In this document: positions 1 to 64,000 of the stretch, piece after piece | How the letters are laid out: each line of letters begins with the position of its first letter | How positions within the stretch are numbered: the first letter of the stretch is position 1 | NCBI GenBank assembly: GCA_002862085.1 | Contig: PKCK01000099.1 | Span: 19,490-83,489 of the forward strand | Direction: 5' to 3' | Length of the DNA stretch: 64,000 bases | Source: Planctomycetota bacterium | GTDB lineage: Bacteria; Planctomycetota; UBA1135; GCA-002686595 | The notes under the pieces: model-generated | The model's input: only the letters and a program-made list of their open reading frames with translations | The model's database searches: none | Told to the model about the DNA's origin: nothing | Made by a program: the position numbers and the translations under genes

Positions 1-179
1 GCGGTCGGCGCGGTCGCGGGAGACAGCGGACGCAGGCTCCGGCCGCGCTGCCAGAGCGCGAAGACGAGAAGCGCCGCGGACGGCAGGAAGAGCAGGAGCG
101 CCGGTGCGCGCCCGGCTCGCGCGGGAGCGCGGCGCCGGACGCGCGCGGGCGCGTCGTGGGAGCGGGAGCGCGTCGCCAT
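1..179 (-). CDS. N-terminal part of a membrane or secreted hypothetical protein, truncated by the window edge
   Basis: Minus-strand ATG at 179 opens MATRSRSHDAPARVRRRAPARAGRAPALLLFLPSAALLVFALWQRG..., Arg-rich N-terminus then a hydrophobic segment, no stop before the window edge. Confidence 0.5.
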   Translation of the reverse strand, partial: MATRSRSHDAPARVRRRAPARAGRAPALLLFLPSAALLVFALWQRGRSLRPLSPATAPT

Positions 180-202
180 GGGACGGGCGTGGACGCCGCG
201 CC

Positions 203-1021
203 TCAGTCCTTGTTCCCCTCGTCCCAGTCCTTCTTCTTGTTCTTGTTCCACCAGCGACGGAACGCGGTGGGATCGCGAATCTCGTCGTTCCCGGAGAGGA
301 CCTGCAGACTCGTCAGCATCGGGCCGGCGATGATGTCGTAGCGCTTGCGCTCGATGGGGTCGACCTGGTCGACGTCGATGGCGTTCTTCACGCGCGTGAT
401 CTGGTCGAGCATCTTCTTGAAGATCTTCTTCCGCTCCTTCTGCTCGGCCTCGCCGTAGTTGCCGAGTCCCTCGGCGGCCGCAGCCTGGACCTGAGCGTCG
501 TGATGGCCGAGGAAGTCGATCAGCGGATCGACGCCGTCCTCGTCCTCGGTCTTGCCGAGCGCGCGAATCAGCCGGCACTTGACGTCCACGTTCTTGGCGA
601 AGTTCTTGTGGTCAGACCACTTCACCAGGTCCTTCACGCTCTCCGGGCCCATGCGCCCGAGCGCGATCGCCGCGGCGTTGAAGAGCTTGTTGTCGAGGAT
701 GTTCTCCTTCGACGGCTTGCGCTTGAGCTTGAACACCGCCCCGATCTCCTTGGCGATCGCCTTGCGATCCTTCGGCCCCGACTCCGGGAACTCCTGGAGC
801 ATCCGATCGATGATCGCGATGGCCTCGACGTCCTCGTCGCCGCGCTTGGAGACGTGTTTCTTGAAGGCCGCGAGGGCCTCCTTGATCTCGGGGCGCTTGT
901 CGGGCTTCTCCTCGTCGTCCTGCGGAGCGGAGACCGCCGTGGCGGCGAGCGCGACCGGGAGGGTCGATGCGCCGAAGCAGGCGGCGAGGACGAGGGCGAG
1001 GGCTCGGGTCTTCGTGATCAT
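203..1021 (-). CDS. secreted HEAT-repeat-like protein
   Basis: ORF with internal start MITKTRALALVLAACFGAS (signal peptide) and helical repeat text (AAAIALGRMGPESVKDLVKW, LIRALGKTEDEDGVDPLIDFLGHHDAQVQAAAAEGLGNYG). Confidence 0.7.
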   Translation of the reverse strand: MITKTRALALVLAACFGASTLPVALAATAVSAPQDDEEKPDKRPEIKEALAAFKKHVSKRGDEDVEAIAIIDRMLQEFPESGPKDRKAIAKEIGAVFKLKRKPSKENILDNKLFNAAAIALGRMGPESVKDLVKWSDHKNFAKNVDVKCRLIRALGKTEDEDGVDPLIDFLGHHDAQVQAAAAEGLGNYGEAEQKERKKIFKKMLDQITRVKNAIDVDQVDPIERKRYDIIAGPMLTSLQVLSGNDEIRDPTAFRRWWNKNKKKDWDEGNKD

Positions 1022-1216
1022 CGGAGTCGTGATGGAGTGCGGCGCACGAGCGGCCGGGCCGGCGAGTCGCCGGGCGAGCGGCTCGGGGCCGGGGTCGGTG
1101 TGTGGATCGTCGGCGCTGGAGCGCGCGTCCGCAAGGACGCGGCCCCGTGCTCGGTCTCGAAGCGCCGCGCGACCGGATCCGAGCAAGGCCCGTGCCGCGC
1201 CTCCTGCTGGCTCCTG

Positions 1217-2743
1217 TCAGTGATGCGTATGCGGGGACGGCTCCGGGCGTCCCCTCCGGAGGTCACCACCGTGCGGCGTCGCTCGCACGATCGCGTGGGG
1301 CGCGAGGGCTCGGAGCAGCCCGTCCGCCTTGTGCCCCGTCTCCGCGTCCTCGAGCGCAGGATCGGAGCGCCAGGTGATCCCCCCGCCCACGTGAAGCGAG
1401 ACCTCACGCGCATCGCCGGCCTCGCGGTGGACGAGGGTCCGGATGAGGATGTTCAACGACGCGCGCCCGCGGGCATCGACGAAGCCCATGGATCCCGTGA
1501 AGAAGCCCCTCCCCTCCCCCTCGAGAGCGGCGATCGCCTCCATGCTCCGCAGCTTCGGCGCGCCCGTGATCGATCCGCCGGGGAACAACGCGCCGACGAC
1601 GTCGATCGCCGTCGCGTCGGGGCGCAGGCGAGCGCGTACGTCGGCGACGAGGTGATGCACGGACGCGTAGCTCTCCAGGGTCGGGAACCCGCGGACCTCG
1701 ACGCCGCCGGCCTCCGCGACCCGCCCGAGGTCGTTGCGCTCGAGATCGACGATCATCGCCAGCTCGGCGAGGTCCTTGTCGCTGGCCAGGAGCCTCGCGC
1801 GGCTCTCCGCGTCCTCGGCCGGTGAAGCGCCGCGCGGGGCGGTCCCCTTGATCGGCCTGGTGCGCGCGACGCGGTCGTCCTCGCCGTCCGGCCCGAGCTC
1901 GAGAAGGAGCTCAGGTGAAGAGGACAGCAGCGCGCCCGCCGCGCCGTCCGAGAACCTGAAGCGACAGAGTCCCATGTACGGCGCGGGGTTCGCGGCGCGG
2001 AGGGTCCTGTACAGCTCGACGTCCGCTGCGGCCACCTCGACGTTCAGGCGGTGAGCGACGTTGGCCTGGTAGATCTCGCCCGCCTCGATGAGCGCGCGGG
2101 TCCGCTCGACCCGCGCCATGTGCTCCTCCGCGGCCACGGCACGATCCGCGGGGACCGGCTCGCCGGCGGCGAGAGCCTCCGTCCGCGGCCCGACGACCGC
2201 GGCCTCGAGCGCCTCCAGGATCGCGGCGCTGCGCTCGGCCGCAGGCGCGCGCCCCGGCACGTCGGAGAGGAAGAGCGTCGCGCCGCGCGGGCCGGGATCG
2301 AGGAGCAGCCAGTCCCCGTAGAGCCCCCCGACGATCGGCGGCGCCGGCCACTCCGCCGGGGGCAGGTCGAGCTCCTCACCGCGGACCCCGAGGTCGTAGG
2401 CCAGCGCCCCGACGAACCCTCCGCAGAAGGGCGAGGAGGCCACCAGCGGGTCCGCGAGGGCCCGCGGATCGAGCTGCAGCCGCTCCAGCTCCCCGGCGAG
2501 GCCGTCCAGATCGGCGGGCGCGGCCGCGCCCTCGAAGCTCACCAGCGGGTCGAAGGCGATGAGCGACCAGCGCGTCGGCGCACCGCCCGCGCTGTCGAGG
2601 CAGACGAGCCCCCCGCGGCTCTCGAGCGCCGCGAGGGCGGTCTCGACGTCGAGTCGAGCGGCCCAGGGCGCGGCCCCGAGGGGGAAGGCGCGCGGCCTGA
2701 GCGTCAGGAGCGTCTGGGTCGAGGAGGGGGCCGGACTGGACAT
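1217..2743 (-). CDS. pabB: aminodeoxychorismate synthase component I / anthranilate synthase component I-like chorismate-binding enzyme
   Basis: Chorismate-binding motifs IYQANVAHRLNV, RTRPIKGTAPRG, DLERNDLGRVAEAG, FPGGSITGAPKLRSMEAIAALE; start taken at MSSPAPSSTQ. Confidence 0.8.
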   Translation of the reverse strand: MSSPAPSSTQTLLTLRPRAFPLGAAPWAARLDVETALAALESRGGLVCLDSAGGAPTRWSLIAFDPLVSFEGAAAPADLDGLAGELERLQLDPRALADPLVASSPFCGGFVGALAYDLGVRGEELDLPPAEWPAPPIVGGLYGDWLLLDPGPRGATLFLSDVPGRAPAAERSAAILEALEAAVVGPRTEALAAGEPVPADRAVAAEEHMARVERTRALIEAGEIYQANVAHRLNVEVAAADVELYRTLRAANPAPYMGLCRFRFSDGAAGALLSSSPELLLELGPDGEDDRVARTRPIKGTAPRGASPAEDAESRARLLASDKDLAELAMIVDLERNDLGRVAEAGGVEVRGFPTLESYASVHHLVADVRARLRPDATAIDVVGALFPGGSITGAPKLRSMEAIAALEGEGRGFFTGSMGFVDARGRASLNILIRTLVHREAGDAREVSLHVGGGITWRSDPALEDAETGHKADGLLRALAPHAIVRATPHGGDLRRGRPEPSPHTHH

Positions 2744-2807
2744 CGCCGCCGGATGGTAGCCGCAGCACCCCTCGCATCGCAGGGCACCCCTCGCGTACAA
2801 CCGGTCC

Positions 2808-4166
2808 ATGGCATCCCCGACCTCCGATCCGGGCGCTGGCCCTGCCCCCCGCCGGGGGATCCTCGGCCTCGTCTTCCTGACCGTGTTCCTCGACATGGTC
2901 GGGTTCTCGATCATCTTCCCGCTCTTCCCCGAAATGCTCGAGTGGTATGTCGGGAAGGAAGGGGCCAGCAGCGCCGTCGGCCGGCTCGCCGCTTCGCTGG
3001 CGGGCATGGTCGACGACCGCGAGTTCGCGGTCATCGTGCTCTTCGGGGGCCTCCTGGGATCGCTCTACTCGGGGGCGCAGTTCCTCTTCGCGCCGATCTG
3101 GGGCGCCGTGTCCGATCGCATCGGACGCCGCCCGACGATCCTCGTCACTCTCCTGGGGACGGCGCTCTCGTACCTCGTGTGGTTCTTCGCGGGGACCTTC
3201 TGGCTCCTCGTCTTCGCGCGGCTGTTCGGCGGCGTGATGGCGGGCAACATCTCCACCGCGTCGGCCGCCGTCGCGGACACCCACGAGGGGAGTGACCGCG
3301 CGAAGGGCATGGGCGTCCTCGGCGCGGGCATCGGGCTCGGGTTCGTGATCGGCCCGGCGCTCGGCGGACTGGCCTCGGGCTGGGACCTGACCGGCCTCTT
3401 CGAAGGCGCCGCCGACGCGGGCGTCAACCCGTTCAGCGGCGCGGCTGCTCTGGCGCTCGGGCTCGCTCTCGTGAACCTGGCGTGGGCGGCGGCGCGCTTC
3501 CCGGAGACGCGAGTCCAGGGTCCCGGTGCGGGCGAGGAACGGCGCGGGCTCAATCCCTTCAGCGCGCTCACGCGGCTCGACTTCCCCGGGGTCAAGGCGC
3601 TCAACCTCGCGTACTTCGTCTACTTCGTCGCCTTCGGCGCGATGGAGTTCACGCTCGTGTTCCTCGCCACGGAGCACCTGGAGTACGAGCCGATGGACAA
3701 CGCGATGATGTTCGTGTTCATCGGCCTGATCATCGCCCTCGTTCAGGGCGGGCTCGTGCGGCGCCTCGTTCCCAAGCGCGGCGAGCGCGCCGTCGCGTTC
3801 ATGGGCATGGCGATGACCCTGCCGGGCTTCGTGTTGATCGCGCTGGTGACCAGGGCGGAGTCGGGTGCGATCCTGTATGCAGGCCTGTTCCTCGTGGCCG
3901 TGGGGAGCTCGATGGTCATGCCCAGCTTCTCGAGCCTCGCGAGCCGCTACGTCCCCGACGACCGCCAGGGTTTCGCGCTCGGGGTCTTCCGGAGCTTCGG
4001 CTCCCTGGCCCGGGTCCTGGGCCCCATCGCGGGGGGCGCCCTCTACTTCGGGCTGGGCAGCATCGCGCCCTACGGGGCCGCCGCGGTGGTCCTCATGGTC
4101 CCTCTGGCCATCACCAGGGGCCTCCCGGAGGTTCCGGCTTCACCCGAGGGCCCGGAAGGCCGATAG
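2808..4166 (+). CDS. MFS transporter (TetA-like)
   Basis: 12-TM-like ORF with MFS motif GAVSDRIGRRPTILVTLLG. Confidence 0.85.
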   Translation: MASPTSDPGAGPAPRRGILGLVFLTVFLDMVGFSIIFPLFPEMLEWYVGKEGASSAVGRLAASLAGMVDDREFAVIVLFGGLLGSLYSGAQFLFAPIWGAVSDRIGRRPTILVTLLGTALSYLVWFFAGTFWLLVFARLFGGVMAGNISTASAAVADTHEGSDRAKGMGVLGAGIGLGFVIGPALGGLASGWDLTGLFEGAADAGVNPFSGAAALALGLALVNLAWAAARFPETRVQGPGAGEERRGLNPFSALTRLDFPGVKALNLAYFVYFVAFGAMEFTLVFLATEHLEYEPMDNAMMFVFIGLIIALVQGGLVRRLVPKRGERAVAFMGMAMTLPGFVLIALVTRAESGAILYAGLFLVAVGSSMVMPSFSSLASRYVPDDRQGFALGVFRSFGSLARVLGPIAGGALYFGLGSIAPYGAAAVVLMVPLAITRGLPEVPASPEGPEGR

Positions 4167-4176
4167 GAACGGCGTC

Positions 4177-4575
4177 ATGATGCGCTTCCAGAACCTCGCT
4201 CTCTGCGCCCTCGGGGCGCTGACCGCGGCCGCCCTCGCCTTCTCGAGTCCCCAGGCCCCCGAGGCCGCTGCCCGGAACGGCGCCGACGAATCGGCCGCCA
4301 TCGAAGCCCGGGTGGAAGCCCTCGAGCGGGAGGTCGCTGCTCTCGAGGCCTTCGTCGAGTCCCAGGCCGCCGCAGGCGCCGCGCTGATCGACGCCCTCGC
4401 CCGCTGTGAGGCGGAGGGCTTCACGGCCGGCATCAACCCGAAGTCCCGCGAGGTCCTCCTCGAGGGCCTCCGCGCCCAGGCCGGCGCCATGAAGGCGGGC
4501 GCCGACGAGAAGAAAGGCGGCGCGAGTTCGAAACGCGTCCGCGGCGACCGGAAGCGCCGCCGCCAGGAGCGTTGA
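4177..4575 (+). CDS. small secreted coiled-coil hypothetical protein
   Basis: ATG at 4177 inside the longer ORF; signal-like N-terminus, then coiled coil ARVEALEREVAALEAFVE and basic tail. Confidence 0.55.
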   Translation: MMRFQNLALCALGALTAAALAFSSPQAPEAAARNGADESAAIEARVEALEREVAALEAFVESQAAAGAALIDALARCEAEGFTAGINPKSREVLLEGLRAQAGAMKAGADEKKGGASSKRVRGDRKRRRQER

Positions 4576-5498
4576 CGGCTCCCCCCGACGCAGCGGCCGA
4601 GGCCCCTGGCCTCGACCTCCTCGTGGATCGCTTCCTCGAGCGCATGAGCGCCGCGCGCGGCGCGTCGGAGCACACGATCAAGGCCTACTCCCGCGACCTC
4701 GCGGACCTCGTGGGCTTCCTCGAGGGTCGCGGCGTGACCGCCCCCGGGGCCATCACTCCCCGCACCCTCCGCGGCTGGCTGGGAGATCTGGACGCCCGCG
4801 ACCTCTCGAGGGCGACGATCCAGCGGCGGCTCTCGGCCGCGCGCACCTTCCTCAAGGGCCTCGTCGACGAGGGCCGGCTCGACGTGAACCCCGCGGTCGG
4901 TCTGCGCCAGCGCAGGTCAGCGCGCCATCTCCCCGGCGTCCTCTCGGAGCAGGAGATCGAGCGCTTGCTCGCGGCGCCTGACGTGAGCGCGCCCCTGGGG
5001 ACACGGGACCGCGCGATCCTCGAACTGATGTACTCCGCCGGAACGCGCGCGTCCGAGACCGTCGGCCTCGACCGTGCGCATCTCGACCTCGACCGGGGCA
5101 TGGCTCGCGTTCTCGGCAAGGGGCGCAAGGAGCGGCTCGTGGCCGTGGGGAGCTTCGCGAAGGACGCGCTGGTCGAATACCTCTCGGACCCGCGGCGCCC
5201 CGCCCCCACCACCGCGGCCGCCGACGCGCTCTTCCTCAGCCAGCGCGGAACACGGCTCACCACCCGCAGCCTCGAGAACATCGTGGCCAAGCACGTGCTG
5301 ACCGCGGGCATCCACCGCCGCGCGACGCCGCACACGCTGCGCCACAGCTTCGCGACGCACCTGCTCGACCGGGGCGCGGATCTGCGCTCGGTCCAGGAGC
5401 TCCTCGGCCACGAGAACCTGGTGACGACCCAGATCTACACGCACGTCTCGGTGGCCCGGCTCGCCGAGATCTACGAGAAGGCCCACCCGCGCGCCTGA
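4572..5498 (+). CDS. xer: tyrosine recombinase XerC/XerD
   Basis: N-terminal SAM-like core-binding domain (EHTIKAYSRDLADLVGFLE) and catalytic motifs SAGTRASE, TPHTLRHSFATHLLDRGADLRSVQELLGHENLVTTQIYTHV; TTG start overlapping the upstream stop. Confidence 0.9.
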   Translation: MTAPPDAAAEAPGLDLLVDRFLERMSAARGASEHTIKAYSRDLADLVGFLEGRGVTAPGAITPRTLRGWLGDLDARDLSRATIQRRLSAARTFLKGLVDEGRLDVNPAVGLRQRRSARHLPGVLSEQEIERLLAAPDVSAPLGTRDRAILELMYSAGTRASETVGLDRAHLDLDRGMARVLGKGRKERLVAVGSFAKDALVEYLSDPRRPAPTTAAADALFLSQRGTRLTTRSLENIVAKHVLTAGIHRRATPHTLRHSFATHLLDRGADLRSVQELLGHENLVTTQIYTHVSVARLAEIYEKAHPRA

Positions 5499-5667
5499 GC
5501 GCGGGCCGGGTCGCGTGTGGCCCTTTCCCGCGCCGCGCGGAGGGCACACGCAGCGCCGAGGCGCGCCGACGCCCGGACGAGTGGCTCAGCTGCGCTTCGG
5601 GCTTCGGAGCGGGAGGCGGCGGAGCGCGCCGCGGACGAGCCCGGCGGAGCCGTACCGCACGACGCGA

Positions 5668-6981
5668 TCAGACGTCCCAGCCCTCTCGCTCGGGCTGGGC
5701 CACGAGCTCCTGCCCGGCGCTGGCGACGCCTTCGTCGAAGTCCCAGGTGATCTCGCCGCCCGAGCGGTAGGCGAGACACGCGAGCAGGACCGTCTCGGTC
5801 AGGCGGGTGCCGTACGCGAACTCGCAGAGCGGCGCGGGCCCCTCGCCCTTGATGGCGCTGAGCCACTCGACGTGATGGCCGGGAGACTCGGCGATCGAGG
5901 GCTCGGGCTGCACCCACTCCGCGGCGGGATCGTCGAGCTCGACGCTCATCGTGTCGTAGGTGCTCACGATCCGTCCGCGAGCACCGATGAACACGTGGCA
6001 GTCGGGCAGGGGGACGTCCTCCGGCCTGCGACCTCCGTCGTACCAGTGAACGTCGACGGCGCGTCGCTGCGGCGTCGCCGCGTGACCCCAGCGCACGTGC
6101 ATCCACGCGGGAGTCCCCTCCACCTTCGCGCTCCCACCGTCGGCGTCGGCGACCTCCGGTGTGTAGGGCGGGCCCTCGACCTCGACGGTCCGGGGCACGC
6201 CGAGATCGAGCGCCCAGTGAACGAGATCGACCCAGTGGCAGGCCATGTCCCCCACCGTGCCGTTGCCGTAGTCCCAGAAGCGCCGCCACCCCGCGGGGTG
6301 CAAGCCGTCGTGGTACTCGCGCCCGGCGGCGGGGCCGAGCCAGAGGTCCCAGGCGAGCCCCTCGGGGACCGGCTTGGTCGCGGCGCGGCGGCCGAGCGAC
6401 CAGCTCTTGGAGCAGGCCACCTTCACCGTGTGCACCTCTCCGATCAACCCCGCGCGGATCGCCTCGACGACGCGGCGGTAGTTCGACCGCGCGTGGATCT
6501 GGGTCCCCATCTGCGTGGGGACGCCCGCCTCCGCTGCCAGCGTGCGGAGCTGGCGCGCCTCGCCGATGGTGCGGGTCAAGGGCTTCTCGCAGTAGACGGG
6601 GAGACCACGCCGGAGCGCGGCGCGGGCGATGGCCGCGTGGGTGTGGTCGGGAGTGGAGATCACGACACCGTCGAGGTCGTCGACCGCGGCCAGCATCTCG
6701 CGCCAGTCGACGAACGTGGCGGGATCGGGACCGCCGCCGGCCTTCACTTGCTCCACGCCGCGCGCGAGGTGCCGCGCGTCCACGTCGCAGAGACAGGCGA
6801 GGTCTTCACCGAGGACGCCGGCGATGTTGGCTGCGCCCCGGTTCGCCGTGCCCACGGCCGCGAGCTTCAGCTTGGAGTCCTGGACACGGCCCGCCCTGAC
6901 TGCGGGAGCGGTGGCCGCCAGGGCCCCGGCCGCGGCTGCCCCGCGCAGGACCCGCCGTCGTGAGATCTGGAGCTTCGACAT
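5668..6981 (-). CDS. Gfo/Idh/MocA family oxidoreductase with Tat-type signal
   Basis: SRRRVLRGAAAAGALAA twin-arginine signal, Rossmann region, CEKPLTRTIGEARQL motif. Confidence 0.85.
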   Translation of the reverse strand: MSKLQISRRRVLRGAAAAGALAATAPAVRAGRVQDSKLKLAAVGTANRGAANIAGVLGEDLACLCDVDARHLARGVEQVKAGGGPDPATFVDWREMLAAVDDLDGVVISTPDHTHAAIARAALRRGLPVYCEKPLTRTIGEARQLRTLAAEAGVPTQMGTQIHARSNYRRVVEAIRAGLIGEVHTVKVACSKSWSLGRRAATKPVPEGLAWDLWLGPAAGREYHDGLHPAGWRRFWDYGNGTVGDMACHWVDLVHWALDLGVPRTVEVEGPPYTPEVADADGGSAKVEGTPAWMHVRWGHAATPQRRAVDVHWYDGGRRPEDVPLPDCHVFIGARGRIVSTYDTMSVELDDPAAEWVQPEPSIAESPGHHVEWLSAIKGEGPAPLCEFAYGTRLTETVLLACLAYRSGGEITWDFDEGVASAGQELVAQPEREGWDV

Positions 6982-7069
6982 CGGCTCGATGGTAGCGAGT
7001 GTGTTCCACGCCATAAGTGAAGTGAACGCAGGTGTCCGCGGCTCCAGCGCGCCGAAGGGCCCGCGGGTT

Positions 7070-7780
7070 TCAGGCCTGGCGCTGGCCGACGATCCGGTGC
7101 CGCTTGCGCGCGAAACCCGCGAGCCGCCTCACACGAAAGCCCACCTCGGTCAATCCCTCGCGGACGGCCGAGGCCGCGCTGTAGGTCGCGAGCGTCGCGC
7201 CCGGCGCGGAGAGCCGCGCGAGCTCCCGGTAGACCTGGAGGTTCCACATCCCCTGGTTCCTCGCCGGCGCGAACCCGTCCAGGTAGAGCGCGTCGAACGG
7301 GCCCTGGAGCCTGGCCAGGGCGGCGGCTCCATCGCCGAGCACGAGCTCGAGGTCGACCTGGAGGTTCTCCTCGATCTTCAGGGTCGCACGGCCGTCGCGG
7401 ACCAGCGCCGGGTAGGCCTCGAGGAAGGAGGGCGCGAAGGGCGCGTCGCGTTGGATTCGTGCGAGATCCTCGGGGTGGACCGGGTGGAGCTCGATGGCCG
7501 CGTAGCGCAGCCGGAGCGGTTCGCTCCGCCCGACGGTCGCGAGGGCGTCCACGGTGGCCGAGAGATTCAGACCGAGCCCCAGCCCGGTCTCCAGGATCGC
7601 GAAGCTGCGCGCGGCGACGCAGCGCTCGGCCACGCGGTTGCCTTCGACGAAGACCTCCGCCGCCTGGCCCCGGCCGCTCCTCGAGCAGTAGACGTCGCCG
7701 TAGCGCGGGGCGAAGGGAGTCCCGTCCTCGAGGTATTCGAGTCGCGCCCATTCCACGGAGGGTCGGTCTTCGCTCGACAT
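7070..7780 (-). CDS. mnmD: stand-alone MnmD-type tRNA (5-aminomethyl-2-thiouridine34) methyltransferase
   Basis: Methyltransferase text FAILETGLGLGLNLSATVDAL, YLDGFAPARNQGMWNLQVYRELARLSAPGATLATYSAASAVREGLTEVGFRVRRLAGFARKRHRIVG; no fused FAD oxidase domain. Confidence 0.8.
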   Translation of the reverse strand: MSSEDRPSVEWARLEYLEDGTPFAPRYGDVYCSRSGRGQAAEVFVEGNRVAERCVAARSFAILETGLGLGLNLSATVDALATVGRSEPLRLRYAAIELHPVHPEDLARIQRDAPFAPSFLEAYPALVRDGRATLKIEENLQVDLELVLGDGAAALARLQGPFDALYLDGFAPARNQGMWNLQVYRELARLSAPGATLATYSAASAVREGLTEVGFRVRRLAGFARKRHRIVGQRQA

Positions 7781-7892
7781 CACGCGGGAGCCGTTCGCGC
7801 CGCGACCCACGGCCGGTCGAGACAGCCCGTGAAAGAAGATCCCCGAGCCCTGTGCCAGCGCGCAGGGGAGCGCGGGGGACAGTGCCCGGGGA

Positions 7893-7970
7893 TGGTGACC
7901 CTAGGGGGATTCGAACCCCCGTCGCCAGGATGAAAACCTGGTGTCCTAGGCCTGACTAGACGATAGGGCC
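7893..7970 (-). tRNA. tRNA-Glu (anticodon TTC), CCA encoded
   Basis: Minus strand GGCCCTATCGTCTAGTCAGGCCTAGGACACCAGGTTTTCATCCTGGCGACGGGGGTTCGAATCCCCCTAGGGTCACCA; full cloverleaf, anticodon loop TTTTCAT. Confidence 0.95.
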
Positions 7971-8021
7971 CCGGTGCCGACGAATCGACGGGCGGGAGAA
8001 TAGGATCGGGTCTGGAGGGTG

Positions 8022-9314
8022 TCAAACCCGAGCCGGGCCGTTTTTCCCCGGCGACCAGCCCCCTGCCTCGAGCAGGTCGAGGACGTGCCGGTACTCCCGC
8101 TCCAGCCCGTCGATCACGGCGGCGCCGTCGCGCGGCGCGCCCGCGGACTCGGGCAGCACGTTCCACGTGTAGGTCTCGATCTCGACGTGGAGCTCCTCGG
8201 CGGCGGGACGGGCCAGCGCCGCCCGCAGGACTGCGTCGGCGTGATCCCTCGTCGTCGCCAGACCGGCGGCACGTTCGAGGTCCACAGGGACGTGGAAGTG
8301 GCAGCGCCACTCATCGGCGCGGGCCCATGACCCATCGGCGTCGCCGGCCGCCTCGCGCAGCGCTGGCAGGTCGCGGAGGTGCAGGAATTCGCCCTCGGCC
8401 CGCGCCGTCACCTGGTGCAGGAAGCGCGGCTCGTCGAGGCCGAGGAGCGCCTCGCGAGCGGCCGGGTGCGACGCCGGCGCCTCCAGCCGCAGCGCGCTCG
8501 AGAACTGGATCTTGCCGAGGGGCCCGCCCATGCTCGCGAGTTCCACGGCGAGCGCGGGATCCTCGAACTCCACCGCCGAATGGCAGCAGTCCAAGCAGGT
8601 CCCCAGGTGCCGCTCCATGAGCGCGGCCGTCGCCTCGGCGGGGTGGCCGAATTCATCGGCGAGGACGCGTGTCCCCACGAGGCGAGCGAACATGAGGGAC
8701 TCGGCGAGGGCGCGCGAGTTCCTGGCCGAGGCGTCGGGCTCGGCCTCGACGGCGAGGACGAGGCGCGGTCCGCCCTGTGCTTCGATCCGCGCGAACTCCC
8801 CCACCGCCCGGGCCATCCCCTCGGCGCAGGCGCGCAGCCCGCTGCGGTCCGTGATCTCCGCGCCGTAGGCGCCTGGGTGGGTGCTGATCGCGATCGTGCG
8901 GCCAGGACCCCCGGCCAGCCGCGCGGCCACGCGCCCGACGTCGACGGTGTACGCGAGGCGCTCGGGCGTGCGCCAGTCGGGCTCGTAGACGCGCTCCTTC
9001 AGCCCGTCCTCCTGGAAGCCGCCCTGCGGGAACGCGTTGTAGGTGAAGGGATCGACGCCGAGGGCCCGGATCAGGTCCGCGAAGCCCTCGAGGGCGGACT
9101 CGTCGGACGCGAGCGCGCGCGCGGGTCCCTCCCCCAGGTACATCCCCACGCCGAAGTCCCGGCCGCCCCCGAGGCGCTCGGCGAGGGGGGCCACGAAGTC
9201 CTCCAGAGCGCGTTCGACGTCGGCGAGCGTCTCCGATGGGTGGAGGTTGAGGCAGTAGCCCAGGCGGACGGCGCGCGGGCCGTCCGCGGCTGCGCCTCCG
9301 CGCGAGAGGAGCAT
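8022..9314 (-). CDS. eboE: EboE-like metabolite-traffic protein, TIM-barrel fold
   Basis: N-terminal LGYCLNLHPSETLADVERALEDFVAPLAERLG and TIM-barrel text matching remembered EboE proteins. Confidence 0.65.
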   Translation of the reverse strand: MLLSRGGAAADGPRAVRLGYCLNLHPSETLADVERALEDFVAPLAERLGGGRDFGVGMYLGEGPARALASDESALEGFADLIRALGVDPFTYNAFPQGGFQEDGLKERVYEPDWRTPERLAYTVDVGRVAARLAGGPGRTIAISTHPGAYGAEITDRSGLRACAEGMARAVGEFARIEAQGGPRLVLAVEAEPDASARNSRALAESLMFARLVGTRVLADEFGHPAEATAALMERHLGTCLDCCHSAVEFEDPALAVELASMGGPLGKIQFSSALRLEAPASHPAAREALLGLDEPRFLHQVTARAEGEFLHLRDLPALREAAGDADGSWARADEWRCHFHVPVDLERAAGLATTRDHADAVLRAALARPAAEELHVEIETYTWNVLPESAGAPRDGAAVIDGLEREYRHVLDLLEAGGWSPGKNGPARV

Positions 9315-9568
9315 CAGAGATCGGCGGTGCGGACGCCGTTGTCGACCATGCAGATCGGGATCTTGTGGCGGACGAGGTAGAGCACCTCGCCGTCCTCCCG
9401 CAGGAGCGCCCCCTCGACCGGCTCGGTCACCGCTCCGCCGCCGACGTCCTGGAGTGCGCCCCCTGCGATGGCTGCGTTGAGCTTCTCGACCAGCGCGTCG
9501 TCCGCGAGCGCGAGGGGCTGCTTGGTCTCGGGGCAGGCGAGGATCGCGAGGAGTTCGTCGTGGATCAC
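9314..9568 (-). CDS. Trm112-like small protein
   Basis: HDELLAILACPETKQPLALADD...EGALLREDGEVLYLVRHKIPICMVDNG; GTG start proposed; TGATG-type overlap with the downstream eboE-like gene. Confidence 0.7.
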   Translation of the reverse strand: MIHDELLAILACPETKQPLALADDALVEKLNAAIAGGALQDVGGGAVTEPVEGALLREDGEVLYLVRHKIPICMVDNGVRTADL

Positions 9569-9727
9569 GGGTGTTCCGTCGGAGGACTGCGGGACGAGGC
9601 GCCAGGCTCCGGCGCCTGCGCCCCGGAGAGCGTGGGCCATGGCGAGGGCCGCTGCAAGCGCAGGCAGTGCCTGGATCACGGAGCGGCCCTTGACCCCCCG
9701 GCCCGCGAGGCCGACCTTCCCCTGGAC

Positions 9728-10882
9728 ATGGTCGGCCTCAACCTCGCTCCCTTGGCCCTCGCGGCCAGCGTGCTGCCCCTTCTCGCGACCTCCGACGCCG
9801 CCCCGGCAGCGGGCGTGGCCTTGGCCCAGAAGGATACCGGGGGCACCAGCTGGCTCGCTTTCCCCGACGAGCCCCTCGGGCGGCCCTGGGCATCGGTGGG
9901 TGCAGGCACGAAGGCCTGGACGTTCCTGGCCGAACCGGGCTCCGAGGCCCTGGAGGCGGAGGGCGGGCCCTGGCCCACGTGGGCGGCGGACCTCGGGATC
10001 GTGGCGTCGAGCGAGCCCTCACCTGAGCGCCGCGAGGCGATCGCACGGCTTTGCCGCTTCGCTGCCCGAGACGGCCGGCCGGACGACGCGTACCGATGGG
10101 CGGCGGCCCTCGGGGCGGGCGACCCGGAAGGACTCGCCGGCGTGGTCCCCTACCTGTTCCCGGGCGTTCCCTTCGGTACCTCGCTCGGGGCCGCCGGGCG
10201 CCCCGGACCGCTCGGCCCCTCGATGGCCCTGCGTCCGCTCCTGCCTCCCGCCACGGAGCGGTTGCCCTTCGGGCAGATCCAGTGGCGTGAAGCCACCGCT
10301 CGTGGACTCCAGACCGGAGACACGCGCTTCGACCTCCTGGTCAAGGTGGACGGCTCGGGGGTCGTCGCCGAGTTCCAGGAGATCCAGGGCAGCCGCGGCG
10401 CCGTCGACCTCGTCCTGCCCGCACCCGCGGGCTACCGCCTGAAGACCCTCTACGTCGACTGGGAGAAGATGCCCCTGCCGGAGGGCGCCGATGCGGAGAC
10501 GATCGACTGGTCGCGCCACCCGGTGCGCGTACCGCTCGATCCGGAGGAGGGCAGCTTTTCGGTCTTCGCGCGGCTCGCACCGCTGCCGGCCGAACTCCCC
10601 ACTCCCCCGGGCGGGACGCTGCCCGCCGCGCTGATCGAGGCCGGTCTCGAGGTGCGCACCGGCGACCGCTCCCCGCCCGCTGTCGAGGACGTGGTCCGGG
10701 CCTGGGGACGGGCGGTGGGCGTCGACGCCCGGGTCCGCCGCGTCGTTTCGCTGCACGAGCCCGTGGACCGCACGGTGCGCGGCGCCGTGATCGATCTCAC
10801 CAGGAGCGCGGACCCGGCGCGGCTCGTGCGCGCGGTGACGAGCGCCATCGAGCTCCGATTCCTCCCCGTCCGAGCGCGCTGA
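9728..10882 (+). CDS. secreted hypothetical protein
   Basis: ORF with signal-like start MVGLNLAPLALAASVLPLLATSDAAPAAG; no family recognised. Confidence 0.55.
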   Translation: MVGLNLAPLALAASVLPLLATSDAAPAAGVALAQKDTGGTSWLAFPDEPLGRPWASVGAGTKAWTFLAEPGSEALEAEGGPWPTWAADLGIVASSEPSPERREAIARLCRFAARDGRPDDAYRWAAALGAGDPEGLAGVVPYLFPGVPFGTSLGAAGRPGPLGPSMALRPLLPPATERLPFGQIQWREATARGLQTGDTRFDLLVKVDGSGVVAEFQEIQGSRGAVDLVLPAPAGYRLKTLYVDWEKMPLPEGADAETIDWSRHPVRVPLDPEEGSFSVFARLAPLPAELPTPPGGTLPAALIEAGLEVRTGDRSPPAVEDVVRAWGRAVGVDARVRRVVSLHEPVDRTVRGAVIDLTRSADPARLVRAVTSAIELRFLPVRAR

Positions 10883-10936
10883 GGCGATCCGGGCCCCGAA
10901 CGTGGAGGGCGGGGGCGAGTACCCTTGAGGGGCCCC

Positions 10937-12274
10937 ATGCAGAACTCTCTCCACGCCCGACACCGCGAGGCCTACCTCGAGCGGCTGGCCGCAGAAGGCG
11001 CCGCCGCGGTCGTCCCCACGGCGAGCCCGAAGGTCAGGAGCAACGACTCCGACTACCGGTTCCGCCCGCACAGTGACTTCTGGTACCTGACCGGCTTCGA
11101 CGAGCCAGGCGCGTGCCTCGTCCTCTTGCCCGCGCGTGGCGAACAGGCGGCGCGGACCGTGCTCTTCCTGCGGCCGAAGGACAAGGAGCGCGAGATCTGG
11201 GACGGCCGGCGGCTCGGCGTCGAGGACGCCCCGGCGGCCCTCGGCGTCGACGAGGCCCACGACGTCGCACGGCTGTGGGACGAGCTGCCCGAGCTGCTGT
11301 CCGGCCACGAGGCGATCGCATGGCGCTTCGGCGACGACGAGGATGCGGACCGACGGATGATCGAGGTCTTCACCGGGCTCCGAGCCAGCGCGCGCGGGGC
11401 GGTCCGTCCGCCCGTCTCCCTGCTCGATCCCGCGCCGCATCTGCACGAGATGCGGGTCATCAAGTCCGCTGACGAGCTGGAGTTCATGCGGAGCGCCGCC
11501 CAGCTGACCGCGGCGGCGCACCGGGACCTCATGGGGTTCGTGACCCCCGGGCGCAACGAGTGCGAGGTCGAGGCCTTCCTCGACCACGCCTACCGCTCGA
11601 ACGGCTCCACCGGCGCGGCCTACGGACACATCTGCGCCGGCGGCGCCAACGCGTGCATCCTGCACTACGTCGAGAACGATCAGCCGCTCGCGGACGGCGA
11701 TCTGATCCTCGTCGACTCGGGGGCTGAGTGGGGCTACTACGCGGCTGACATCACGCGGACCTTCCCGGTGAACGGGCGTTTCAGCGATGACCAGCGCGCC
11801 ATCTACGAGGTCGTGCTGCGCGCGGAGATGGCTGCGATCGATGCCGTCAGACCCGGCGTACGCTTCGACGAGATCCACCAGGCCGCCCTCGAGGTGATCG
11901 TCGATGGCCTGATCGAGCTGGGCCTGGTCACGGGGACGCGGCAGGAGGTCCTCGACGCGGGCAGCTACCGCGCCTTCTTCATGCACAAGACCAGCCACTG
12001 GCTGGGCCTCGACGTCCACGACCAGGGTCGCTACTACGAAGGTGGGGAGTCCCGCGCGCTCCAGCCCGGGATGGTCCTCACCGTCGAGCCGGGTCTCTAC
12101 ATCGACCCCGAGAACACCGACGTGGACGAGCGCTGGCGCGGGATCGGGGTGCGTATCGAGGACGACGTGGTCGTGACCGCGGAGGGGCACGAGGTGCTGA
12201 CCCAGGGCGCGCCCAAGACCGTGGAGCAGGTGGAGGCGGCGTGTGGGGCCGCCGCGGCGACGACCGGGAGCTGA
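10937..12274 (+). CDS. pepP: Xaa-Pro aminopeptidase (M24B)
   Basis: RFRPHSDFWYLTGFDEPGACLVL, AAYGHICAGGANACILHY, LVDSGAEWGYYAADITRTFPVNG, HKTSHWLGLDVHD, GMVLTVEPGLYI. Confidence 0.9.
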   Translation: MQNSLHARHREAYLERLAAEGAAAVVPTASPKVRSNDSDYRFRPHSDFWYLTGFDEPGACLVLLPARGEQAARTVLFLRPKDKEREIWDGRRLGVEDAPAALGVDEAHDVARLWDELPELLSGHEAIAWRFGDDEDADRRMIEVFTGLRASARGAVRPPVSLLDPAPHLHEMRVIKSADELEFMRSAAQLTAAAHRDLMGFVTPGRNECEVEAFLDHAYRSNGSTGAAYGHICAGGANACILHYVENDQPLADGDLILVDSGAEWGYYAADITRTFPVNGRFSDDQRAIYEVVLRAEMAAIDAVRPGVRFDEIHQAALEVIVDGLIELGLVTGTRQEVLDAGSYRAFFMHKTSHWLGLDVHDQGRYYEGGESRALQPGMVLTVEPGLYIDPENTDVDERWRGIGVRIEDDVVVTAEGHEVLTQGAPKTVEQVEAACGAAAATTGS

Positions 12275-12286
12275 GGCCCACGCACC

Positions 12287-13234
12287 GTGGCGATGGAGCA
12301 GGATCAGCGCGGCGGGGCGGGCGAGCCGGACCCGGCCGCCCTCGCGGACTCGGGAATCCTCGTCCGCCGCTTCGTCGGCGAGGACAACCCCGAGGAGGCG
12401 TCTCGTGTCCTGCGCGAAGCGCTTCGACGAGCGCCCCTCCCCAGCCTCTCCGGACTCGCCTTCGAGATCATGGGGCTCGCCTGGGTGTTCGGCGGGCTGT
12501 TCGGGCTCCTGTGCGTCAGCGCCCTCGTGCCAGTGGAACGCCGCGTCTCGGCCGCGCTCGACAGCTTCCTCCCCGTCGCGGCGCCCGAGAGCCTTCCTTT
12601 CTGGCTCGCAGCATTGGTCCCGGTCGTCCTGTTCAGCGTGCGGGTCGCAGCCGGTCTCGCCAGGATCGCCAGCGAGGGGAAGGGCCAAGGCGGCGGAGCG
12701 AACGCCGTGCGAGCCTTTCGACTGGGCGGACGCGTCCAGGTCTCCGCGGTCGCCGTGTGGCTCCAGATCTTCGGGATGATGGCCTGCGCGACCGTGGTCC
12801 TGCTCGCGCCGCTCGTACTCCTGAGCGTCGTCGTGCAGGTCGAGATGCTCCAGCCCCTCTGGGTCGTCCTCGCGGGGCTCGGACTCACCTTCACGCTCTG
12901 CTACGGGGCTGCGCTGGGCGCCGTTCAAGAGCTCGCCATGGCGAGCCTCGTCCGCCACGAGCGAGGAACGGGCTCGGCGATCCTGCACGCGTGGCGCCTG
13001 ATGAGGAACAAGCGACTCACGGCCTCGCGTATGGCCGTCGTGGAGATGGCCGCGCGCGTGGTGATCGTGGCGACGGCCTGGGCCGTCGGCGAGTTCGCGA
13101 GCGTGTGGCTGGGGATCGGACAGCTGGTGGTCTTCGGCGCCCTCGTCGGCGGCTTCAGGTGCCAGGCCTGGGCCCTGGGATTCCCGCGCATCGGGGGCCT
13201 GGAGGCGGAGACCACTCAGCCGCTCGCCTCCTGA
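12287..13234 (+). CDS. integral membrane hypothetical protein
   Basis: Several hydrophobic segments; follows pepP closely. Confidence 0.6.
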   Translation: MAMEQDQRGGAGEPDPAALADSGILVRRFVGEDNPEEASRVLREALRRAPLPSLSGLAFEIMGLAWVFGGLFGLLCVSALVPVERRVSAALDSFLPVAAPESLPFWLAALVPVVLFSVRVAAGLARIASEGKGQGGGANAVRAFRLGGRVQVSAVAVWLQIFGMMACATVVLLAPLVLLSVVVQVEMLQPLWVVLAGLGLTFTLCYGAALGAVQELAMASLVRHERGTGSAILHAWRLMRNKRLTASRMAVVEMAARVVIVATAWAVGEFASVWLGIGQLVVFGALVGGFRCQAWALGFPRIGGLEAETTQPLAS

Positions 13235-13382
13235 GCCCGGAGTCCCGCGGATCGGCCGCGATGCCCCTGCCGTGGGCGCTCCGGAGCCGGCCCTCCGGTG
13301 ACTCCCGGACACCGTGAACACCACGCCTCCCGATCCCCCCTCGGCGCGCGCCCTGCACCTCGTGTGAACCGCCCCACAAGAG

Positions 13383-13421
13383 ACCAGCCCGCATCGTCGC
13401 TGCGCGACGGTGCGGGCTGGT
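13383..13421 (-). terminator. 18-bp hairpin overlapping the 3' end of tRNA-Lys
   Basis: ACCAGCCCGCATCGTCGC-TGC-GCGACGGTGCGGGCTGGT; right arm includes the tRNA discriminator and encoded CCA. Confidence 0.6.
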
Positions 13422-13493
13422 GAGCGCGCCAGGGCTCGAACCTGGGACCTACTGGTTAAAAGCCAGTTGCTCTACCAACTGAGCTACGCGCCC
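13418..13493 (-). tRNA. tRNA-Lys (anticodon TTT), CCA encoded
   Basis: Minus strand GGGCGCGTAGCTCAGTTGGTAGAGCAACTGGCTTTTAACCAGTAGGTCCCAGGTTCGAGCCCTGGCGCGCTCACCA. Confidence 0.96.
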
Positions 13494-13627
13494 TTTCATG
13501 GTCTCGCCCACCGAATCCCGGCCGACGAGCGCCGAGATCCTACGGTTTCCCAAGGCGATCTCAAGGAGAGAGCGGGGAGTTTGGCCCGCGTCCTCGAGCC
13601 CCTGTGACGGTGGCTCCGACGTGTGCT

Positions 13628-13653
13628 CGGGCCCCCGCGGACGCGGGCGCCCG
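13628..13653 (-). terminator. possible terminator downstream of frr
   Basis: CGGGCCCCCGC-GGAC-GCGGGCGCCCG, 11-bp stem with one mismatch. Confidence 0.4.
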
Positions 13654-13664
13654 GGCGCAGCACT

Positions 13665-14225
13665 TCAGTCTTCGAGGACCTCCTTGGTCTTCTTGTCCTG
13701 CACCTCACCGACCTTGCCCTCGTACTCCTTCAGGAGCTTCTGGATCTCGTCCTGGAGGTCGCGGTTGTCGTCCTCGGTGATGTCGCTCTTCTTCTGAAGC
13801 GCGTCGGCCTCCTTGTTCGCATCGCGGCGAATGTTCCGCAGGGACACCCGCCCCTCCTCGCCGAGGTCCTTGGCCTTGGCCGCGTACTTCTTGCGCTGGT
13901 CCCCGCTGAGCGGCGGCATGGTGAGCCGGATGATCTTGCCGTCGTTCTCCGGCGCGATGCCGATGTCCGATTTCATCAGAGCCTTCTCGATCTCCTTCAC
14001 CACGCTCGCGTCGAAGGGCTTGATCGCCAGGGTCCGCGCCTCGGGGACCGTGATCTGCGCGATCTGGCTCAGCGGCGTCGGGGTGCCGTAGTAATCCACG
14101 CGCACGTGCTCCACCAGCGCCGAGGAGGCGCGGGAGGTGCGGATGTTCCGCAGCATGTCACGGGTGTGGCCCAGGGCCTTCTCCATGCGGCCCTTGGCGT
14201 CGGCGAGAACGTCGTCGTAGCTCAT
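13665..14225 (-). CDS. frr: ribosome recycling factor
   Basis: MSYDDVLADAKGRMEKALGHTRDMLRNIRTSRASSALVEHVRVDYYGTPTPLSQIAQITVPEARTLAIKPFD. Confidence 0.97.
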   Translation of the reverse strand: MSYDDVLADAKGRMEKALGHTRDMLRNIRTSRASSALVEHVRVDYYGTPTPLSQIAQITVPEARTLAIKPFDASVVKEIEKALMKSDIGIAPENDGKIIRLTMPPLSGDQRKKYAAKAKDLGEEGRVSLRNIRRDANKEADALQKKSDITEDDNRDLQDEIQKLLKEYEGKVGEVQDKKTKEVLED

Positions 14226-14311
14226 CGTTCTGGTCGCGGGATCCTCTGGATCCCCGGTCGTGGGTCTGGGTTGGGTGGTGACTGTTGAGAGAGGGGACTC
14301 GCCCCGGGCCG

Positions 14312-15043
14312 TCAGCTCGCCTGATCGTCCGGCACGATGGTCGTACCGATGGGTTCTCCGCGCACGACGCGCTCGAGGTTCCCCTCCTTGAACATGTCGA
14401 AGACCACCACCGGAATCGAGTGGTCGCGGCACATCGTGATCGCGGTGCCGTCCATGACCTTGAGGTCCTTCATGAGCACCTCGCCGTAGGACAGCGTCTC
14501 GTAGCGCTTGGCGTCCGGGTCCTTCTGCGGGTCGGCGGAGTAGACGCCGTCGACCTTGGTGGCTTTCATCAGCACGTCGCACTCCAGCTCGTTCGCTCGG
14601 AGCGCCGCGGCGCTGTCCGTCGTGAAGAAGGGGTTGCCCGTACCCGCGCCGAGGATGACGACGCGGCCGCGCTGGAGATGTCGCTCCGCCCGGCGACGCA
14701 CGAAGAGCTCCGCGACCTGGCGGATCTCCAGGGCGGTCATGACGCGCGTCTCGCGGCCGAAATGCTCGATCGCCTCGGACATGGCGAGGGCGTTGACGAC
14801 CGTCCCCAGCATGCCCATGTAGTCCGCGTTCGCGCGGTGGCCGCCGAAGGCCGAGAACTCGGCCCCGCGGAGGATGTTCCCTCCCCCCACGACCATCGCG
14901 ACCTCGACCCCGAGCTCGACCACGCGGGCGACCTGGGCGGCGATCTTGGTGACCTGGTCCGCGTCGATGCCGTGCCCGGTGTCGGGCGATCCGAGGGCCT
15001 CGCCGGACATCTTGAGGAGGATGCGTCGGTAGCTGGGCGCCAT
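14312..15043 (-). CDS. pyrH: UMP kinase
   Basis: MAPSYRRILLKMSGEALG...VVGGGNILRGAEFSAFGGHRANADYMGMLGTVVNALAMSEAIE. Confidence 0.97.
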   Translation of the reverse strand: MAPSYRRILLKMSGEALGSPDTGHGIDADQVTKIAAQVARVVELGVEVAMVVGGGNILRGAEFSAFGGHRANADYMGMLGTVVNALAMSEAIEHFGRETRVMTALEIRQVAELFVRRRAERHLQRGRVVILGAGTGNPFFTTDSAAALRANELECDVLMKATKVDGVYSADPQKDPDAKRYETLSYGEVLMKDLKVMDGTAITMCRDHSIPVVVFDMFKEGNLERVVRGEPIGTTIVPDDQAS

Positions 15044-15155
15044 GGCAGGCACTCTACGCCGCGCCGCTCGCCGAGGCCCGCGCCATACCCCTTTTCGAGC
15101 TGCTGGCGCCGCCTGGGCCGGAGCTCCGTCCACATCGAGTCGCCCGGAACGCGAA

Positions 15156-15185
15156 CCGGGGAGCCCCCTCGCGGAGGCTCCCCGG
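15156..15185 (-). terminator. hairpin between tsf and pyrH
   Basis: CCGGGGAGCC-CCCTCGCGGA-GGCTCCCCGG, 10-bp perfect stem. Confidence 0.5.
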
Positions 15186-15225
15186 GTGGAAGCAGGGGGC
15201 CGGTGGGCGCCGGCCGGAGTCTCAC

Positions 15226-16068
15226 TCAGCCGAGCTGAGCGCGGGTGAAGCCGTCGATCTTGGTCCCGGCGCCGAGCTCGGCCTCCAGGGCCTTCGCCAC
15301 GGAGGACTTGTCGTCCATGATCCAGGGCTGTCCGACGAGGGTGCGCTCCGCGAAGAACTTCTGGAGGCGCCCGACCATGATCTTCTCCTGGATGTCCTCG
15401 GGCTTGCCCTTCAGGCCGTCGCGGATGATGTCCTTCTCACGCTCGACGTCGGACTCCGGCACGCCGGACTCGTCGAGGGCCGAGGGGCTGAAGACCACGA
15501 CGTGCATGCCGAGCTGCTTGAGCGTGTCGCCCGCCTTGGCAGCGTCCGCGGGAGTCGTCACGTTGACGAGCGCGCCCTTCTTGTTGTCGTGGTGCACGTA
15601 GCCCGACACCTGGCCGCCGTCGTTGCAGTAGGCGCAGGCCTCGACGATCTGCAGGTTCTCCTTCATCTCACCGATCTTGGCGGTCAGGGCCTCCTGGACG
15701 GTGCCGCCGGTCGACCAGCTCTGCTCGAGCATCGCGGCGACCGAGCCAGGCTTGTGGTCGTAGGCGTGATCCACCAGCGCCTGATGGAACTCGATGAACC
15801 CGGGGGTCGAGGCGAGGAAGTCCGTCTCGGTGGCGAGAGCGACGATCGCGCCGACCTTGCCGTCGTCGGACACCTTCACGCCGACGCGTCCCTCGGCCGT
15901 TTCACGGCCGACCTTCTTGGCCGCCGATTTGAGTCCCGCTTTCCGGAGCTCGTCGAGGGCGGCGTCGACGTCGCCGTCGGTGGAGGTGAGCGCCTTCTTG
16001 CACTCCATCATGCCGGCGCCGCTCATCTCGCGGAGCTGACGGACCAGTTGGGCGGTGATCTCGGGCAT
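15226..16068 (-). CDS. tsf: elongation factor Ts
   Basis: MPEITAQLVRQLREMSGAGMMECKKALTSTDGDVDAALDELRKAGLKSAAKKVGRETAEGRV. Confidence 0.97.
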   Translation of the reverse strand: MPEITAQLVRQLREMSGAGMMECKKALTSTDGDVDAALDELRKAGLKSAAKKVGRETAEGRVGVKVSDDGKVGAIVALATETDFLASTPGFIEFHQALVDHAYDHKPGSVAAMLEQSWSTGGTVQEALTAKIGEMKENLQIVEACAYCNDGGQVSGYVHHDNKKGALVNVTTPADAAKAGDTLKQLGMHVVVFSPSALDESGVPESDVEREKDIIRDGLKGKPEDIQEKIMVGRLQKFFAERTLVGQPWIMDDKSSVAKALEAELGAGTKIDGFTRAQLG

Positions 16069-16270
16069 GTGCGTGTGGGTTGGTTGAGCGGCCCGCCGCG
16101 ATGGGCGCGAACCGTGGGCGCCGCGGCGCCGGGGGACGAGGGTCGGAGACGGCGCGGGGCCGCTCCGCTCGGAGGAACGGATGGGGTCGATGTGGAGCAG
16201 CGCCGAGTCCTGGGACGGCCCCCGCGAAAGGGAACCGGAGAGGGCACTCGGCGCCGGTACTGGAGAGGCA

Positions 16271-16299
16271 GGACGGCGCGCGCGGAACGCGCGCCGTCC
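16271..16299 (-). terminator. hairpin between rpsB and tsf
   Basis: GGACGGCGCGCG-CGGAA-CGCGCGCCGTCC, 12-bp perfect stem. Confidence 0.5.
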
Positions 16300-16308
16300 G
16301 CGCGGATG

Positions 16309-17295
16309 TCACTCGGCCGCGGCCGCGTCGGTGGACGGCGCCGCAGGCGCGGCCTCGGTGCCGGGCGCCTCGGCGGCGGGGGCGGCCTCGGCGGCGGGGG
16401 CGGCCTCGGCGGCGGGGGCGGCCTCGGGGGCGGCCTCGGGGGCGGGGGCGGCCTCCGCGGCGGGAGCGGCCTCCGCGGCAGGAGCGGGCTTCGCGAGGTC
16501 CTCGGGGCGCTCGGGGAGCTTGTTGCCCGTGGTGGGACGCACGACGTCGCCGGTCCCGTCACCTTCGTCCTTGCGCTCGGCGACGCCCACGGCCTGGAGG
16601 TTGTCGGTGTGCTGATGCCAACCGGCCTCGACCGAGTCGACGAGCTCTTCGACGAGCAGACGCACCGACTTGAGCGCGTCGTCGTTGCCCGGGATGACGA
16701 TGTCGACGTCCTCCGGATCGCAGTCGGTGTCGAGGATACCGATCACGACGATGCCCATCTTTCGAGCCTCGCGGACGGCGTTGCCTTCGCGCGAGGGATC
16801 GACGATGACCATCGCCCCCGGCATCTTGTCCATCTCGCGGATGCCGCCGAGGTTGCGCTCGATCTTGCGGCGCTCGCGGTTGATCTGCGCGACCTCCTTC
16901 TTGGTCAGCTTCTGCTGCTCGATCGCCTTCTCGTCGATGGCCTCGAGCTGGGCGAGACGCTTCAGTCGACTGCGGATGACGCTGAAGTTGGTCAGCGTGC
17001 CGCCGATCCAGCGCTCGGTGACGATGGGCATACCGGTGCGCTGGCCTGCGTCCTGGATGACGCCCTTGACCTGGCGCTTGGTGCCGACCCAGAGGACCGT
17101 CTGGCCCTCGGAGGCGATGCGGAAGAGGAGGTTCTGCGCGCGGAGAAGGCCCTTGACGGTCTCGCGCAGGTCGATCACGTGGATCATCCCGCGACGGCCG
17201 TGGATGTAAGGGGCCATCTTCGGATTCCACCGCGACACGCGGCATCCGAAGTGCACACCAGCTTCGATCAGCTTCTGTGCGTCGATGTTGCTCAT
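16309..17295 (-). CDS. rpsB: 30S ribosomal protein S2 with low-complexity C-terminal extension
   Basis: MSNIDAQKLIEAGVHFGCRVSRWNPKMAPYIHGRRGMIHVIDLRETVKGLLRAQNLLF; Ala/Pro/Glu tail. Confidence 0.96.
   Translation of the reverse strand: MSNIDAQKLIEAGVHFGCRVSRWNPKMAPYIHGRRGMIHVIDLRETVKGLLRAQNLLFRIASEGQTVLWVGTKRQVKGVIQDAGQRTGMPIVTERWIGGTLTNFSVIRSRLKRLAQLEAIDEKAIEQQKLTKKEVAQINRERRKIERNLGGIREMDKMPGAMVIVDPSREGNAVREARKMGIVVIGILDTDCDPEDVDIVIPGNDDALKSVRLLVEELVDSVEAGWHQHTDNLQAVGVAERKDEGDGTGDVVRPTTGNKLPERPEDLAKPAPAAEAAPAAEAAPAPEAAPEAAPAAEAAPAAEAAPAAEAPGTEAAPAAPSTDAAAAE
16368..16487 (-). repeat. imperfect ~18-nt tandem repeat encoding the AAPAAE-type tail of S2
   Basis: Repeated cggcggcgggggcggcct units read directly. 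Confidence 0.75.
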
Positions 17296-17650
17296 GGGAA
17301 CTGTGGGGCGGGTTTGGGCCGGCCTGAGGGAACTCCCCAGGCGCGGAAATCGAGCCGGAGAGTTTACGGAGGCCTGCCCGGATGTCCAGTGGTCACAGCC
17401 GGGCCGAGGCTCCCCCCACCGCTGGTGCTCCGCCGGGCCTCGTCGGTCGCCCTCCTCCATCCCCCCTCCCGCTCGGGACTCCGTCCGCGGGCACGACGTC
17501 TCGTTCCGGGCCCGACACAGCCTCCCGGGCCGGTCTACACTTGGGGATCCGGTGTCGCCGCGCAGCGGCTCCGACTCACCCGGTATCTCACGCCCCCACG
17601 GCCTCGGCCGTGTCCGGCGCAACTCACAGGGCCCTCCCGGGTCCTTGGCC

Positions 17651-18676
17651 GTGCCCTGCCCCAAGCGACTCCTCGTCCTCGGCGACCGCGCCCGGAGCGC
17701 GGACGAGAACGCGCCGTCCCTCTGCGACGTGTTCCGCCCGCTGGAGGCCCTCGGCGTCCACGTGATCGCTGCCGAGAGCCTCGAGGACGCTGCGGGCGAG
17801 CTCGAGAGGAACGAGGTGGACGTGCTCGTCGTCGACCCGGAGGTCGTCGGCGGCGGTGAGGGCCAGGCGCGAGCCGCGCTGCGGCTGAAGACGCTGAGGC
17901 GCTGGCTCGACCAGACCGAGAGCCAGCGCGCTCCGGGCGCCGGACTCCCGCCCGTCCTCGTCGTCTCGGATCCCGACGATCCCATCCCCGCCGTCGTTGC
18001 GGGTCGCATGCTCCTGGAGACCCGCGCCTGGGACATCGCGCGCAGGGACGCGTCCCCCGAGGAGCTCCTCCTGCGAACCGAGCACCTCGTGGCCCAGGCT
18101 CGCTCCGCGGCGGAGCTCGAGCGAGTCCGTTACGAGGCGTCGCACGACGACAGGACCGGTCTTCTCCGGCCCGGTGCCTTCGAAGAGCGTCTCCGCGCCC
18201 ACTTCTCGGCGGCCCAGCGTCACCGCCTCCAGCTGGCCCTGGTCCTCGTGGACATGGACAACTTCGGCGAGGTGAACAAGCGCTTCGATCACACGGTGGG
18301 CGACGACCTGATCGGGCGCGCGGGCAGCGTCATCCGGATGAGCCTGCGCGAGGAGGACGTCGGCGCCCGCATCGGCGGTGACGAGTTCGCGCTGGTCCTG
18401 CCGTACACGCAGCGCGTGGCCGCTGCGCGCGTCGTCTCCAGGCTCACGGGCCGCTTCCGCGCACTCAGCGGACCGGCCCCGCGCGCCGCCGGAGGAGACG
18501 GCTCGTCGATCTACGTCAGCGCGAGTCTCGGGTTCGAGACCTTCGACGGCAGCGACGTCGAGAGCCCTGAGGATCTCCGTCGCCGCGCCGAGCGCGCCCT
18601 GGGCGTTGCGAAGGCCCGGGGCGGTGACCAGGGCGTCTACTTCCGCAACCTCGACGAGCGCGATCGAGCCGGCTGA
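17651..18676 (+). CDS. GGDEF-domain protein (putative diguanylate cyclase) with N-terminal receiver-like region
   Basis: REEDVGARIGGDEFALVLPY (intact GGDEF and RxxD I-site), VDMDNFGEVNKRFDHTVGDDLI; GTG start proposed. Confidence 0.85.
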   Translation: MPCPKRLLVLGDRARSADENAPSLCDVFRPLEALGVHVIAAESLEDAAGELERNEVDVLVVDPEVVGGGEGQARAALRLKTLRRWLDQTESQRAPGAGLPPVLVVSDPDDPIPAVVAGRMLLETRAWDIARRDASPEELLLRTEHLVAQARSAAELERVRYEASHDDRTGLLRPGAFEERLRAHFSAAQRHRLQLALVLVDMDNFGEVNKRFDHTVGDDLIGRAGSVIRMSLREEDVGARIGGDEFALVLPYTQRVAAARVVSRLTGRFRALSGPAPRAAGGDGSSIYVSASLGFETFDGSDVESPEDLRRRAERALGVAKARGGDQGVYFRNLDERDRAG

Positions 18677-18692
18677 GACGCCGGCCACCGCG

Positions 18693-19970
18693 TCACCGGA
18701 CGAGCATCGGCCGGAGCCAATCGGCGCGGTCGAGGGTGAAGGGCCCGGCTGGGTCCACCTCGAGCACGAGCTTCGACACGCCCTCGAGATCCATGGCCGA
18801 GGGGCGCTGCGCGGGCGCGCCGGCGCGCACGACGTCGCTCTGCCAGAGGAGCTCGCCGTCGCCGAGGACGCGGAAGCGCACGGCCCCGGCGCTGCCGGCC
18901 TTGGCGCCCGTGTCGTCCACGCCGCAGCGCACCCGGAACTGCGTCCACCCGGCGCCTTCCAGGTCCCACTCGAGGCGGCTGGGCGCATGCACGCCCATCC
19001 CGCGGGAGTAGGTCCGCCCTGCGACGACAAGGGGCCCACCGCGCACGTTGCGGTCCACGCGCATGGGCCACGCGAAACCGAGATCGTCGCCGAAGAGCGA
19101 GGTCGGTGCCTCTGTCGAGGGAGCGAGATCCCCGAGGAATCGGAACGAACCGTCGTCCAAGGCCACCTCGGACACGACGCGTCCCGGCAGCGAGACCTCG
19201 GCGCCCTCGCCCAGCGCGATGTCCACGCCCTCGGTCGGTCCGACGATGCGGCGGAGCCGGCCGCTGAGGCGACCACCGCCGCGCAGGGAGACAGCCACGG
19301 GCTCGCCGGACAGGGCCGCGGGCTCCTCGCCCTCCTCTTCGTCGAGGGCGGTGATGAACAGGGCGGCCACGCGATCCCACGCGAAGGTCCGCGCGCCCAG
19401 GCGCTCGTCCTCGAAGGTGACGCCTTGGTCGGTGAAGGCCTCGACGAAGCCCTGGGCGAGATCGAGGCTGCCCGAGGCGACGAGGAAGAGGCGGTCGCCG
19501 TCCGACCCGGGGCCCGGCGTGCTGGTGACGCCGTCCGGGATGCGCCCGGGAAACACCATCGAGCTGATCGCGTCGATCGTGAGATCCAGGGCGACCCCGC
19601 CGCGAAGCTCCACCCCGAGCAGATCGCCGTCGCCGCCGCGCACGGCGCCGGCGAGTCGGTCACCGCCCGCGAGCTCGAAGGAGCACAGGTCCTCCGGCGC
19701 GATTCGAGCGCCGAGTGCCGTGCCCGACGGGACGCCCTCGAAGTGCACGAAGGCCGCGCCGATGGCGGCGAGGCTCGTGATGGGGCCAGCCCCGCCGGGC
19801 CGCGCCTCCCGCTTGCCGTCGAGCCCCTCGACGACGAGCCGCGGCTCGGCGCCGTCCTCCTGGGGACCGGGTCCCGAGGCGGCGGGCTGAACGAGCGGTC
19901 CGGCTGCTGCGGGAGCAGCGAGGCCGACGGAGAGGAGGGTGGCCCGGGCGGCGAGAGAGCGCGGCGTCAT
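18693..19970 (-). CDS. secreted NPCBM/NEW2-domain-like protein
   Basis: Signal peptide MTPRSLAARATLLSVGLAAPAAAG; C-terminal YSRGMGVHAPSRLEWDLEGAGWTQFRVRCGVDDT...LVLEVDPAGPFTLDRADWLRPML. Confidence 0.75.
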   Translation of the reverse strand: MTPRSLAARATLLSVGLAAPAAAGPLVQPAASGPGPQEDGAEPRLVVEGLDGKREARPGGAGPITSLAAIGAAFVHFEGVPSGTALGARIAPEDLCSFELAGGDRLAGAVRGGDGDLLGVELRGGVALDLTIDAISSMVFPGRIPDGVTSTPGPGSDGDRLFLVASGSLDLAQGFVEAFTDQGVTFEDERLGARTFAWDRVAALFITALDEEEGEEPAALSGEPVAVSLRGGGRLSGRLRRIVGPTEGVDIALGEGAEVSLPGRVVSEVALDDGSFRFLGDLAPSTEAPTSLFGDDLGFAWPMRVDRNVRGGPLVVAGRTYSRGMGVHAPSRLEWDLEGAGWTQFRVRCGVDDTGAKAGSAGAVRFRVLGDGELLWQSDVVRAGAPAQRPSAMDLEGVSKLVLEVDPAGPFTLDRADWLRPMLVR

Positions 19971-20038
19971 GGACGGAAGGTAGCCCACGGGGGGCGTCGC
20001 CGTGAGATCGAAGTCCGCGGGAGAGCTGCCGCGTCGCC

Positions 20039-20590
20039 TCAGAGCTCGACCGGGATCAGATGAGGGACCTCCAGAGCCATGGCCTCGTCCCAGGAGATCC
20101 CGGATCGGCGGACGCGCAGCGCGCGAACCGGCCCGGCGTGGGCGATCACGAGGTGTCGCGTTCCCGGCGCGAGCTCGTCGGCCCAGGCCGCCACGCGGCG
20201 CTCGAGGGCGACGGCCGACTCGCCGCCGGGAGGGCCTTCCTCGATCCAGCGCTCCCCCCAGCGCGCGAGCGCCTCCGGCTCCGCGGCGTGGATCTCGTCC
20301 CACGAGCGTCCCTCGAACCCGCCGTGGTCGAGCTCCTGGAGACGGACGTCGACCCGATGCTCGAGGCCGAGCGCGTCCGCCACGATGCGCGCGGGTCCGT
20401 GGCAGCGCGCCAGCGGCGAGGACCAGACGGCGTCGAAGGCGCCGCTCAGGCCCTCCTGCACGAGCCGAGCGGCTTCCTCCGCTTGGACCTCGACGGTCAC
20501 GTCCGTCCGGCCGTAGCAGCGCCCCCGCCACTCCCCGGCCACGGCGGCGTGCCGCGCGGCCACGATCGTCGTCCCCGGCGGCGAGCTCAT
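20039..20590 (-). CDS. cobC: histidine phosphatase family protein, probable alpha-ribazole phosphatase
   Basis: ARHAAVAGEWRGRCYGRTDV, SSPLARCHGPARIVADALG, LQELDHGGFEGRSWDEI; linked to cobS and cobT. Confidence 0.75.
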   Translation of the reverse strand: MSSPPGTTIVAARHAAVAGEWRGRCYGRTDVTVEVQAEEAARLVQEGLSGAFDAVWSSPLARCHGPARIVADALGLEHRVDVRLQELDHGGFEGRSWDEIHAAEPEALARWGERWIEEGPPGGESAVALERRVAAWADELAPGTRHLVIAHAGPVRALRVRRSGISWDEAMALEVPHLIPVEL

Positions 20591-21387
20591 GGAACCAGCG
20601 CGAGGGCGAGCAACACGGAGATCTCCCCGCACTGCTCCTGAGCCCCGAGGAAGTCCCCCGTGATCCCGCCCGCGCGGACGTGGAAACGCCAGGCCGCGAA
20701 GGCCGCCACGGGCGCGATCGTCGAGAAGGCGACGACGAGTCCGAGGGCGGCGCTCGGTGCGAGGGCCGAGGCAGCCGCGACGAGGACCGCGCCGTGAACG
20801 CTCGCCACCAGTGCTTGGGGCAGGCCCGCCCGCACGATCGGACGACTCCGCGCGTGGGCCTCGTCGGTGACGTAGGGCATCAGCGCCATGAGCCAGACAG
20901 GCCCGACGCGCGCGAACACGTGGCTGCTGAGCATCGCCAGCACCAGGCCCCACGCGGCGCTCTCGTGGAGCCTGCCCGGCGCTGCGAGCTCGCACAGCAG
21001 GGCCGCGCGCAGTCCGACCGAGAGGACGAGCGCCAGCGCTCCGTACGTCCCGATGCGGCTGTCCTTGAGGATCTCCAGCAGCTTCGCTCGTTCGAAGATC
21101 GCGCCGCCGAGCGCGTCCGCCGTGTCGGCGAGGCCGTCCTCGTGGAACCCACCGGTCACGAGCATCGTCACCGCCAGCCCCACGAGCACGGCCGGCATCG
21201 GGCCCGCGCCCAGGCAGAGGACGGCAGCCACCGCGCCGAGGCCCCCCACGACGAGCCCGACGAGCGGCCCGTGGGCCGGCGCCCAGGCGTAGGCGCTGTC
21301 CGAGTAGGGATAACCGCCGAGAGGCAGGCGGCTGAGGAAGACGAAGGCCGCCCGCACGCCGCGGATCGCAGGGGGGAGGCCGCTCAC
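20587..21387 (-). CDS. cobS: adenosylcobinamide-GDP ribazoletransferase
   Basis: FLSRLPLGGYPYSDSAYAWAPAHGPLVGLVVGG, TGGFHEDGLADTADALGG, KDSRIGTYGALAL; GTG start, overlap with cobT stop. Confidence 0.9.
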   Translation of the reverse strand: MSGLPPAIRGVRAAFVFLSRLPLGGYPYSDSAYAWAPAHGPLVGLVVGGLGAVAAVLCLGAGPMPAVLVGLAVTMLVTGGFHEDGLADTADALGGAIFERAKLLEILKDSRIGTYGALALVLSVGLRAALLCELAAPGRLHESAAWGLVLAMLSSHVFARVGPVWLMALMPYVTDEAHARSRPIVRAGLPQALVASVHGAVLVAAASALAPSAALGLVVAFSTIAPVAAFAAWRFHVRAGGITGDFLGAQEQCGEISVLLALALVP

Positions 21388-22457
21388 TCCGCAGCGGACT
21401 CCCCGCCGCCGGGCCCGCCTTCGAGCCCGGCGTCGTCGAAGGTCGCCATGTCGCCGTGGAGGCGCACGGCGAGCTCCACGAGGCCGTAGGCCGCGAGAGC
21501 CCCGCTGCCTTCGCCGAGGCGGAGGCCGAGATCCAGAAGAGGGCGCGCCGAGAGAGCCTCGAGCAGGATCGCGTGGCCGGGCTCTCCGGATCGGTGCCCG
21601 AAGACCAGGTGCTGGCGGAGCGCAGGCTGCGCGCGCACGGCGGCGAGGAGCGCCGCCGTGACGATGAAACCGTCCACGATGATCGCCGCGCCGGTCTCCC
21701 GGGCGGCGTCGGCAGCGCCGGCGATCGCCACGAGCTCGCGACCCCCGACGCGGCGCAGGATCTCGAATGGCGATTCGTCGCCGTCGAGCCGTGCCAAGGC
21801 GTCCCTCACCACCTCGGCCTTGAGGGCGACTCCCGCCTCGTCGAGTCCCGTGCCCGGGCCGACCATTCGCTCGGCGGGGAGCCCGAGGAGCGCCGCGGCC
21901 ACCGCGCTCGAGGGTGTGGTGTTCCCGATCCCCATCTCGCCGAGGAGGAGCACCTTGGCGGGGCGGTCCAAGCCGAGCACGGCGCTGCGCCCGGCCTCGT
22001 AGCAGGCCTCGAAGAGCTCCGAGGACATCGCGTCCTCGACGCGAAGATCGCCGGCCTGGATCTCGGCCGAGGGGTGCCTCACGACGCGGGCAGAGGACGT
22101 GGAGGGCGGCAGCTCGTAGGGCGTCGACACGCCGACGTCGTGGACCTCGAGCGGGATCCCATGGCACTTCGACGCGACGGAGGCAGCAGCCCCGCCGACG
22201 GCGAGGTTCACGACCATCCCGGCCGTGATCGACGCGGGGTAGGCGGCGACTCCGTGGCGGACCACGGGGTGATCGGCGGCGAAGATGAGCGCCGCAGCCG
22301 GCCTCGCGACGGGGAGCTCCGCGCCCTGGATCTCGGCGAGGTCGAGCGCGACCTCCTCCAGGACCCGCAGGCTGCCGGGCGGCTTGGTGAGCTGGGCTTG
22401 CCGGTCGGCGGCGGCCTGGCGGGCTTCGTGATTCCTGCCGGAGGGGGGGGAGGACAT
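21384..22457 (-). CDS. cobT: nicotinate-nucleotide-dimethylbenzimidazole phosphoribosyltransferase
   Basis: LTKPPGSLRVLEEVALDLAEIQG, FAADHPVVRHGVAAYP, LLGEMGIGNTTPSSAVAAALLG, DGFIVTAAL. Confidence 0.93.
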   Translation of the reverse strand: MSSPPSGRNHEARQAAADRQAQLTKPPGSLRVLEEVALDLAEIQGAELPVARPAAALIFAADHPVVRHGVAAYPASITAGMVVNLAVGGAAASVASKCHGIPLEVHDVGVSTPYELPPSTSSARVVRHPSAEIQAGDLRVEDAMSSELFEACYEAGRSAVLGLDRPAKVLLLGEMGIGNTTPSSAVAAALLGLPAERMVGPGTGLDEAGVALKAEVVRDALARLDGDESPFEILRRVGGRELVAIAGAADAARETGAAIIVDGFIVTAALLAAVRAQPALRQHLVFGHRSGEPGHAILLEALSARPLLDLGLRLGEGSGALAAYGLVELAVRLHGDMATFDDAGLEGGPGGGESAAE

Positions 22458-23099
22458 GGCTGGAGAACGTCTCTGTTGAAGCCGGGAGGCGAGGAGGTGG
22501 TGGGCGGACAGCACCGCGACGGTGAAGCGGACCGGAAAGATACGGATTGCCACCCGTCCGAGGATCGGGCGGAGGTCACGGTGTCCGACGTTCAGGAAGA
22601 GGCCGGCCGACGACGGCGTTCGGTCGAGGAGAGCGCCGATGGCAGGCCGCCCCCACTCGCCGACGCCCTCCGCCGGGCCGTCATCCCGGCGCGCCCTCGG
22701 TCAAATCGGCAGCCGTCACGAGAGCGCCCCACCCCCTCTGCCACTGTGGCAGCGGGGAGCGCTGCGCCGCCGGAGCCGCCCGGCTGAGCCGCGCACGCCG
22801 GCCCGCACGGCCCCGGGACAGCCATTCCGGCCCCTGAAATGCCGTTCCGACGCCGAGCGCGGACGCGCGACGCCGGGTCTTCGCAGCGCCTGACGGGTGC
22901 CGAGCATCTCGTGCGCGGCCACGGCACGCCCTTTGCTCCCGAACGTGGTCGCGGTCCGGACCTCCGACCCGCGCCCCCGTCGCCCACCACCGCATCCCTC
23001 GGTCACCGAGGCGCGGGCGGCGTCCCCGACACGACCACCGCGGCCGGCGACAGCGCCCGCCGCTCCTCCACCTCCGACCCAGCCCCCTCCAAGAGCCCC

Positions 23100-24764
23100 A
23101 TGGCCAAGCAGATGGTTTTCGAGTCCGACGCGCGCGAGGCGATCCTTCGCGGCGTCGACAAGCTCGCCAAGGCGGTCACCACGACCCTCGGCCCCCGCGG
23201 ACGCAACGCCGTCATCGACAAGGGCTGGGGAGCCCCCACCGTCACGAAGGACGGCGTCACCGTCGCAGAGGAGATCCAGCTCAAGGATCCCTACGAGCAG
23301 ATGGGCGCTCAGCTCGTCAAGGAGGTCGCCTCCAAGACCAGCGACGTGGCCGGTGACGGCACGACGACCGCCACGATGCTCACCCGCACCATCTTCGCGG
23401 GAGGCCTGAAGGCGATCACCGCGGGCGCTGCCCCCGCGCGTCTGAACGCGGGCATGCAGGACGCCGCCTCGAAGATCGCGGCCAAGCTGGAGCAGATGTC
23501 CAACAAGGTCGGCGGCAACGACGAGATCAAGCAGATCGCCACGATCTCGGCCAACAACGACCCGGCGGTCGGCAAGCTCATCGCCGACGCCATGAAGAAG
23601 GTCGGGAACGACGGGGTCATCACCGTCGAGGACGGCAAGAGCATGGACACCACCGTGGACGTGGTGGAGGGCATGCAGTTCGACCGAGGCTTCCTCTCGC
23701 CTCACTTCGTCACGAGCCCCGAGGACATGGAGGCGCAGTTCGAGAACGGACTCGTGCTCGTCCACGAGGGCAAGATCTCGAACGTCCAGAGCCTGCTCCC
23801 GATCCTCGAGTCGATCCGCGAGAGCGGCAAGTCACTGCTCATCCTGGCCGAGGACGTCGAGAACGACGCCCTCGCGACTCTCGTGGTCAACAAGATGAAC
23901 GGCGTCCTGAAGGTCTGCGCGGTCAAGGCGCCCGGCTACGGCGATCGTCGCAAGCAGATGCTCCTCGACATCGCCGCGCTCACCGGCGCCACGGCGATCA
24001 TGAAGGACACCGGCATGGAGCTCGAGCAGGTGACCCCGCAGCACCTCGGCAGCGCCCGCCGCATCACCGTCTCCAGCGACGCCACCACCATGGTCGGCGG
24101 CAAGGGCCGCAAGGAGGACGTCGCCGCGCGCGTCGGCCAGATCCGCGGCGAGATCGAGACGACCACCTCCGACTACGATCGCGAGAAGCTCCAGGAGCGC
24201 CTCGCGAAGCTGACGGGCGGGATCGCACAGATCAACGTCGGCGGCGCCACCGACACCGAGGTGAAGGAGCGCAAGGCCCTCATCGAGGACGCCCTTCACG
24301 CCACCCGCGCGGCCGTCGAGGAGGGCGTCCTGCCCGGCGGCGGAGTCGGGCTCCTGCGCGCTCGCGGCGCGGCCCTCGACCTGAAGCTGCGCGACGACGT
24401 CGACTACAACCTCGGCATCGACACGCTCCACGACGCTCTCGCCGGTCCGATCACCCAGATCGCCGAGAACGCCGGCTTCGACGGCGCGGTCGTGGCCCAC
24501 AAGGTCACCAAGGAACGCAAGCAGAGCTTCGGCTTCAACGCTCTGACGGGCGAGTACGGAGACATGGTCGACATGGGCATCATCGACCCGGCCAAGGTCA
24601 CCAAGTCCGCGCTCCAGAACGCCGTCAGCGTCGCCACGCTGCTGCTGACCACCGACGCGCTGATCGCCAACAAGCCCGATCCGACCCCCGCGGCCCCCGG
24701 CGGCGGTGACATGGACGGAATGGGCGGCATGGACGACATGGGAATGGGGGGCATGGGCTTCTGA
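23100..24764 (+). CDS. groL: chaperonin GroEL, first copy, with GGM-type tail
   Basis: [42 protein letters not shown]...[13 protein letters not shown]-terminus [20 protein letters not shown]. Confidence 0.96.
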
Positions 24765-24841
24765 GCCGCTCCTGAATTCCGACGCCTCCCGAAGGCACTC
24801 CCCCACCACCCGACGCACAACCACACACCCCACTCAACGAC

Positions 24842-26443
24842 ATGGCCAAGCAGATCATGTTCGACGACGCCGCCCGTCAGAAGATGAAGGTCGGCATCGA
24901 GAAGCTCGCGAAGACCGTTCGCGTCACCCTCGGCCCCGCCGGGCGCAACGTCATCCTCCAGAAGAGCTTCGGCTCCCCGCACGTCACCAAGGACGGCGTC
25001 TCCGTCGCCAAGGAGATCGAGCACGTCGATCCCTTCGAGAACATGGGCGCCAAGCTCGTGCTCGAGGTCGCCAACAAGACCAACGACGTCGCTGGTGACG
25101 GCACCACCACCGCCACGGTGCTCGCGTCGGCCATCTTCAACGAGGGCCTCAAGTACGCGACCACCGGCGTCTCCACCATCGAGCTGCGCAACGGCATCGA
25201 CAAGGCCGTCGACAACGCGATCGCCTCGCTCGAGGGCCAGAGCCGCAAGGTGAAGACGAAGGCCGACAAGGCCGCCGTCGCGACCATCAGCGCGAACAAC
25301 GACCCCGAAACGGGTGAGCTCCTCGCCGAGGCCTTCGACAAGGTCGGCGACGAGGGCGTCATCACCGTCGAGGAGAACAAGGGCGTCGAGACCATCCTCG
25401 ACCACGTCGAGGGTATGGAGTTCGACAAGGGCTATCTCTCGCCCTACTTCGCGACCGACCTCTCCAAGCTCGTCGCCGAGTACGAGAACGCGCAGATCCT
25501 CATCTGCAACAAGAAGATCTCGACCGTCCGCGAGCTCGTTCCGGCCCTCGAGGGCGCCATGCGCAGCGGCGCGCCGCTCCTCATCATCGCCGAGGACATC
25601 GAGGGTGAGGCCCTGACGGCGCTGGTCATCAATCGCCTCAAGAACGTGCTCAACGTCGTCGCGGTGAAGGCCCCGGGCTTCGGCGAGCGCCGCAAGAGCT
25701 ATCTCGAGGACATCGCCGCCCTCACCGGCGGCGTCGCCATCACCGACGAGATCGGGATCCAGCTCGAGAACGTCACCGAGGAGCACTTCGGCCGCGCCAA
25801 GCGCATCGTCGTCTCCAAGGACGCCACCACCATCGTCGAGGGAGCGGGCAAGAAGAAGGACGTGAAGGAGCGCGCCGCGCAGATCCGCGTCCAGATCGAC
25901 AAGACCAGCTCGGACTACGACAAGGAGAAGCTCGAGGAGCGCCTCGCAAAGCTCACGGCCGGCGTCGCGGTCATCAAGGTCGGCGGCAAGACCGAGGCCG
26001 AGATGAAGGAGAAGAAGGACCGCGTCGAGGACGCACTCAACGCGACTCGCGCCGCCATCCAGGAGGGCATCGTCCCCGGCGGTGGCACCGCGCTCCTCCG
26101 CGCGTGCGAGGCTGTGGCCGAGGGCCGCTACAAGGGCGACGAGAAGTTCGGCGCCCAGATCGTCGAGCGCGCGCTCCAGGCCCCGATCCGCCAGATCGCC
26201 GAGAACGCCGGCGTGGACGGGTCCGTGGTCGCCGAGACGGTGCGCGAGAAGGGCAAGAGCATCGGCTACAACGCCCTCACCAGCGAGTACGAGGACATGT
26301 TCAAGGCCGGCGTCATCGACCCCGCGAAGGTCGTGCGCACCGCGCTCCAGAACGCCGCCTCGATCTCGGGTCTGCTCCTGACGACGGACTCGATGATCAC
26401 CGACATCAAGGACGACGAGACCATCGAGGGCTCCGTCGCCTGA
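24842..26443 (+). CDS. groL: chaperonin GroEL, second copy, without GGM tail
   Basis: [59 protein letters not shown]; ends [10 protein letters not shown]. Confidence 0.96.
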
Positions 26444-26492
26444 TCCCTCGGCCGGCCCGGGCCACCGCCCGCCCGCCGGCCGGGCCGCTCCC

Positions 26493-26526
26493 GAGGGCGG
26501 CGGAGCGCCTGCGCTCCGCCGCCCTC
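26493..26526 (+). terminator. strong hairpin between groEL2 and dnaJ
   Basis: GAGGGCGGCGGAGCGC-CT-GCGCTCCGCCGCCCTC, 16-bp perfect inverted repeat. Confidence 0.6.
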
Positions 26527-26560
26527 GTCTCTCCCACCGGCCCTCCGCACCTCCCACCGC

Positions 26561-27691
26561 ATGGCATCCAAGCGCGACTTCTACGAGGTCCTCGGCGTCT
26601 CCAAGGACGCGAGCGCGGCCGACATCAAGAAGGCGTACCGAAAGCTCGCGCTTCAGTACCACCCGGATCAGAACCCCGACGATGCGGGCGCGGAGGCGAA
26701 GTTCAAAGAGGCCGCCGAGGCCTACGACGTCCTCTCGGATGACGGCAAGCGCCAGCGCTACGATCAGTTCGGCCACCAGGCGTTCGCCGGCGGCGCGAGC
26801 GGCGGCGGCGGCGGGTTCACGAACGTCGAGGACATCTTCTCGGCCTTCGGCGACATCTTCGGCGGCGCCGGCGGGGCCTTCGGGAGCATGTTCGGCGGCG
26901 GCGGAGGCCGACGACGCGGCCCTCGCCGCGGCCGTGACCTGCGCATCGTGCTCGAACTGACTCTCGAGGAGATCGACCAGGGTGTCACGAAGACGGTCGC
27001 TCTGAAGCGCCTCGACATCTGCGACACGTGCGACGGCACCGGAGCGCGCCCGGGCACGTCGAAGATCACGTGCAGGACATGCGGTGGCACCGGTCAGGTC
27101 ACGCGCAGCGCGGGGTTCTTCCAGATGGCCAGCCCCTGCCCGGCGTGCCACGGCACCGGCGAGATCATCGAACACCCGTGCCAGGACTGCTCCGGCAGCG
27201 GCACGGTCCAGAAACGCAAGGAGATCGAGATCAAGGTCCCGGCCGGCGTCGAGGAGGGCGTCCAGCTGCGCGTCACGGGCGAGGGCGACGCAGGTCCGGA
27301 GGGCGCTCCCCGCGGCGACCTCTACTGCGTGATCCGCGAGAAGGAGCACAGGGCGTTCCAGCGCTCCGGCCCGGACGTGCTGACCGAGGTCCCCTTCTCC
27401 TTCGCGCAGCTCGCCCTCGGTGACAAGGTCGAGATCCCGACCCTGCGCGGCAAGGTCGAGATGACCGTCCCCGCGGGCACCCAGAGCGGCAAGGTCTTCC
27501 GACTCCGTGGCCAAGGCCTTCCGCGCCTCGAGGGCCGCGGCAAGGGCGATCAGCTCGTGCGCGTCTTCTGCGAGATCCCGAACAAACTGACCGACCGCCA
27601 GGAGGAGATCCTGCGCGAGTTCCAGGAGATCGACGGTGAGCAGACCGGCAAGAAGTCGTTCTTCGATCGCGTCACCGAGTACTTCACGTGA
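26561..27691 (+). CDS. dnaJ: molecular chaperone DnaJ
   Basis: J-domain [40 protein letters not shown]-rich region, four CxxCxGxG-type zinc motifs. Confidence 0.97.
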
Positions 27692-28314
27692 TCCAAATGG
27701 CCTTCGGCAAGCGCAAGAAGAAGGACGAGACCATGCACGAGACCAGCCAGACCTCGGAGAGCGCCGAGGAGCAGGCGGGCGCCGAGGCGCCCGCGGAGCC
27801 GCCCACGCCCGAGGACGAGCTCGAAGCCGCGCACGCGGAGCGCGATGCGTTCGAGCAGAAGTGGCTGCGCGCCCAGGCGGACTTCCAGAACCTCCGTCGG
27901 CGCACGGCGGAGGACATCGACGCGGCCGTGGGCCGCGCGAAGTCCGAGGTCCTCGCCGAGGCGATCACCGTCCTCGACTACCTCGACATGGCCCTCGCCG
28001 CGCCGGTCACCACCGACGAGGCGAAGAACCTCAAGATCGGCGTCGAGATGACCCGCGGCCAGCTCCAGGGGCTGTTCGATCGGCTCGACGTGAAGCCCAT
28101 CGTGGCCGAGGGGACCTTCGATCCGGCGCTGCACCAGGCCGTGTCCACCGTCGAGACCGAGGAGCACGGTCCTGGCGAGATCGTCGAGGTCGTGCGCGGG
28201 GGCTGGTGCATGGGCGAGACGGTCCTGCGCTACGCCCAGGTCCGGGTGGCCGCGGCCCTCGAGGCCGAGGAGACCGCGGAGACCGAAGAGGAACCGTCCG
28301 ACGGCGGGGAGTGA
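27688..28314 (+). CDS. grpE: nucleotide exchange factor GrpE
   Basis: [25 protein letters not shown]...[47 protein letters not shown] start at 27688 or ATG at 27697. Confidence 0.9.
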
Positions 28315-28318
28315 ACCG

Positions 28319-28567
28319 GTGCCGACCTACGACTACGCGTGCGAGGCCTGCGGGCACACCTTCGAGGAGTTCCAGATGATGAGCGACCCGGTGCTCCGCA
28401 AGTGTCCCCGGTGCGGGGAGTCGAAGCTCCAGCGCCTCATCGGTGGCGGGGCTGGCTTCCTCTTCAAGGGATCCGGCTATCACGTCACCGACTACCGGTC
28501 CAAGTCCTACGAGGACGGCAAGAAGGCCGACTCGAAGTCCGGCAGTGGCCCTCCGGAGCCCGCCTGA
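28319..28567 (+). CDS. FmdB-family zinc-ribbon protein
   Basis: MPTYDYACEACGHTFEEFQMMSDPVLRKCPRCGESKLQRLIGGGAGFLFKGSGYHVTDY. Confidence 0.9.
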   Translation: MPTYDYACEACGHTFEEFQMMSDPVLRKCPRCGESKLQRLIGGGAGFLFKGSGYHVTDYRSKSYEDGKKADSKSGSGPPEPA

Positions 28568-28613
28568 GGCAGCTGCTGACCGGCTCCGTGCGAGCCGACC
28601 ACTCCGCCGTTCC

Positions 28614-29453
28614 CTAGGGGAGCAGGCGCTCCTCGATCAGCCGCGCGATGGCATCGCCGCGGTGGTCCTCGATGACCTCGTCGGCCTCGGCGTGCACCTC
28701 CGGCAGGGCGTTGCCCATGGCGACGCCGAGCCCCGCCTCGCGCAGCATGGGGATGTCGTTGTCCGCGTCCCCCACGGCGATGACGCGCTCGGGCGGGATC
28801 CCGCGCGTCTCCGCGAGGAAACGCAGCGCCTCGGCTTTCCCACGGCAGGGCGCGTGGACGTCGATCGCGCTGTAGGGGTTCGTGCTGTGGCGCGGCAGGA
28901 CGGACAGCGGGAAGTGCGAGACGTAGATCGGGCCGCGCGCGACGGCCTCCAGCTCCCGCACCAGCGGCGTGGACCCGTCCTCGCCGCACTTCACCAGGAA
29001 GCTGAGACGGATCGTGTTCTCGCGCAGGAGGTCCGCGCGTTCCACGAACTGCATCCCGACGAATCCCTCGAAGTTACGGCGCTCCTCGTCCGAGCGCGGC
29101 GCCATGGCGAGCTTCTCGTCGGCGGTCATGACGATCATCTGGATCTCGCGCTCGGCGGCCCAGGCGTGGAGGCGCTCGTTGGTGCGGTTCGAGACGAGCC
29201 GCTCCTCGAGCATCCGGCCGCCGTCCGGGCACCAGATGGCGCAGCCGTTGAAGAGCACGACGGGCTCGCCGAGCTCGAGCGGAGCGACGACGGGCATGGC
29301 CAGGGCCTTCGAGCGACCGGTGACCACCATCACGGTCTTCCCGGCGTCCTGGGCGCGGCGCAGGGCCGTCAGGTTGCGCGGATCGACCGCCTCGTCCTGG
29401 CCGAGCAGGGTCCCGTCGAGGTCCAGCAAGATCGCGTCGTAGGAGTCGCGCAT
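28614..29453 (-). CDS. Cof-type HAD-IIB hydrolase
   Basis: DAILLDLDGTLLGQDEAVDPRNLTAL, VVTGRSKALAMP, VIAVGDADNDIPMLREAGLGVAMGNA. Confidence 0.9.
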   Translation of the reverse strand: MRDSYDAILLDLDGTLLGQDEAVDPRNLTALRRAQDAGKTVMVVTGRSKALAMPVVAPLELGEPVVLFNGCAIWCPDGGRMLEERLVSNRTNERLHAWAAEREIQMIVMTADEKLAMAPRSDEERRNFEGFVGMQFVERADLLRENTIRLSFLVKCGEDGSTPLVRELEAVARGPIYVSHFPLSVLPRHSTNPYSAIDVHAPCRGKAEALRFLAETRGIPPERVIAVGDADNDIPMLREAGLGVAMGNALPEVHAEADEVIEDHRGDAIARLIEERLLP

Positions 29454-29653
29454 CGGGGCGAAGATAGCGCCTCCCGTGCGGCCGATCTGCCCCCTGGTGG
29501 CCCTCCTCGCCGCCCTGGAGGAGCCAGAACGAGGTTCCGGAGGGGCCCCGGGGAGGCTTTCGGGCCGATCGAGGACGGGACCCGGCCGCCTCGGTCGATA
29601 TAGCCGTAGCGAGAGGGGCCGGACTCGGCCATCCTCGCGCCGAGTCACATCCC

Positions 29654-30313
29654 ATGCGCAGACGAATCAGCCTCCTCCGCCTCGCCCCGCTCGCCGCGGC
29701 CGTCCTCCTGACCGCCTGCTCGGGGACCCGCAAGCTCGTCGACCCCGTCGTGGTCATCACCACCCGCAACGGCATGGAGCTCGGGGTCACGACCCGGAGC
29801 GGCGTCGTCTTCACCGGCGCCACCGCCGAGCGCGGCGAGATCGAGATCGAGGCCTGGTTCGGCGACGGGCCGACCATCGAGCGCACGATCATCGAGCCCG
29901 TCTCCGACGAGCTGTTCACCGCCGAGATCGACATCGTCCTGCCCTCGGTGCCGATCTCCTTCGACGAACCGCGAGACGGCGAGTCCCTCCAGCTGATGGG
30001 CCGCAAGGACGGGGCCCGGTGGTCCATGTCCGCGCGCGCGAAGACAGACCCCCGCGTCTTCGGCCTGCTGCTGGAGATCCCCTCCGGCTTCCCGGACGAC
30101 CCCGACCAGGTGGGGGCCGGTGTGTTTCGCCGCCTCCCCGAGCACCGCCACGAGCTCGTGGGCCTCGTGGTCGGCAAGATCCAGCTCGAGCGCGACGGCT
30201 CGGCACAGCGCTACCTCGCCGTGGCCGGACCGACCGAGCTCTGGCGGCTCGTGGCTCACCGGCGCGATCATCTGCGCAAGAAACCCTTCGTCTACCGCGA
30301 GGACATCCTCTGA
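29654..30313 (+). CDS. putative lipoprotein, function unknown
   Basis: Lipobox LLTAC in MRRRISLLRLAPLAAAVLLTACSG. Confidence 0.6.
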   Translation: MRRRISLLRLAPLAAAVLLTACSGTRKLVDPVVVITTRNGMELGVTTRSGVVFTGATAERGEIEIEAWFGDGPTIERTIIEPVSDELFTAEIDIVLPSVPISFDEPRDGESLQLMGRKDGARWSMSARAKTDPRVFGLLLEIPSGFPDDPDQVGAGVFRRLPEHRHELVGLVVGKIQLERDGSAQRYLAVAGPTELWRLVAHRRDHLRKKPFVYREDIL

Positions 30314-30341
30314 TCGCGCCAGCTCGTGCGCGTGACACCGG

Positions 30342-30377
30342 ACGCCGCCTGACTCCCCCGCCGGGGAGCGGCGGCGT
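30342..30377. terminator. bidirectional hairpin between convergent genes
   Basis: ACGCCGCC...GGCGGCGT with inner CTCCCC/GGGGAG stem. Confidence 0.5.
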
Positions 30378-30395
30378 TCTCGCGTCCTGACGGGA

Positions 30396-31946
30396 TCAGC
30401 GGCGCCAGAAGCCGGGCATCAGCAGCACGACGAGCGCGTAGAACTCCAGGCGGCCGAGCACCATGCAGAAGCTGAGCACGAGCTTCGGGAGCGCCTGGAG
30501 CCCGGCGAAGTTCTCGACGGGCCCGACGCCGCCCAGTCCCGGGCCGACGTTGTTCAGGGTCGCCACCACCGCCGTCGCGCTCGTCTCGAGGTCGGTGCCG
30601 AAGCTCGCGACGAGCGTCGTGGCGAAGAGGAACACGGCCACCCACAGGACCAGATAGCCCGTGACCGACGAGGTGATCCCCTCGTCGAGCGTCTGGCCAT
30701 CGATCCGCACGTCGTGGATGACCCTCGGCCGCGCGAAGCGCCGCACGCCCACCAGCGCCGCCTTGAGCACGATCGCGACCCGGACCAGCTTGAAACCCCC
30801 GCTCGTGGAGCCCGCGCAGGCCCCGCAGAACGCGAGCAGCATCAGGAGGATCCGGCAGAACTGCGGCCACGCGTCGAAATCCTCGGTGGCGAATCCAGCC
30901 GTGGTGATGATGCAGGTCACCTGGAAGAGGCTGTCACGCAGCGCCTCGACGGGGCCCCCCTGGCCCTCGGCTCCCGACGTGCCGGGCGCGCCCGAGAACC
31001 ACAGGACACCCGCGATGCTCAACGTCGCGGCCACCACGATCCCGATGAACATGCGCGCCTCGAGGCTCCCCACGAGCCTGCGCCACGCCGGCCTCGGCCC
31101 GACGCGGATGAGCGTGTCGTAGATCGCGAAGTTGAAGGCCGACAGCAGCATGAAGACCACCAGCACCCCCTCCACGGCCGCCGAGCCGAAGTAGGCGATG
31201 CTCTCCGAGTGGTTCGAGAAGCCGCCGTTCGCGATCGTCGAGAACGTGTGGATGACCGCGTCGAACGTCGGCATCCCGACGAGCAGGAGACCGGCGGCGA
31301 GCAGCAGGCTGAGCGCCATGTAGATCTTCACCAGCATGAGCGCCGAGTCGCGCACACGCTGATGCCCCGCCTCACGGCTGACGCCAGGCACCTCCGAGCG
31401 GAAGAGGCTGCGTCCCCCCGTCGGGAACAGCACCACGAAGACCATCACGATGCCGAAGCCGCCGATCCACTGGCTGAAGCAGCGCCAGAACGCGATGGCG
31501 TGGGGCATGGAGTCGATCCCCTCCCCCGACATGACCGTGGACCCCGTCGTGGTCAGCCCCGACACCGACTCGAAGAAGGCATCCACGAACGAGGTGAAGG
31601 TCCCCTCGTAGAGATAAGGGAGCGCACCTGCGACGCCGCCGACGAGCCACGAGAGCCCGACCGTCGCCAGGCCCTCCCGCCTGAAGAAGTCGATCCGACC
31701 CCTCTCGTCCTTCGTCGAGCCGTGGAACAGGACGGCGGGGATGGCGCCGAGCCCCATGGAGGTGATCGCCGCGTACATGCACGCCCGCGCCGAGTGGTGC
31801 TCGTCGTAGCCGAGCCCCACGAGCGCCGGCACCAGCATGAACACCCCCATCAGGATCATCACGATCCCGAGCATCCGCAGGACCGCGGGGATGTTCACGG
31901 GGCGAGGGCCGCGCCGCACGATCCGGTGGCTGGATGAGGCGGACAT
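30396..31946 (-). CDS. trkH: TrkH family potassium uptake protein
   Basis: Multi-TM ORF with LTTTGSTVMSG, GGFSNHSESIAYF, FCGACAGSTSGGFKLVRV, TLNNVGPGLGGVGP. Confidence 0.92.
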   Translation of the reverse strand: MSASSSHRIVRRGPRPVNIPAVLRMLGIVMILMGVFMLVPALVGLGYDEHHSARACMYAAITSMGLGAIPAVLFHGSTKDERGRIDFFRREGLATVGLSWLVGGVAGALPYLYEGTFTSFVDAFFESVSGLTTTGSTVMSGEGIDSMPHAIAFWRCFSQWIGGFGIVMVFVVLFPTGGRSLFRSEVPGVSREAGHQRVRDSALMLVKIYMALSLLLAAGLLLVGMPTFDAVIHTFSTIANGGFSNHSESIAYFGSAAVEGVLVVFMLLSAFNFAIYDTLIRVGPRPAWRRLVGSLEARMFIGIVVAATLSIAGVLWFSGAPGTSGAEGQGGPVEALRDSLFQVTCIITTAGFATEDFDAWPQFCRILLMLLAFCGACAGSTSGGFKLVRVAIVLKAALVGVRRFARPRVIHDVRIDGQTLDEGITSSVTGYLVLWVAVFLFATTLVASFGTDLETSATAVVATLNNVGPGLGGVGPVENFAGLQALPKLVLSFCMVLGRLEFYALVVLLMPGFWRR

Positions 31947-31955
31947 GGGGGCCCG

Positions 31956-33299
31956 TCAGGCGCCGGGGCGCAGGACGCGCTCGACCTCCTCCAGTTTCTC
32001 GACGACCGTGAACACGATCAGCGTGTCCCCCGGCCGCACCACGGAGTCGCCGGTCGCGATGGACACCGACTCCTCGTGGACGATGGCCCCGACCACGGCG
32101 CCCTTGGGGAGCCCCATCTTCTTGACCTTGATGGCGTCCTTGATCGTCGTCTGCAGCTCCAGCACCTCCGCGGCGCCCTGACCGATGACCGAGATGGCCT
32201 GCGGCGAGCCCGCGCGCACGTAGCGCAGGATGTGCGCGGCGCAGAGCGCGCGGGGGCTGATGGCCTGATCGACACCTTCGAGGAAGTCGTACACCTCGCG
32301 GTAGCCCGACTTCTGGATCAGCGCCACGGTCCGCTCCGCCCCGTGCCCCTTGGCGAGCATGCACGAGATCATGTTGATCTCGTCATCGTTCGTCGTCGCC
32401 ACGAAGACGCTCGCGGTGGCGATGCGCTCCTCCTGGAGGAGAGTGAAGTCGGTCGCGTCCCCGACGAGGACGGTGACCGCGCCCCGCGACTCGCTCGAGA
32501 GGGCCTGGGCTCGCGCGCGGTCCTTCTCGATCACGAAGACCTCGATTCCGGGCGAGTCCGCGAGGCGCCTCGCGATCTCGCGGCCGATGCTGCCCGCCCC
32601 CATGATCACCGCGCTGCGCTTCCACACCACCGTCTCGCCCGCCGCGCGCTCGAACGCATCGAGATCGCGGGTCTGGCCGAGGACGTAGACCTGGTCGCCC
32701 ACGCGGAGCTCGTCCTCCCCCGACGGCACAAGGAACTCGCGGTCGCGCTGCAGCGCGACGACGAGCACACCCGGCGGGATGCGGAGCTCGCCGAGCGGCG
32801 CGCTCGTGAGCTCGCTGGACTCACGCAGCGGAAGCCGCCGCAGCTGCACCTTCCCGTCCGCGAAGCTCTCGACCTCGAGGGCGTGGCGCTCACGCACGGT
32901 CGAGAGGATCGACTCGGCCGCGAGCTCCTCCGTCGAGAGCACGACGTGGAAGCCCAGAGCGTCCTTGTAGAAGTAACGGAAGTCGGTGAGGACCTGGGTG
33001 TCCTTCAACCGCAGGATGACCCGCTCTGCGCCGAGCTTCTTGGCCACCACGCTCGTCAGCATGTTCACGTGGTCGTCGTCGCTCACCGCGATCACGAGGT
33101 CCGCCGTGCTCGCGCCCGCGCTGGTCAGCGTGTCCGCGCGCGTCCCGTCCCCCACGAGGGCCTGGACGTCGAGGGACTCGGTCATCCGCCTGGACTTGGA
33201 CGGATCCGGGTCGACGACCGTGACGGCGTGCTCCTCGCGGCTCAAGATGTCGGCCAGGTGTTGGCCCACCTCTCCGGCGCCCACGATGACGATGTTCAT
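31956..33299 (-). CDS. trkA: Trk system potassium transport protein TrkA
   Basis: MNIVIVGAGEVGQHLADILSREEHAVTVVDPD; second Rossmann VIMGAGSIGREIARRLAD; adjacent to trkH. Confidence 0.93.
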   Translation of the reverse strand: MNIVIVGAGEVGQHLADILSREEHAVTVVDPDPSKSRRMTESLDVQALVGDGTRADTLTSAGASTADLVIAVSDDDHVNMLTSVVAKKLGAERVILRLKDTQVLTDFRYFYKDALGFHVVLSTEELAAESILSTVRERHALEVESFADGKVQLRRLPLRESSELTSAPLGELRIPPGVLVVALQRDREFLVPSGEDELRVGDQVYVLGQTRDLDAFERAAGETVVWKRSAVIMGAGSIGREIARRLADSPGIEVFVIEKDRARAQALSSESRGAVTVLVGDATDFTLLQEERIATASVFVATTNDDEINMISCMLAKGHGAERTVALIQKSGYREVYDFLEGVDQAISPRALCAAHILRYVRAGSPQAISVIGQGAAEVLELQTTIKDAIKVKKMGLPKGAVVGAIVHEESVSIATGDSVVRPGDTLIVFTVVEKLEEVERVLRPGA

Positions 33300-33334
33300 G
33301 CGGGCGACGATAGGACCGGTCGCCCCGCCGGTCC

Positions 33335-33919
33335 ATGTCCATGATCGCCCTCGTCGACAACCGCGACTCCTTCACGTTCAACATCGCCCAGGAGCTCATG
33401 GGGCTGGGGGCCGAGGTTGGCGTCGTCAGGGCCCTGGAGAGCGCGGCGGAGGACGTTCTGCGCCTCCGACCCGCAGGGATCGTCCTGGGCCCCGGACCGG
33501 GACGGCCTGGGGGCGCAGGGTGCACGGAGGAGCTCGTCCGGCTGGCCGCGGCGGGCGCCGGGCCGCCGGTCCTGGGGATCTGTCTGGGGCACCAGGCGAT
33601 CGCCACGGCCCTCGGCGGCCAGCTTCGCACGGCGCGCACCCTGGTCCACGGGGAGTGCCGCCCGGTGTCCCACGACGGACGCGGTGTGTTCGAGGACGAG
33701 AAGAGCCCCGTCGACCTCGCGCGGTACAACTCGCTCGCCGTCGAGGCCGACGGCCTTCCGTCGGAGCTCGAGATCGCCGGGACCACCGAGGACGGCGACG
33801 TCGCCGCCCTGCGCCACCGCACCCGGCCGCTCCAGGGGATCCAGGGGCACCCCGAGTCAGTCCTGTGCCTGGACGTCGGACGCCGGCTGCTGGGACGCTT
33901 CCTGCGCGGCCTCCACTGA
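33335..33919 (+). CDS. pabA: anthranilate/aminodeoxychorismate synthase component II
   Basis: LVDNRDSFTFNIAQEL, VLGPGPGRPGG, GICLGHQAIATALGG, GIQGHPESVL. Confidence 0.85.
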   Translation: MSMIALVDNRDSFTFNIAQELMGLGAEVGVVRALESAAEDVLRLRPAGIVLGPGPGRPGGAGCTEELVRLAAAGAGPPVLGICLGHQAIATALGGQLRTARTLVHGECRPVSHDGRGVFEDEKSPVDLARYNSLAVEADGLPSELEIAGTTEDGDVAALRHRTRPLQGIQGHPESVLCLDVGRRLLGRFLRGLH

Positions 33920-34702
33920 CCGATCGCCGATGGCCGCGGTCCACCGCGGCCAGGGACCTCTGCTGGGTCGCGCCTCCTCGCCGTCTCGCGTTCGCAGGAC
34001 CCGCCGCGTGACGAAGCGGTAGAGCGGCTTCACCGTGCGCATCCAGACCAGGGCGATGCCCCGGCGGCGCATCCGCGCGGACTCCTCCACGCGGAGCGCC
34101 GCGGGCCCGCGGCCGTCCCTCGTGTAACGCCGACGGTGCTTCTGCACGTGTCTCAGGTCGTCGCGGCAGCGCGCCTCGAACCAGCGGCCGCGCCGCTGCG
34201 GATGAAGGGTCGCGAGCTGGAAGTCGATGAGGACTGGCGCGCCGTCGATCCCCACGACGACGTTCTGCTCCTTGTGCAGGTCGTTGTGGCAGACGCCCGC
34301 GGCGTGCAGCTCGGCGACCCGGCGCTCGAGCAGGTCGAAGAAGTCGAGGGGCAGGGACTCTGCGCGATGGAGCGGGTCGCCCTCGGCGTAGGGCCGCAGA
34401 TGCACGCGCTCCGGGTCGGGGCGCGCGCCGCGGACCGTCTCGAGGGAGCGCGCCTCACGGAGCAGCGTCTCGTCGAGGTCCGGCGCCGCGGCGACGCCTC
34501 GCACGCCGCACTCCCGGAGTCGCCGGAGCGCGCGCGCCTCCCGGCGCGCGAGGAGCCCCGCGGCCCAGCCCAGCCCGGCCCGCGCCGTGACCACGCGCCT
34601 GACGAGGCGCACAGCCGGCCGGCTGCTCACCCCGTCCACGCGCACCAGTTCGACGCAGCCGAAGGTGTCGTGTTTCAGCTCCTTCTCGATGCGGACCGGC
34701 AT
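33857..34702 (-). CDS. lipopolysaccharide (Kdo) kinase-like protein
   Basis: VAELHAAGVCHNDLHKEQNVVVGIDGAPVLIDFQLAT kinase loop; Kdo/WaaP-like. Confidence 0.7.
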   Translation of the reverse strand: MPVRIEKELKHDTFGCVELVRVDGVSSRPAVRLVRRVVTARAGLGWAAGLLARREARALRRLRECGVRGVAAAPDLDETLLREARSLETVRGARPDPERVHLRPYAEGDPLHRAESLPLDFFDLLERRVAELHAAGVCHNDLHKEQNVVVGIDGAPVLIDFQLATLHPQRRGRWFEARCRDDLRHVQKHRRRYTRDGRGPAALRVEESARMRRRGIALVWMRTVKPLYRFVTRRVLRTRDGEEARPSRGPWPRWTAAIGDRSVEAAQEASQQPASDVQAQD

Positions 34703-34727
34703 CGCGCCACCTACCGTACTCCGGCCC

Positions 34728-35702
34728 ATGACGACGAGCACAGCCCCGCACCCTGGAGGAGCCAGAGGCGCCAACGCGCCCCGGGAGGGGACGATCCTCG
34801 TCCGCGACCTCGGCCACCGCTTCGGCGACAAGACCGCCCTCGAGGACGGCCTCGAGCTCCGCGTGGAAGCGGGCGGCGTGGTGGGGCTCCTCGGACCGAA
34901 CGGCAGCGGCAAGAGCACCCTCATGCGCCTGCTCGTGGGCCTCGTCCCCCTCGAGCGCGGCGCGATCTCCGTCGACGGCGTCCAGCTGGAGAAGGACGGC
35001 CTCGAGGTGCGCAGACGGGTCACGTACGCCCCCGGGGAGCTCCACCTCTACGGCGAGCTCACCGGCGAGGAGCACCTCCGGGTGCTCCTGCGAGCCAGGC
35101 CCGCGGCGGCCCTCCGCCGCGCGCGGGAGACCGCGGAGGAGCTCGGCCTCCCCCTGAAGCGCCGGGTCCGTGGCTACAGCCACGGCATGAAGCGCCAGCT
35201 CGTCTTCGCCGCTGCCATGGCGCCGTCCGTCCGCGTCCGCATCCTCGACGAGATCTCCGAGGGCCTGGATCCCGCCAAGCGCAGCCAGATCCTGGATCAC
35301 ATCGAGCACGACGCCGCCTCGGGAACCACGATCCTGCTCTCCTCGCACCACCTCGGCGAGGTCGATCGCGCGTGCCAGCGCATCGTCTTCCTCAGCGCCG
35401 GCCGGATCATCGCGGACGAGACCGCCGAGGCCGTCCGGGCCCGCGCCGCGCGCGTCCTGAAGCTACGCTTCCCCGAGAGCGCGGACGGCGAGGCCGTCGC
35501 AGCCGCGCTGCAGGGCGCGGACGTCGAGACGCTGTCGCGCGAGAACGGAGTCTTCCGGCTGGTGCTCGAGGATGAGGATCCACGCCCCTTCCTCGGGCGC
35601 CTCGCCGCCGCGGAGGGCCTGCCGGCTCCCCTCTCCATCGAGCACGGCCGCCTCAGCCTCCGAGAGCTCTACCGCTCGCTCTACGGAGTGGAGGGGACCT
35701 GA
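34728..35702 (+). CDS. ABC transporter ATP-binding protein
   Basis: GLLGPNGSGKSTLMRLLVGLVP, YSHGMKRQLVFAAAMAPSVRVRILDE; start at 34728. Confidence 0.9.
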   Translation: MTTSTAPHPGGARGANAPREGTILVRDLGHRFGDKTALEDGLELRVEAGGVVGLLGPNGSGKSTLMRLLVGLVPLERGAISVDGVQLEKDGLEVRRRVTYAPGELHLYGELTGEEHLRVLLRARPAAALRRARETAEELGLPLKRRVRGYSHGMKRQLVFAAAMAPSVRVRILDEISEGLDPAKRSQILDHIEHDAASGTTILLSSHHLGEVDRACQRIVFLSAGRIIADETAEAVRARAARVLKLRFPESADGEAVAAALQGADVETLSRENGVFRLVLEDEDPRPFLGRLAAAEGLPAPLSIEHGRLSLRELYRSLYGVEGT

Positions 35703-36466
35703 TGCTGCACGGCCTCAAGAGCTACCTGGTCTACTCCTTCGGGTTCTTGCTCGTCCTCGAGATCATGATCGCGGCGGCCATCTATTGGTGGCCGACCTTC
35801 GAGGACAACGCCCAGAACATCATCAACATCGCGTCGCGCATCCCCGTCCTCGGAGGACTCGCGACGACGGTCAAGGAGAAGGGCGTCAGCGCCTACGTGT
35901 ACGGCCAGCAGTACTTCAAGGGCTGCGCCGCTCTGGGCACCGCGGCCTGCGTCCTGTTCGCCGCCCCCTCCGTGGCCGGTGAGGTCCATCGCGGCACGAT
36001 GGAGATGTGGCTCGCGCGTCCGGTCTCACGGTCGCGTCTGTTCACCGAACGGTGGCTCGGCGGCTTCGCGGCGATCGCGGTACCGGTGGTCCTCTCGAGC
36101 CTGTCGATCGCCTGGATGCTTCCCTGGGTCGACGACTCGATGCCGCTGGGCGACCTCGCGCTGACGTCCCTCCACATGGTGCTCTTCCTCGCGCCGATCT
36201 ACGCCGCGACCTTCGCGTGGTCGTCCATCGGCTCGGAGCCGATGCGGATCAGCTTCGTGATGCTCTTCCTCTCCGTGCTGGCCTTCGCCATGTACCTCGT
36301 GGAGGCGGTCACGAACTACACGCCCTACCGCATCGTCGACATCCGCGTCTTCCTCGACATCGAAGCGACGGGACGCCTCGACTGGCGGTACTACGTCCCG
36401 CTCACGGCCGCGACCCTGGCCGGGTACGTGGTGGGACTGCGCAGCTTCCTGCGCCGGACGCCCTGA
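35702..36466 (+). CDS. ABC transporter permease
   Basis: Hydrophobic ORF overlapping the ATPase stop; MEMWLARPVSRSRLFTERWLGGF typical of ABC-2 permeases. Confidence 0.8.
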   Translation: MLHGLKSYLVYSFGFLLVLEIMIAAAIYWWPTFEDNAQNIINIASRIPVLGGLATTVKEKGVSAYVYGQQYFKGCAALGTAACVLFAAPSVAGEVHRGTMEMWLARPVSRSRLFTERWLGGFAAIAVPVVLSSLSIAWMLPWVDDSMPLGDLALTSLHMVLFLAPIYAATFAWSSIGSEPMRISFVMLFLSVLAFAMYLVEAVTNYTPYRIVDIRVFLDIEATGRLDWRYYVPLTAATLAGYVVGLRSFLRRTP

Positions 36467-36470
36467 GGTC

Positions 36471-37955
36471 TCAGCGTCCGCCCGCCCGGATCCAGGCGCG
36501 GAGCGCCTCCTCGAGCTCCGCGACGTCGACTCCCTCGAGGGCCGCCTCCAGCGCGCGCTCGCGCGCCCGCCCCGCCGCAGCGCGCAACCGAGAGCCGGTC
36601 ATCCCCGAGAACGCGGCGCCCTCGGCCTCGAGCCTCCAGCGCGCGCGGAGCTCCGCGAAGTAGCGCTCGAGCAGCCCTCCCCAGGCCTCCTCGGCGCGCG
36701 CCGCGCGTGACGTGCGCAGGAACCTCACCAGGGCGTAGCCCATCGAGTAGTTCACGTCCGGACTGGCGTAGTACTCCTGCTGGCTCATGCGCAGGAGCGT
36801 CTCGAGAGCGGGGAGGGATCCGCTCGCAAGCCGCGTCCGGAGGAAGCGCTCGCGTTCAGGCAGGCCTTCGATCCGGATCACGCGCCCGCGGTCGACCACC
36901 GCGCCCGCGTAGAACTCCGCGGTCCCCTCGTCGTACCACGCGTGCGGCCGCACCGCGCTCGCGGTGTGGTGGACGAACTGGTGGCAGGCCTCGTGGTACA
37001 GGGTGCACAGCGTCGGGTGTCCCGCGGGCAGCCGCCCCTCGCGGACCTCCCGTGCGTCGTAGAGGACGAGCTCCCGGGTGTTCGGGTTGAAGTGGCCCAC
37101 CGTGCCCGGGTTCCCGCCGAAGGTCAGGTACTCGCCGCGGTCGCGGCAGACGCGGACGACGCTCAGCGATTCGGCGGGCCGGTCGGGCGGGAAGTCCGAG
37201 GTGAAGCGCCTGCGCACGGCGACGAGCTCGTCCGCGATCTGCTCGAGCACCGGCGCGCTCCCCGGACCGTGGTAGAGCACGATCGAGTGCTCGGTGTCGC
37301 GCACCGACCAGCCGTCCACGAGCGCGCAGGCCACTTCGATGCGCTCCTCCACATGAGGCAGACGGGTGCGCCGATAGCGTCGAGTCCAGCGGGCCCGCTC
37401 CTCGTCGATCTCCGCGTGGCTGAAGAACCGGAAGCTCGAGGCGACCCGCGCGAACACGCGCGTCTCTCGCCGCTCGATTCGCGGCTCACACTCCCCCACG
37501 AAGATCAAGGCGCGGGTGTCCTCGATCCAGCCGTGGACGAAGAGCGCGCGGGTCTCCCCGGCGCCGTCGAGGTACGCCCCCGTGAATCGAGCGGGCGTGC
37601 GTCCGTACCGTTTGCGCACCGAGCGCTCCCGCGCGAGCTCGGACGGCTGGAACGTACGGAGCACCCAGCGCTGCACGTCCTCGGCCGTGGCCGCGTCCTC
37701 GACCGTGAAGACCTGGTGGGTGACCGGTGCCCGCCGGTCCTTCGGCGCGTCCTTCGGCGCGTGGACGAGCAGGAGCCCCTCGCTCCCCGGCGGAACCGGT
37801 CGCGCCTCGAAGGCCGCTGGCAGGCCGATCGAGAAGCCGTGTTCGGGGTGCTTGCTCGTCAGGTCGAACGCTGACGCAGGCGCGGCCGCGATGCACGCGA
37901 GGAGACAGGGCCGCAGGACGCGGCCAGCGCGGTGAAGAGCAGGGAGGAGCGCCAT
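36471..37955 (-). CDS. secreted putative metallopeptidase (DUF1570-like)
   Basis: TLCTLYHEACHQFVHHTASAVRPHAWYDEGTAEFYAG (HExxH plus downstream Glu). Confidence 0.7.
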   Translation of the reverse strand: MALLPALHRAGRVLRPCLLACIAAAPASAFDLTSKHPEHGFSIGLPAAFEARPVPPGSEGLLLVHAPKDAPKDRRAPVTHQVFTVEDAATAEDVQRWVLRTFQPSELARERSVRKRYGRTPARFTGAYLDGAGETRALFVHGWIEDTRALIFVGECEPRIERRETRVFARVASSFRFFSHAEIDEERARWTRRYRRTRLPHVEERIEVACALVDGWSVRDTEHSIVLYHGPGSAPVLEQIADELVAVRRRFTSDFPPDRPAESLSVVRVCRDRGEYLTFGGNPGTVGHFNPNTRELVLYDAREVREGRLPAGHPTLCTLYHEACHQFVHHTASAVRPHAWYDEGTAEFYAGAVVDRGRVIRIEGLPERERFLRTRLASGSLPALETLLRMSQQEYYASPDVNYSMGYALVRFLRTSRAARAEEAWGGLLERYFAELRARWRLEAEGAAFSGMTGSRLRAAAGRARERALEAALEGVDVAELEEALRAWIRAGGR

Positions 37956-37988
37956 GGAGGGTGGATCGGCGCCTGCTCGCGGGCTCCC

Positions 37989-38690
37989 TCAGCCGAACCA
38001 GCGAGCGAGCCGGAGCCGCCACCGGAAGGTCCAGCCCCGGGACCCCCGCGTTTCGGGATGGGACGCTGCGAGGCGCGCGGCCTCGGCGAAGGCGGCGTCC
38101 GCCGCCGCCGCGTTCTTCCGCCCTCGCTCGACGCGCCCGCGCAGGAGCGCGCTCTCGGGAGCCGGGCCGTGGTTGAGCTCGAAGCGCGCGATCCGCTCGC
38201 TCGCCGCGTCGTATCGCGCGAGGGCGTGATCGAGGCGAGCCGCGAGCAGCATCGCAGCCCCGTAGCCGTGCTCCTCGTCCTCCGCCAGCAGCCCCTCGAG
38301 GACCTCGAGCCCGCGCGCCCGCTCCTCACCGCCGACCGCGGCTGCCGCGCGCGCGAAGCCGTAGCGCCATTCGAGGCTCGCTGGATCCATCTCCATCGCC
38401 TCGCGGAACAGGGGCAAAGCCCTGCGCGCGCGGCCTTGGGAGAGATGGAGCCCTGCGAGCTTGCCCTTGTGGTGCGGCGTGTTCACCGAGCCGAGCGACC
38501 GCTCGAGGGCGCGCCGTCGGCCCGCGTCCACCGCCTCCGTACCCACCTTGGCGAGCGCCGCCGAGAGGAGGATCGCCGTGAACCAGAACCCGAGGAACGG
38601 GATCCGGAAGAGCCCGCCCACCAGGGGCACCTGGGCCAGGAGACCCGTCAGGAAGAAGACGGCGACGAAGAAGAGCAGGAAGCGCAGCAC
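37989..38690 (-). CDS. membrane-anchored TPR-like hypothetical protein
   Basis: Two N-terminal hydrophobic segments then TPR-like helices; GTG start at 38690 tentative. Confidence 0.55.
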   Translation of the reverse strand: MLRFLLFFVAVFFLTGLLAQVPLVGGLFRIPFLGFWFTAILLSAALAKVGTEAVDAGRRRALERSLGSVNTPHHKGKLAGLHLSQGRARRALPLFREAMEMDPASLEWRYGFARAAAAVGGEERARGLEVLEGLLAEDEEHGYGAAMLLAARLDHALARYDAASERIARFELNHGPAPESALLRGRVERGRKNAAAADAAFAEAARLAASHPETRGSRGWTFRWRLRLARWFG

Positions 38691-38766
38691 GGCGGGCGGA
38701 GGGTAGCCGAAGAGGCCGGCGAGGAATCCCTGGAGCCCGGGCGCCGGGCCCGTATTCTCGCGCCCC

Positions 38767-40098
38767 GTGGCTCCCCTCTCTCCGAAGAGCGCGGCGCGCC
38801 TCGAGCTGGCCCGCGCGGTCGGCGGCGGGCTCTGCGTCCCCCTGCGCTTCGCCGCGCACCTCCTGACACGGCGCAGCGAGATGGCGTCCATCCGCGCGGA
38901 CGTCGTCGCCGGAGCGGGGCGCGTGGACGAGCCGCCGACCGCGGCCCTGCCCATGAACCGGCCGCTGCGCCTCTTCGTGGGCGCGGCGGAGGCCTCCGGG
39001 GAGATCCACGCCGCCTCGCTCGTGCGCAGCGTGCGCGCGCTCGCGGCCGCGCAGGGCGCGCCGGAGCCCGTGATCACCGCGATCGGCGGGGAGCGCCTGC
39101 GCGCCCTCGGCGTCGAGCCCCTCGCCGACCCCGTGGCCCGGGCCCGCACGGGCTTCGACGGCGTGCTCGAGTCGCTCCCCTACTACGCCGGAGTCCTCGA
39201 GCGCGCCGCGGAGCACGCGCGGGACACACGGCCCGACGTCTTCGTACCCGTCGACTCTCCCGCGCTCCACGTGCCCATGGCGCGCATGGTCGGACGCCAC
39301 GGGGTCCCGGTCGTCCATCTCGTCGCGCCCCAGTACTGGGGCTGGGCGCCGTGGCGCGTGGGGGCTTACCGCCGCGCGGTCGATCTCGCGCTCACGCTGC
39401 TCCCCCACGAGCCCAGCTGGTTCGGCCGCCACCGCGTGAACACCCGTCACGTGGGGCATCCCCTGCTCGACGCGCTGGCGGACGTGCCGGTGACCCGCCC
39501 CGATCCGGCGAGCCTCACGCTCGCGATCCTCCCCGGGAGCCGCGCTGGCGTGATCGAGCGGAACCTCCCCTGGATGCTGGACGCCCTCGGCCCCCTCCGC
39601 GAGGCGGCGCCCGGGCTGGACGTCGCGGTGCTTCAGTCCACGGACGAGCATCGCGAGCTCATCGAGTCGATCTGCACCGGCCGCGCGCGACTCGAGACCG
39701 GGGACCTGCACGAACAGCTCTCCCGCGCGCGGGCCGCCTTCGCGGTCTCGGGGACGGTGCTCACGGACGTGCTGCACCACCGTCTCCCCCACGTCGTCGT
39801 CTATCGCATCGCGAAGCGCCTCGAGGAGTTCATCTACCGGCGCGTGCTGACGACGCCCTATTTCGCCTCCACGAACCTCCTCGCCGGACGCGAGGTGGTC
39901 CCCGAGCACTGCTTCCGGGGCGACGGGCCCCGGGAACTCGTGGGTCGCCAGCTGGTCGACGCGTGGCTGGACGGCCCCGCGCGCGAGGCCATGTGCGCGG
40001 GGATCGAGGACGCTGCCGCCCGGCTGGGCGGGGCCGGCGCCATCGACCGCGCCGCGAGACACGCCCTCGCTGTGGCATCGGGCGCCGCGCGGACATGA
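38767..40098 (+). CDS. lpxB: lipid-A-disaccharide synthase
   Basis: FVGAAEASGEIHAASLV, DSPALHVPMARMVGRHGVPVVHLVAPQYWGWAPWRVG, RHVGHPLLD, ILPGSRAGVIERNLPWML; GTG start at 38767 or ATG at 38953. Confidence 0.88.
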   Translation: MAPLSPKSAARLELARAVGGGLCVPLRFAAHLLTRRSEMASIRADVVAGAGRVDEPPTAALPMNRPLRLFVGAAEASGEIHAASLVRSVRALAAAQGAPEPVITAIGGERLRALGVEPLADPVARARTGFDGVLESLPYYAGVLERAAEHARDTRPDVFVPVDSPALHVPMARMVGRHGVPVVHLVAPQYWGWAPWRVGAYRRAVDLALTLLPHEPSWFGRHRVNTRHVGHPLLDALADVPVTRPDPASLTLAILPGSRAGVIERNLPWMLDALGPLREAAPGLDVAVLQSTDEHRELIESICTGRARLETGDLHEQLSRARAAFAVSGTVLTDVLHHRLPHVVVYRIAKRLEEFIYRRVLTTPYFASTNLLAGREVVPEHCFRGDGPRELVGRQLVDAWLDGPAREAMCAGIEDAAARLGGAGAIDRAARHALAVASGAART

Positions 40099-40111
40099 AA
40101 TAGCGGACGTC

Positions 40112-40864
40112 ATGTCGCAGACCGAGCCCCCTGGAGCCCGGCAGAGGCCCGAGGGCCCCTCCGAGGAGCGCGCCCGGTCGCGCGGGGAGGATTCCCTCGA
40201 TTCCGTGAATGCCACCGGGAGCCCGGAGTACGCGCCCTCTGCGATGCAGTGCGAGGCGACCCAGCTCATGACCGCGGCCCGCTCGGGCCACCGAGAGGCC
40301 TTCGAGGACCTCTTCGCGAAGGTCCGCGGCTCCGCGTTCCACGCGGCGCGGTCGCTGGTCGGCAACCACGAGGACGCCCAGGACCTCACCCAGGAAGCCT
40401 TCGTGAAGGCCTACCGGGCGCGGGAGAGCTACGACCCTGGTCAGCCCTTCCTCCCCTGGTTCCACAGGATCCTGCGCAACACCTGCTTCAGCTTCCTGCG
40501 CAAGCGCGGGCGGCTGCGGGAGCGCTCGATCCACGCCCGGGCGAACGCCCAGGACGACGGGGACGACACCTGGGAGATCCTCGACGTCCGCGCCGCATCG
40601 CCGTCGGACGGCGCCGAGGCGCGTGAGACCACGGACGTGTTCGCCCGGGCCCTCGAGCGGCTCTCGGCACGCGACCGCGAGATCATCGTGCTGCGCCACT
40701 ACCAGGAGCTCTCCTACAAGGAGATCGCGGCCGCCCTCTCGATCCCCGAGGGCACCGTGATGTCCCGCCTCTATCACGCGCGCAAGCGCCTGCGCGGGCT
40801 GCTCGCGAACCAGGTCGACGACCTCATCGACGAGGGCGGAATCGCCAGGGGCAGCAACGCATGA
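40112..40864 (+). CDS. ECF-type RNA polymerase sigma factor
   Basis: NHEDAQDLTQEAFVKAYRARESYDPGQPFLPWFHRILRNTCFSFLRKR; region 4 ELSYKEIAAALSIPEGTVMSRLYHARKRLRGLL. Confidence 0.92.
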   Translation: MSQTEPPGARQRPEGPSEERARSRGEDSLDSVNATGSPEYAPSAMQCEATQLMTAARSGHREAFEDLFAKVRGSAFHAARSLVGNHEDAQDLTQEAFVKAYRARESYDPGQPFLPWFHRILRNTCFSFLRKRGRLRERSIHARANAQDDGDDTWEILDVRAASPSDGAEARETTDVFARALERLSARDREIIVLRHYQELSYKEIAAALSIPEGTVMSRLYHARKRLRGLLANQVDDLIDEGGIARGSNA

Positions 40865-40961
40865 AGTTCCACGAGCATCGGACGACGCACCGGATGGCTC
40901 CGCTGCGCCGTCGCTCCGCGGCTCCTCCCGTGGAGGTGCGCAGCGTGGAGGGCGTCCAGAC

Positions 40962-41441
40962 ATGAGCACGTACATCGACAGGACGGCGCCCGGCGCCGGC
41001 GAAGAGGGCGCGCCGCCGCCCGACGAGCTCCTCGCCATGGCCTTCGCCGACGGTGAGCTGAGCCCCGAGGAGCGGCTCGCCTTCGAGCAGCGCATGGTCC
41101 GCGAGGAGGGCCTCGCGCGCCTGGTCTCCGAGCACATGGCTCTCGACGTGCTCGCCCGACGGGTCGCGCCGAAGGAGCCGCAGGATCACGAGTGGGAGCG
41201 CCTGCGCCTGAACCCGCTCTTCGTGGGCACCCGCTCGAGCGGGTGGGCCCTGCTCGCCCTGGGCTCGGTGACCACCCTCGCGTTGACCGTCTTCGGTGTG
41301 GCCACCAACGAGAGCCTCTCCATCCCCACCCGCGTCGGGATCCTGGGCGCCCTCCTGGGCTTCCTCCTTCTCTTCCTGACCGTGGCCGCGCGCCGCCTGC
41401 GGACCATGCCCCTGGACCCCTATCGCCACGTGGAGCGCTGA
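40962..41441 (+). CDS. putative membrane anti-sigma-factor-like protein
   Basis: N-terminal LLAMAFADGELSPEERLAFEQRM and two C-terminal TM segments; directly after the ECF sigma gene. Confidence 0.6.
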   Translation: MSTYIDRTAPGAGEEGAPPPDELLAMAFADGELSPEERLAFEQRMVREEGLARLVSEHMALDVLARRVAPKEPQDHEWERLRLNPLFVGTRSSGWALLALGSVTTLALTVFGVATNESLSIPTRVGILGALLGFLLLFLTVAARRLRTMPLDPYRHVER

Positions 41442-41450
41442 GGTGACCCG

Positions 41451-41783
41451 ATGTTGATCGTCACGACCAACGAGCTCTTCGGCTCCGAGATCGCCGAGAC
41501 CCTCGGCCTCGTCCGCGGCACCACCGTCCGCAGCAGGCACCTCGGAAGCAGCCTCATCGGCTTCATGAAGGGCCTCGTCGGCGGCGAGGTGCACGAGTAC
41601 ACCAAGATCGTCGCCGAGGCCCGCGAGGAGGCCATCGACCGCATGAAGGCCGACGCCCTCGCGCTCGGCGCCGACGCGGTCGTCGGCTTCCGCTTCGCCA
41701 CCAGCGAGGTGGCCGCGAGCGCGGCCGAGGTCGTGGCCTACGGCACGGCGGTGCGCCTCCGGTCGAACGCGGAGTCCTCGTGA
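41451..41783 (+). CDS. YbjQ/DUF74 family protein
   Basis: GLVRGTTVRSRHLGSSLIGFMKGLVGGEVHEYTKIVAEAREEAIDRMKADALALGADAVVGFRF. Confidence 0.9.
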   Translation: MLIVTTNELFGSEIAETLGLVRGTTVRSRHLGSSLIGFMKGLVGGEVHEYTKIVAEAREEAIDRMKADALALGADAVVGFRFATSEVAASAAEVVAYGTAVRLRSNAESS

Positions 41784-41802
41784 CGCCGCGCGCAGCCGGC
41801 GG

Positions 41803-42468
41803 TCAGTAGCGCGCGACGATGTCCTCGAGCGGCTTGCGTTCGAGATCGGGCACCTGGCAATCGTCCGCCGGGTAGCCGATCGGGATCAGGAGGAACGCCT
41901 TCTCGTTCTTCGGCCGCCCGAGGACCTCCCCGAGGAAGCCCATGGGGCTCGGGGTGTGGGTCAGGGTCGCGAGACCGGCGGCGTTGAGCGCCGCCAGCAG
42001 CATCCCGCTCGCGATCCCGACGGACTCCTGGGTGTAGTAGTTCTGTCCGCGGTCGCCCTCGCCGCGGTCCTCCCAGGAGTGCCTGAAGACGACGATCAGA
42101 GCGGGAGCGACCTCCAGGAACGGCTTCTCGGCGTTCGTGCCGAAGGGGCGCAGATCCTCGAGCCACTCCTCGTTCATGCGGCCCCCGTAGTTCTCGCGCT
42201 CCTCCTCCTCGGCGGCCTCACGGACCCGGCGCTTGATGTCGGGATCGGTCACGACCGCGAAGGTCCAGGGCTGCTTGTGCGCCCCGGACGGCGCGGTCCC
42301 GGCGGCCCTGATGCACTCGTCCACCACGCTCATCGGGATCGGGTCGGAGGAGAAGGCGCGCACCGAGCGGCGGCGTTCGGCCGTCTCCGCGAAGGCGCGA
42401 GCGCGCGCGAGCATGGTCTCGGGGTCGAGGCGCTCGAAGCCGAGGGGAACGAAAGGTGCGTCGGACAT
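41803..42468 (-). CDS. nitroreductase family protein
   Basis: RRSVRAFSSDPIPMSVVDECIRAAGTAPSGAHKQPWTFAVV, AAGLATLTHTPSPMGFLGEVLGRP. Confidence 0.9.
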   Translation of the reverse strand: MSDAPFVPLGFERLDPETMLARARAFAETAERRRSVRAFSSDPIPMSVVDECIRAAGTAPSGAHKQPWTFAVVTDPDIKRRVREAAEEEERENYGGRMNEEWLEDLRPFGTNAEKPFLEVAPALIVVFRHSWEDRGEGDRGQNYYTQESVGIASGMLLAALNAAGLATLTHTPSPMGFLGEVLGRPKNEKAFLLIPIGYPADDCQVPDLERKPLEDIVARY

Positions 42469-42633
42469 CGAAATGCAGGAGGGGCGGTCGAAGGGCCGGG
42501 GCGAGGAACGTGAACCGCCGCGCGCCCCGGACGTTGTCCCGATGAGGTTAGGGCGCCGCCCGAGCCGATCCAGCGCGGAGCCCTCGCCGAAGGGCTAGCC
42601 GCCGTCCCGGGTATGCCCTACGTTCCCGCCGTC

Positions 42634-44400
42634 ATGCTGAGACTGACTTCCGCCCTCCTCGTCGTCCCCGCGCTCCTCGCCCCGGTCCATGCGCTCCCGA
42701 GCGTCACGAGCGCGGCCCGGGCCGCCGCGGCCCAGGACGACCTCCCCGATCTCAAGGGCGTGCTGGACGGCACCTGCCGCTGGCTGCGCTCGACGCAGAA
42801 CCCGGCCGATGGGTCCTACGGCGGCGGGGTCGAGGGCACCGCGTGGGTGCTCTACGCGCTGGCGAAGAGTCCGCGCGCCTACGAGAGCGCCGACGGTCCC
42901 TTCGTCTCCAAGGCCATCGAGCACCTCCTGGCGCGCCAGGCCGAGGACGGTTCGATCGCCGACGAGGCCGCCGCCGCAGGCGCCCGGCTGGCCCAGACCC
43001 GCGCCGCGGCCGCCGCGCTCTCGGCCCTGGTCAGCCCGAGGACGGCTCCTGCCCTCGGCAAGGCCGTGGTCTGGCTCGGTGAACAGGGCGTGGACGAGCC
43101 CGGCCTGGACCTCCTCGAGGTCCCGGCGGAGAACGCCGATGCGCGCAAGCTCGGGCTCCGGCTGGTGGCGAGCCTCGGGGACGCGGGGCACCTCGACGGA
43201 CCTCGCGGCGCCGTCGTCGAGACAGCGCGCGTGACCGTCGCCCTCAGCTCGATCAAGAAGCAGCTCACGCCGAAGGACGCCGGGCCAGGACGCGCCGCCC
43301 AGCCCCTCCCCGGGTTCACGGCCGCGAGCCGCGCCGAGGTCGACGCAGCTGTGCTCAAGGGCGCGCGGTTCCTCCTGGCCGCCGGCGACGGCGCCCGCTG
43401 GGGCGCGCCCGGCCGCCCCGACGCCGGCCTCACCGCGATGGTGACCGGCGCGCTCCAGGCCGTCCCCGCGCCGCGGCCCGGCGACGTCCAGGCCGCGATC
43501 GACGACGCGCTCGGCTGGCTCATCACGCTCCAGGACGAGAGCGGCGCCATCCACCAGGGCCGCCTGAAGAACTACGTCACCTCCGCGGCGATCATGGCCC
43601 TCGCCGAGGATCCCGCGTACGCGGCGCAGGTCGCGCGCGCCCGCAAGTTCATCGAGAAGCTCCAGGCCGACGGCGGCGAGGGGTACTCGGAGGGCGATCT
43701 CTTCTACGGGGGCATCGGCTACGGCGGCGACGAGCGTCCGGACCTCTCGAACCTGCAGATGGCCATGGAGGCTCTCGTCGCGGCCGGTGCCACCAAGGAC
43801 GATCCGGCCATGCAGAAGGCGCTCAAGTTCCTGGAGCGCTGTCAGAACCGCTCGGAGACGAACGACATCGCGCTGACCCGCAAGGGCATCGTCATCAAGT
43901 CAGGCGACGACGGCGGCTCGGGCTACGCGCCGGGTGACTCGAAGGCGGGGTTCATCGAGCTCTCCGACGGGACCAAGGTCCCGCGGTCCTACGGGTCCAT
44001 GAGCTACGCGCTGCTCAAGGGCTTCGTGTTCGCCGGGCTGGAGCGGTCCGACCCCCGGGTCGAGGCCTGCTGGAAGTGGCTCAGCGACCACTACACCCTG
44101 GACGTCAACCCGGGCTTCCTGACGACCTCGGACCCGCTGGCTCCCTACCGCGGCCTCTTCTACTACTTCAACACGATGGCCACGGCCCTCGACGTCTACG
44201 GGGCCGAGGCGATCGTCACGCCCGACGGGGTTCGCCACGACTGGCGCGCGGAGCTCGCGGGTCGACTGATCGCCATGCAGAGCAAGACGGACGGCTCCTG
44301 GATCAACCGCAACGCCAGCGCGTGGTGGGAAGGCAACCCGCTGCTGGCCACCGCCTACAGCCTGCGCGCGCTGCGCTCGGCGCGCCCGGCCCGCGACTGA
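42634..44400 (+). CDS. secreted prenyltransferase/squalene-cyclase-repeat-like protein
   Basis: Alpha/alpha-barrel repeat text; signal peptide MLRLTSALLVVPALLAPVHA; start 42613 or 42634. Confidence 0.7.
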   Translation: MLRLTSALLVVPALLAPVHALPSVTSAARAAAAQDDLPDLKGVLDGTCRWLRSTQNPADGSYGGGVEGTAWVLYALAKSPRAYESADGPFVSKAIEHLLARQAEDGSIADEAAAAGARLAQTRAAAAALSALVSPRTAPALGKAVVWLGEQGVDEPGLDLLEVPAENADARKLGLRLVASLGDAGHLDGPRGAVVETARVTVALSSIKKQLTPKDAGPGRAAQPLPGFTAASRAEVDAAVLKGARFLLAAGDGARWGAPGRPDAGLTAMVTGALQAVPAPRPGDVQAAIDDALGWLITLQDESGAIHQGRLKNYVTSAAIMALAEDPAYAAQVARARKFIEKLQADGGEGYSEGDLFYGGIGYGGDERPDLSNLQMAMEALVAAGATKDDPAMQKALKFLERCQNRSETNDIALTRKGIVIKSGDDGGSGYAPGDSKAGFIELSDGTKVPRSYGSMSYALLKGFVFAGLERSDPRVEACWKWLSDHYTLDVNPGFLTTSDPLAPYRGLFYYFNTMATALDVYGAEAIVTPDGVRHDWRAELAGRLIAMQSKTDGSWINRNASAWWEGNPLLATAYSLRALRSARPARD

Positions 44401-44516
44401 GCGCCTCGATCCTGCGCGCGCGGTGATATCTCACCGCAGGGACGGGAGCCGCGAACCGCCGATCAAGATGCGAGGCGCGGCTCTCGCTGTGGCCGCGTGG
44501 TGGTTATCGTGCCCCC

Positions 44517-45677
44517 ATGGCGATCCAGGACGAGTTCCGCGCGCTCGACACCGTCGAGGGCTTCGCGGTCGAGGGCGGGCAGCGCGCGCCGCGGACCCTC
44601 GAGCTGGGCGAGGAGGGCATCCGCATCGCCGGGGGGCCGCTGGTGACCTGGCGCAGCGCCAGGCTCCAGAAGGACGAGGCCGACGACGCGATGCTCGTCC
44701 TCGGCCGCGGACAGGTCCTGGGCTCGACCGATCCGCGCTTCCTGAGGGCGCTCGAGGGCGCGGCCGGGAACGAGCTGGACAGAGAACTCTCGCGGCTGCA
44801 AGGACTCCCCACGGGCTGGAAGGGCGCCGGCGTGATCGGGTGCCTGGCCTTCTTCGGCGTCACGGGCTGGATCACCATGAGCGTCCCCGGGTGCTACCGC
44901 GCCGCCGTGGACAAGACGGTCGACAGCATCGGCTTCGAGACCGACGAGACCCTCGGCGAGGCCGCTCAGGGGTCCATCGACGAGCAGATGAATCTCGGCC
45001 CCGAGCTCGAGGACGAGGAGGTGCTCGCCGCTCTCGAGGCCATGGTCGAACGCCTCGCGCCGCACTTCGACGGGACCGACCACCCCGCTGATCAGGTGAA
45101 CTGGCGCATCCGCGTCGTCGAGAGCGAGACGCCCAACGCCTTCGCGCTCCCCGGAGGCTACATCACCGTCCTCACCAAGTTGATCGAGGACGCGGACAGC
45201 CCCGACATGGTGGCCGGGGTGCTCGCCCACGAGATGGCCCACGTGGTCCAGCGTCATGGGCTGAAGCGCATGGCCAACACGGTCGGGATCTACGCCGGGA
45301 CGCTCCTGATCTTCGGGGACGCCGGCGGCCTCGTCGGTATCGCTGGCCAGCTCGGCAGCATCCTGACGACGAAGTTCTACGACCGCGAGCAGGAGTCGGA
45401 GGCGGATCGCTTCGGCACGGAGGCCATGATCCGTTCCGGCCTCGACGCCGTCGCGCTCGGCCGCTTCTTCCAGCTCCTCAAGGAGGAGTACGGCGAGGCG
45501 CTTCCCCCGAACCTGAACTGGCTCAGCACCCACCCCGGCCACGACAGCAGGACGGCGGCCATCGAGGCGCTCATCGACGACGTGCACGCGGAGGAGGGCG
45601 TTCCGCGCTCGCGGCCGCTCAGGATCCGCTGGAACGACATCCGGCGCAGGGTGGGCGCGAAGGACAAGGCCGACTGA
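44517..45677 (+). CDS. M48 family metalloprotease
   Basis: VLAHEMAHVVQRHGLKRM (HExxH), NAFALPGGYITVLTKLIEDA, REQESEADRFGTEAMIRSGLD. Confidence 0.92.
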   Translation: MAIQDEFRALDTVEGFAVEGGQRAPRTLELGEEGIRIAGGPLVTWRSARLQKDEADDAMLVLGRGQVLGSTDPRFLRALEGAAGNELDRELSRLQGLPTGWKGAGVIGCLAFFGVTGWITMSVPGCYRAAVDKTVDSIGFETDETLGEAAQGSIDEQMNLGPELEDEEVLAALEAMVERLAPHFDGTDHPADQVNWRIRVVESETPNAFALPGGYITVLTKLIEDADSPDMVAGVLAHEMAHVVQRHGLKRMANTVGIYAGTLLIFGDAGGLVGIAGQLGSILTTKFYDREQESEADRFGTEAMIRSGLDAVALGRFFQLLKEEYGEALPPNLNWLSTHPGHDSRTAAIEALIDDVHAEEGVPRSRPLRIRWNDIRRRVGAKDKAD

Positions 45678-45821
45678 GCCGCATCTCACGGTCCCCTTCG
45701 AGGACCGCGCGCGCTCTCCAGCGTCTTCCCCTCGCCCGTCCTCGCCCACCGGTCGACGCCTGTTCGTGACCGCGTCCACGCCTCCGCCGCCGCACGCCTC
45801 TCACGAGGCGGAGAGGTCGCG

Positions 45822-46841
45822 TCAGACCAACGTTCGCCCGACGGCGGCTGCGACGACACGGGTCTCCGCGACGAGCGTCGCGAGTTCCCCGGGTAGCAGC
45901 GCCTGTGCGCCGTCGCTCTTCGCCTCCGCGGGACGCGGGTGGCATTCCACCGCCACGCCGTCCGCGCCCGCGGCGATGGACGCGCGGGACAGCGGCGGGA
46001 TCAGCGCGGGGATCCCGGCGGCGTGGCTCGGATCCACGATGATCGGCAGGTGGGTCCACTGGCGCAGCAGCGGCAGCACGGTCAGGTCGAGCGTGTTCCT
46101 CGTGGCCGTCTCGAAGGTCCGGATCCCCCGCTCGCAGAGAATGATCCCATCGCAGCCGTAGGCCGCGAGGTACTCCGCCGCCTGGAGCCACTCCTTGAGC
46201 GTGGCGGAGAGCCCGCGCTTGAGCATCACGGGCTTGCCCACGCCCGCGATCGCCTTGAGCAGGGTGAAGTTCTGCATGTTGCGAGCGCCGACCTGCAGGC
46301 AGTCGATGTCGTGGTCGAGGAAAGCAGGCAGCTGCGATGCGTCCATGATCTCGGAGACGACGGGCATGCCGGACGAGTCGCCCGCCGCCTTCAGGAGCCG
46401 CAGCCCCTCCTTCCCCAGCCCCTGGAACGCGTAGGGACTCGTCCGCGGCTTGAAGCCGCCGCCGCGGAGCACGTGCGCCCCCGCGCGCTTCGCGGTCTCA
46501 GCCGCCTCACCGATGATCTCCTCGCTCTCCACGCTGCAGGGCCCCGCGATCACGGCCACGCCGCGCGCTCCGAAGGGCACGCCGCTGACGTCGACGACGG
46601 TCGGCAGTTCGCGGAACGCGCGGTCGACGCGGCGCCACGAGCCGCGCGGCTTCGTGACCGAATCGACGTGCGGCAAGGCCTCGAGGCGCGCGCGCGTCTC
46701 GTCAGGCACCGGATCGACGGCCGCGAGGATGGGCCTGCGCGACTCGGGCGAGCGGGCGGTGCGGATCCCGGCGGCCTCCAGCTCGCTCACGATCCGCTGC
46801 AGCTCGGCCTCGGACGTGTCCTTCTTGAACGTGAAGATCAT
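45822..46841 (-). CDS. aroF: 3-deoxy-7-phosphoheptulonate synthase with N-terminal ferredoxin-like domain
   Basis: MIFTFKKDTSEAELQRIVSELEAAGI; VAVIAGPCSVESEEI, LRGGGFKPRTSPYAFQGLG, VGARNMQNFTLLK, VDPSHAAG. Confidence 0.95.
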   Translation of the reverse strand: MIFTFKKDTSEAELQRIVSELEAAGIRTARSPESRRPILAAVDPVPDETRARLEALPHVDSVTKPRGSWRRVDRAFRELPTVVDVSGVPFGARGVAVIAGPCSVESEEIIGEAAETAKRAGAHVLRGGGFKPRTSPYAFQGLGKEGLRLLKAAGDSSGMPVVSEIMDASQLPAFLDHDIDCLQVGARNMQNFTLLKAIAGVGKPVMLKRGLSATLKEWLQAAEYLAAYGCDGIILCERGIRTFETATRNTLDLTVLPLLRQWTHLPIIVDPSHAAGIPALIPPLSRASIAAGADGVAVECHPRPAEAKSDGAQALLPGELATLVAETRVVAAAVGRTLV

Positions 46842-47050
46842 CGCTTCGGGGCGGGCGCGGAGCCCTCGTGGATGGCTTCGAAGACCTCGGTGATGCGCGC
46901 GGCGTCGATGTCGCCGTCGGCCCGCCGCAGCAGGTCCTCGATCGAGGGCGCGCAGGCCTCGGCGCTGGGCGCCGAAGCGCACAGTTTGGCGCGCTCCTCG
47001 AGGAGGCGCAGCAGCGCGCGGTCCAGTGTGGTCAGGTGCGTGCGGAGCAT
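46838..47050 (-). CDS. short chorismate-mutase-like protein (70 aa)
   Basis: MLRTHLTTLDRALLRLLEERAKLCASA resembles AroQ helix 1; between trpA and aroF; overlaps aroF start. Confidence 0.5.
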   Translation of the reverse strand: MLRTHLTTLDRALLRLLEERAKLCASAPSAEACAPSIEDLLRRADGDIDAARITEVFEAIHEGSAPAPKR

Positions 47051-47053
47051 GGA

Positions 47054-47914
47054 TCAGGGTGCCTCGAAGCCTCCAGCAGCGCTCGCGGCGGCGACGAGCG
47101 CGGTGACGTAGCGTTCCGCCTCGGCCGCCGCGGCCGCGTCGGCCCCGGAGGGCGACGCCGCCGCCCCGGCGTGGTGGATCGCGTCCACGAGGGCCGAGCC
47201 GACGATGGCGAGCTCCGCGCGGCCGCGGAGGCTCGCCACCTGCTCCGGCGTGCGAAGGCCGAAACCGAGTCCGAGCGGGACACCCGGCGCCGCGGCGCGC
47301 ACCGCACCGAGCCAGGTGCTGGTCTCGTCGCCCACGGCGGTCGATCGACCGGTGACCCCCACGCGTCCGACCACGTACAGGAAGCCGGTCGTCCGCTCCG
47401 CGGCCTCGGCGAGCCGCTCGGGGCTCGTCGTCGGCGCGCAGAAGAGCGAGAGGGTCAGCCCTCGACCACGCGCGGCCTCCGACAGCGCGCCGGACTCCTC
47501 GACGGGGAGGTCGGGGACGAGGAGGCCATCGAAGCCCGCATCCGCGAGCTCGTCGAGACGCGCCTCGACGCCGCCGGAGAGGAGGGGGTTCAGATAGCTG
47601 AAGCAGATGAGCGGCAGCGCCCCACCGCGCGCTCGGTAGTCGCGCACGCACTGGACGACGCCGTCGAGGGTCGCGCCTCCATCGAGCGCCCGCGCAGCGG
47701 CCGCCTGGAGCACCGGACCGTCCGCGATCGGGTCGCTGAAAGGGACACCGAGCTCCACGCACGACGCCCCCGCGCGCTCCACCGCCTCGAGCAGCGAGCG
47801 GGTGCGCGCGAACCCGCCGTCCCCGGCCGTCAGATAGGGGGCGATTCCGGTGCTCCCGCTCGCGAGCAGGCGCGCGGTGGTCCGCACCAGCCGGTTCCGA
47901 TCGACGTCCGTCAC
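47054..47914 (-). CDS. trpA: tryptophan synthase alpha chain
   Basis: [58 protein letters not shown] start. Confidence 0.95.
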
Positions 47915-49140
47915 AGCCGCTCCCCCAGGACGCGCAGCACCGTGTCGAGGTCCTTGTCCCCGCGCCCGGAGAGGTTGACGAGCACGCGCTTGCCCCGGAG
48001 CTCCTCGGCGTTCTCCATGATCCACGCCACCGCGTGGCTGGTCTCGAGCGCCGGGAGGATCCCCTCGCGCTTCGCGAGCACCTGGAACGCGGCGAGGGCT
48101 GCCTCGTCGGACGCCGCGCCGTAGCGGGCGCGACCGAGGGCGTGGAGCGCCGCGTGCTCCGGCCCCACGGCCGGATAGTCGAGGCCCGCGCTGACGCTCG
48201 TGGTCTCGCGTACCTGACCGCCCCCGTCCTGGAGCAGATAGGTGTGAGTGCCGTGGAGCACTCCTGGCGAGCCGCCGCTGAAGCGCGCAGCGTGTGCACC
48301 GGTCTCGACGCCCTGGCCGCCAGCCTCCACTCCCACGAGCTCGACGTCCTCGTCGTCGAGGAAGCCGCGGAAGATCCCGATGGCGTTCGATCCGCCTCCG
48401 ACGCACGCGACGACCGCGTCGGGCCTGCCGCCGGTCCGCTCCTTCACCTGGGCGCGCGCCTCGCGTCCGATCACGCTCTGGAAGTCCGCGACGATCCTTG
48501 GGAACGGGTGCGGGCCGAGGGCGCTGCCGAGCACGTAGTGGGAGCCGTCAGGGTCCTCGACCCAGGCGCGCATCGCCTCGTCGACGGCGTCCTTGAGGGT
48601 TTGAGCCCCGCTCTCGACGAGCTCCACCCGCGCGCCGAGCAGCTTCATGCGCGACACGTTGGGCGCCTGTCGCGCGGCGTCGCGCGCCCCCATGTAGACG
48701 ACGCACTCCAGCCCGAGCCGCGCCGCCGTCGTCGCCGAAGCAACGCCGTGCTGTCCCGCGCCCGTCTCCGCGATGATCCGGGTCTTGCCCGCGCGCTTCG
48801 CGAGCAGGCACTGACCGATCGTGTTGTTGAGCTTGTGGGCCCCCGTGTGCAGGAGGTCCTCTCGCTTGAGCAGCACCTCGGCACCCACGAGCTCCGAGAG
48901 CCGAGGCGCGTCGGACAGCGGCGTCGCTCGCCCCGCATAGGTCGTGAGCAGGAGATCCAGCTCCAGCTGGAACTCGGGATCCTCGCGCGCCTCGAGCCAC
49001 GAGGTCTCGAGGTCCAGGAGGTTCTGCATGAGCGTCTCGGGGGCGAAGCAGCCCCCGAAGCCTCCGAGCAGCGAGGACGCTCCACCCGCGGGTCCGGGGA
49101 AGCGCGTGGGGACCTGGAAGTTCGATCGGGCCTGTCTCAT
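47911..49140 (-). CDS. trpB: tryptophan synthase beta chain
   Basis: [47 protein letters not shown]. Confidence 0.97.
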
Positions 49141-49143
49141 GGT

Positions 49144-49809
49144 TCAGCGGGTGGCAACGGGTGTGCGATGTGCGGCGGCGACGAAGCGTCTGACCGCGCC
49201 GGCGTTCTTCTCGCCGGGCGAGGACTCGAGGCCGGAGGAGGCATCCACTCCGACGAGTCCAGCCGCCGTGAGCCGCGGATCCAGCCCCTCCTCGAGCACC
49301 TTCGCCGTCAGGCCTCCGGCGAGCATGCAGCGGCCCTCGGCGAGTGCCGGGAGGACGTGCTCCACGCTCACGCGCTGGCCGCTGCCCCCGGGGCTCGTCG
49401 GGTGATCGAGGACGAACGCGTCGGCGACGCCGGCCCACGCGGCGATCTCCGCGCAGGCGTCGGCGTCCGCGCCCACGCGCCGGAACACGGCGAAGGGCGC
49501 GGCGCCCCACTCGGCCGGATCCTCGCTCCCGCAGAGCTGGACGTGATCGAGCCGCGCACGCTCCAGCACGCGCTCCACGTCGAGGCGCGGCCGATCGACC
49601 GTCACGAGGACCCCGCGCGTCGCTGTCCCCTGCAGCCGCGCGGCGAGGGTCACGATCTCGGCGTCCCCGAGGTGACGGGGCGAGCGCGGGTACGAGACGA
49701 ACCCGGCGAAGTCGGCGCCGGCCTCGACCGCGGCCGCGACGTCCACCGCCCGCGCGAGCCCGCAGACCTTCGCGGTGAGGGTTCGCTCGAGGTCCAGATG
49801 GCCGCTCAT
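49144..49809 (-). CDS. trpF: phosphoribosylanthranilate isomerase
   Basis: AKVCGLARAVDVAAAVEAGADFAGFVSYPRSPRHL, DHVQLCGSEDP, LAGGLTAKVL, GVDASSGLESSPGEK. Confidence 0.93.
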   Translation of the reverse strand: MSGHLDLERTLTAKVCGLARAVDVAAAVEAGADFAGFVSYPRSPRHLGDAEIVTLAARLQGTATRGVLVTVDRPRLDVERVLERARLDHVQLCGSEDPAEWGAAPFAVFRRVGADADACAEIAAWAGVADAFVLDHPTSPGGSGQRVSVEHVLPALAEGRCMLAGGLTAKVLEEGLDPRLTAAGLVGVDASSGLESSPGEKNAGAVRRFVAAAHRTPVATR

Positions 49810-50609
49810 CATCGCGACCCCCCGGGATCCCGCCCCTCCCGCCACGCGGCGAGCAGCGCGCCGGGATCCGACGCGCGCATCAGCGTCTCCCCCACGAGCA
49901 CGGCGTCGGCGCCGGCGGCGGCCATCCGCGCCGCGTCGGCGGCGGAGCGGATCCCGCTCTCCGCGACCCGGACGTAGCTGGACGGGATCCGAGGGAGGAG
50001 CGACTCCGGCACGGTGAGGTCGACCTCGAACGTCCGCAGATCACGGGCGTTCACGCCGACGCAGTCCGGCTGCACACGCAGCGCGCGGTCGAGTTCGGCC
50101 TCGTCGTGGACCTCGAGCAGGACCGCGAGTCCGAGGTCCCTGGCGGCATCGCGCAGGTCAGCGAGCTCCGCGTCGTCGAGGCAAACCGCCAGGAGCAGCA
50201 CCGCGTCCGCGCCCATGCGAACGCTCCGCTTCACCATGTCGACACCGAGCATGAAGTCCTTGCGGAGCCGCGGGATCCCGGCGCAACCGGCGGCGGCGAG
50301 GTCCTCCGGGTGCCCTCCGAAGTGATCCATCTCCGTCAGGATCGAGAGCGCGTCGGCGCCCGCATCGGCGTAGGCCGATGCGCGCTCCGGAACCGTCAGG
50401 GCGGCACCGAAGTCACCGGCGCTCGGGCTGCGTCGCTTGCACTCCGCGATGAAGGAGAGCCCCGGGCCGCGCAGCGCGCGGGTGAAGCGCGTGACCCGGG
50501 CGGGATCGGGCTCGACCGCTTCCGTGCAGGGGCCGAGGGCCACCTGGCGCGCGCGCACGCTCTCGATGATCGGGTCGAGGCGGGTCCCCGTGCTCCCCTG
50601 CCCGCTCAC
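49809..50609 (-). CDS. trpC: indole-3-glycerol phosphate synthase
   Basis: FIAECKRRSPSAG, LSILTEMDHFGG, LRKDFMLGVDMVKRSVRMGADAVLLL, VGVNARDLRTFEVDL, VAESGIRSAAD. Confidence 0.96.
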   Translation of the reverse strand: MSGQGSTGTRLDPIIESVRARQVALGPCTEAVEPDPARVTRFTRALRGPGLSFIAECKRRSPSAGDFGAALTVPERASAYADAGADALSILTEMDHFGGHPEDLAAAGCAGIPRLRKDFMLGVDMVKRSVRMGADAVLLLAVCLDDAELADLRDAARDLGLAVLLEVHDEAELDRALRVQPDCVGVNARDLRTFEVDLTVPESLLPRIPSSYVRVAESGIRSAADAARMAAAGADAVLVGETLMRASDPGALLAAWREGRDPGGSR

Positions 50610-51643
50610 GAACGCACCTCCGCCGCAGCGGTGAGCCGCACCCAGATGTCCGCGGCGCGCGCTGCGGCCCCCGAGTCGACCGACTCCCGAGCTCTTGCGA
50701 GCGCGACGTCCGCGTCGGACTCGACGCCCGCGACCAGGAGCGCCGCCGCCGCGTTGAGGCAGGTGGCGTCCCTCAAGGGGCCGGGTTCCCCGGCGAACAG
50801 CGCCCGAAGCAGGGCAGCGTTGTGGCCGGCGTCTCCTCCCGCCAGCGCCGTCGCCGGCGCCTCCTCCAGCCCGAGCGCACGCGCCTGGAGCGACGCCGCG
50901 GGCGCTGCGCCGAGGCGCGAGACGAGATTGTCGGGCTCGAGGGTGAGCTCGTCCGCACCTCCCCCGCCATGAACCACGTACGCCGCCTCCGTCTCGAGCT
51001 CCGCGAGGGCCCGCCCGAGGAGATCGACATGACCGCGGGTCGAGACGCCGATCACCTGGCGGCGAACGCCGCCGGGGTTGGCCAGTGGTCCCACGAGGTT
51101 GAAGACCGTCCGGATCCCCAGCGCTCGACGCACGGAGGCGGCGTGGCGCATCGACGGGTGGAACCGGCGGGCGAACAGGAACGTGAAGCCGCACTCGGCG
51201 AGCGCCGCGCGGCTGACCTCGTCGGGCACGTCCACCGCGCCGCCGAGGGCCTCGAGGAGATCCGCCGAGCCGCACTTCGAGGACACGCTGCGGTTGCCGT
51301 GCTTGACCACCTTGGCCCCCGCGCCGGCGGCGACGAAGGCCGCGGCGGTCGACACGTTGAAGGTGCCGAGCCCGTCGCCGCCGGTGCCGCAGGTGTCGAC
51401 GGCGGCCGCCTCTCCGTGCTCGAAGGGCCGCATGGATCGCCGGAGAGCGATCGCGACGCCCGCGACCTCCTCGGGGCTCTCACCCCGCTGGGCCAGCGCG
51501 ACGAGGAGCCCGCCGAGCAGCGCCGGGTCGACGCCTCCACCGAGCGACTCCCCGAAGAGAGCCGCTGTCTCTTCGCGGCCGAGACGGCCGCCGTCGAGGA
51601 CGCGCTTGAGCGCGTCCCGGAACCGATCGTCTGCGCTCGTCAT
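50606..51643 (-). CDS. trpD: anthranilate phosphoribosyltransferase
   Basis: VDTCGTGGDGLGTFNVSTAAAFVAAGAGAKVVKHGNRSVSSKCGSADLLEALG. Confidence 0.97.
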   Translation of the reverse strand: MTSADDRFRDALKRVLDGGRLGREETAALFGESLGGGVDPALLGGLLVALAQRGESPEEVAGVAIALRRSMRPFEHGEAAAVDTCGTGGDGLGTFNVSTAAAFVAAGAGAKVVKHGNRSVSSKCGSADLLEALGGAVDVPDEVSRAALAECGFTFLFARRFHPSMRHAASVRRALGIRTVFNLVGPLANPGGVRRQVIGVSTRGHVDLLGRALAELETEAAYVVHGGGGADELTLEPDNLVSRLGAAPAASLQARALGLEEAPATALAGGDAGHNAALLRALFAGEPGPLRDATCLNAAAALLVAGVESDADVALARARESVDSGAAARAADIWVRLTAAAEVRS

Positions 51644-52248
51644 CGCAGGCTCCCTCCGACCGCCTCGAGGGCCACCGATTCCCCCGCCATCGAGAGGAAG
51701 CGACCCAGCAGCCGCATCCCGAGGGGCGTGAGGATGGACTCGGGATGGAACTGGACGCCGAAGCGCGGCATCGAGCGATGCTCGACCGCCATGACCGCGC
51801 CGTCCTCGGTCCACGCCGTGAGGCGGAGGGACCGGGGCAGCGCGTCGGCACGAGCCCGCAGCGAGTGATAGCGGCCGCAGGTGAGGGGTGAGGGCATCCC
51901 GTCGAAGATCCCCTCGCCCGTGTGGTGGACGAGGCTCGACTTGCCGTGCAAGGGCGCGCCATCCACCTCGAGGGCGCCCCCCTCCGACTCGACCAGGGTC
52001 TGATGGCCGAGGCACACGCCGAGGAGCGGCGTTCCCGCGGGGAGGGCGCGCACCAGGTCCAGGCAGATCCCCGCGTCCGCGGGACGGCCGGGCCCCGGCG
52101 AGAGGACCAGGGCCGAGGGATCGAGCGCGAGGGCTTCGGCGACGTCGAGCTCGTCGTTGCGCACCACGCGCACGTCGGCGCCGAGCATTCCGAGGGCCTG
52201 GTAGAGGTTGAAGACGAACGAGTCGTAGTTGTCGATCAGGAGGATCAT
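51640..52248 (-). CDS. trpG: anthranilate synthase component II
   Basis: MILLIDNYDSFVFNLYQALG, LSPGPGRPADAG, GVCLGHQTLVE, GVQFHPESILTP. Confidence 0.94.
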   Translation of the reverse strand: MILLIDNYDSFVFNLYQALGMLGADVRVVRNDELDVAEALALDPSALVLSPGPGRPADAGICLDLVRALPAGTPLLGVCLGHQTLVESEGGALEVDGAPLHGKSSLVHHTGEGIFDGMPSPLTCGRYHSLRARADALPRSLRLTAWTEDGAVMAVEHRSMPRFGVQFHPESILTPLGMRLLGRFLSMAGESVALEAVGGSLR

Positions 52249-53768
52249 CGAGCGGCCTCCGCGGCCTCGGGGGCGGTGGTGGGCGCGGCCGCGCCCTCTG
52301 GCTGGAAGGCCTCCGACGCGGCCAGCTCGACCGCCTCGAAGAGGGCCTGCGACTTGTGCAGGGTCTCCTCGAACTCGGCCGAGGGGTCGGAGTCGAGCAC
52401 GACGCCGGCGCCCGCCTGGACGAAGAGCTCACCGCGCGAGCAGACGATCGTCCGGATCGCGATCGCCATGTCGAGGTTGCCGGCGCGGTCGAGATACCCG
52501 AAGGCGCCGCCGTAGGCTCCGCGATCACGCTGCTCGATTCCGGCGCACAGGGTCATCGCACGGACCTTGGGCGCCCCGCTGACCGTGCCCGCGGGGAACG
52601 CCGCCTCGAGGGCGTCGATCGCGTCCTTGCCAGCGCTCAGCCTCGCGCGGACCCGGCTCACGAGGTGCTGGACGCGGGGGAAGCGCACGAGCCGGCGGTG
52701 CTCCTCGACCTCGACGCTGCCGAAACTCGCGACGCGACCCGCGTCGTTGCGCGCGAGGTCCACGAGCATGTCGTGCTCGGCGCACTCCTTCTCGTCACGG
52801 CGCAGCTCGGCGCCCAGGCGCGCGTCCTCCTCGGACGTCGCACCGCGGGGGCGGGTCCCCGCGATCGGGACCACCTCGATCCGGCCGTCCTGAACGCTCA
52901 CGAGCCGCTCGGGGCTCGAGCCCACGAGCGTCACATCGCCCGCCTCGAAGAAGAACATGTGCGGCGCCGGGTTCACGAGCCGCAGCACCCGGTACAGAGT
53001 GAAAGCGTCCCCTTCGAAGCGCTGTCGGAAGCGCTGGGAGAGCACGCACTGGAAGATCTCGCCGGCCCGGATCGCCTCCTGCAGGGAGCGGACGCCGGCC
53101 TCGAAGTCCTCGCGAGACATCGAAGGACGCGGCGCGTCCTCCAGCAGCCGGAAGCCACGCTCGGCGGGCGGAACGCCCGCGAGCTCTCGCGCGAGGCGCT
53201 CGACGTGAGCCGCGGCGTCGTGATGATCGGCCTCTCCTCCGGGCGCCGCGCAGAGGATCGTGAGGGTCTGGGCGCCGTGGTCGAAGGCGACCACGTTCGG
53301 GTAGTGATCGAAGAGCGCCTCGGGCTGATCGAAGTCGCGCACGGAGGGCCGCGGGACGCGCTCCTCCAGGGTCGAGGCCCACTCGTAGCTGAGGCTGCCG
53401 ATCCAACCGCCGCGAAACGGCGGCAGGTCGGGGTGCGCGGCCCCGGCCCCGGCGCGCCCGGTGCGCCGCGAGGCCTCTCGGAGGGCATCGGACGGCCCGA
53501 GGGGCAGGATCTCCTCCGCGCCGCTGCCGATCCTGAGGGAAGCGCGCTCCGCCCCGCCGCGGAGCTTCCCGTCAGGGTCCACGGCGACGAAGCTGTGGCT
53601 CGCGAGCCGCTCCGGCCCCTCGACCGACTCCAGCAGCGTTCCCTGACGGCCGGCGGCCCGCAGCAGCTCGAAGGCACGGACCGGGGTCAAGCGATCAGCG
53701 GGGTAGACCGCCCAGGCGAGCTGGTGGGTCGCCGCGTCGGCAGGAGTGGATCGTCGAAGGGGCTTCAT
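52245..53768 (-). CDS. trpE: anthranilate synthase component I
   Basis: GEIFQCVLSQRFRQRF, LVGSSPERLV, PIAGTRPRGATSEED, DLARNDAGRVASFG, FPAGTVSGAPKVRAM, GAFGYLDRAGNLDMAIAIRT. Confidence 0.96.
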   Translation of the reverse strand: MKPLRRSTPADAATHQLAWAVYPADRLTPVRAFELLRAAGRQGTLLESVEGPERLASHSFVAVDPDGKLRGGAERASLRIGSGAEEILPLGPSDALREASRRTGRAGAGAAHPDLPPFRGGWIGSLSYEWASTLEERVPRPSVRDFDQPEALFDHYPNVVAFDHGAQTLTILCAAPGGEADHHDAAAHVERLARELAGVPPAERGFRLLEDAPRPSMSREDFEAGVRSLQEAIRAGEIFQCVLSQRFRQRFEGDAFTLYRVLRLVNPAPHMFFFEAGDVTLVGSSPERLVSVQDGRIEVVPIAGTRPRGATSEEDARLGAELRRDEKECAEHDMLVDLARNDAGRVASFGSVEVEEHRRLVRFPRVQHLVSRVRARLSAGKDAIDALEAAFPAGTVSGAPKVRAMTLCAGIEQRDRGAYGGAFGYLDRAGNLDMAIAIRTIVCSRGELFVQAGAGVVLDSDPSAEFEETLHKSQALFEAVELAASEAFQPEGAAAPTTAPEAAEAAR

Positions 53769-53835
53769 GGAGGGAGGAGTCGGCAGGGGCGGCGGGCGGC
53801 TCGGAGGAGGGGCGGTGAGGGCCCGGCAAAAGGAC

Positions 53836-53869
53836 GCGGGCCCTCGAGAGAGGTCTCTCGAGGGCCCGC
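53836..53869 (-). terminator. trp attenuator terminator hairpin (candidate)
   Basis: Minus strand GCGGGCCCTCGAGAGA-CC-TCTCTCGAGGGCCCGC then GTCC TTTT; perfect 16-bp arms, 68 nt upstream of trpE. Confidence 0.8.
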
Positions 53870-53924
53870 AGGTGTTCGATCGGTCGCGCTCGTCGGCGCG
53901 GGAGGCTCGTGTCGGCTCGGACGG

Positions 53925-54029
53925 TCAGGACGCGCGAGCCGGAGCCCCCGGGGAACACCCGGGGCCCTCGGGCCACCATCGCCAGAGCCAGGAAAGACTC
54001 GCGAGGTTCATGTCGTCGGAGCGGCGCAT
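53925..54029 (-). CDS. trpL: candidate trp leader peptide (alternative start at 54011)
   Basis: MRRSDDMNLASLSWLWRWWPEGPGCSPGAPARAS; four Trp codons within six codons at 53973..53990, directly upstream of the terminator hairpin and trpE. Confidence 0.82.
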   Translation of the reverse strand: MRRSDDMNLASLSWLWRWWPEGPGCSPGAPARAS

Positions 54030-54182
54030 CGCTGAGGGAACACTAGGCCCACGCACGGGTCGCGCCACTCTCGCGTGCTCAAAAATCTCGCGCGGTGCGA
54101 CCCTCGGCCCCAACGGTCTGCCTCGACGTGATCGCGAGCAGATGGCTCCGCTTGCCCCGCCCACGACGGGTCCCCGGGCGCC

Positions 54183-55553
54183 TCAGCGCGCCACCGCGAT
54201 CGTCTTCGGCACCGTGAACTGCCGGTGGCCGTCCGCGCCGCCGAGGAACCCGAAGCCGCTCTGGCGCGCGCCGACCCAGGGAGTCGTCGACGTCCCGCCG
54301 AGGTAGCGATTCACGCCGACCTGGCCGGCGCGGAGCCGACGCGCCACGCGCTGGGCTCGCTCCGCATCGGCGGTCCAGACGTTCGCTCCGAGGCCGTAGA
54401 TCGTGTCGTTCGCGAGCCGGACGCCCTCGTCCTCGCTCCCGTCGAAGCGCGTCACCGACACCACCGGACCGAAGGTCTCCGCGTGCGTGATCGGGTTGTC
54501 CTGGGCCACGCCGGTGAGGACCGTCGCGGGATAGAAGCACCCGGGTCCCTCGGCCGGCTCGCCCCCCATGACCAGCCGCGCGCCCGCCTCCACGGCCGCC
54601 CGCACCTGGGCGTCCACGCGATCCCGCTGTCCCGCCGAGACCAGCGGCCCCATCTTCGTGCCCTTCTCGCGCGGGTCGCCGTGGGTCCAGCTCCGCGCGA
54701 GCTCCTCGACCTTCGCCTCGAACGCGTCGGCGATCTCATCGGCCACGTAGACACGCTCGATGGAACAGCACACCTGGCCGGTGTTCCGCAGCGAGTGGTC
54801 CACGGCGCACCGCGCAGCCTCGTCGACGTCCGCGTCGCCGAAGACGACGAGCGGGTCCTTGCCGCCGAGCTCGAGCACCAGCCGCTTCAAGGACCCGGCC
54901 GCCTCCGACATGATGCGCGCACCGGTGTCGCGGCTCCCGACGAAGCCGATCATGTCCACGTCCGAACGGACGAGCTCTGCGCCGACGTCGCCCGCCCCCT
55001 GGACGAGCTGGAGCACGCCCGCCGGGAGGACCTGCTGCAAGAGCTCCGCCAGCCGCGCGCCGACCAGAGGCGTGTGCTCGCTCGGCTTGAAGACGACGGC
55101 GTTGCCCGCGACGAGCGCCGGCGTGAGGATCGAGAGCGGCATCCCGACCGGGAAGTTCCAGGGGGTGATCGCGGCCACGACGCCGAGGGGCTCGCGCACG
55201 ACGGTCACGTCCTGAGTGCTGGACGCAGGCCGCTCCGGCGCGAGGGCTGCAACGACCTGGTCGACCTCGTCCGCGACGGAGCCCGCGTAGCTCTTCACTT
55301 CACCCACGGCGCTGCGGAGGGTCTTGCCCATTTCGCGCGTGATCAGCGCGCCGAGCTCCTCCGCGTCCGCTGCGAGCAGCTCGCCGAACCTCTCGAGCCG
55401 CGCGGCCCGCTCCTGGATCGGCTCCGCGCTCCAGGCCTCCGCGGCGGCTCTCGCGTCCGCGGCCGCGGCCTCGACCTGCTCCGGGCTGGCGAACGGAATG
55501 TCGGCGATCGTCTCGCCGGTCGAGGGGTCGATGTCCGGGAACGTGGGGCTCAT
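54183..55553 (-). CDS. aldehyde dehydrogenase family protein (succinate-semialdehyde dehydrogenase-like)
   Basis: TPWNFPVGMPLSILTPALVAGNAVVFKPSEHTP, LELGGKDPLVVFGDADVDEAA, NTGQVCCSIERVYV. Confidence 0.92.
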   Translation of the reverse strand: MSPTFPDIDPSTGETIADIPFASPEQVEAAAADARAAAEAWSAEPIQERAARLERFGELLAADAEELGALITREMGKTLRSAVGEVKSYAGSVADEVDQVVAALAPERPASSTQDVTVVREPLGVVAAITPWNFPVGMPLSILTPALVAGNAVVFKPSEHTPLVGARLAELLQQVLPAGVLQLVQGAGDVGAELVRSDVDMIGFVGSRDTGARIMSEAAGSLKRLVLELGGKDPLVVFGDADVDEAARCAVDHSLRNTGQVCCSIERVYVADEIADAFEAKVEELARSWTHGDPREKGTKMGPLVSAGQRDRVDAQVRAAVEAGARLVMGGEPAEGPGCFYPATVLTGVAQDNPITHAETFGPVVSVTRFDGSEDEGVRLANDTIYGLGANVWTADAERAQRVARRLRAGQVGVNRYLGGTSTTPWVGARQSGFGFLGGADGHRQFTVPKTIAVAR

Positions 55554-55658
55554 GGGCACAAGGGTAGCCGCAGCGCACGCGGTGGTGGCGACGGGCGGAC
55601 GGACACCGAACGGAGACCAGGAGAGGGGCCTCTCGCTGACGCGAGCAGCGCGCTCGCT

Positions 55659-56393
55659 CTACTTGAAGACGCTCGCTCGATCGATGGGCCACAGCCGCGC
55701 GCGGACCTTGCCCCGCAGGTACTCGTGGGGAACCTGGCCGAACTCGCGGCTGTCGGAGCTGCGGATCCGGTTGTCGCCGAGGACGAAGTAGCTGTCCTCC
55801 TGGACGGTGGTGTCCACGAGGGCGTAGGGATCGTTGGAATCGGGGTCGACGTAGGGCTCCTCGACGAGCTGGCCGTTGACCCAGACGAAGCCCTCGCAGA
55901 TCTGGACGTGGTCGCCGGGCAGGCCGATGACGCGCTTGACGTAGTCGAGTGACGGGTCCATCGGATAGCGGAGCACCGCGATGTCACCTCGCTCGGGACG
56001 CGTGAACAGGTAGCTGACGTGATCGACGAGGATCCGGTCACGATCCTCGATCCCGGGCAGCATCGAGCCGCCGCGGACCTCGCTGAAGTTGAAGCAGAGG
56101 GCCCAGGCGAGCATCACCATGACGCCGGACTTGGCGCAGAACGCGAGGGCCTGCGCGCCGAGTCCCGGTCGTCGTCGCTCCGGAAGCGGAGCCTGGCGCC
56201 ACGCGGAGCGTCGCCGCTGGCCGGCGTCGTCGGGCCGGGGCGCGAACAGCGTGCTCCGCCGCTGCGCCCGATGAGGCGCCGCCCCACCGCTGGCCCGGTC
56301 TCGCCTGCGCCGGTCCCCGGCGCTGCGGCGTCCCAGCAGCAGTGCGAATGCGCCCTCCCAGCCGCGGCTCTCGTGCTCGACCCTCTTGCTCAC
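55659..56393 (-). CDS. lepB: signal peptidase I
   Basis: GGSMLPGIEDRDRILVDHVSY (catalytic Ser), RGDIAVLRYP, YVKRVIGLPGDHV, SYFVLGDNRIRSSDSREFG; GTG start proposed. Confidence 0.9.
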   Translation of the reverse strand: MSKRVEHESRGWEGAFALLLGRRSAGDRRRRDRASGGAAPHRAQRRSTLFAPRPDDAGQRRRSAWRQAPLPERRRPGLGAQALAFCAKSGVMVMLAWALCFNFSEVRGGSMLPGIEDRDRILVDHVSYLFTRPERGDIAVLRYPMDPSLDYVKRVIGLPGDHVQICEGFVWVNGQLVEEPYVDPDSNDPYALVDTTVQEDSYFVLGDNRIRSSDSREFGQVPHEYLRGKVRARLWPIDRASVFK

Positions 56394-56511
56394 CCGTCCC
56401 CGATCGGAGGCTCCGGGGGCCCGAATGAAGGGACGAACGCGCTTCGATTTCGCAGTCTTTGAGCGAGACCCGAACCGTCTCCGAGGGCGACAGATCGCTA
56501 CATTTCGTGCC

Positions 56512-57747
56512 ATGGGAATGACAGCCAATGTCCCCACCGGGGACGTCTCAGCGTCCGAGCTGGAGAGACGGGCGGAGCTCGAGCTCCAGCTCTCGGGATA
56601 CGAAGCGCCCCCCGCACCGCTCAGCGCGGACGAGCGTGTCCAATTTCGAGCGCGTCTCACGGGGCTCCTCGCCGAGGCGGACGTCGACGCGATGCTGATC
56701 GAGCCCGGCGGGACCCTCGAACACCTGACCGGTGTCTCCTTCCACGGCTCCGAGCGCCTCATGGCCGCCGCGGCCCTCGCGGACGGCTCGTTCGTGTGGA
56801 TCTCCCCGGCCTTCGAGGCGAGCCGCGTCGGCGCGCTCTGCGAGGCGGCCTCGGGCTCCACCGCGCTCGCCGGGAACGTCATCCCCTGGGAGGAGCACGA
56901 GAACGGCGCCGAGATCTTCGCGGCCGCCCTGCGCGAGCGCGGCCTCTCGAGAGTGGTCGCGGACCCCGACGTCCGCGCGCGCTTCCTCCTCCCCATCGGC
57001 GAGGCACTCGGGAGCCACGTCGGATCCGGCGCCGAGATCGCTCGCCGGCTCCGCGGGCCCAAGACCGAACGCGAGATGGAGATCCTGCGCTCCGCGCAGG
57101 AGCGCACCCAGGCCGCGATCCGCGCCGTGCATTCGGTCACCGAGCCGGGCATGCGCAGCAGCGAGGTCGGACGACTGGCCCATCACGCCCAGCACGTCCT
57201 GGGACTGGACGGCACGTGGGACCTCTCGCTGGCGGGGCCGAGCGGCGCGTTCCCCCACGGCGACTCCGTGGATCGAGAGCTCGAGAAGGGCACCGTGATG
57301 CTGCTCGACACGGGCGGACGGCTTCACGGCTACTGCAGCGACACGACCCGGACCTGGGTCGTCGGCGCGGAGCCCTCGGAGGAGGTGCAGCGGGTCTGGA
57401 ACGCCGTACGCGCGGCGCAGCTCGCGGGCTTCGCCGCGATGAAGCCGGGCGCGCGCACCGGAGACGCCGACGCGGCGGCCCGCAAGGCCCTCGCCGACGC
57501 CGGTTTCGACGGCGGCTACGGACACCTCTCCCACCGGCTCGGCCACGGGATCGGCGTGGAGATCCACGAGCCGCCCTACCTCGACGGTGGTTCCGACGCG
57601 CTGATGGAGCCTGGCATGTGCTTCACCAACGAACCTGGCATCTACCAGCCCGGGAAGTTCGGCCTGCGGATCGAGGACATCTGTTTCGTGACCGAGGACG
57701 GAGCTGATCACTTCGGCGTCTGGCAGGAGGGCCCTGCCGCGCCGTGA
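56512..57747 (+). CDS. M24 family peptidase (Xaa-Pro dipeptidase-like)
   Basis: MLLDTGGRLHGYCSDTTRTWVVG, YGHLSHRLGHGIGVEIHEPPYL, GMCFTNEPGIYQPGKFGLRIEDICFV. Confidence 0.9.
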   Translation: MGMTANVPTGDVSASELERRAELELQLSGYEAPPAPLSADERVQFRARLTGLLAEADVDAMLIEPGGTLEHLTGVSFHGSERLMAAAALADGSFVWISPAFEASRVGALCEAASGSTALAGNVIPWEEHENGAEIFAAALRERGLSRVVADPDVRARFLLPIGEALGSHVGSGAEIARRLRGPKTEREMEILRSAQERTQAAIRAVHSVTEPGMRSSEVGRLAHHAQHVLGLDGTWDLSLAGPSGAFPHGDSVDRELEKGTVMLLDTGGRLHGYCSDTTRTWVVGAEPSEEVQRVWNAVRAAQLAGFAAMKPGARTGDADAAARKALADAGFDGGYGHLSHRLGHGIGVEIHEPPYLDGGSDALMEPGMCFTNEPGIYQPGKFGLRIEDICFVTEDGADHFGVWQEGPAAP

Positions 57748-59036
57748 GCCGAGGCCGTCGAGGAGCCGCGTCGATCCTCGGCGCTGCTCTCCGGGTCGCG
57801 CGCAAAGAGCTCGTGGAGGGCTTCCGCGATCGCCAGACCCTGATCTACACCTTCGTCCTACCGGTCTGCATGTACCCGGCCCTGGGCTGGATCATGATCC
57901 AGGGCCTGCTCATCGTTCAGGGCCAGAACAGCGCCCGGGACGTCACCGTGGGACTCGTCGCCCCCGCCGAGCTCGCGCCAGAGGCGACGCAGGCCATCTC
58001 CGCCCGGCCCGAGGACGAGGCCAGCGGCGGCCGCGTCGAGGTCCTGCCGCTCGATCTGCCGCCGGACGCCGACGCAGCGGCTCTCAGATCTGCGCTGGAG
58101 GAGTACGACGCCGTCGTCGCTCTCCCGGGGCTCCCGGGCGGTCCGAAGAAGGTCCGGGTGCTCTTCGACAGCACACGATCGAGGTCGGGGACCGCCCGTG
58201 ACCGGATCGAGGCCTCGCTGGAGCGATGGGCGGAGGTGCTCCGCGGTCGGGCCGCCGAGGAGCGCGCCATCGATCCGCGCGCGCTCGACCCGATCGACGT
58301 CTCCAGCGAGTCGGTCGCCGAGGAGTCGGACCAGGCGAACGTCGTCCTGTCCCTGCTCCTGCCGATGCTGCTGGTGTTCATGAGCGTGCTCGGCGCCTTC
58401 TTCCCGGCCGTCGACCTGACAGCGGGTGAGAAGGAGAGACGCTGCGCCGAGACGACGATGCTCCTGCCGGTCCCCATGACCGCGGTGCACCTCGGGAAGA
58501 TCCTCGCGGTGTGCGCCTCGGCGATGATCGCGACGACCCTCAACCTCGCGGCGCTCGCCCTGTCCGCCGGGCACCTCATCGACCAGCTCTCCGCGGCCGC
58601 CGATCGGTCGATCGCCCTGGAGCTGCCGGTCGGCGCGCTCGTGAAGATCCTCCCGCTCGCGGTCCTCTTCGCGTTCTTCGTGAGCGCCGCGCTGACGGGG
58701 TTCGCGAGCCTCGCCGCGAGCTTCAAGGAGGGTCAGGCCCTCCTCGGCCCGGTCCAGATGCTCTTCATCCTCCCGGCCATGACCGCACAGCTCCCTGGCC
58801 TCGCCCTCGACAGCACCACCGCGTTCATCCCGGTGGTGAACGTCGCCCTCGCCTTCCGAGGCCTGCTCGTCGGGGATGTGAACGCGCTGCCACTCGCGCT
58901 CTGCGCAGGCGCGCTCCTGCTCCTCGCTCTGGCCGCCATCTGGCTCTCGGTGCGACTCCGCAGCAACGAGAAGGTCGCCCTCTCGGGCGAGACGCTCTCC
59001 CTCGGCAGCCTCGTCGGGCTCCTGCGCTCGAAGTGA
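57744..59036 (+). CDS. ABC transporter permease (NatB-like)
   Basis: ARKELVEGFRDRQTLIYTFVLPVCMYPALG; several TM segments; LTAGEKERRCAETTMLLPVPMTAVHLGKILAV. Confidence 0.85.
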   Translation: MSRGRRGAASILGAALRVARKELVEGFRDRQTLIYTFVLPVCMYPALGWIMIQGLLIVQGQNSARDVTVGLVAPAELAPEATQAISARPEDEASGGRVEVLPLDLPPDADAAALRSALEEYDAVVALPGLPGGPKKVRVLFDSTRSRSGTARDRIEASLERWAEVLRGRAAEERAIDPRALDPIDVSSESVAEESDQANVVLSLLLPMLLVFMSVLGAFFPAVDLTAGEKERRCAETTMLLPVPMTAVHLGKILAVCASAMIATTLNLAALALSAGHLIDQLSAAADRSIALELPVGALVKILPLAVLFAFFVSAALTGFASLAASFKEGQALLGPVQMLFILPAMTAQLPGLALDSTTAFIPVVNVALAFRGLLVGDVNALPLALCAGALLLLALAAIWLSVRLRSNEKVALSGETLSLGSLVGLLRSK

Positions 59037-59040
59037 TCCG

Positions 59041-59841
59041 ATGACCCAGACCCAAGTTGCCTCCTCCGAGATCGCCATCCACGCGACGGGCCTCAAAAAG
59101 ACCTTCAAGGACCCCGAACGCGGCGCGATCGAGGCCGTCAAGTCCATCGACATGGACTGCCGCCGCGGCGAGATCTTCGGCCTGCTCGGGCCGAACGGTG
59201 CGGGCAAGACGACGACCCTGCGCATGCTCTCGACCATCCTCGCGCCGACCGCTGGAACGGCTCGGATCGACGGCGTCGACGTCACCGAGGACCCGCTCGA
59301 GGTCCGCCGGCGGATCGGCTTCCTCTCCGGGAGCACGGGCCTGTATCCCCGTTTGACCGGTCGCGAGACCCTGCGTTACTTCGGCGAGCTCCACGGCCTC
59401 GAGGGGGCCCTCCTCGAAGCGGCGATCGACAAGACCATCGCGGACTTCGACCTCTCGGACTTCGTCGACGGGCATTGCGGGAGCCTCTCGACCGGCCAGA
59501 AGCAGCGCGTCTCGATCGCCCGCGCCGTCGTGCACGACCCCCCGGTCCTCATCCTCGACGAGCCGACGACAGGCCTCGACATCATGGCCTCGAGCGACAT
59601 GATCGAGTTCATCGAGTCGAGGCGCGCGGCAGGGCGGTGCGTGCTGTTCAGCACGCACATCCTCTCCGAGGCCGAGCGTCTCTGCGACCGGATCGGAGTC
59701 GTCTACAGCGGCCGCATGCTCGCGTCCGGCTCCCTGGACGAGCTGCGAGCCATGACGGACGCCGAGTGGCTCGAGGACGTGTTCCGCGCTCTCGTACGTC
59801 GCGCTGACGCCGACCGCGACCGCGCCGGAGCCAGCGCATGA
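59041..59841 (+). CDS. ABC transporter ATP-binding protein (NatA-like)
   Basis: GLLGPNGAGKTTTLRMLSTILAPTAG, LSTGQKQRVSIARAVVHDPPVLILDEPTTGLD. Confidence 0.93.
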   Translation: MTQTQVASSEIAIHATGLKKTFKDPERGAIEAVKSIDMDCRRGEIFGLLGPNGAGKTTTLRMLSTILAPTAGTARIDGVDVTEDPLEVRRRIGFLSGSTGLYPRLTGRETLRYFGELHGLEGALLEAAIDKTIADFDLSDFVDGHCGSLSTGQKQRVSIARAVVHDPPVLILDEPTTGLDIMASSDMIEFIESRRAAGRCVLFSTHILSEAERLCDRIGVVYSGRMLASGSLDELRAMTDAEWLEDVFRALVRRADADRDRAGASA

Positions 59842-61907
59842 ACGTCGCTCTCCGTGTCCTGCGGGTCGAGCTCCTCCAGCTCGTTCGCGACAAGCGCGTG
59901 CTCTTCTCGGCGATCGTGCTGCCCGCACTGCTCTACCCGGGGCTGTTCTGGCTCATGGCGAAGCTCGAGTCGAGGGGCGAGGCGGTCATGGCCGAGCGAG
60001 AGCTGAGCGTTCTCGTCGCCTTCGATGAGCTCGACGACGAGGTGAGGGGCGACTTCGTCGAGCGCTTCGAGACCAAGGGCCCCTCGACCCTGCTCCAGGT
60101 GGACGCCACGCCCCTCGCCGAGGCCGATGAGGGTGAGCCCCGGCGGCTCGCGGCGCGCGCGCTGATGGGCCTGGACGAAGCGCTCCAAGGCTCCGACGAG
60201 GCCGACGAGACGCTCGAGCCCCACGATCTCCTCGTGATCGCCGAGACGGCCAACGGCCCCGAAGGCCAGCGCCACACGGCGTTCACGCTCTGGTACGACG
60301 TGACGCGCGACGACTCCCGCGAGGCTCGCTCCCGCGCCAGGGAGGTCGTCATGGAGCTCGAGTCCGACGAGGTCCAGCTACGCCGCGAGCGGCTCCTCGG
60401 GGGCGATCCTGCCCGCGCCCTGCTGGCAGAGCCGGAGGACCTCGCGACGGCCGAGGAGTCCAGCGGCGCTGCGCTCGGCAAGTGGTTCCCCTTCATCGCG
60501 ATCCTGGTCCTGATCTCGGGCGGCGCCTACGCGGTCCTCGCGGTCTTCGCCGGCGAACGCGAGTCCGGCACCCTGGAGACCCTCCTGCTCCAGCCGGTCG
60601 CGGAGCGCTCCATCGCCACGGGCAAGTTCCTCGCGGTCTTCGCCGCGGGCATGGCGACCCTCGCCGTCAACCTGGCCAGCCTCCTGATCTGCATCTCCAC
60701 CGGACTCGCGGGCGAGGAGATCTTCGGCGGAGCCGGACCGATCGGAATCGGGCGGCTGTCCGCGCTGACGCTGGAGCTCCCGGCGTGCGCGCTGCTCAGC
60801 GCCGTCCTGTGCCTCGCCTGCGGCGGCGCTCGCACCTTCCGCGAGGGGCAGATGTTGGTGTTCCCCGTGACCCTGCTGGTCGTCGTTCCAACCGCGATCG
60901 TCCTCCGCCCGGACGCGTCGTTGACAGCGATCTGGGCCCTGGTCCCCTTCGCGGGATCGGCCCTCGCGCTCCGCGACGGACTCGAAGGTGACCTCGTCCC
61001 GTCGCTCGGCGCGCTCATGGTGGCGAGCCACCTCGGCTACACCTGGCTGGCGCTGGCCCGCGTCGGGCGCATCCTCGACGCCGAGAAGGTCCTGGGCGGG
61101 GACTCGAAGGCCGACGCGCACCTTCGTGAGGCCTCGGCGCGCCACGCAGTCCGCTGGAGCTTCGCAGCCGTGATGTTCATGTACCTGGTCGCGGGCACGG
61201 TGCAGCGCTGGAACCTGCAGGTCGGAATGTGGTTCACCTTCTGGGCCTTCCTGCCGGCCTTCGCGCTGGCGGTCGCGACCCTCGCACCTCGGCGACCCGG
61301 TGAGCGCCCGCGTCTCCACGAGGCGCTCGGCCTGCGGCTCCCCCACCCCGCGCACGTGCTCGGCGCTCTCCTGCTCGTGCCCGCGCTGGCCGCGGGCGCG
61401 AGGATGCTGCTCGAGTGGCAGATGGAGGTCCTCCCGATCCCCGGCGGCGCGGCCGACCTCGAGCTCGGCGGGCTCGGCATCCCGGGCGGCGTGTTCGGCC
61501 TCGTCTTCTTCCTGTGCATCTCCCCCGGGATCATGGAGGAGCTGCTCTTCCGCGGCGCGCTGCTGGAGTCGATGAAGCGCGACTGGCGCTGGCCGCGCAT
61601 CATCGGCTGGCAAGCGCTCTTCTTCGGGCTGATCCATCTGAGCGTCTACCGGCTCGCGCCGACCGCGATCCTGGGCGCGCTGCTGGCGGCGCTCGCCCTT
61701 CGGACGAGGAGCGTCGTTCCTGCGATCCTCGTGCACATCGCGTACAACGGACTGACCGTGCTCGGCGAACGCGCCGCACACGATCCGGACGCCGCGAACG
61801 AATGGCTCACCGTGCACGTCCTTCAAACGGACTGGCTCGCTCACGCGCCGTGGGCCGCGATCCCGGGGCTCGCGCTCCTCGCGCTCGTCCGTCGCTCCGG
61901 CGACTGA
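59838..61907 (+). CDS. ABC transporter permease (NatB-like) fused to a CPBP-family intramembrane protease
   Basis: N-terminal permease LLQLVRDKRVLFSAIVLPALLYPGLFWL, AGERESGTLETLLLQPVAERSIATGKFLAV; C-terminal GIMEELLFRGALLESMKR, FFGLIHLSVYR, PAILVHIAYNGLT. Confidence 0.88.
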   Translation: MNVALRVLRVELLQLVRDKRVLFSAIVLPALLYPGLFWLMAKLESRGEAVMAERELSVLVAFDELDDEVRGDFVERFETKGPSTLLQVDATPLAEADEGEPRRLAARALMGLDEALQGSDEADETLEPHDLLVIAETANGPEGQRHTAFTLWYDVTRDDSREARSRAREVVMELESDEVQLRRERLLGGDPARALLAEPEDLATAEESSGAALGKWFPFIAILVLISGGAYAVLAVFAGERESGTLETLLLQPVAERSIATGKFLAVFAAGMATLAVNLASLLICISTGLAGEEIFGGAGPIGIGRLSALTLELPACALLSAVLCLACGGARTFREGQMLVFPVTLLVVVPTAIVLRPDASLTAIWALVPFAGSALALRDGLEGDLVPSLGALMVASHLGYTWLALARVGRILDAEKVLGGDSKADAHLREASARHAVRWSFAAVMFMYLVAGTVQRWNLQVGMWFTFWAFLPAFALAVATLAPRRPGERPRLHEALGLRLPHPAHVLGALLLVPALAAGARMLLEWQMEVLPIPGGAADLELGGLGIPGGVFGLVFFLCISPGIMEELLFRGALLESMKRDWRWPRIIGWQALFFGLIHLSVYRLAPTAILGALLAALALRTRSVVPAILVHIAYNGLTVLGERAAHDPDAANEWLTVHVLQTDWLAHAPWAAIPGLALLALVRRSGD

Positions 61908-61917
61908 CGCGGGCGGA

Positions 61918-61939
61918 CGGAGGGCGCTTCAGCCCTCCG
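61918..61939. terminator. hairpin between convergent genes
   Basis: CGGAGGGC-GCTTCA-GCCCTCCG, 8-bp perfect stem. Confidence 0.5.
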
Positions 61940-62080
61940 CTCCCGTGAGGATCAGCGCGCTGTCGTCACTCCCGGGCGCCGCCGGACGTCCGGCCGACGA
62001 CACGCGGGACGCGGCGCCCGCGGCTCGGCGATGCCTGGCTCCGCTCCGTGATCCCTGCCTGCCCGATCTCGAAGCCGAGG

Positions 62081-63934
62081 TCAGTCGAAGGTGACGGAGA
62101 GGCCGTCCGTGAGATTCGAGATCGGCGCCCCGAAGAACAGGTCCCTGTGCCAGGCCTGGAAGTTCCAGGTCTCGCCGGGCTGGGCGGCGACCGCAGCCGA
62201 GCCCTCGGGCAGCGCCGTGAGGGGGACGTCCAGGGACGCGCGTCCGCCGGCGTCGACGAACGTCACCTGGGCGTTGAAGCGGCCCACCTGGCCCCCGAGG
62301 CAGAGGTTGCCGAAGCTGTTGCCGGGGTTCCCGGTGAAGCCCTGGGTCCGGCTCACGAGGAAGAGCGTCGCCTGCCCCGGTGGAAGCTGGTCGGCGTGGA
62401 TCGTCAGATCATCGAGCGCGACCTCGAGGCTCCCCTCCGCGCTGAGAAGACCCGGCACACCCGTGGAGTTGGCCGTGGTCGGCGTGCAGTAACTGACGAC
62501 GCCGCCGCCGTCGAAGGCGGCGATCACGTCTGCGGCCGCGCGCAGGTTCATACGCCCGCCGGAGACGGTGACGCCGTCGAGGGTCGGCACCACGTCGACC
62601 GTGGAGAGCAGCGCGTTCTTGATCTCGAGGGCCGCCGCCGCGGGATCGCTCGTCCGCAGCGCGGAGAACGAGGCCCCCCCCACCGAGTGGAGGACGGCGA
62701 CCGCGCCGGTCACCTGGGGCGTCGCCATCGAGGTCCCTGAGAGGCTCCCATAGCCGTTGCCGTTGAGCGTGCTGAGAATGTCCTCGCCCGGAGCGCCGAG
62801 ATCGATCGAGGTGGCGCCGAAGGCCGAGAAGTTCCGGCGGTCCCGGTGGTCCGTCGCGGTGACGGTGATCAGGTAGTCACTCGAGCAACCGGTGGGCACG
62901 TCCCCCTGGGCATCGACGTTCGACGGGTTGTTCATGGTCGCCGCGATCGAGAGGATCCCGGACTGGCCCATGAGGTCGAACATGTCGTTCCACGGGGCGT
63001 ACGTGGACGAGTTGCAGTTGGCGAAGTCGACCCCGAAGCTGGAGTTCACCGCGACGATGTTGGCGCCGGCGCTCCCGCCCGAGGCGATCCAGTCGTCCTT
63101 CAGGTCGAGGGCGTACCCGTAGGCGAGCATCACGGTCGACGTCTGCCCGCTCGAGCCGGCGATCGACACGATCTTGCTGTTCCACGCCACGCCGGCGATC
63201 CCGACGCCGTTGTCGGCCCTCGCCGCCGCGATCCCCGCCACGTGGGTGCCATGGTTGCTCGACGGGAGGGAGCCGTCGTCTTCGTACGCGTCCCAGCCGT
63301 AGAGGTCGTCGACGTAGCCGTTGCCGTCGTCGTCGACGCCGGGCGAACCGCTGACCTCGGCCGCGTTGACCCAGCGATTGGGCTGGAGGTCGGGATGAGT
63401 GGTCTGGGTGCCGCCGTCGACGATCCCGACCGCGAAGTCCGACGAGCCGGTCGCCAGGTCCCACGCCTCGGGGGCGTCGATGTCCGCGTCGGCGGTGCCC
63501 CCGGTCTGCCCCGTGTTGTGCTTGCCGAACTGCTGGCCGAAGGACGGATCGTTCGGGAAGGTGTCGCGCAGGGTGACGACGTGATCGGGAGTCGCGTAGA
63601 CGACGCCGTCGAGCCCGTTCAGGTGAGCGATCGCCTCCTCGACGCTCGTCCCGTCGACGATGCGGACGAGCACGAGATCCATCTTGCGGACGAGGACACG
63701 GTCGAGCTCGAAGCTCTCCCCGAGGATCTGCGTGCGCGCGGCAGCGTCAGCGCTCGAGGTGAAGCGAAGGAGCAGCTGGGCGTCGTAGTAGGCTGCTTCC
63801 CGGCGTCCGTCGGGGCCCGGCCCGGGAACGACGATTCGGGAGGGGTCGAGACCCCAGGTTCTGCCGTCGACGAAGGGGGCGTTCGCGGCCTGGGACTGAG
63901 TCAGGCTGACGAGGGCGAGGGCGGTGAGGAGCAT
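62081..63934 (-). CDS. secreted S8 (subtilisin-like) serine peptidase with C-terminal accessory module
   Basis: Signal peptide; catalytic motifs AVGIVDGGTQTTHPDL, NHGTHVAGIAAA, LSGTSMATPQVTGAVAVL; C-terminal module from about SYCTPTT. Confidence 0.93.
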   Translation of the reverse strand: MLLTALALVSLTQSQAANAPFVDGRTWGLDPSRIVVPGPGPDGRREAAYYDAQLLLRFTSSADAAARTQILGESFELDRVLVRKMDLVLVRIVDGTSVEEAIAHLNGLDGVVYATPDHVVTLRDTFPNDPSFGQQFGKHNTGQTGGTADADIDAPEAWDLATGSSDFAVGIVDGGTQTTHPDLQPNRWVNAAEVSGSPGVDDDGNGYVDDLYGWDAYEDDGSLPSSNHGTHVAGIAAARADNGVGIAGVAWNSKIVSIAGSSGQTSTVMLAYGYALDLKDDWIASGGSAGANIVAVNSSFGVDFANCNSSTYAPWNDMFDLMGQSGILSIAATMNNPSNVDAQGDVPTGCSSDYLITVTATDHRDRRNFSAFGATSIDLGAPGEDILSTLNGNGYGSLSGTSMATPQVTGAVAVLHSVGGASFSALRTSDPAAAALEIKNALLSTVDVVPTLDGVTVSGGRMNLRAAADVIAAFDGGGVVSYCTPTTANSTGVPGLLSAEGSLEVALDDLTIHADQLPPGQATLFLVSRTQGFTGNPGNSFGNLCLGGQVGRFNAQVTFVDAGGRASLDVPLTALPEGSAAVAAQPGETWNFQAWHRDLFFGAPISNLTDGLSVTFD

Positions 63935-64000
63935 GTGCGGATTCGTCCCGGGAGGGAGCGGTGAAGGGCGCGCGGTGAAGCCCTTGAACTCAAGGGTGCC

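Follow-up and report, generated by a model that had tools for sequence, protein, structure and literature searches.

A very probable ribosome-mediated trp attenuator with a Trp-rich leader ORF upstream of trpE in a planctomycete

Introduction

The first hairpin of the Escherichia coli trpL leader contains the Trp codons in its 5' arm. In Sinorhizobium meliloti, the leader RNA (trpL/rnTrpL) begins at the ATG of trpL and is a small leaderless mRNA (PMC7298713). The trp attenuators of actinobacteria (Corynebacterium, Streptomyces) are characterized by double or triple UGG codons, GC-rich terminators and poly-U tracts, and a complementary triple, gGCC-rGCy-GGCC, is common to their antiterminators and terminators (PMC1262725). 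An attenuator in the trpRBA intergenic region of Chlamydia trachomatis was predicted by Merino and Yanofsky (2005), according to a citation within PMC6504234, and robust experimental support for it is described there as lacking.

Here we analyzed a stretch of 64,000 nt (the whole of which is called the window) from a genome of 4.39 Mb in 132 contigs, with 90% completeness. An earlier note, made from the letters alone, had supposed a planctomycete host. This proved right, in that the genome shares its genus with the one carrying the Poly30 locus (Planctomycetes bacterium Poly30, CP036434, which we take to be Saltatorellus ferox), and the Saltatorellus ferox lineage belongs to Planctomycetota. 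The same note had read tandem Trp codons and a terminator before trpE as a candidate Trp attenuator, a reading that is now supported by conservation and by concerted changes of the strands. New with respect to the note are the antiterminator, a hairpin adjoining the Trp codons, a likely leaderless start and the distribution within the TrpE clade. We conclude that the element very probably serves the trp operon (trpE, G, D, C, on to trpB) as a ribosome-mediated transcription attenuator.

Results

The trp operon and its leader ORF

The features of the locus are collected in Table 1. Its place at the front of the run trpE-G-D-C led us to assign the first gene as TrpE and not as PabB. A trpA gene is probably also present, judging by ORF position, and the locus apparently holds a full trp operon. 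Directly past the trp genes, an ORF at 45822-46750 on the minus strand resembles 3-deoxy-7-phosphoheptulonate (DAHP) synthase by eye and may share the operon. Another chorismate-binding enzyme, probably PabB-like and 38% identical to TrpE, is encoded at 1259-2434 of the window, also on the minus strand.

Table 1. Positions of the attenuator parts and trp genes (window coordinates, except for the last row)
Feature	Position	Strand	Evidence or remarks
-10-like hexamer TAGTGT	54040..54045	minus	ends 10 nt before ATG 54029
trpL leader ORF	53925..54029	minus	34 aa from ATG 54029, 28 aa from ATG 54011; MRRSDDMNLASLSWLWRWWPEGPGCSPGAPARAS
Regulatory Trp codons TGG CTC TGG CGA TGG TGG	53973..53990	minus	direct sequence reading
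A:B hairpin, right after the Trp codons	53939..53971	minus	-23 kcal/mol; folding and comparison
Segment A, antiterminator 5' strand, GAGGGCCCCGGGTGTTC	53953..53969	minus	pairs with segment C
Segment C, antiterminator 3' strand and terminator 5' arm, GAACACCTGCGGGCCCTCGAGAG	53855..53877	minus	pairing analysis
Intrinsic terminator C:D, 15-bp stem, loop ACCT	53836..53869	minus	-34.2 kcal/mol
Terminator U-rich tail, GTCCTTTTG	53827..53835	minus	leader survey
trpE, anthranilate synthase component I	52245..53768	minus	TIGR00564, E 1.4e-133, 446 bits, below equivalog cut-off 518
trpG	51640..52248	minus	TIGR00566, 185 bits, above cut-off
trpD	50606..51643	minus	TIGR01245, 325 bits, above cut-off
trpC	49809..50606	minus	NF001377, E 4.6e-65
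Probable trpF	49144..49845	minus	ORF located between trpC and trpB
trpB	47911..49140	minus	TIGR00263, 564 bits, above cut-off
trpE of the second trp cluster, L155 (G000:C52:1-9000)	3374-4765		own WWWW leader ORF

Direct reading bore out the W-rich minus-strand ORF and the four Trp codon positions that had been reported for it. The ORF starts at ATG 54011 or at the in-frame ATG 54029, ends at TGA 53927-53925 and has the translation MNLASLSWLWRWWPEGPGCSPGAPARAS; its Trp codons (pattern W.WRWW) occupy 53990-53988, 53984-53982, 53978-53976 and 53975-53973. Across the four same-genus loci the four TGG codons were unchanged, whereas the codon between them differed (CTC/AGT/TCA/TCC). The pattern W.WRWWP.GPGCS.G was kept in the other three (L002-L004), whose leaders read SWSWRWWPTGPGCSPG, NWSWRWWPSGPGCSRG and SWSWRWWPKGPGCSRG.

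Distribution among TrpE relatives

Relatives of TrpE were drawn from the order, class and phylum, the clade being taken as about 50% identity or more. A leader was scored when, no more than 75 nt after an ORF with a Trp cluster, there was a hairpin with four or more T in 9, and the reverse strand of the same upstream regions served as background. A Trp-cluster ORF plus terminator was found in 34/41 upstream regions of the TrpE clade, versus 2/41 on the reverse strand; the seven clade loci without a leader were L006, L010, L011, L017, L026, L119 and L133. Thus in this group a trp gene is indeed preceded by a short ORF that could be translated and in which Trp codons cluster. Conservation of the W-rich ORF and the hairpin near trpE orthologues had been proposed as a check, and both were kept in the three same-genus relatives that retain this trpE (L002-L004, including Poly30, CP036434) and across the order. 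The leader is mostly missing upstream of the other, canonical planctomycete TrpE type, for which 55 regions gave six forward and three reverse-strand matches, and perhaps four of the six look real. In five further genomes of the genus (G002, G003, G004, G007 and G008) a TrpE of the window's type was absent; these genomes may be incomplete, or their hosts may be auxotrophic for Trp. A contig that bears the label Byssovorax sp. (Myxococcota; L034) also has this TrpE type (57%) and one of the leaders, RRWWWRSGPELSSGSG, which could reflect transfer or a mis-binned planctomycete contig.

The comparison with the same-genus loci also bears on the idea that the hairpin merely terminates an upstream gene and that the Trp-rich ORF arose by chance. 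An aldehyde dehydrogenase gene (54183-55559) does share the strand of the hairpin, with its end 313 nt upstream. Yet this gene was not found upstream in L002-L004, where the Trp ORF and hairpin are nevertheless present, a strong counter-argument, and such an origin leaves the Trp codons and the A:C complementarity described below without a role. We regard it as extremely improbable.

The terminator hairpin

The terminator has the sequence GCGGGCCCTCGAGAG-ACCT-CTCTCGAGGGCCCGC, and its stability corresponds to z = -7.4 against shuffled sequence. It was the one terminator-like site in the 600 bases from 53700 to 54300, where 0.1 were expected. The hairpin had been placed some 55 nt past the ORF stop with trpE beyond the stem, in agreement with our measurements of 55 nt from the stop to the hairpin and 67 nt from the hairpin to the trpE start (53768). 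It had further been called a perfect 16-bp repeat followed by U4. Its length of 16 bp stands, but it is composed of 15 Watson-Crick pairs plus one flanking U.G and is not perfect; likewise, U4 is present in the tail (GUCCUUUUG), but GUCC interrupts the tract ahead of it. An intrinsic terminator thus separates the leader ORF from trpE, the first structural gene, with a U-tract that is weak and interrupted in the window (GUCCUUUU).

Termination in planctomycetes has been little studied, and this, together with the imperfect U-tract, would suit an arrangement in which the leader ORF senses Trp and control is exerted on translation, with the trpE start hidden, or through Rho instead of an intrinsic terminator. 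Against this, each of the 33 leaders analyzed had one strong hairpin ahead of trpE, with T residues in its tail (T5-T7 in several), and the trpE start of the window lies outside the hairpin, at the distance given above. Control at translation or by Rho is very unlikely, and termination at the C:D hairpin is the reading followed here.

The antiterminator A:C and the first hairpin A:B

Because the MAFFT registers of A and C slipped by one between loci, pairing was assessed with an alignment-free own-versus-cross test, in which the pairing of A with its own C was compared with that of A with the C of other loci, permuted. A was defined as the stretch following the last Trp codon and C as the terminator 5' arm plus the preceding 15 nt, and 27 loci were used after removal of near-duplicates. 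With 40-nt A segments, the own mean was -31.1 kcal/mol versus -25.1 kcal/mol for the permuted pairs (z -8.0; z -7.2 with the three same-genus relatives left out). In sliding 20-nt windows, the signal was confined to starts between -5 and +10, counted from where the last Trp codon ends, and peaked at starts 0 to +5 (z -8.9); it was absent upstream of the Trp codons and at least 25 nt past them, two borderline windows (p 0.02-0.04) aside. The terminator itself, as positive control in the sliding test, gave z -13.7.

Examination of 6-mers revealed that D is a copy or near copy of A and that C is complementary to both. Concerted alternatives of A, C and D were observed, namely GGCCC (window), GGTCC (L003 and L004, and separately L027 and L028), GACCC (L014) and AGCCC (L015). 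The terminator arms and the antiterminator strand thus alter together, as the compensatory changes suggested as a check would have it, and a competing antiterminator pairing, incompatible with the terminator, is in place.

In most loci, a second hairpin, A:B, begins 0-5 nt past the last Trp codon. In the window alone it is not exceptional (z -0.2 versus shuffles, in GC-rich sequence); the case for it therefore comes from the comparison across loci, where its arms were locus-specific (own-versus-cross z -5.7, 27 loci). A classical hairpin 1 containing the Trp codons was unsupported, since the Trp-codon stretch gave z 0.8 and 0.6 against A and B. Because the A:B arms are locus-specific and the Trp stretch pairs specifically with neither, the Trp codons are placed next to the first hairpin and not inside it. 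The parts of the element, their conservation and the pairings A:C, A:B and C:D can be read from the sequence and its comparison among loci.

Given that the leader is strongly structured overall (z -3.7), one might suppose that a Trp-binding protein or a riboswitch-like RNA governs the hairpin and that the ORF is incidental. The fold of the whole leader is dominated by long-range pairs and is uninformative. Against such control, no Rfam family matched the leader at the gathering threshold, including RF00513 (Trp_leader); when hits with E up to 10 were admitted, the top one was a 34-base piece of RF00514 (His_leader) at the terminator, with 22.9 bits versus a cut-off of 49. Moreover, conservation is focused on the in-frame UGG clusters and on the segment exactly downstream of them. 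We give control by a protein or riboswitch hardly any credence, and the ribosome-mediated attenuator remains the preferred reading.

Transcription start

A consensus scan found no strict sigma-70 promoter and no -35 match. The -10-like hexamer of the window has the same 10-nt spacing to the equivalent ATG in L002 and L004, and on account of this spacing in the window's genus ATG 54029 was favored over ATG 54011. Among the 27 loci, 14 had a TANNNT whose end lay 6-7 nt ahead of an in-frame ATG or GTG (0.8 expected), and 21 had one at a spacing of 5-10 nt (2.4 expected). From this spacing, transcription is inferred to start at, or a few nt from, the start codon. The leader mRNA is thus probably leaderless; in the window's genus it would be nearly so. 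A likely leaderless start is probably the most distinctive trait of the attenuator.

Switch logic

The ribosome was simulated by folding with its footprint excluded, on a transcript ending before the terminator 3' arm (D). In this model, A:C pairs averaged 15.6 when the ribosome occupied the first Trp codon and 10.3 when it occupied the last, and dropped to 3.5 and 0.4 once it stood 9 and 18 nt beyond. On these pre-D transcripts, then, the folding model has a stalled ribosome free the antiterminator strand and an advancing one hide it. With the full-length transcript at equilibrium, the terminator won in nearly all simulated states. Since it wins once D exists, the switch must be kinetic; a kinetic decision is usual for known attenuators. 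A:C was once more permitted in the model when the ribosome sat at the stop codon, so the real behavior would hang on the polymerase pausing and coupling that we presume.

The following mechanism is proposed. Transcription would begin at, or a few nt ahead of, the AUG of the Trp-rich leader ORF. At low levels of charged tRNA-Trp, the ribosome would stall on the Trp codons and leave A exposed, A:C would form before D is made, and, with no C:D terminator, the polymerase would continue into trpE. When Trp is ample, the ribosome would advance onto A, or A would refold with B behind it; C would then be free for D, C:D would form and transcription would end. The transcription start, the stalling, the pausing and the response to Trp are the presumed elements of this scheme.

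A second trp operon and other leaders

A second trp cluster was found in the same genome, on contig C52, with a TrpE that is 46% identical; relatives in the class are at 51-60%. The presence of this TrpE type in relatives makes contamination less likely. The C52 leader is MPHSLPTPLTLSTNWWWWCASEARRG, and its hairpin is without a clear U-tract, unlike those of its relatives L158 and L160-L163. Most relatives of the C52 TrpE have a Trp-rich ORF ahead of a hairpin, several with T6-T7 tails. The leaders of L158-L163 contain WAWSW, WWW, WRW or WSW, and a GTGGGTTTTTTCGTGC-type terminator follows in 5/6; A:C pairing was seen in these by eye only. In another planctomycete family (L166 and L167, from G267 and G419), leader ORFs with ALWWIP and VIWWIP precede terminators with nine T, and these are probably independent trp attenuators.

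Discussion

As far as could be checked, the attenuator is ordinary in kind, with no new mechanism, and new in its phylum: no earlier report of a trp attenuator in Planctomycetota was found in the openly readable literature, and priority is uncertain. Classical trp attenuation is hereby extended to Planctomycetota, with comparative evidence sufficient to name each strand. Attenuation requires ribosomes close behind RNA polymerase; a working attenuator would therefore imply transcription-translation coupling in planctomycetes, whose cell organization has long been debated. The loci also supply testable sites, including one in the complete genome of the same-genus Poly30.

Tentatively, and as a possibility that we would not yet favor, the element may be a planctomycete variant that combines a leaderless leader mRNA with Trp codons abutting the A:B gating hairpin. 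The leading edge of the stalled ribosome would open the base of this hairpin, and its upper 5' arm and loop would capture the terminator arm. Such a variant would have travelled with one TrpE clade, with a parallel form on the second trp operon of the same genome.

Like E. coli trpL (RF00513), the present leader has an ORF with Trp codons and a mutually exclusive antiterminator and terminator before trpE. The E. coli-type geometry, with Trp codons in a segment 1 that is paired with segment 2, was not found; in contrast to E. coli, the Trp codons are located just 5' of the first hairpin and do not pair with A or B in a locus-specific way. The leaderless start of S. meliloti trpL may have a counterpart here, as judged from the -10 spacing; the present element differs from that attenuator of trpE(G) in phylum, peptide and operon, the trp genes here following trpE in one run. 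Compared with the actinobacterial attenuators, the triple is similar, but it is mostly GGYCC-GGRCC-GGYCC here, with an extra A:B hairpin and in a different phylum. Unlike the present element, the one predicted for C. trachomatis precedes trpBA in an operon also under the control of TrpR and YtgR; what the two have in common is a Trp leader peptide, which is a prediction in Chlamydia, whose phylum likewise belongs to the PVC group.

Follow-up and report, generated by a model that had tools for sequence, protein, structure and literature searches.

The tryptophan operon and its leader region

The window, which here refers to the whole stretch of 64,000 nucleotides of planctomycetal DNA that was analysed, harbors a tryptophan-synthesis operon on its minus strand, and the leader region considered here lies directly upstream of the first gene, trpE (Table 1). 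TrpE, TrpG, TrpF and TrpB were identified by NCBIfam matches, and TrpD, TrpC, TrpA and the DAHP synthase were named from sequence. Relatives of TrpE are encoded in two MAGs (77% and 70% identity) and in Planctomycetes bacterium Poly30 (69%), which we take to be Saltatorellus ferox, and they place the organism in the Planctomycetota, of which Saltatorellus is a member. At the E-value used, no TrpE of this type was found in five genomes of the same genus (G017, G025, G046, G123 and G137, 82-90% complete). When the whole window was searched with the Rfam covariance models, only tRNAs scored above the gathering threshold and no leader or T-box family did so, the best weak match being His_leader at 22.9 bits against the 49 needed.

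Table 1. Features of the trp operon and its leader, in window positions
Feature	Positions	Strand	Basis or remark
-10-like box TAGTGT	54040..54045	-	sequence; 10 nt 5' of the upstream in-frame ATG
Leader ORF, probably MRRSDDMNLASLSWLWRWWPEGPGCSPGAPARAS and stop (34 aa), start ATG 54029	53925..54029	-	sequence
Alternative leader ATG	54011	-	
Four Trp codons	within 53990-53973	-	last one 53975-53973
Strand A, antiterminator 5' strand, GAGGGCCCCGGGUGUUC	53953..53969	-	17-bp pairing, covariation; mostly segment 1 of the preliminary description
Strand B (segment 2), CCCCGGGGGCUC	53942..53953	-	3' arm of a local hairpin able to sequester A
Leader stop UGA	53927-53925	-	
Strand 3, antiterminator 3' strand, GAACACCUG-c-GGGCCCUC	53860..53877	-	bulged C 53868; overlaps terminator 5' arm
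Terminator 5' arm	53855..53870	-	hairpin search, folding
Strand 4, terminator 3' arm	53835..53850	-	followed by UCCUUUU
trpE	52245..53768	-	operon gene 1; NCBIfam match
trpG	52248-51640	-	NCBIfam match
Operon trpE-trpG-trpD-trpC-trpF-trpB-trpA-aroF-like	down to ~45822	-	

A second complete trp operon is present in the same assembly (L120, G000:C52:1-14000), with the order trpE-G-D-C/F-B-A together with a DAHP synthase. The leader of this operon, upstream of 3374, has its own peptide, MPHSLPTPLTLSTNWWWWCASEARRG, as well as a terminator-like hairpin. The operon is adjoined by Asp/Cys-rich repeat proteins, and because these neighbors are Myxococcota-like in appearance the contig may represent a contaminant of the MAG, for which contamination is put at 2.77%.

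The leader of the window contains a short ORF in which the Trp codons form the cluster WLWRWW, and the peptide core WxWRWWPxGPGCS is kept in three relatives (L001, L002 and L003). In all three the Trp codons (WxWRWW) are followed by GGGYCCCGGGUGUUCCC (some copies have an additional C), about 80-115 nt further on by GAACACYUGCGGRCCC, and finally by the terminator. Between the window and Poly30 the leader frame is offset by an indel of 1 nt whereas the hairpin is retained, and therefore it is the RNA rather than the peptide that is conserved there; the same frame shift rules out conservation of the peptide tail at the protein level within the genus.

In 17 of the 25 leaders compared, a TANNNT motif ends 3-12 nt 5' of the leader start, as against a mean of 2.5 leaders and a maximum of 9 in 2000 rounds of shuffling, and a Shine-Dalgarno-like 4-mer occurs in just one of the 25. 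Judged from these motifs, the leader mRNA is probably near-leaderless. For the predicted -10-like box of the window leader, no good -35 was seen. A further element, AUUUUUGAGCA at ~54087-54077, lies ~31 nt 5' of this box, is common to the window and L001, and is a possible upstream promoter or regulator site. The predicted leaderless start and the peptide core conserved in the genus would also suit a leader RNA or peptide that acts in trans in addition to attenuation, as with rnTrpL/peTrpL of Sinorhizobium meliloti (PMC7298713). After its Ser, however, the peptide is frame-shifted between relatives, and such an added role is regarded as improbable.

Competing pairings in the leader RNA

Between positions 47500 and 55700 there is a single instance of a hairpin followed by a T-run, and it lies at 53870-53835, between the leader ORF and trpE. 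This intrinsic terminator, in which the U-tract is interrupted, is formed by the two segments (3 and 4) to which the preliminary description of the DNA had attributed it, an attribution supported both by folding and by the covariation of the 3:4 pairing across the 25 leaders (z -11.4). An exact copy of part of segment 1 had also been described in the 3' arm of the terminator, and is found as CGAGGGCCC at 53846-53838.

Strand A begins 3 nt past the last Trp codon, within the leader ORF, and is able to pair with strand 3 (GAGGGCCC-CGGGUGUUC with GAACACCUG-c-GGGCCCUC) to give a helix of 17 bp with one bulged C and a predicted energy of -33 kcal/mol. Strand 3 overlaps the 5' arm of the terminator, such that the A:3 and 3:4 helices are mutually exclusive, and A, 3 and 4 together form the triple GGGCCC-GGGCCC-GGGCCC. 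The best A:3 duplex was better than that of 200/200 shuffles (z -4.2). A pairing of this type had been raised previously only as a possible 1:3 interaction, starting from a segment 1 (CGAGGGCCCCGGG, 53970-53958) that was correctly placed two nucleotides after the last Trp codon. The possibility is borne out and was in fact understated, in that extension of the segment in the 3' direction by UGUUC produces the 17-bp helix with its one bulge.

The evidence that carries this pairing comes from a cross-species test, in which the 28 nt past the last Trp codon were paired either with the terminator arm of their own leader or with those of other species. The test set comprised 25 non-redundant leaders, of which 24 are from the order of the window, and it includes L082, from the second trp operon described above. 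Native pairings had a mean of -25.5 kcal/mol compared with a cross mean of -19.4 kcal/mol (z -8.4), a native value that was reached in 0 of 20,000 permutations (p < 5e-5), with species treated as exchangeable and relatedness left out of the model. Since related species share both strands, the cross pairs tend to improve, which counts against the A:3 signal. An upstream control region gave z +0.1, and when the helix was split a signal was found both for the terminator-overlapping part alone (z -5.7) and for the 14 nt just 5' of the terminator (z -3.2). In an alignment of the genus, which at four sequences is too small alone for covariation and leaves the weight on the order-wide test, A:3 is paired in 95.6% of cells and three pairs are changed on both sides, as in the replacement of C-G by U-A at columns 27/148. 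Within strand 3, GAACACYUGCGG is invariant in the four relatives except for one C/U change that turns a G-C pair into G-U.

Long stems come cheaply in this leader, because the region is 72-74% GC, and within the window alone the longest unbroken run of pairs with the terminator arm is not significant (p 0.18). Both points are what would be expected of a strong terminator accompanied by chance GC-rich palindromes, with no regulated antiterminator. That reading is opposed by the cross-species pairing test and by the conservation of both the Trp codons and the terminator, and is considered very unlikely.

The preliminary description had proposed the classical logic of 1:2, 2:3 and 3:4 pairings, whereby a ribosome on segment 1 frees segment 2 to pair with GGGCCCUC at 53867-53860. 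All of the coordinates on which this proposal was built are correct. Segments 1 and 2 can fold into a hairpin of 7 bp, extended by outer pairs, at -20 to -25 kcal/mol, but its stability is close to that of shuffles of the same composition, both in the window (z -0.4) and on average in the 25 leaders (mean z -1.1), and no covariation signal between A and B was detected across the same leaders (z -0.6). Similarly, the 8-bp match between segments 2 and 3 is present, at -13 kcal/mol, but A:3 is more stable by 20 kcal/mol, the probability of 2:3 is 0.00 in every computed state, stalled ones included, and 36% of shuffled leaders have one or more 8-bp matches to the terminator arm with no more than two G-U pairs. 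In the genus alignment 2:3 keeps 80.8% of cells paired, is broken in two of the four species (L002 and L003) and has zero pairs changed on both sides, and in the cross-species test of 25 leaders no signal was obtained from the segment-2 region (z +0.7) or from B against the terminator arm (z 0.0). Segments 2 and 3 thus showed no sign of covarying. The 2:3 antiterminator is rejected on the combination of folding, shuffles, genus alignment and cross-species test, and the chance that segment 2 is the strand set free by the ribosome is put as very slight. What stands of the classical scheme is a ribosome-dependent trp attenuator with mutually exclusive hairpins, to which conservation and covariation both point. 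The assignment of the segments has to be revised, as the partner of the terminator arm is segment 1 (plus UGUUC), inside the ORF, and not segment 2; a strand resembling a "segment 1" can itself be the antiterminator strand.

Ribosome position and the proposed mechanism

Folding was computed on the growing window transcript with and without a ribosome, for which the footprint was assumed to extend 11 nt beyond the A-site codon and 14 nt upstream of the P site. Once strand 3 has emerged and strand 4 has not, the probability of A:3 is 1.00, either without a ribosome or with the first or second Trp codon in the ribosomal A site. With the ribosome at Trp codon 3 the terminator-overlapping part of A:3 falls to 0.36, and at Trp codon 4 to 0.00, so that only the stretch of A:3 immediately 5' of the terminator persists. 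A ribosome over strand A abolishes the whole of A:3 (0.00) and the terminator forms. When the ribosome is at the stop codon, equilibrium folding still predicts A:3. The off state of tryptophan-replete cells would therefore have to depend on kinetics or occlusion, because A:3 is predicted both for this state and for the free RNA.

Taken together, the leader ORF and its conservation, the terminator, and the pairing and covariation of A:3 provide support at the level of sequence for an element that is very probably a ribosome-mediated transcription attenuator of the trp operon. In this scheme the transcript, leaderless or nearly so, would start with the short ORF that contains the four Trp codons, and this ORF would be translated. 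When Trp-tRNA is scarce, the ribosome would stall early in the run of Trp codons, before it reaches strand A, and the exposed strand A would pair with strand 3 as the latter leaves RNA polymerase, taking the 5' arm of the terminator and allowing transcription to enter trpE. With ample tryptophan, the ribosome would pass the Trp codons onto A and B, both of which are part of the ORF. Strand A would then lie under the ribosome, or refold with B after release, or be kept away from strand 3 by a ribosome sitting on the stop codon, and with A unavailable 3:4 would form and transcription would stop. In all 29 listed leaders the stop codon falls between the last Trp codon and strand 3, at a distance of 24-69 nt from the former and 23-58 nt from the latter. 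Points against this scheme are that a stall at Trp codon 3 or 4 would cover part of strand A, that the U-tract of the terminator is broken, that A:B does not covary, and that six of the 35 upstream regions of the order do not carry the element.

Folding of Escherichia coli trpL by the same procedure gave the 1:2 pairing when the RNA was free, and a probability for 2:3 of 0.00 when free, 0.57 when stalled and 0.00 with the ribosome at the stop codon. As this is the textbook contrast, the procedure is able to detect a textbook switch. In the window the four-segment switch of E. coli was not reproduced, the antiterminator of the free RNA having a probability of 1.00 as against 0.00 in E. coli, and occlusion of A by a ribosome that has moved past the Trp codons appears to explain this contrast better than the four-segment switch. 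An E. coli-type arrangement would have A as its segment 2, with a Trp-codon-proximal segment 1 (~53975-53967) that is masked by the stalled ribosome and that would otherwise pair with A or with downstream sequence. In keeping with this, a mini-hairpin, GGCC-NNNG-GGYC, is possible in the four genus members, and one of nine tests gave a weak signal (z -1.9, p 0.03) for pairing of the Trp-codon region with sequence 22-50 nt downstream. In addition, A:3 is blocked in the free RNA of five relatives (L091, L096, L097, L113 and L118) and is regained when the ribosome stalls on the first Trp codon, and some species may therefore have an E. coli-like protector. Against it, the free RNA of the window already favors A:3 and the Trp-codon region does not covary with A (z 0.6); the arrangement is judged rather unlikely. 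Only a little more credence is given to a distinct, three-segment form of trp attenuation in the Planctomycetota, which is offered tentatively: here the antiterminator strand would be coding sequence, the movement of the ribosome onto A would act as the switch, and the mRNA would be leaderless, with a segment 1 of the E. coli type not being required.

Occurrence in the Planctomycetota and relation to known attenuators

A Trp-rich leader ORF followed by a terminator was found in 29 of the 35 readable trpE upstream regions of the order to which the window belongs, a curated count, because both elements were selected by visual inspection of the folded regions before the pairing test. The leader has two to four clustered Trp codons in 28 of these regions, and the 29th, L111, is a near copy of L110. 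No leader element was seen in the other six (L088, L092, L093, L101, L103 and L112).

In a sample of 65 regions upstream of trpE, drawn from across the wider phylum, a W-rich ORF was present in 8, compared with 6 on the reverse strand. A scan filtered for terminators returned 0/65 and missed L145, so the filter was too strict. A general, phylum-wide attenuator is mostly not borne out, and only L145 and three leaders from one genus (L176, L177 and L178) look real. L145 (G305), from a different family, has a WW leader, MTHTRISPAYWWPYSAGTGADAGLPG, with a terminator and a perfect 11-bp A:3 match to the terminator 5' arm, CCGGGACAGGG / CCCUGUCCCGG. In L176-L178, from another family, the leader ORF ends GWWWRW or GWLWRW...GRG, with no evident hairpin plus T-run upstream of trpE, and attenuation is possibly Rho-dependent or translational.

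With E. coli trpL the window shares tandem Trp codons, a 3:4 terminator, an exclusive antiterminator and a position upstream of trpE. In E. coli, however, segment 2 follows the stop codon and in the free RNA is tied up in the 1:2 hairpin, whereas strand A of the window is inside the ORF and the free RNA prefers A:3. The trp attenuators of Actinobacteria (Corynebacterium, Streptomyces) also have a WW or WWW leader ORF and a GC-rich terminator (PMC1262725, PMC8079986), and the trp leader of Streptomyces lividans is reported to be leaderless (PMC8079986). The A-3-4 triple is also reminiscent, at the level of the motif, of the "complementary triples gGCC-rGCy-GGCC" that span antiterminator and terminator in these attenuators, although they belong to a different phylum. 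In the alphaproteobacterium S. meliloti, trpL / rnTrpL encodes a leaderless, Trp-rich leader peptide that acts in attenuation control (PMC7298713), features that appear to be matched in the window, where the leaderless start is predicted. The nearest studied case in the PVC group is trpRBA of Chlamydia trachomatis, for which the iron-dependent repressor YtgR has been named a Trp-dependent attenuator (PMC7755916). Trp-dependent attenuation of a trp operon would be common to both, but in C. trachomatis it is attributed to YtgR whereas the window appears to use a leader-ORF antiterminator.

According to Naville and Gautheret in 2010 (PMC2965389), demonstrated leader-peptide systems were confined to Proteobacteria and Actinobacteria until their own case from the Firmicutes, and no published leader-peptide attenuator from the Planctomycetota was found in the literature searched. 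The trp attenuator described here is thus very likely, on sequence grounds, a known kind of system in a phylum for which no example was found. If it works as inferred, tight coupling of transcription and translation would be used for regulation in the Planctomycetota, and the element would provide a well-delimited antiterminator for which compensatory mutants are readily designed.

Two further leaders were observed. L119 (G117), upstream of a trpE paralogue, has a leader region that contains only one Trp codon and that matches a terminator 5' arm over 11 bp, CCGAAGAGGUG / CACCUCUUCGG, and is a possible attenuator with other sensing. L004 (JANYGI010000054.1) comes from a MAG labelled Byssovorax (Myxococcota) and has a WWW leader, a terminator and a TrpE that is 57% identical to that of the window, which suggests mislabelling, contamination or transfer.
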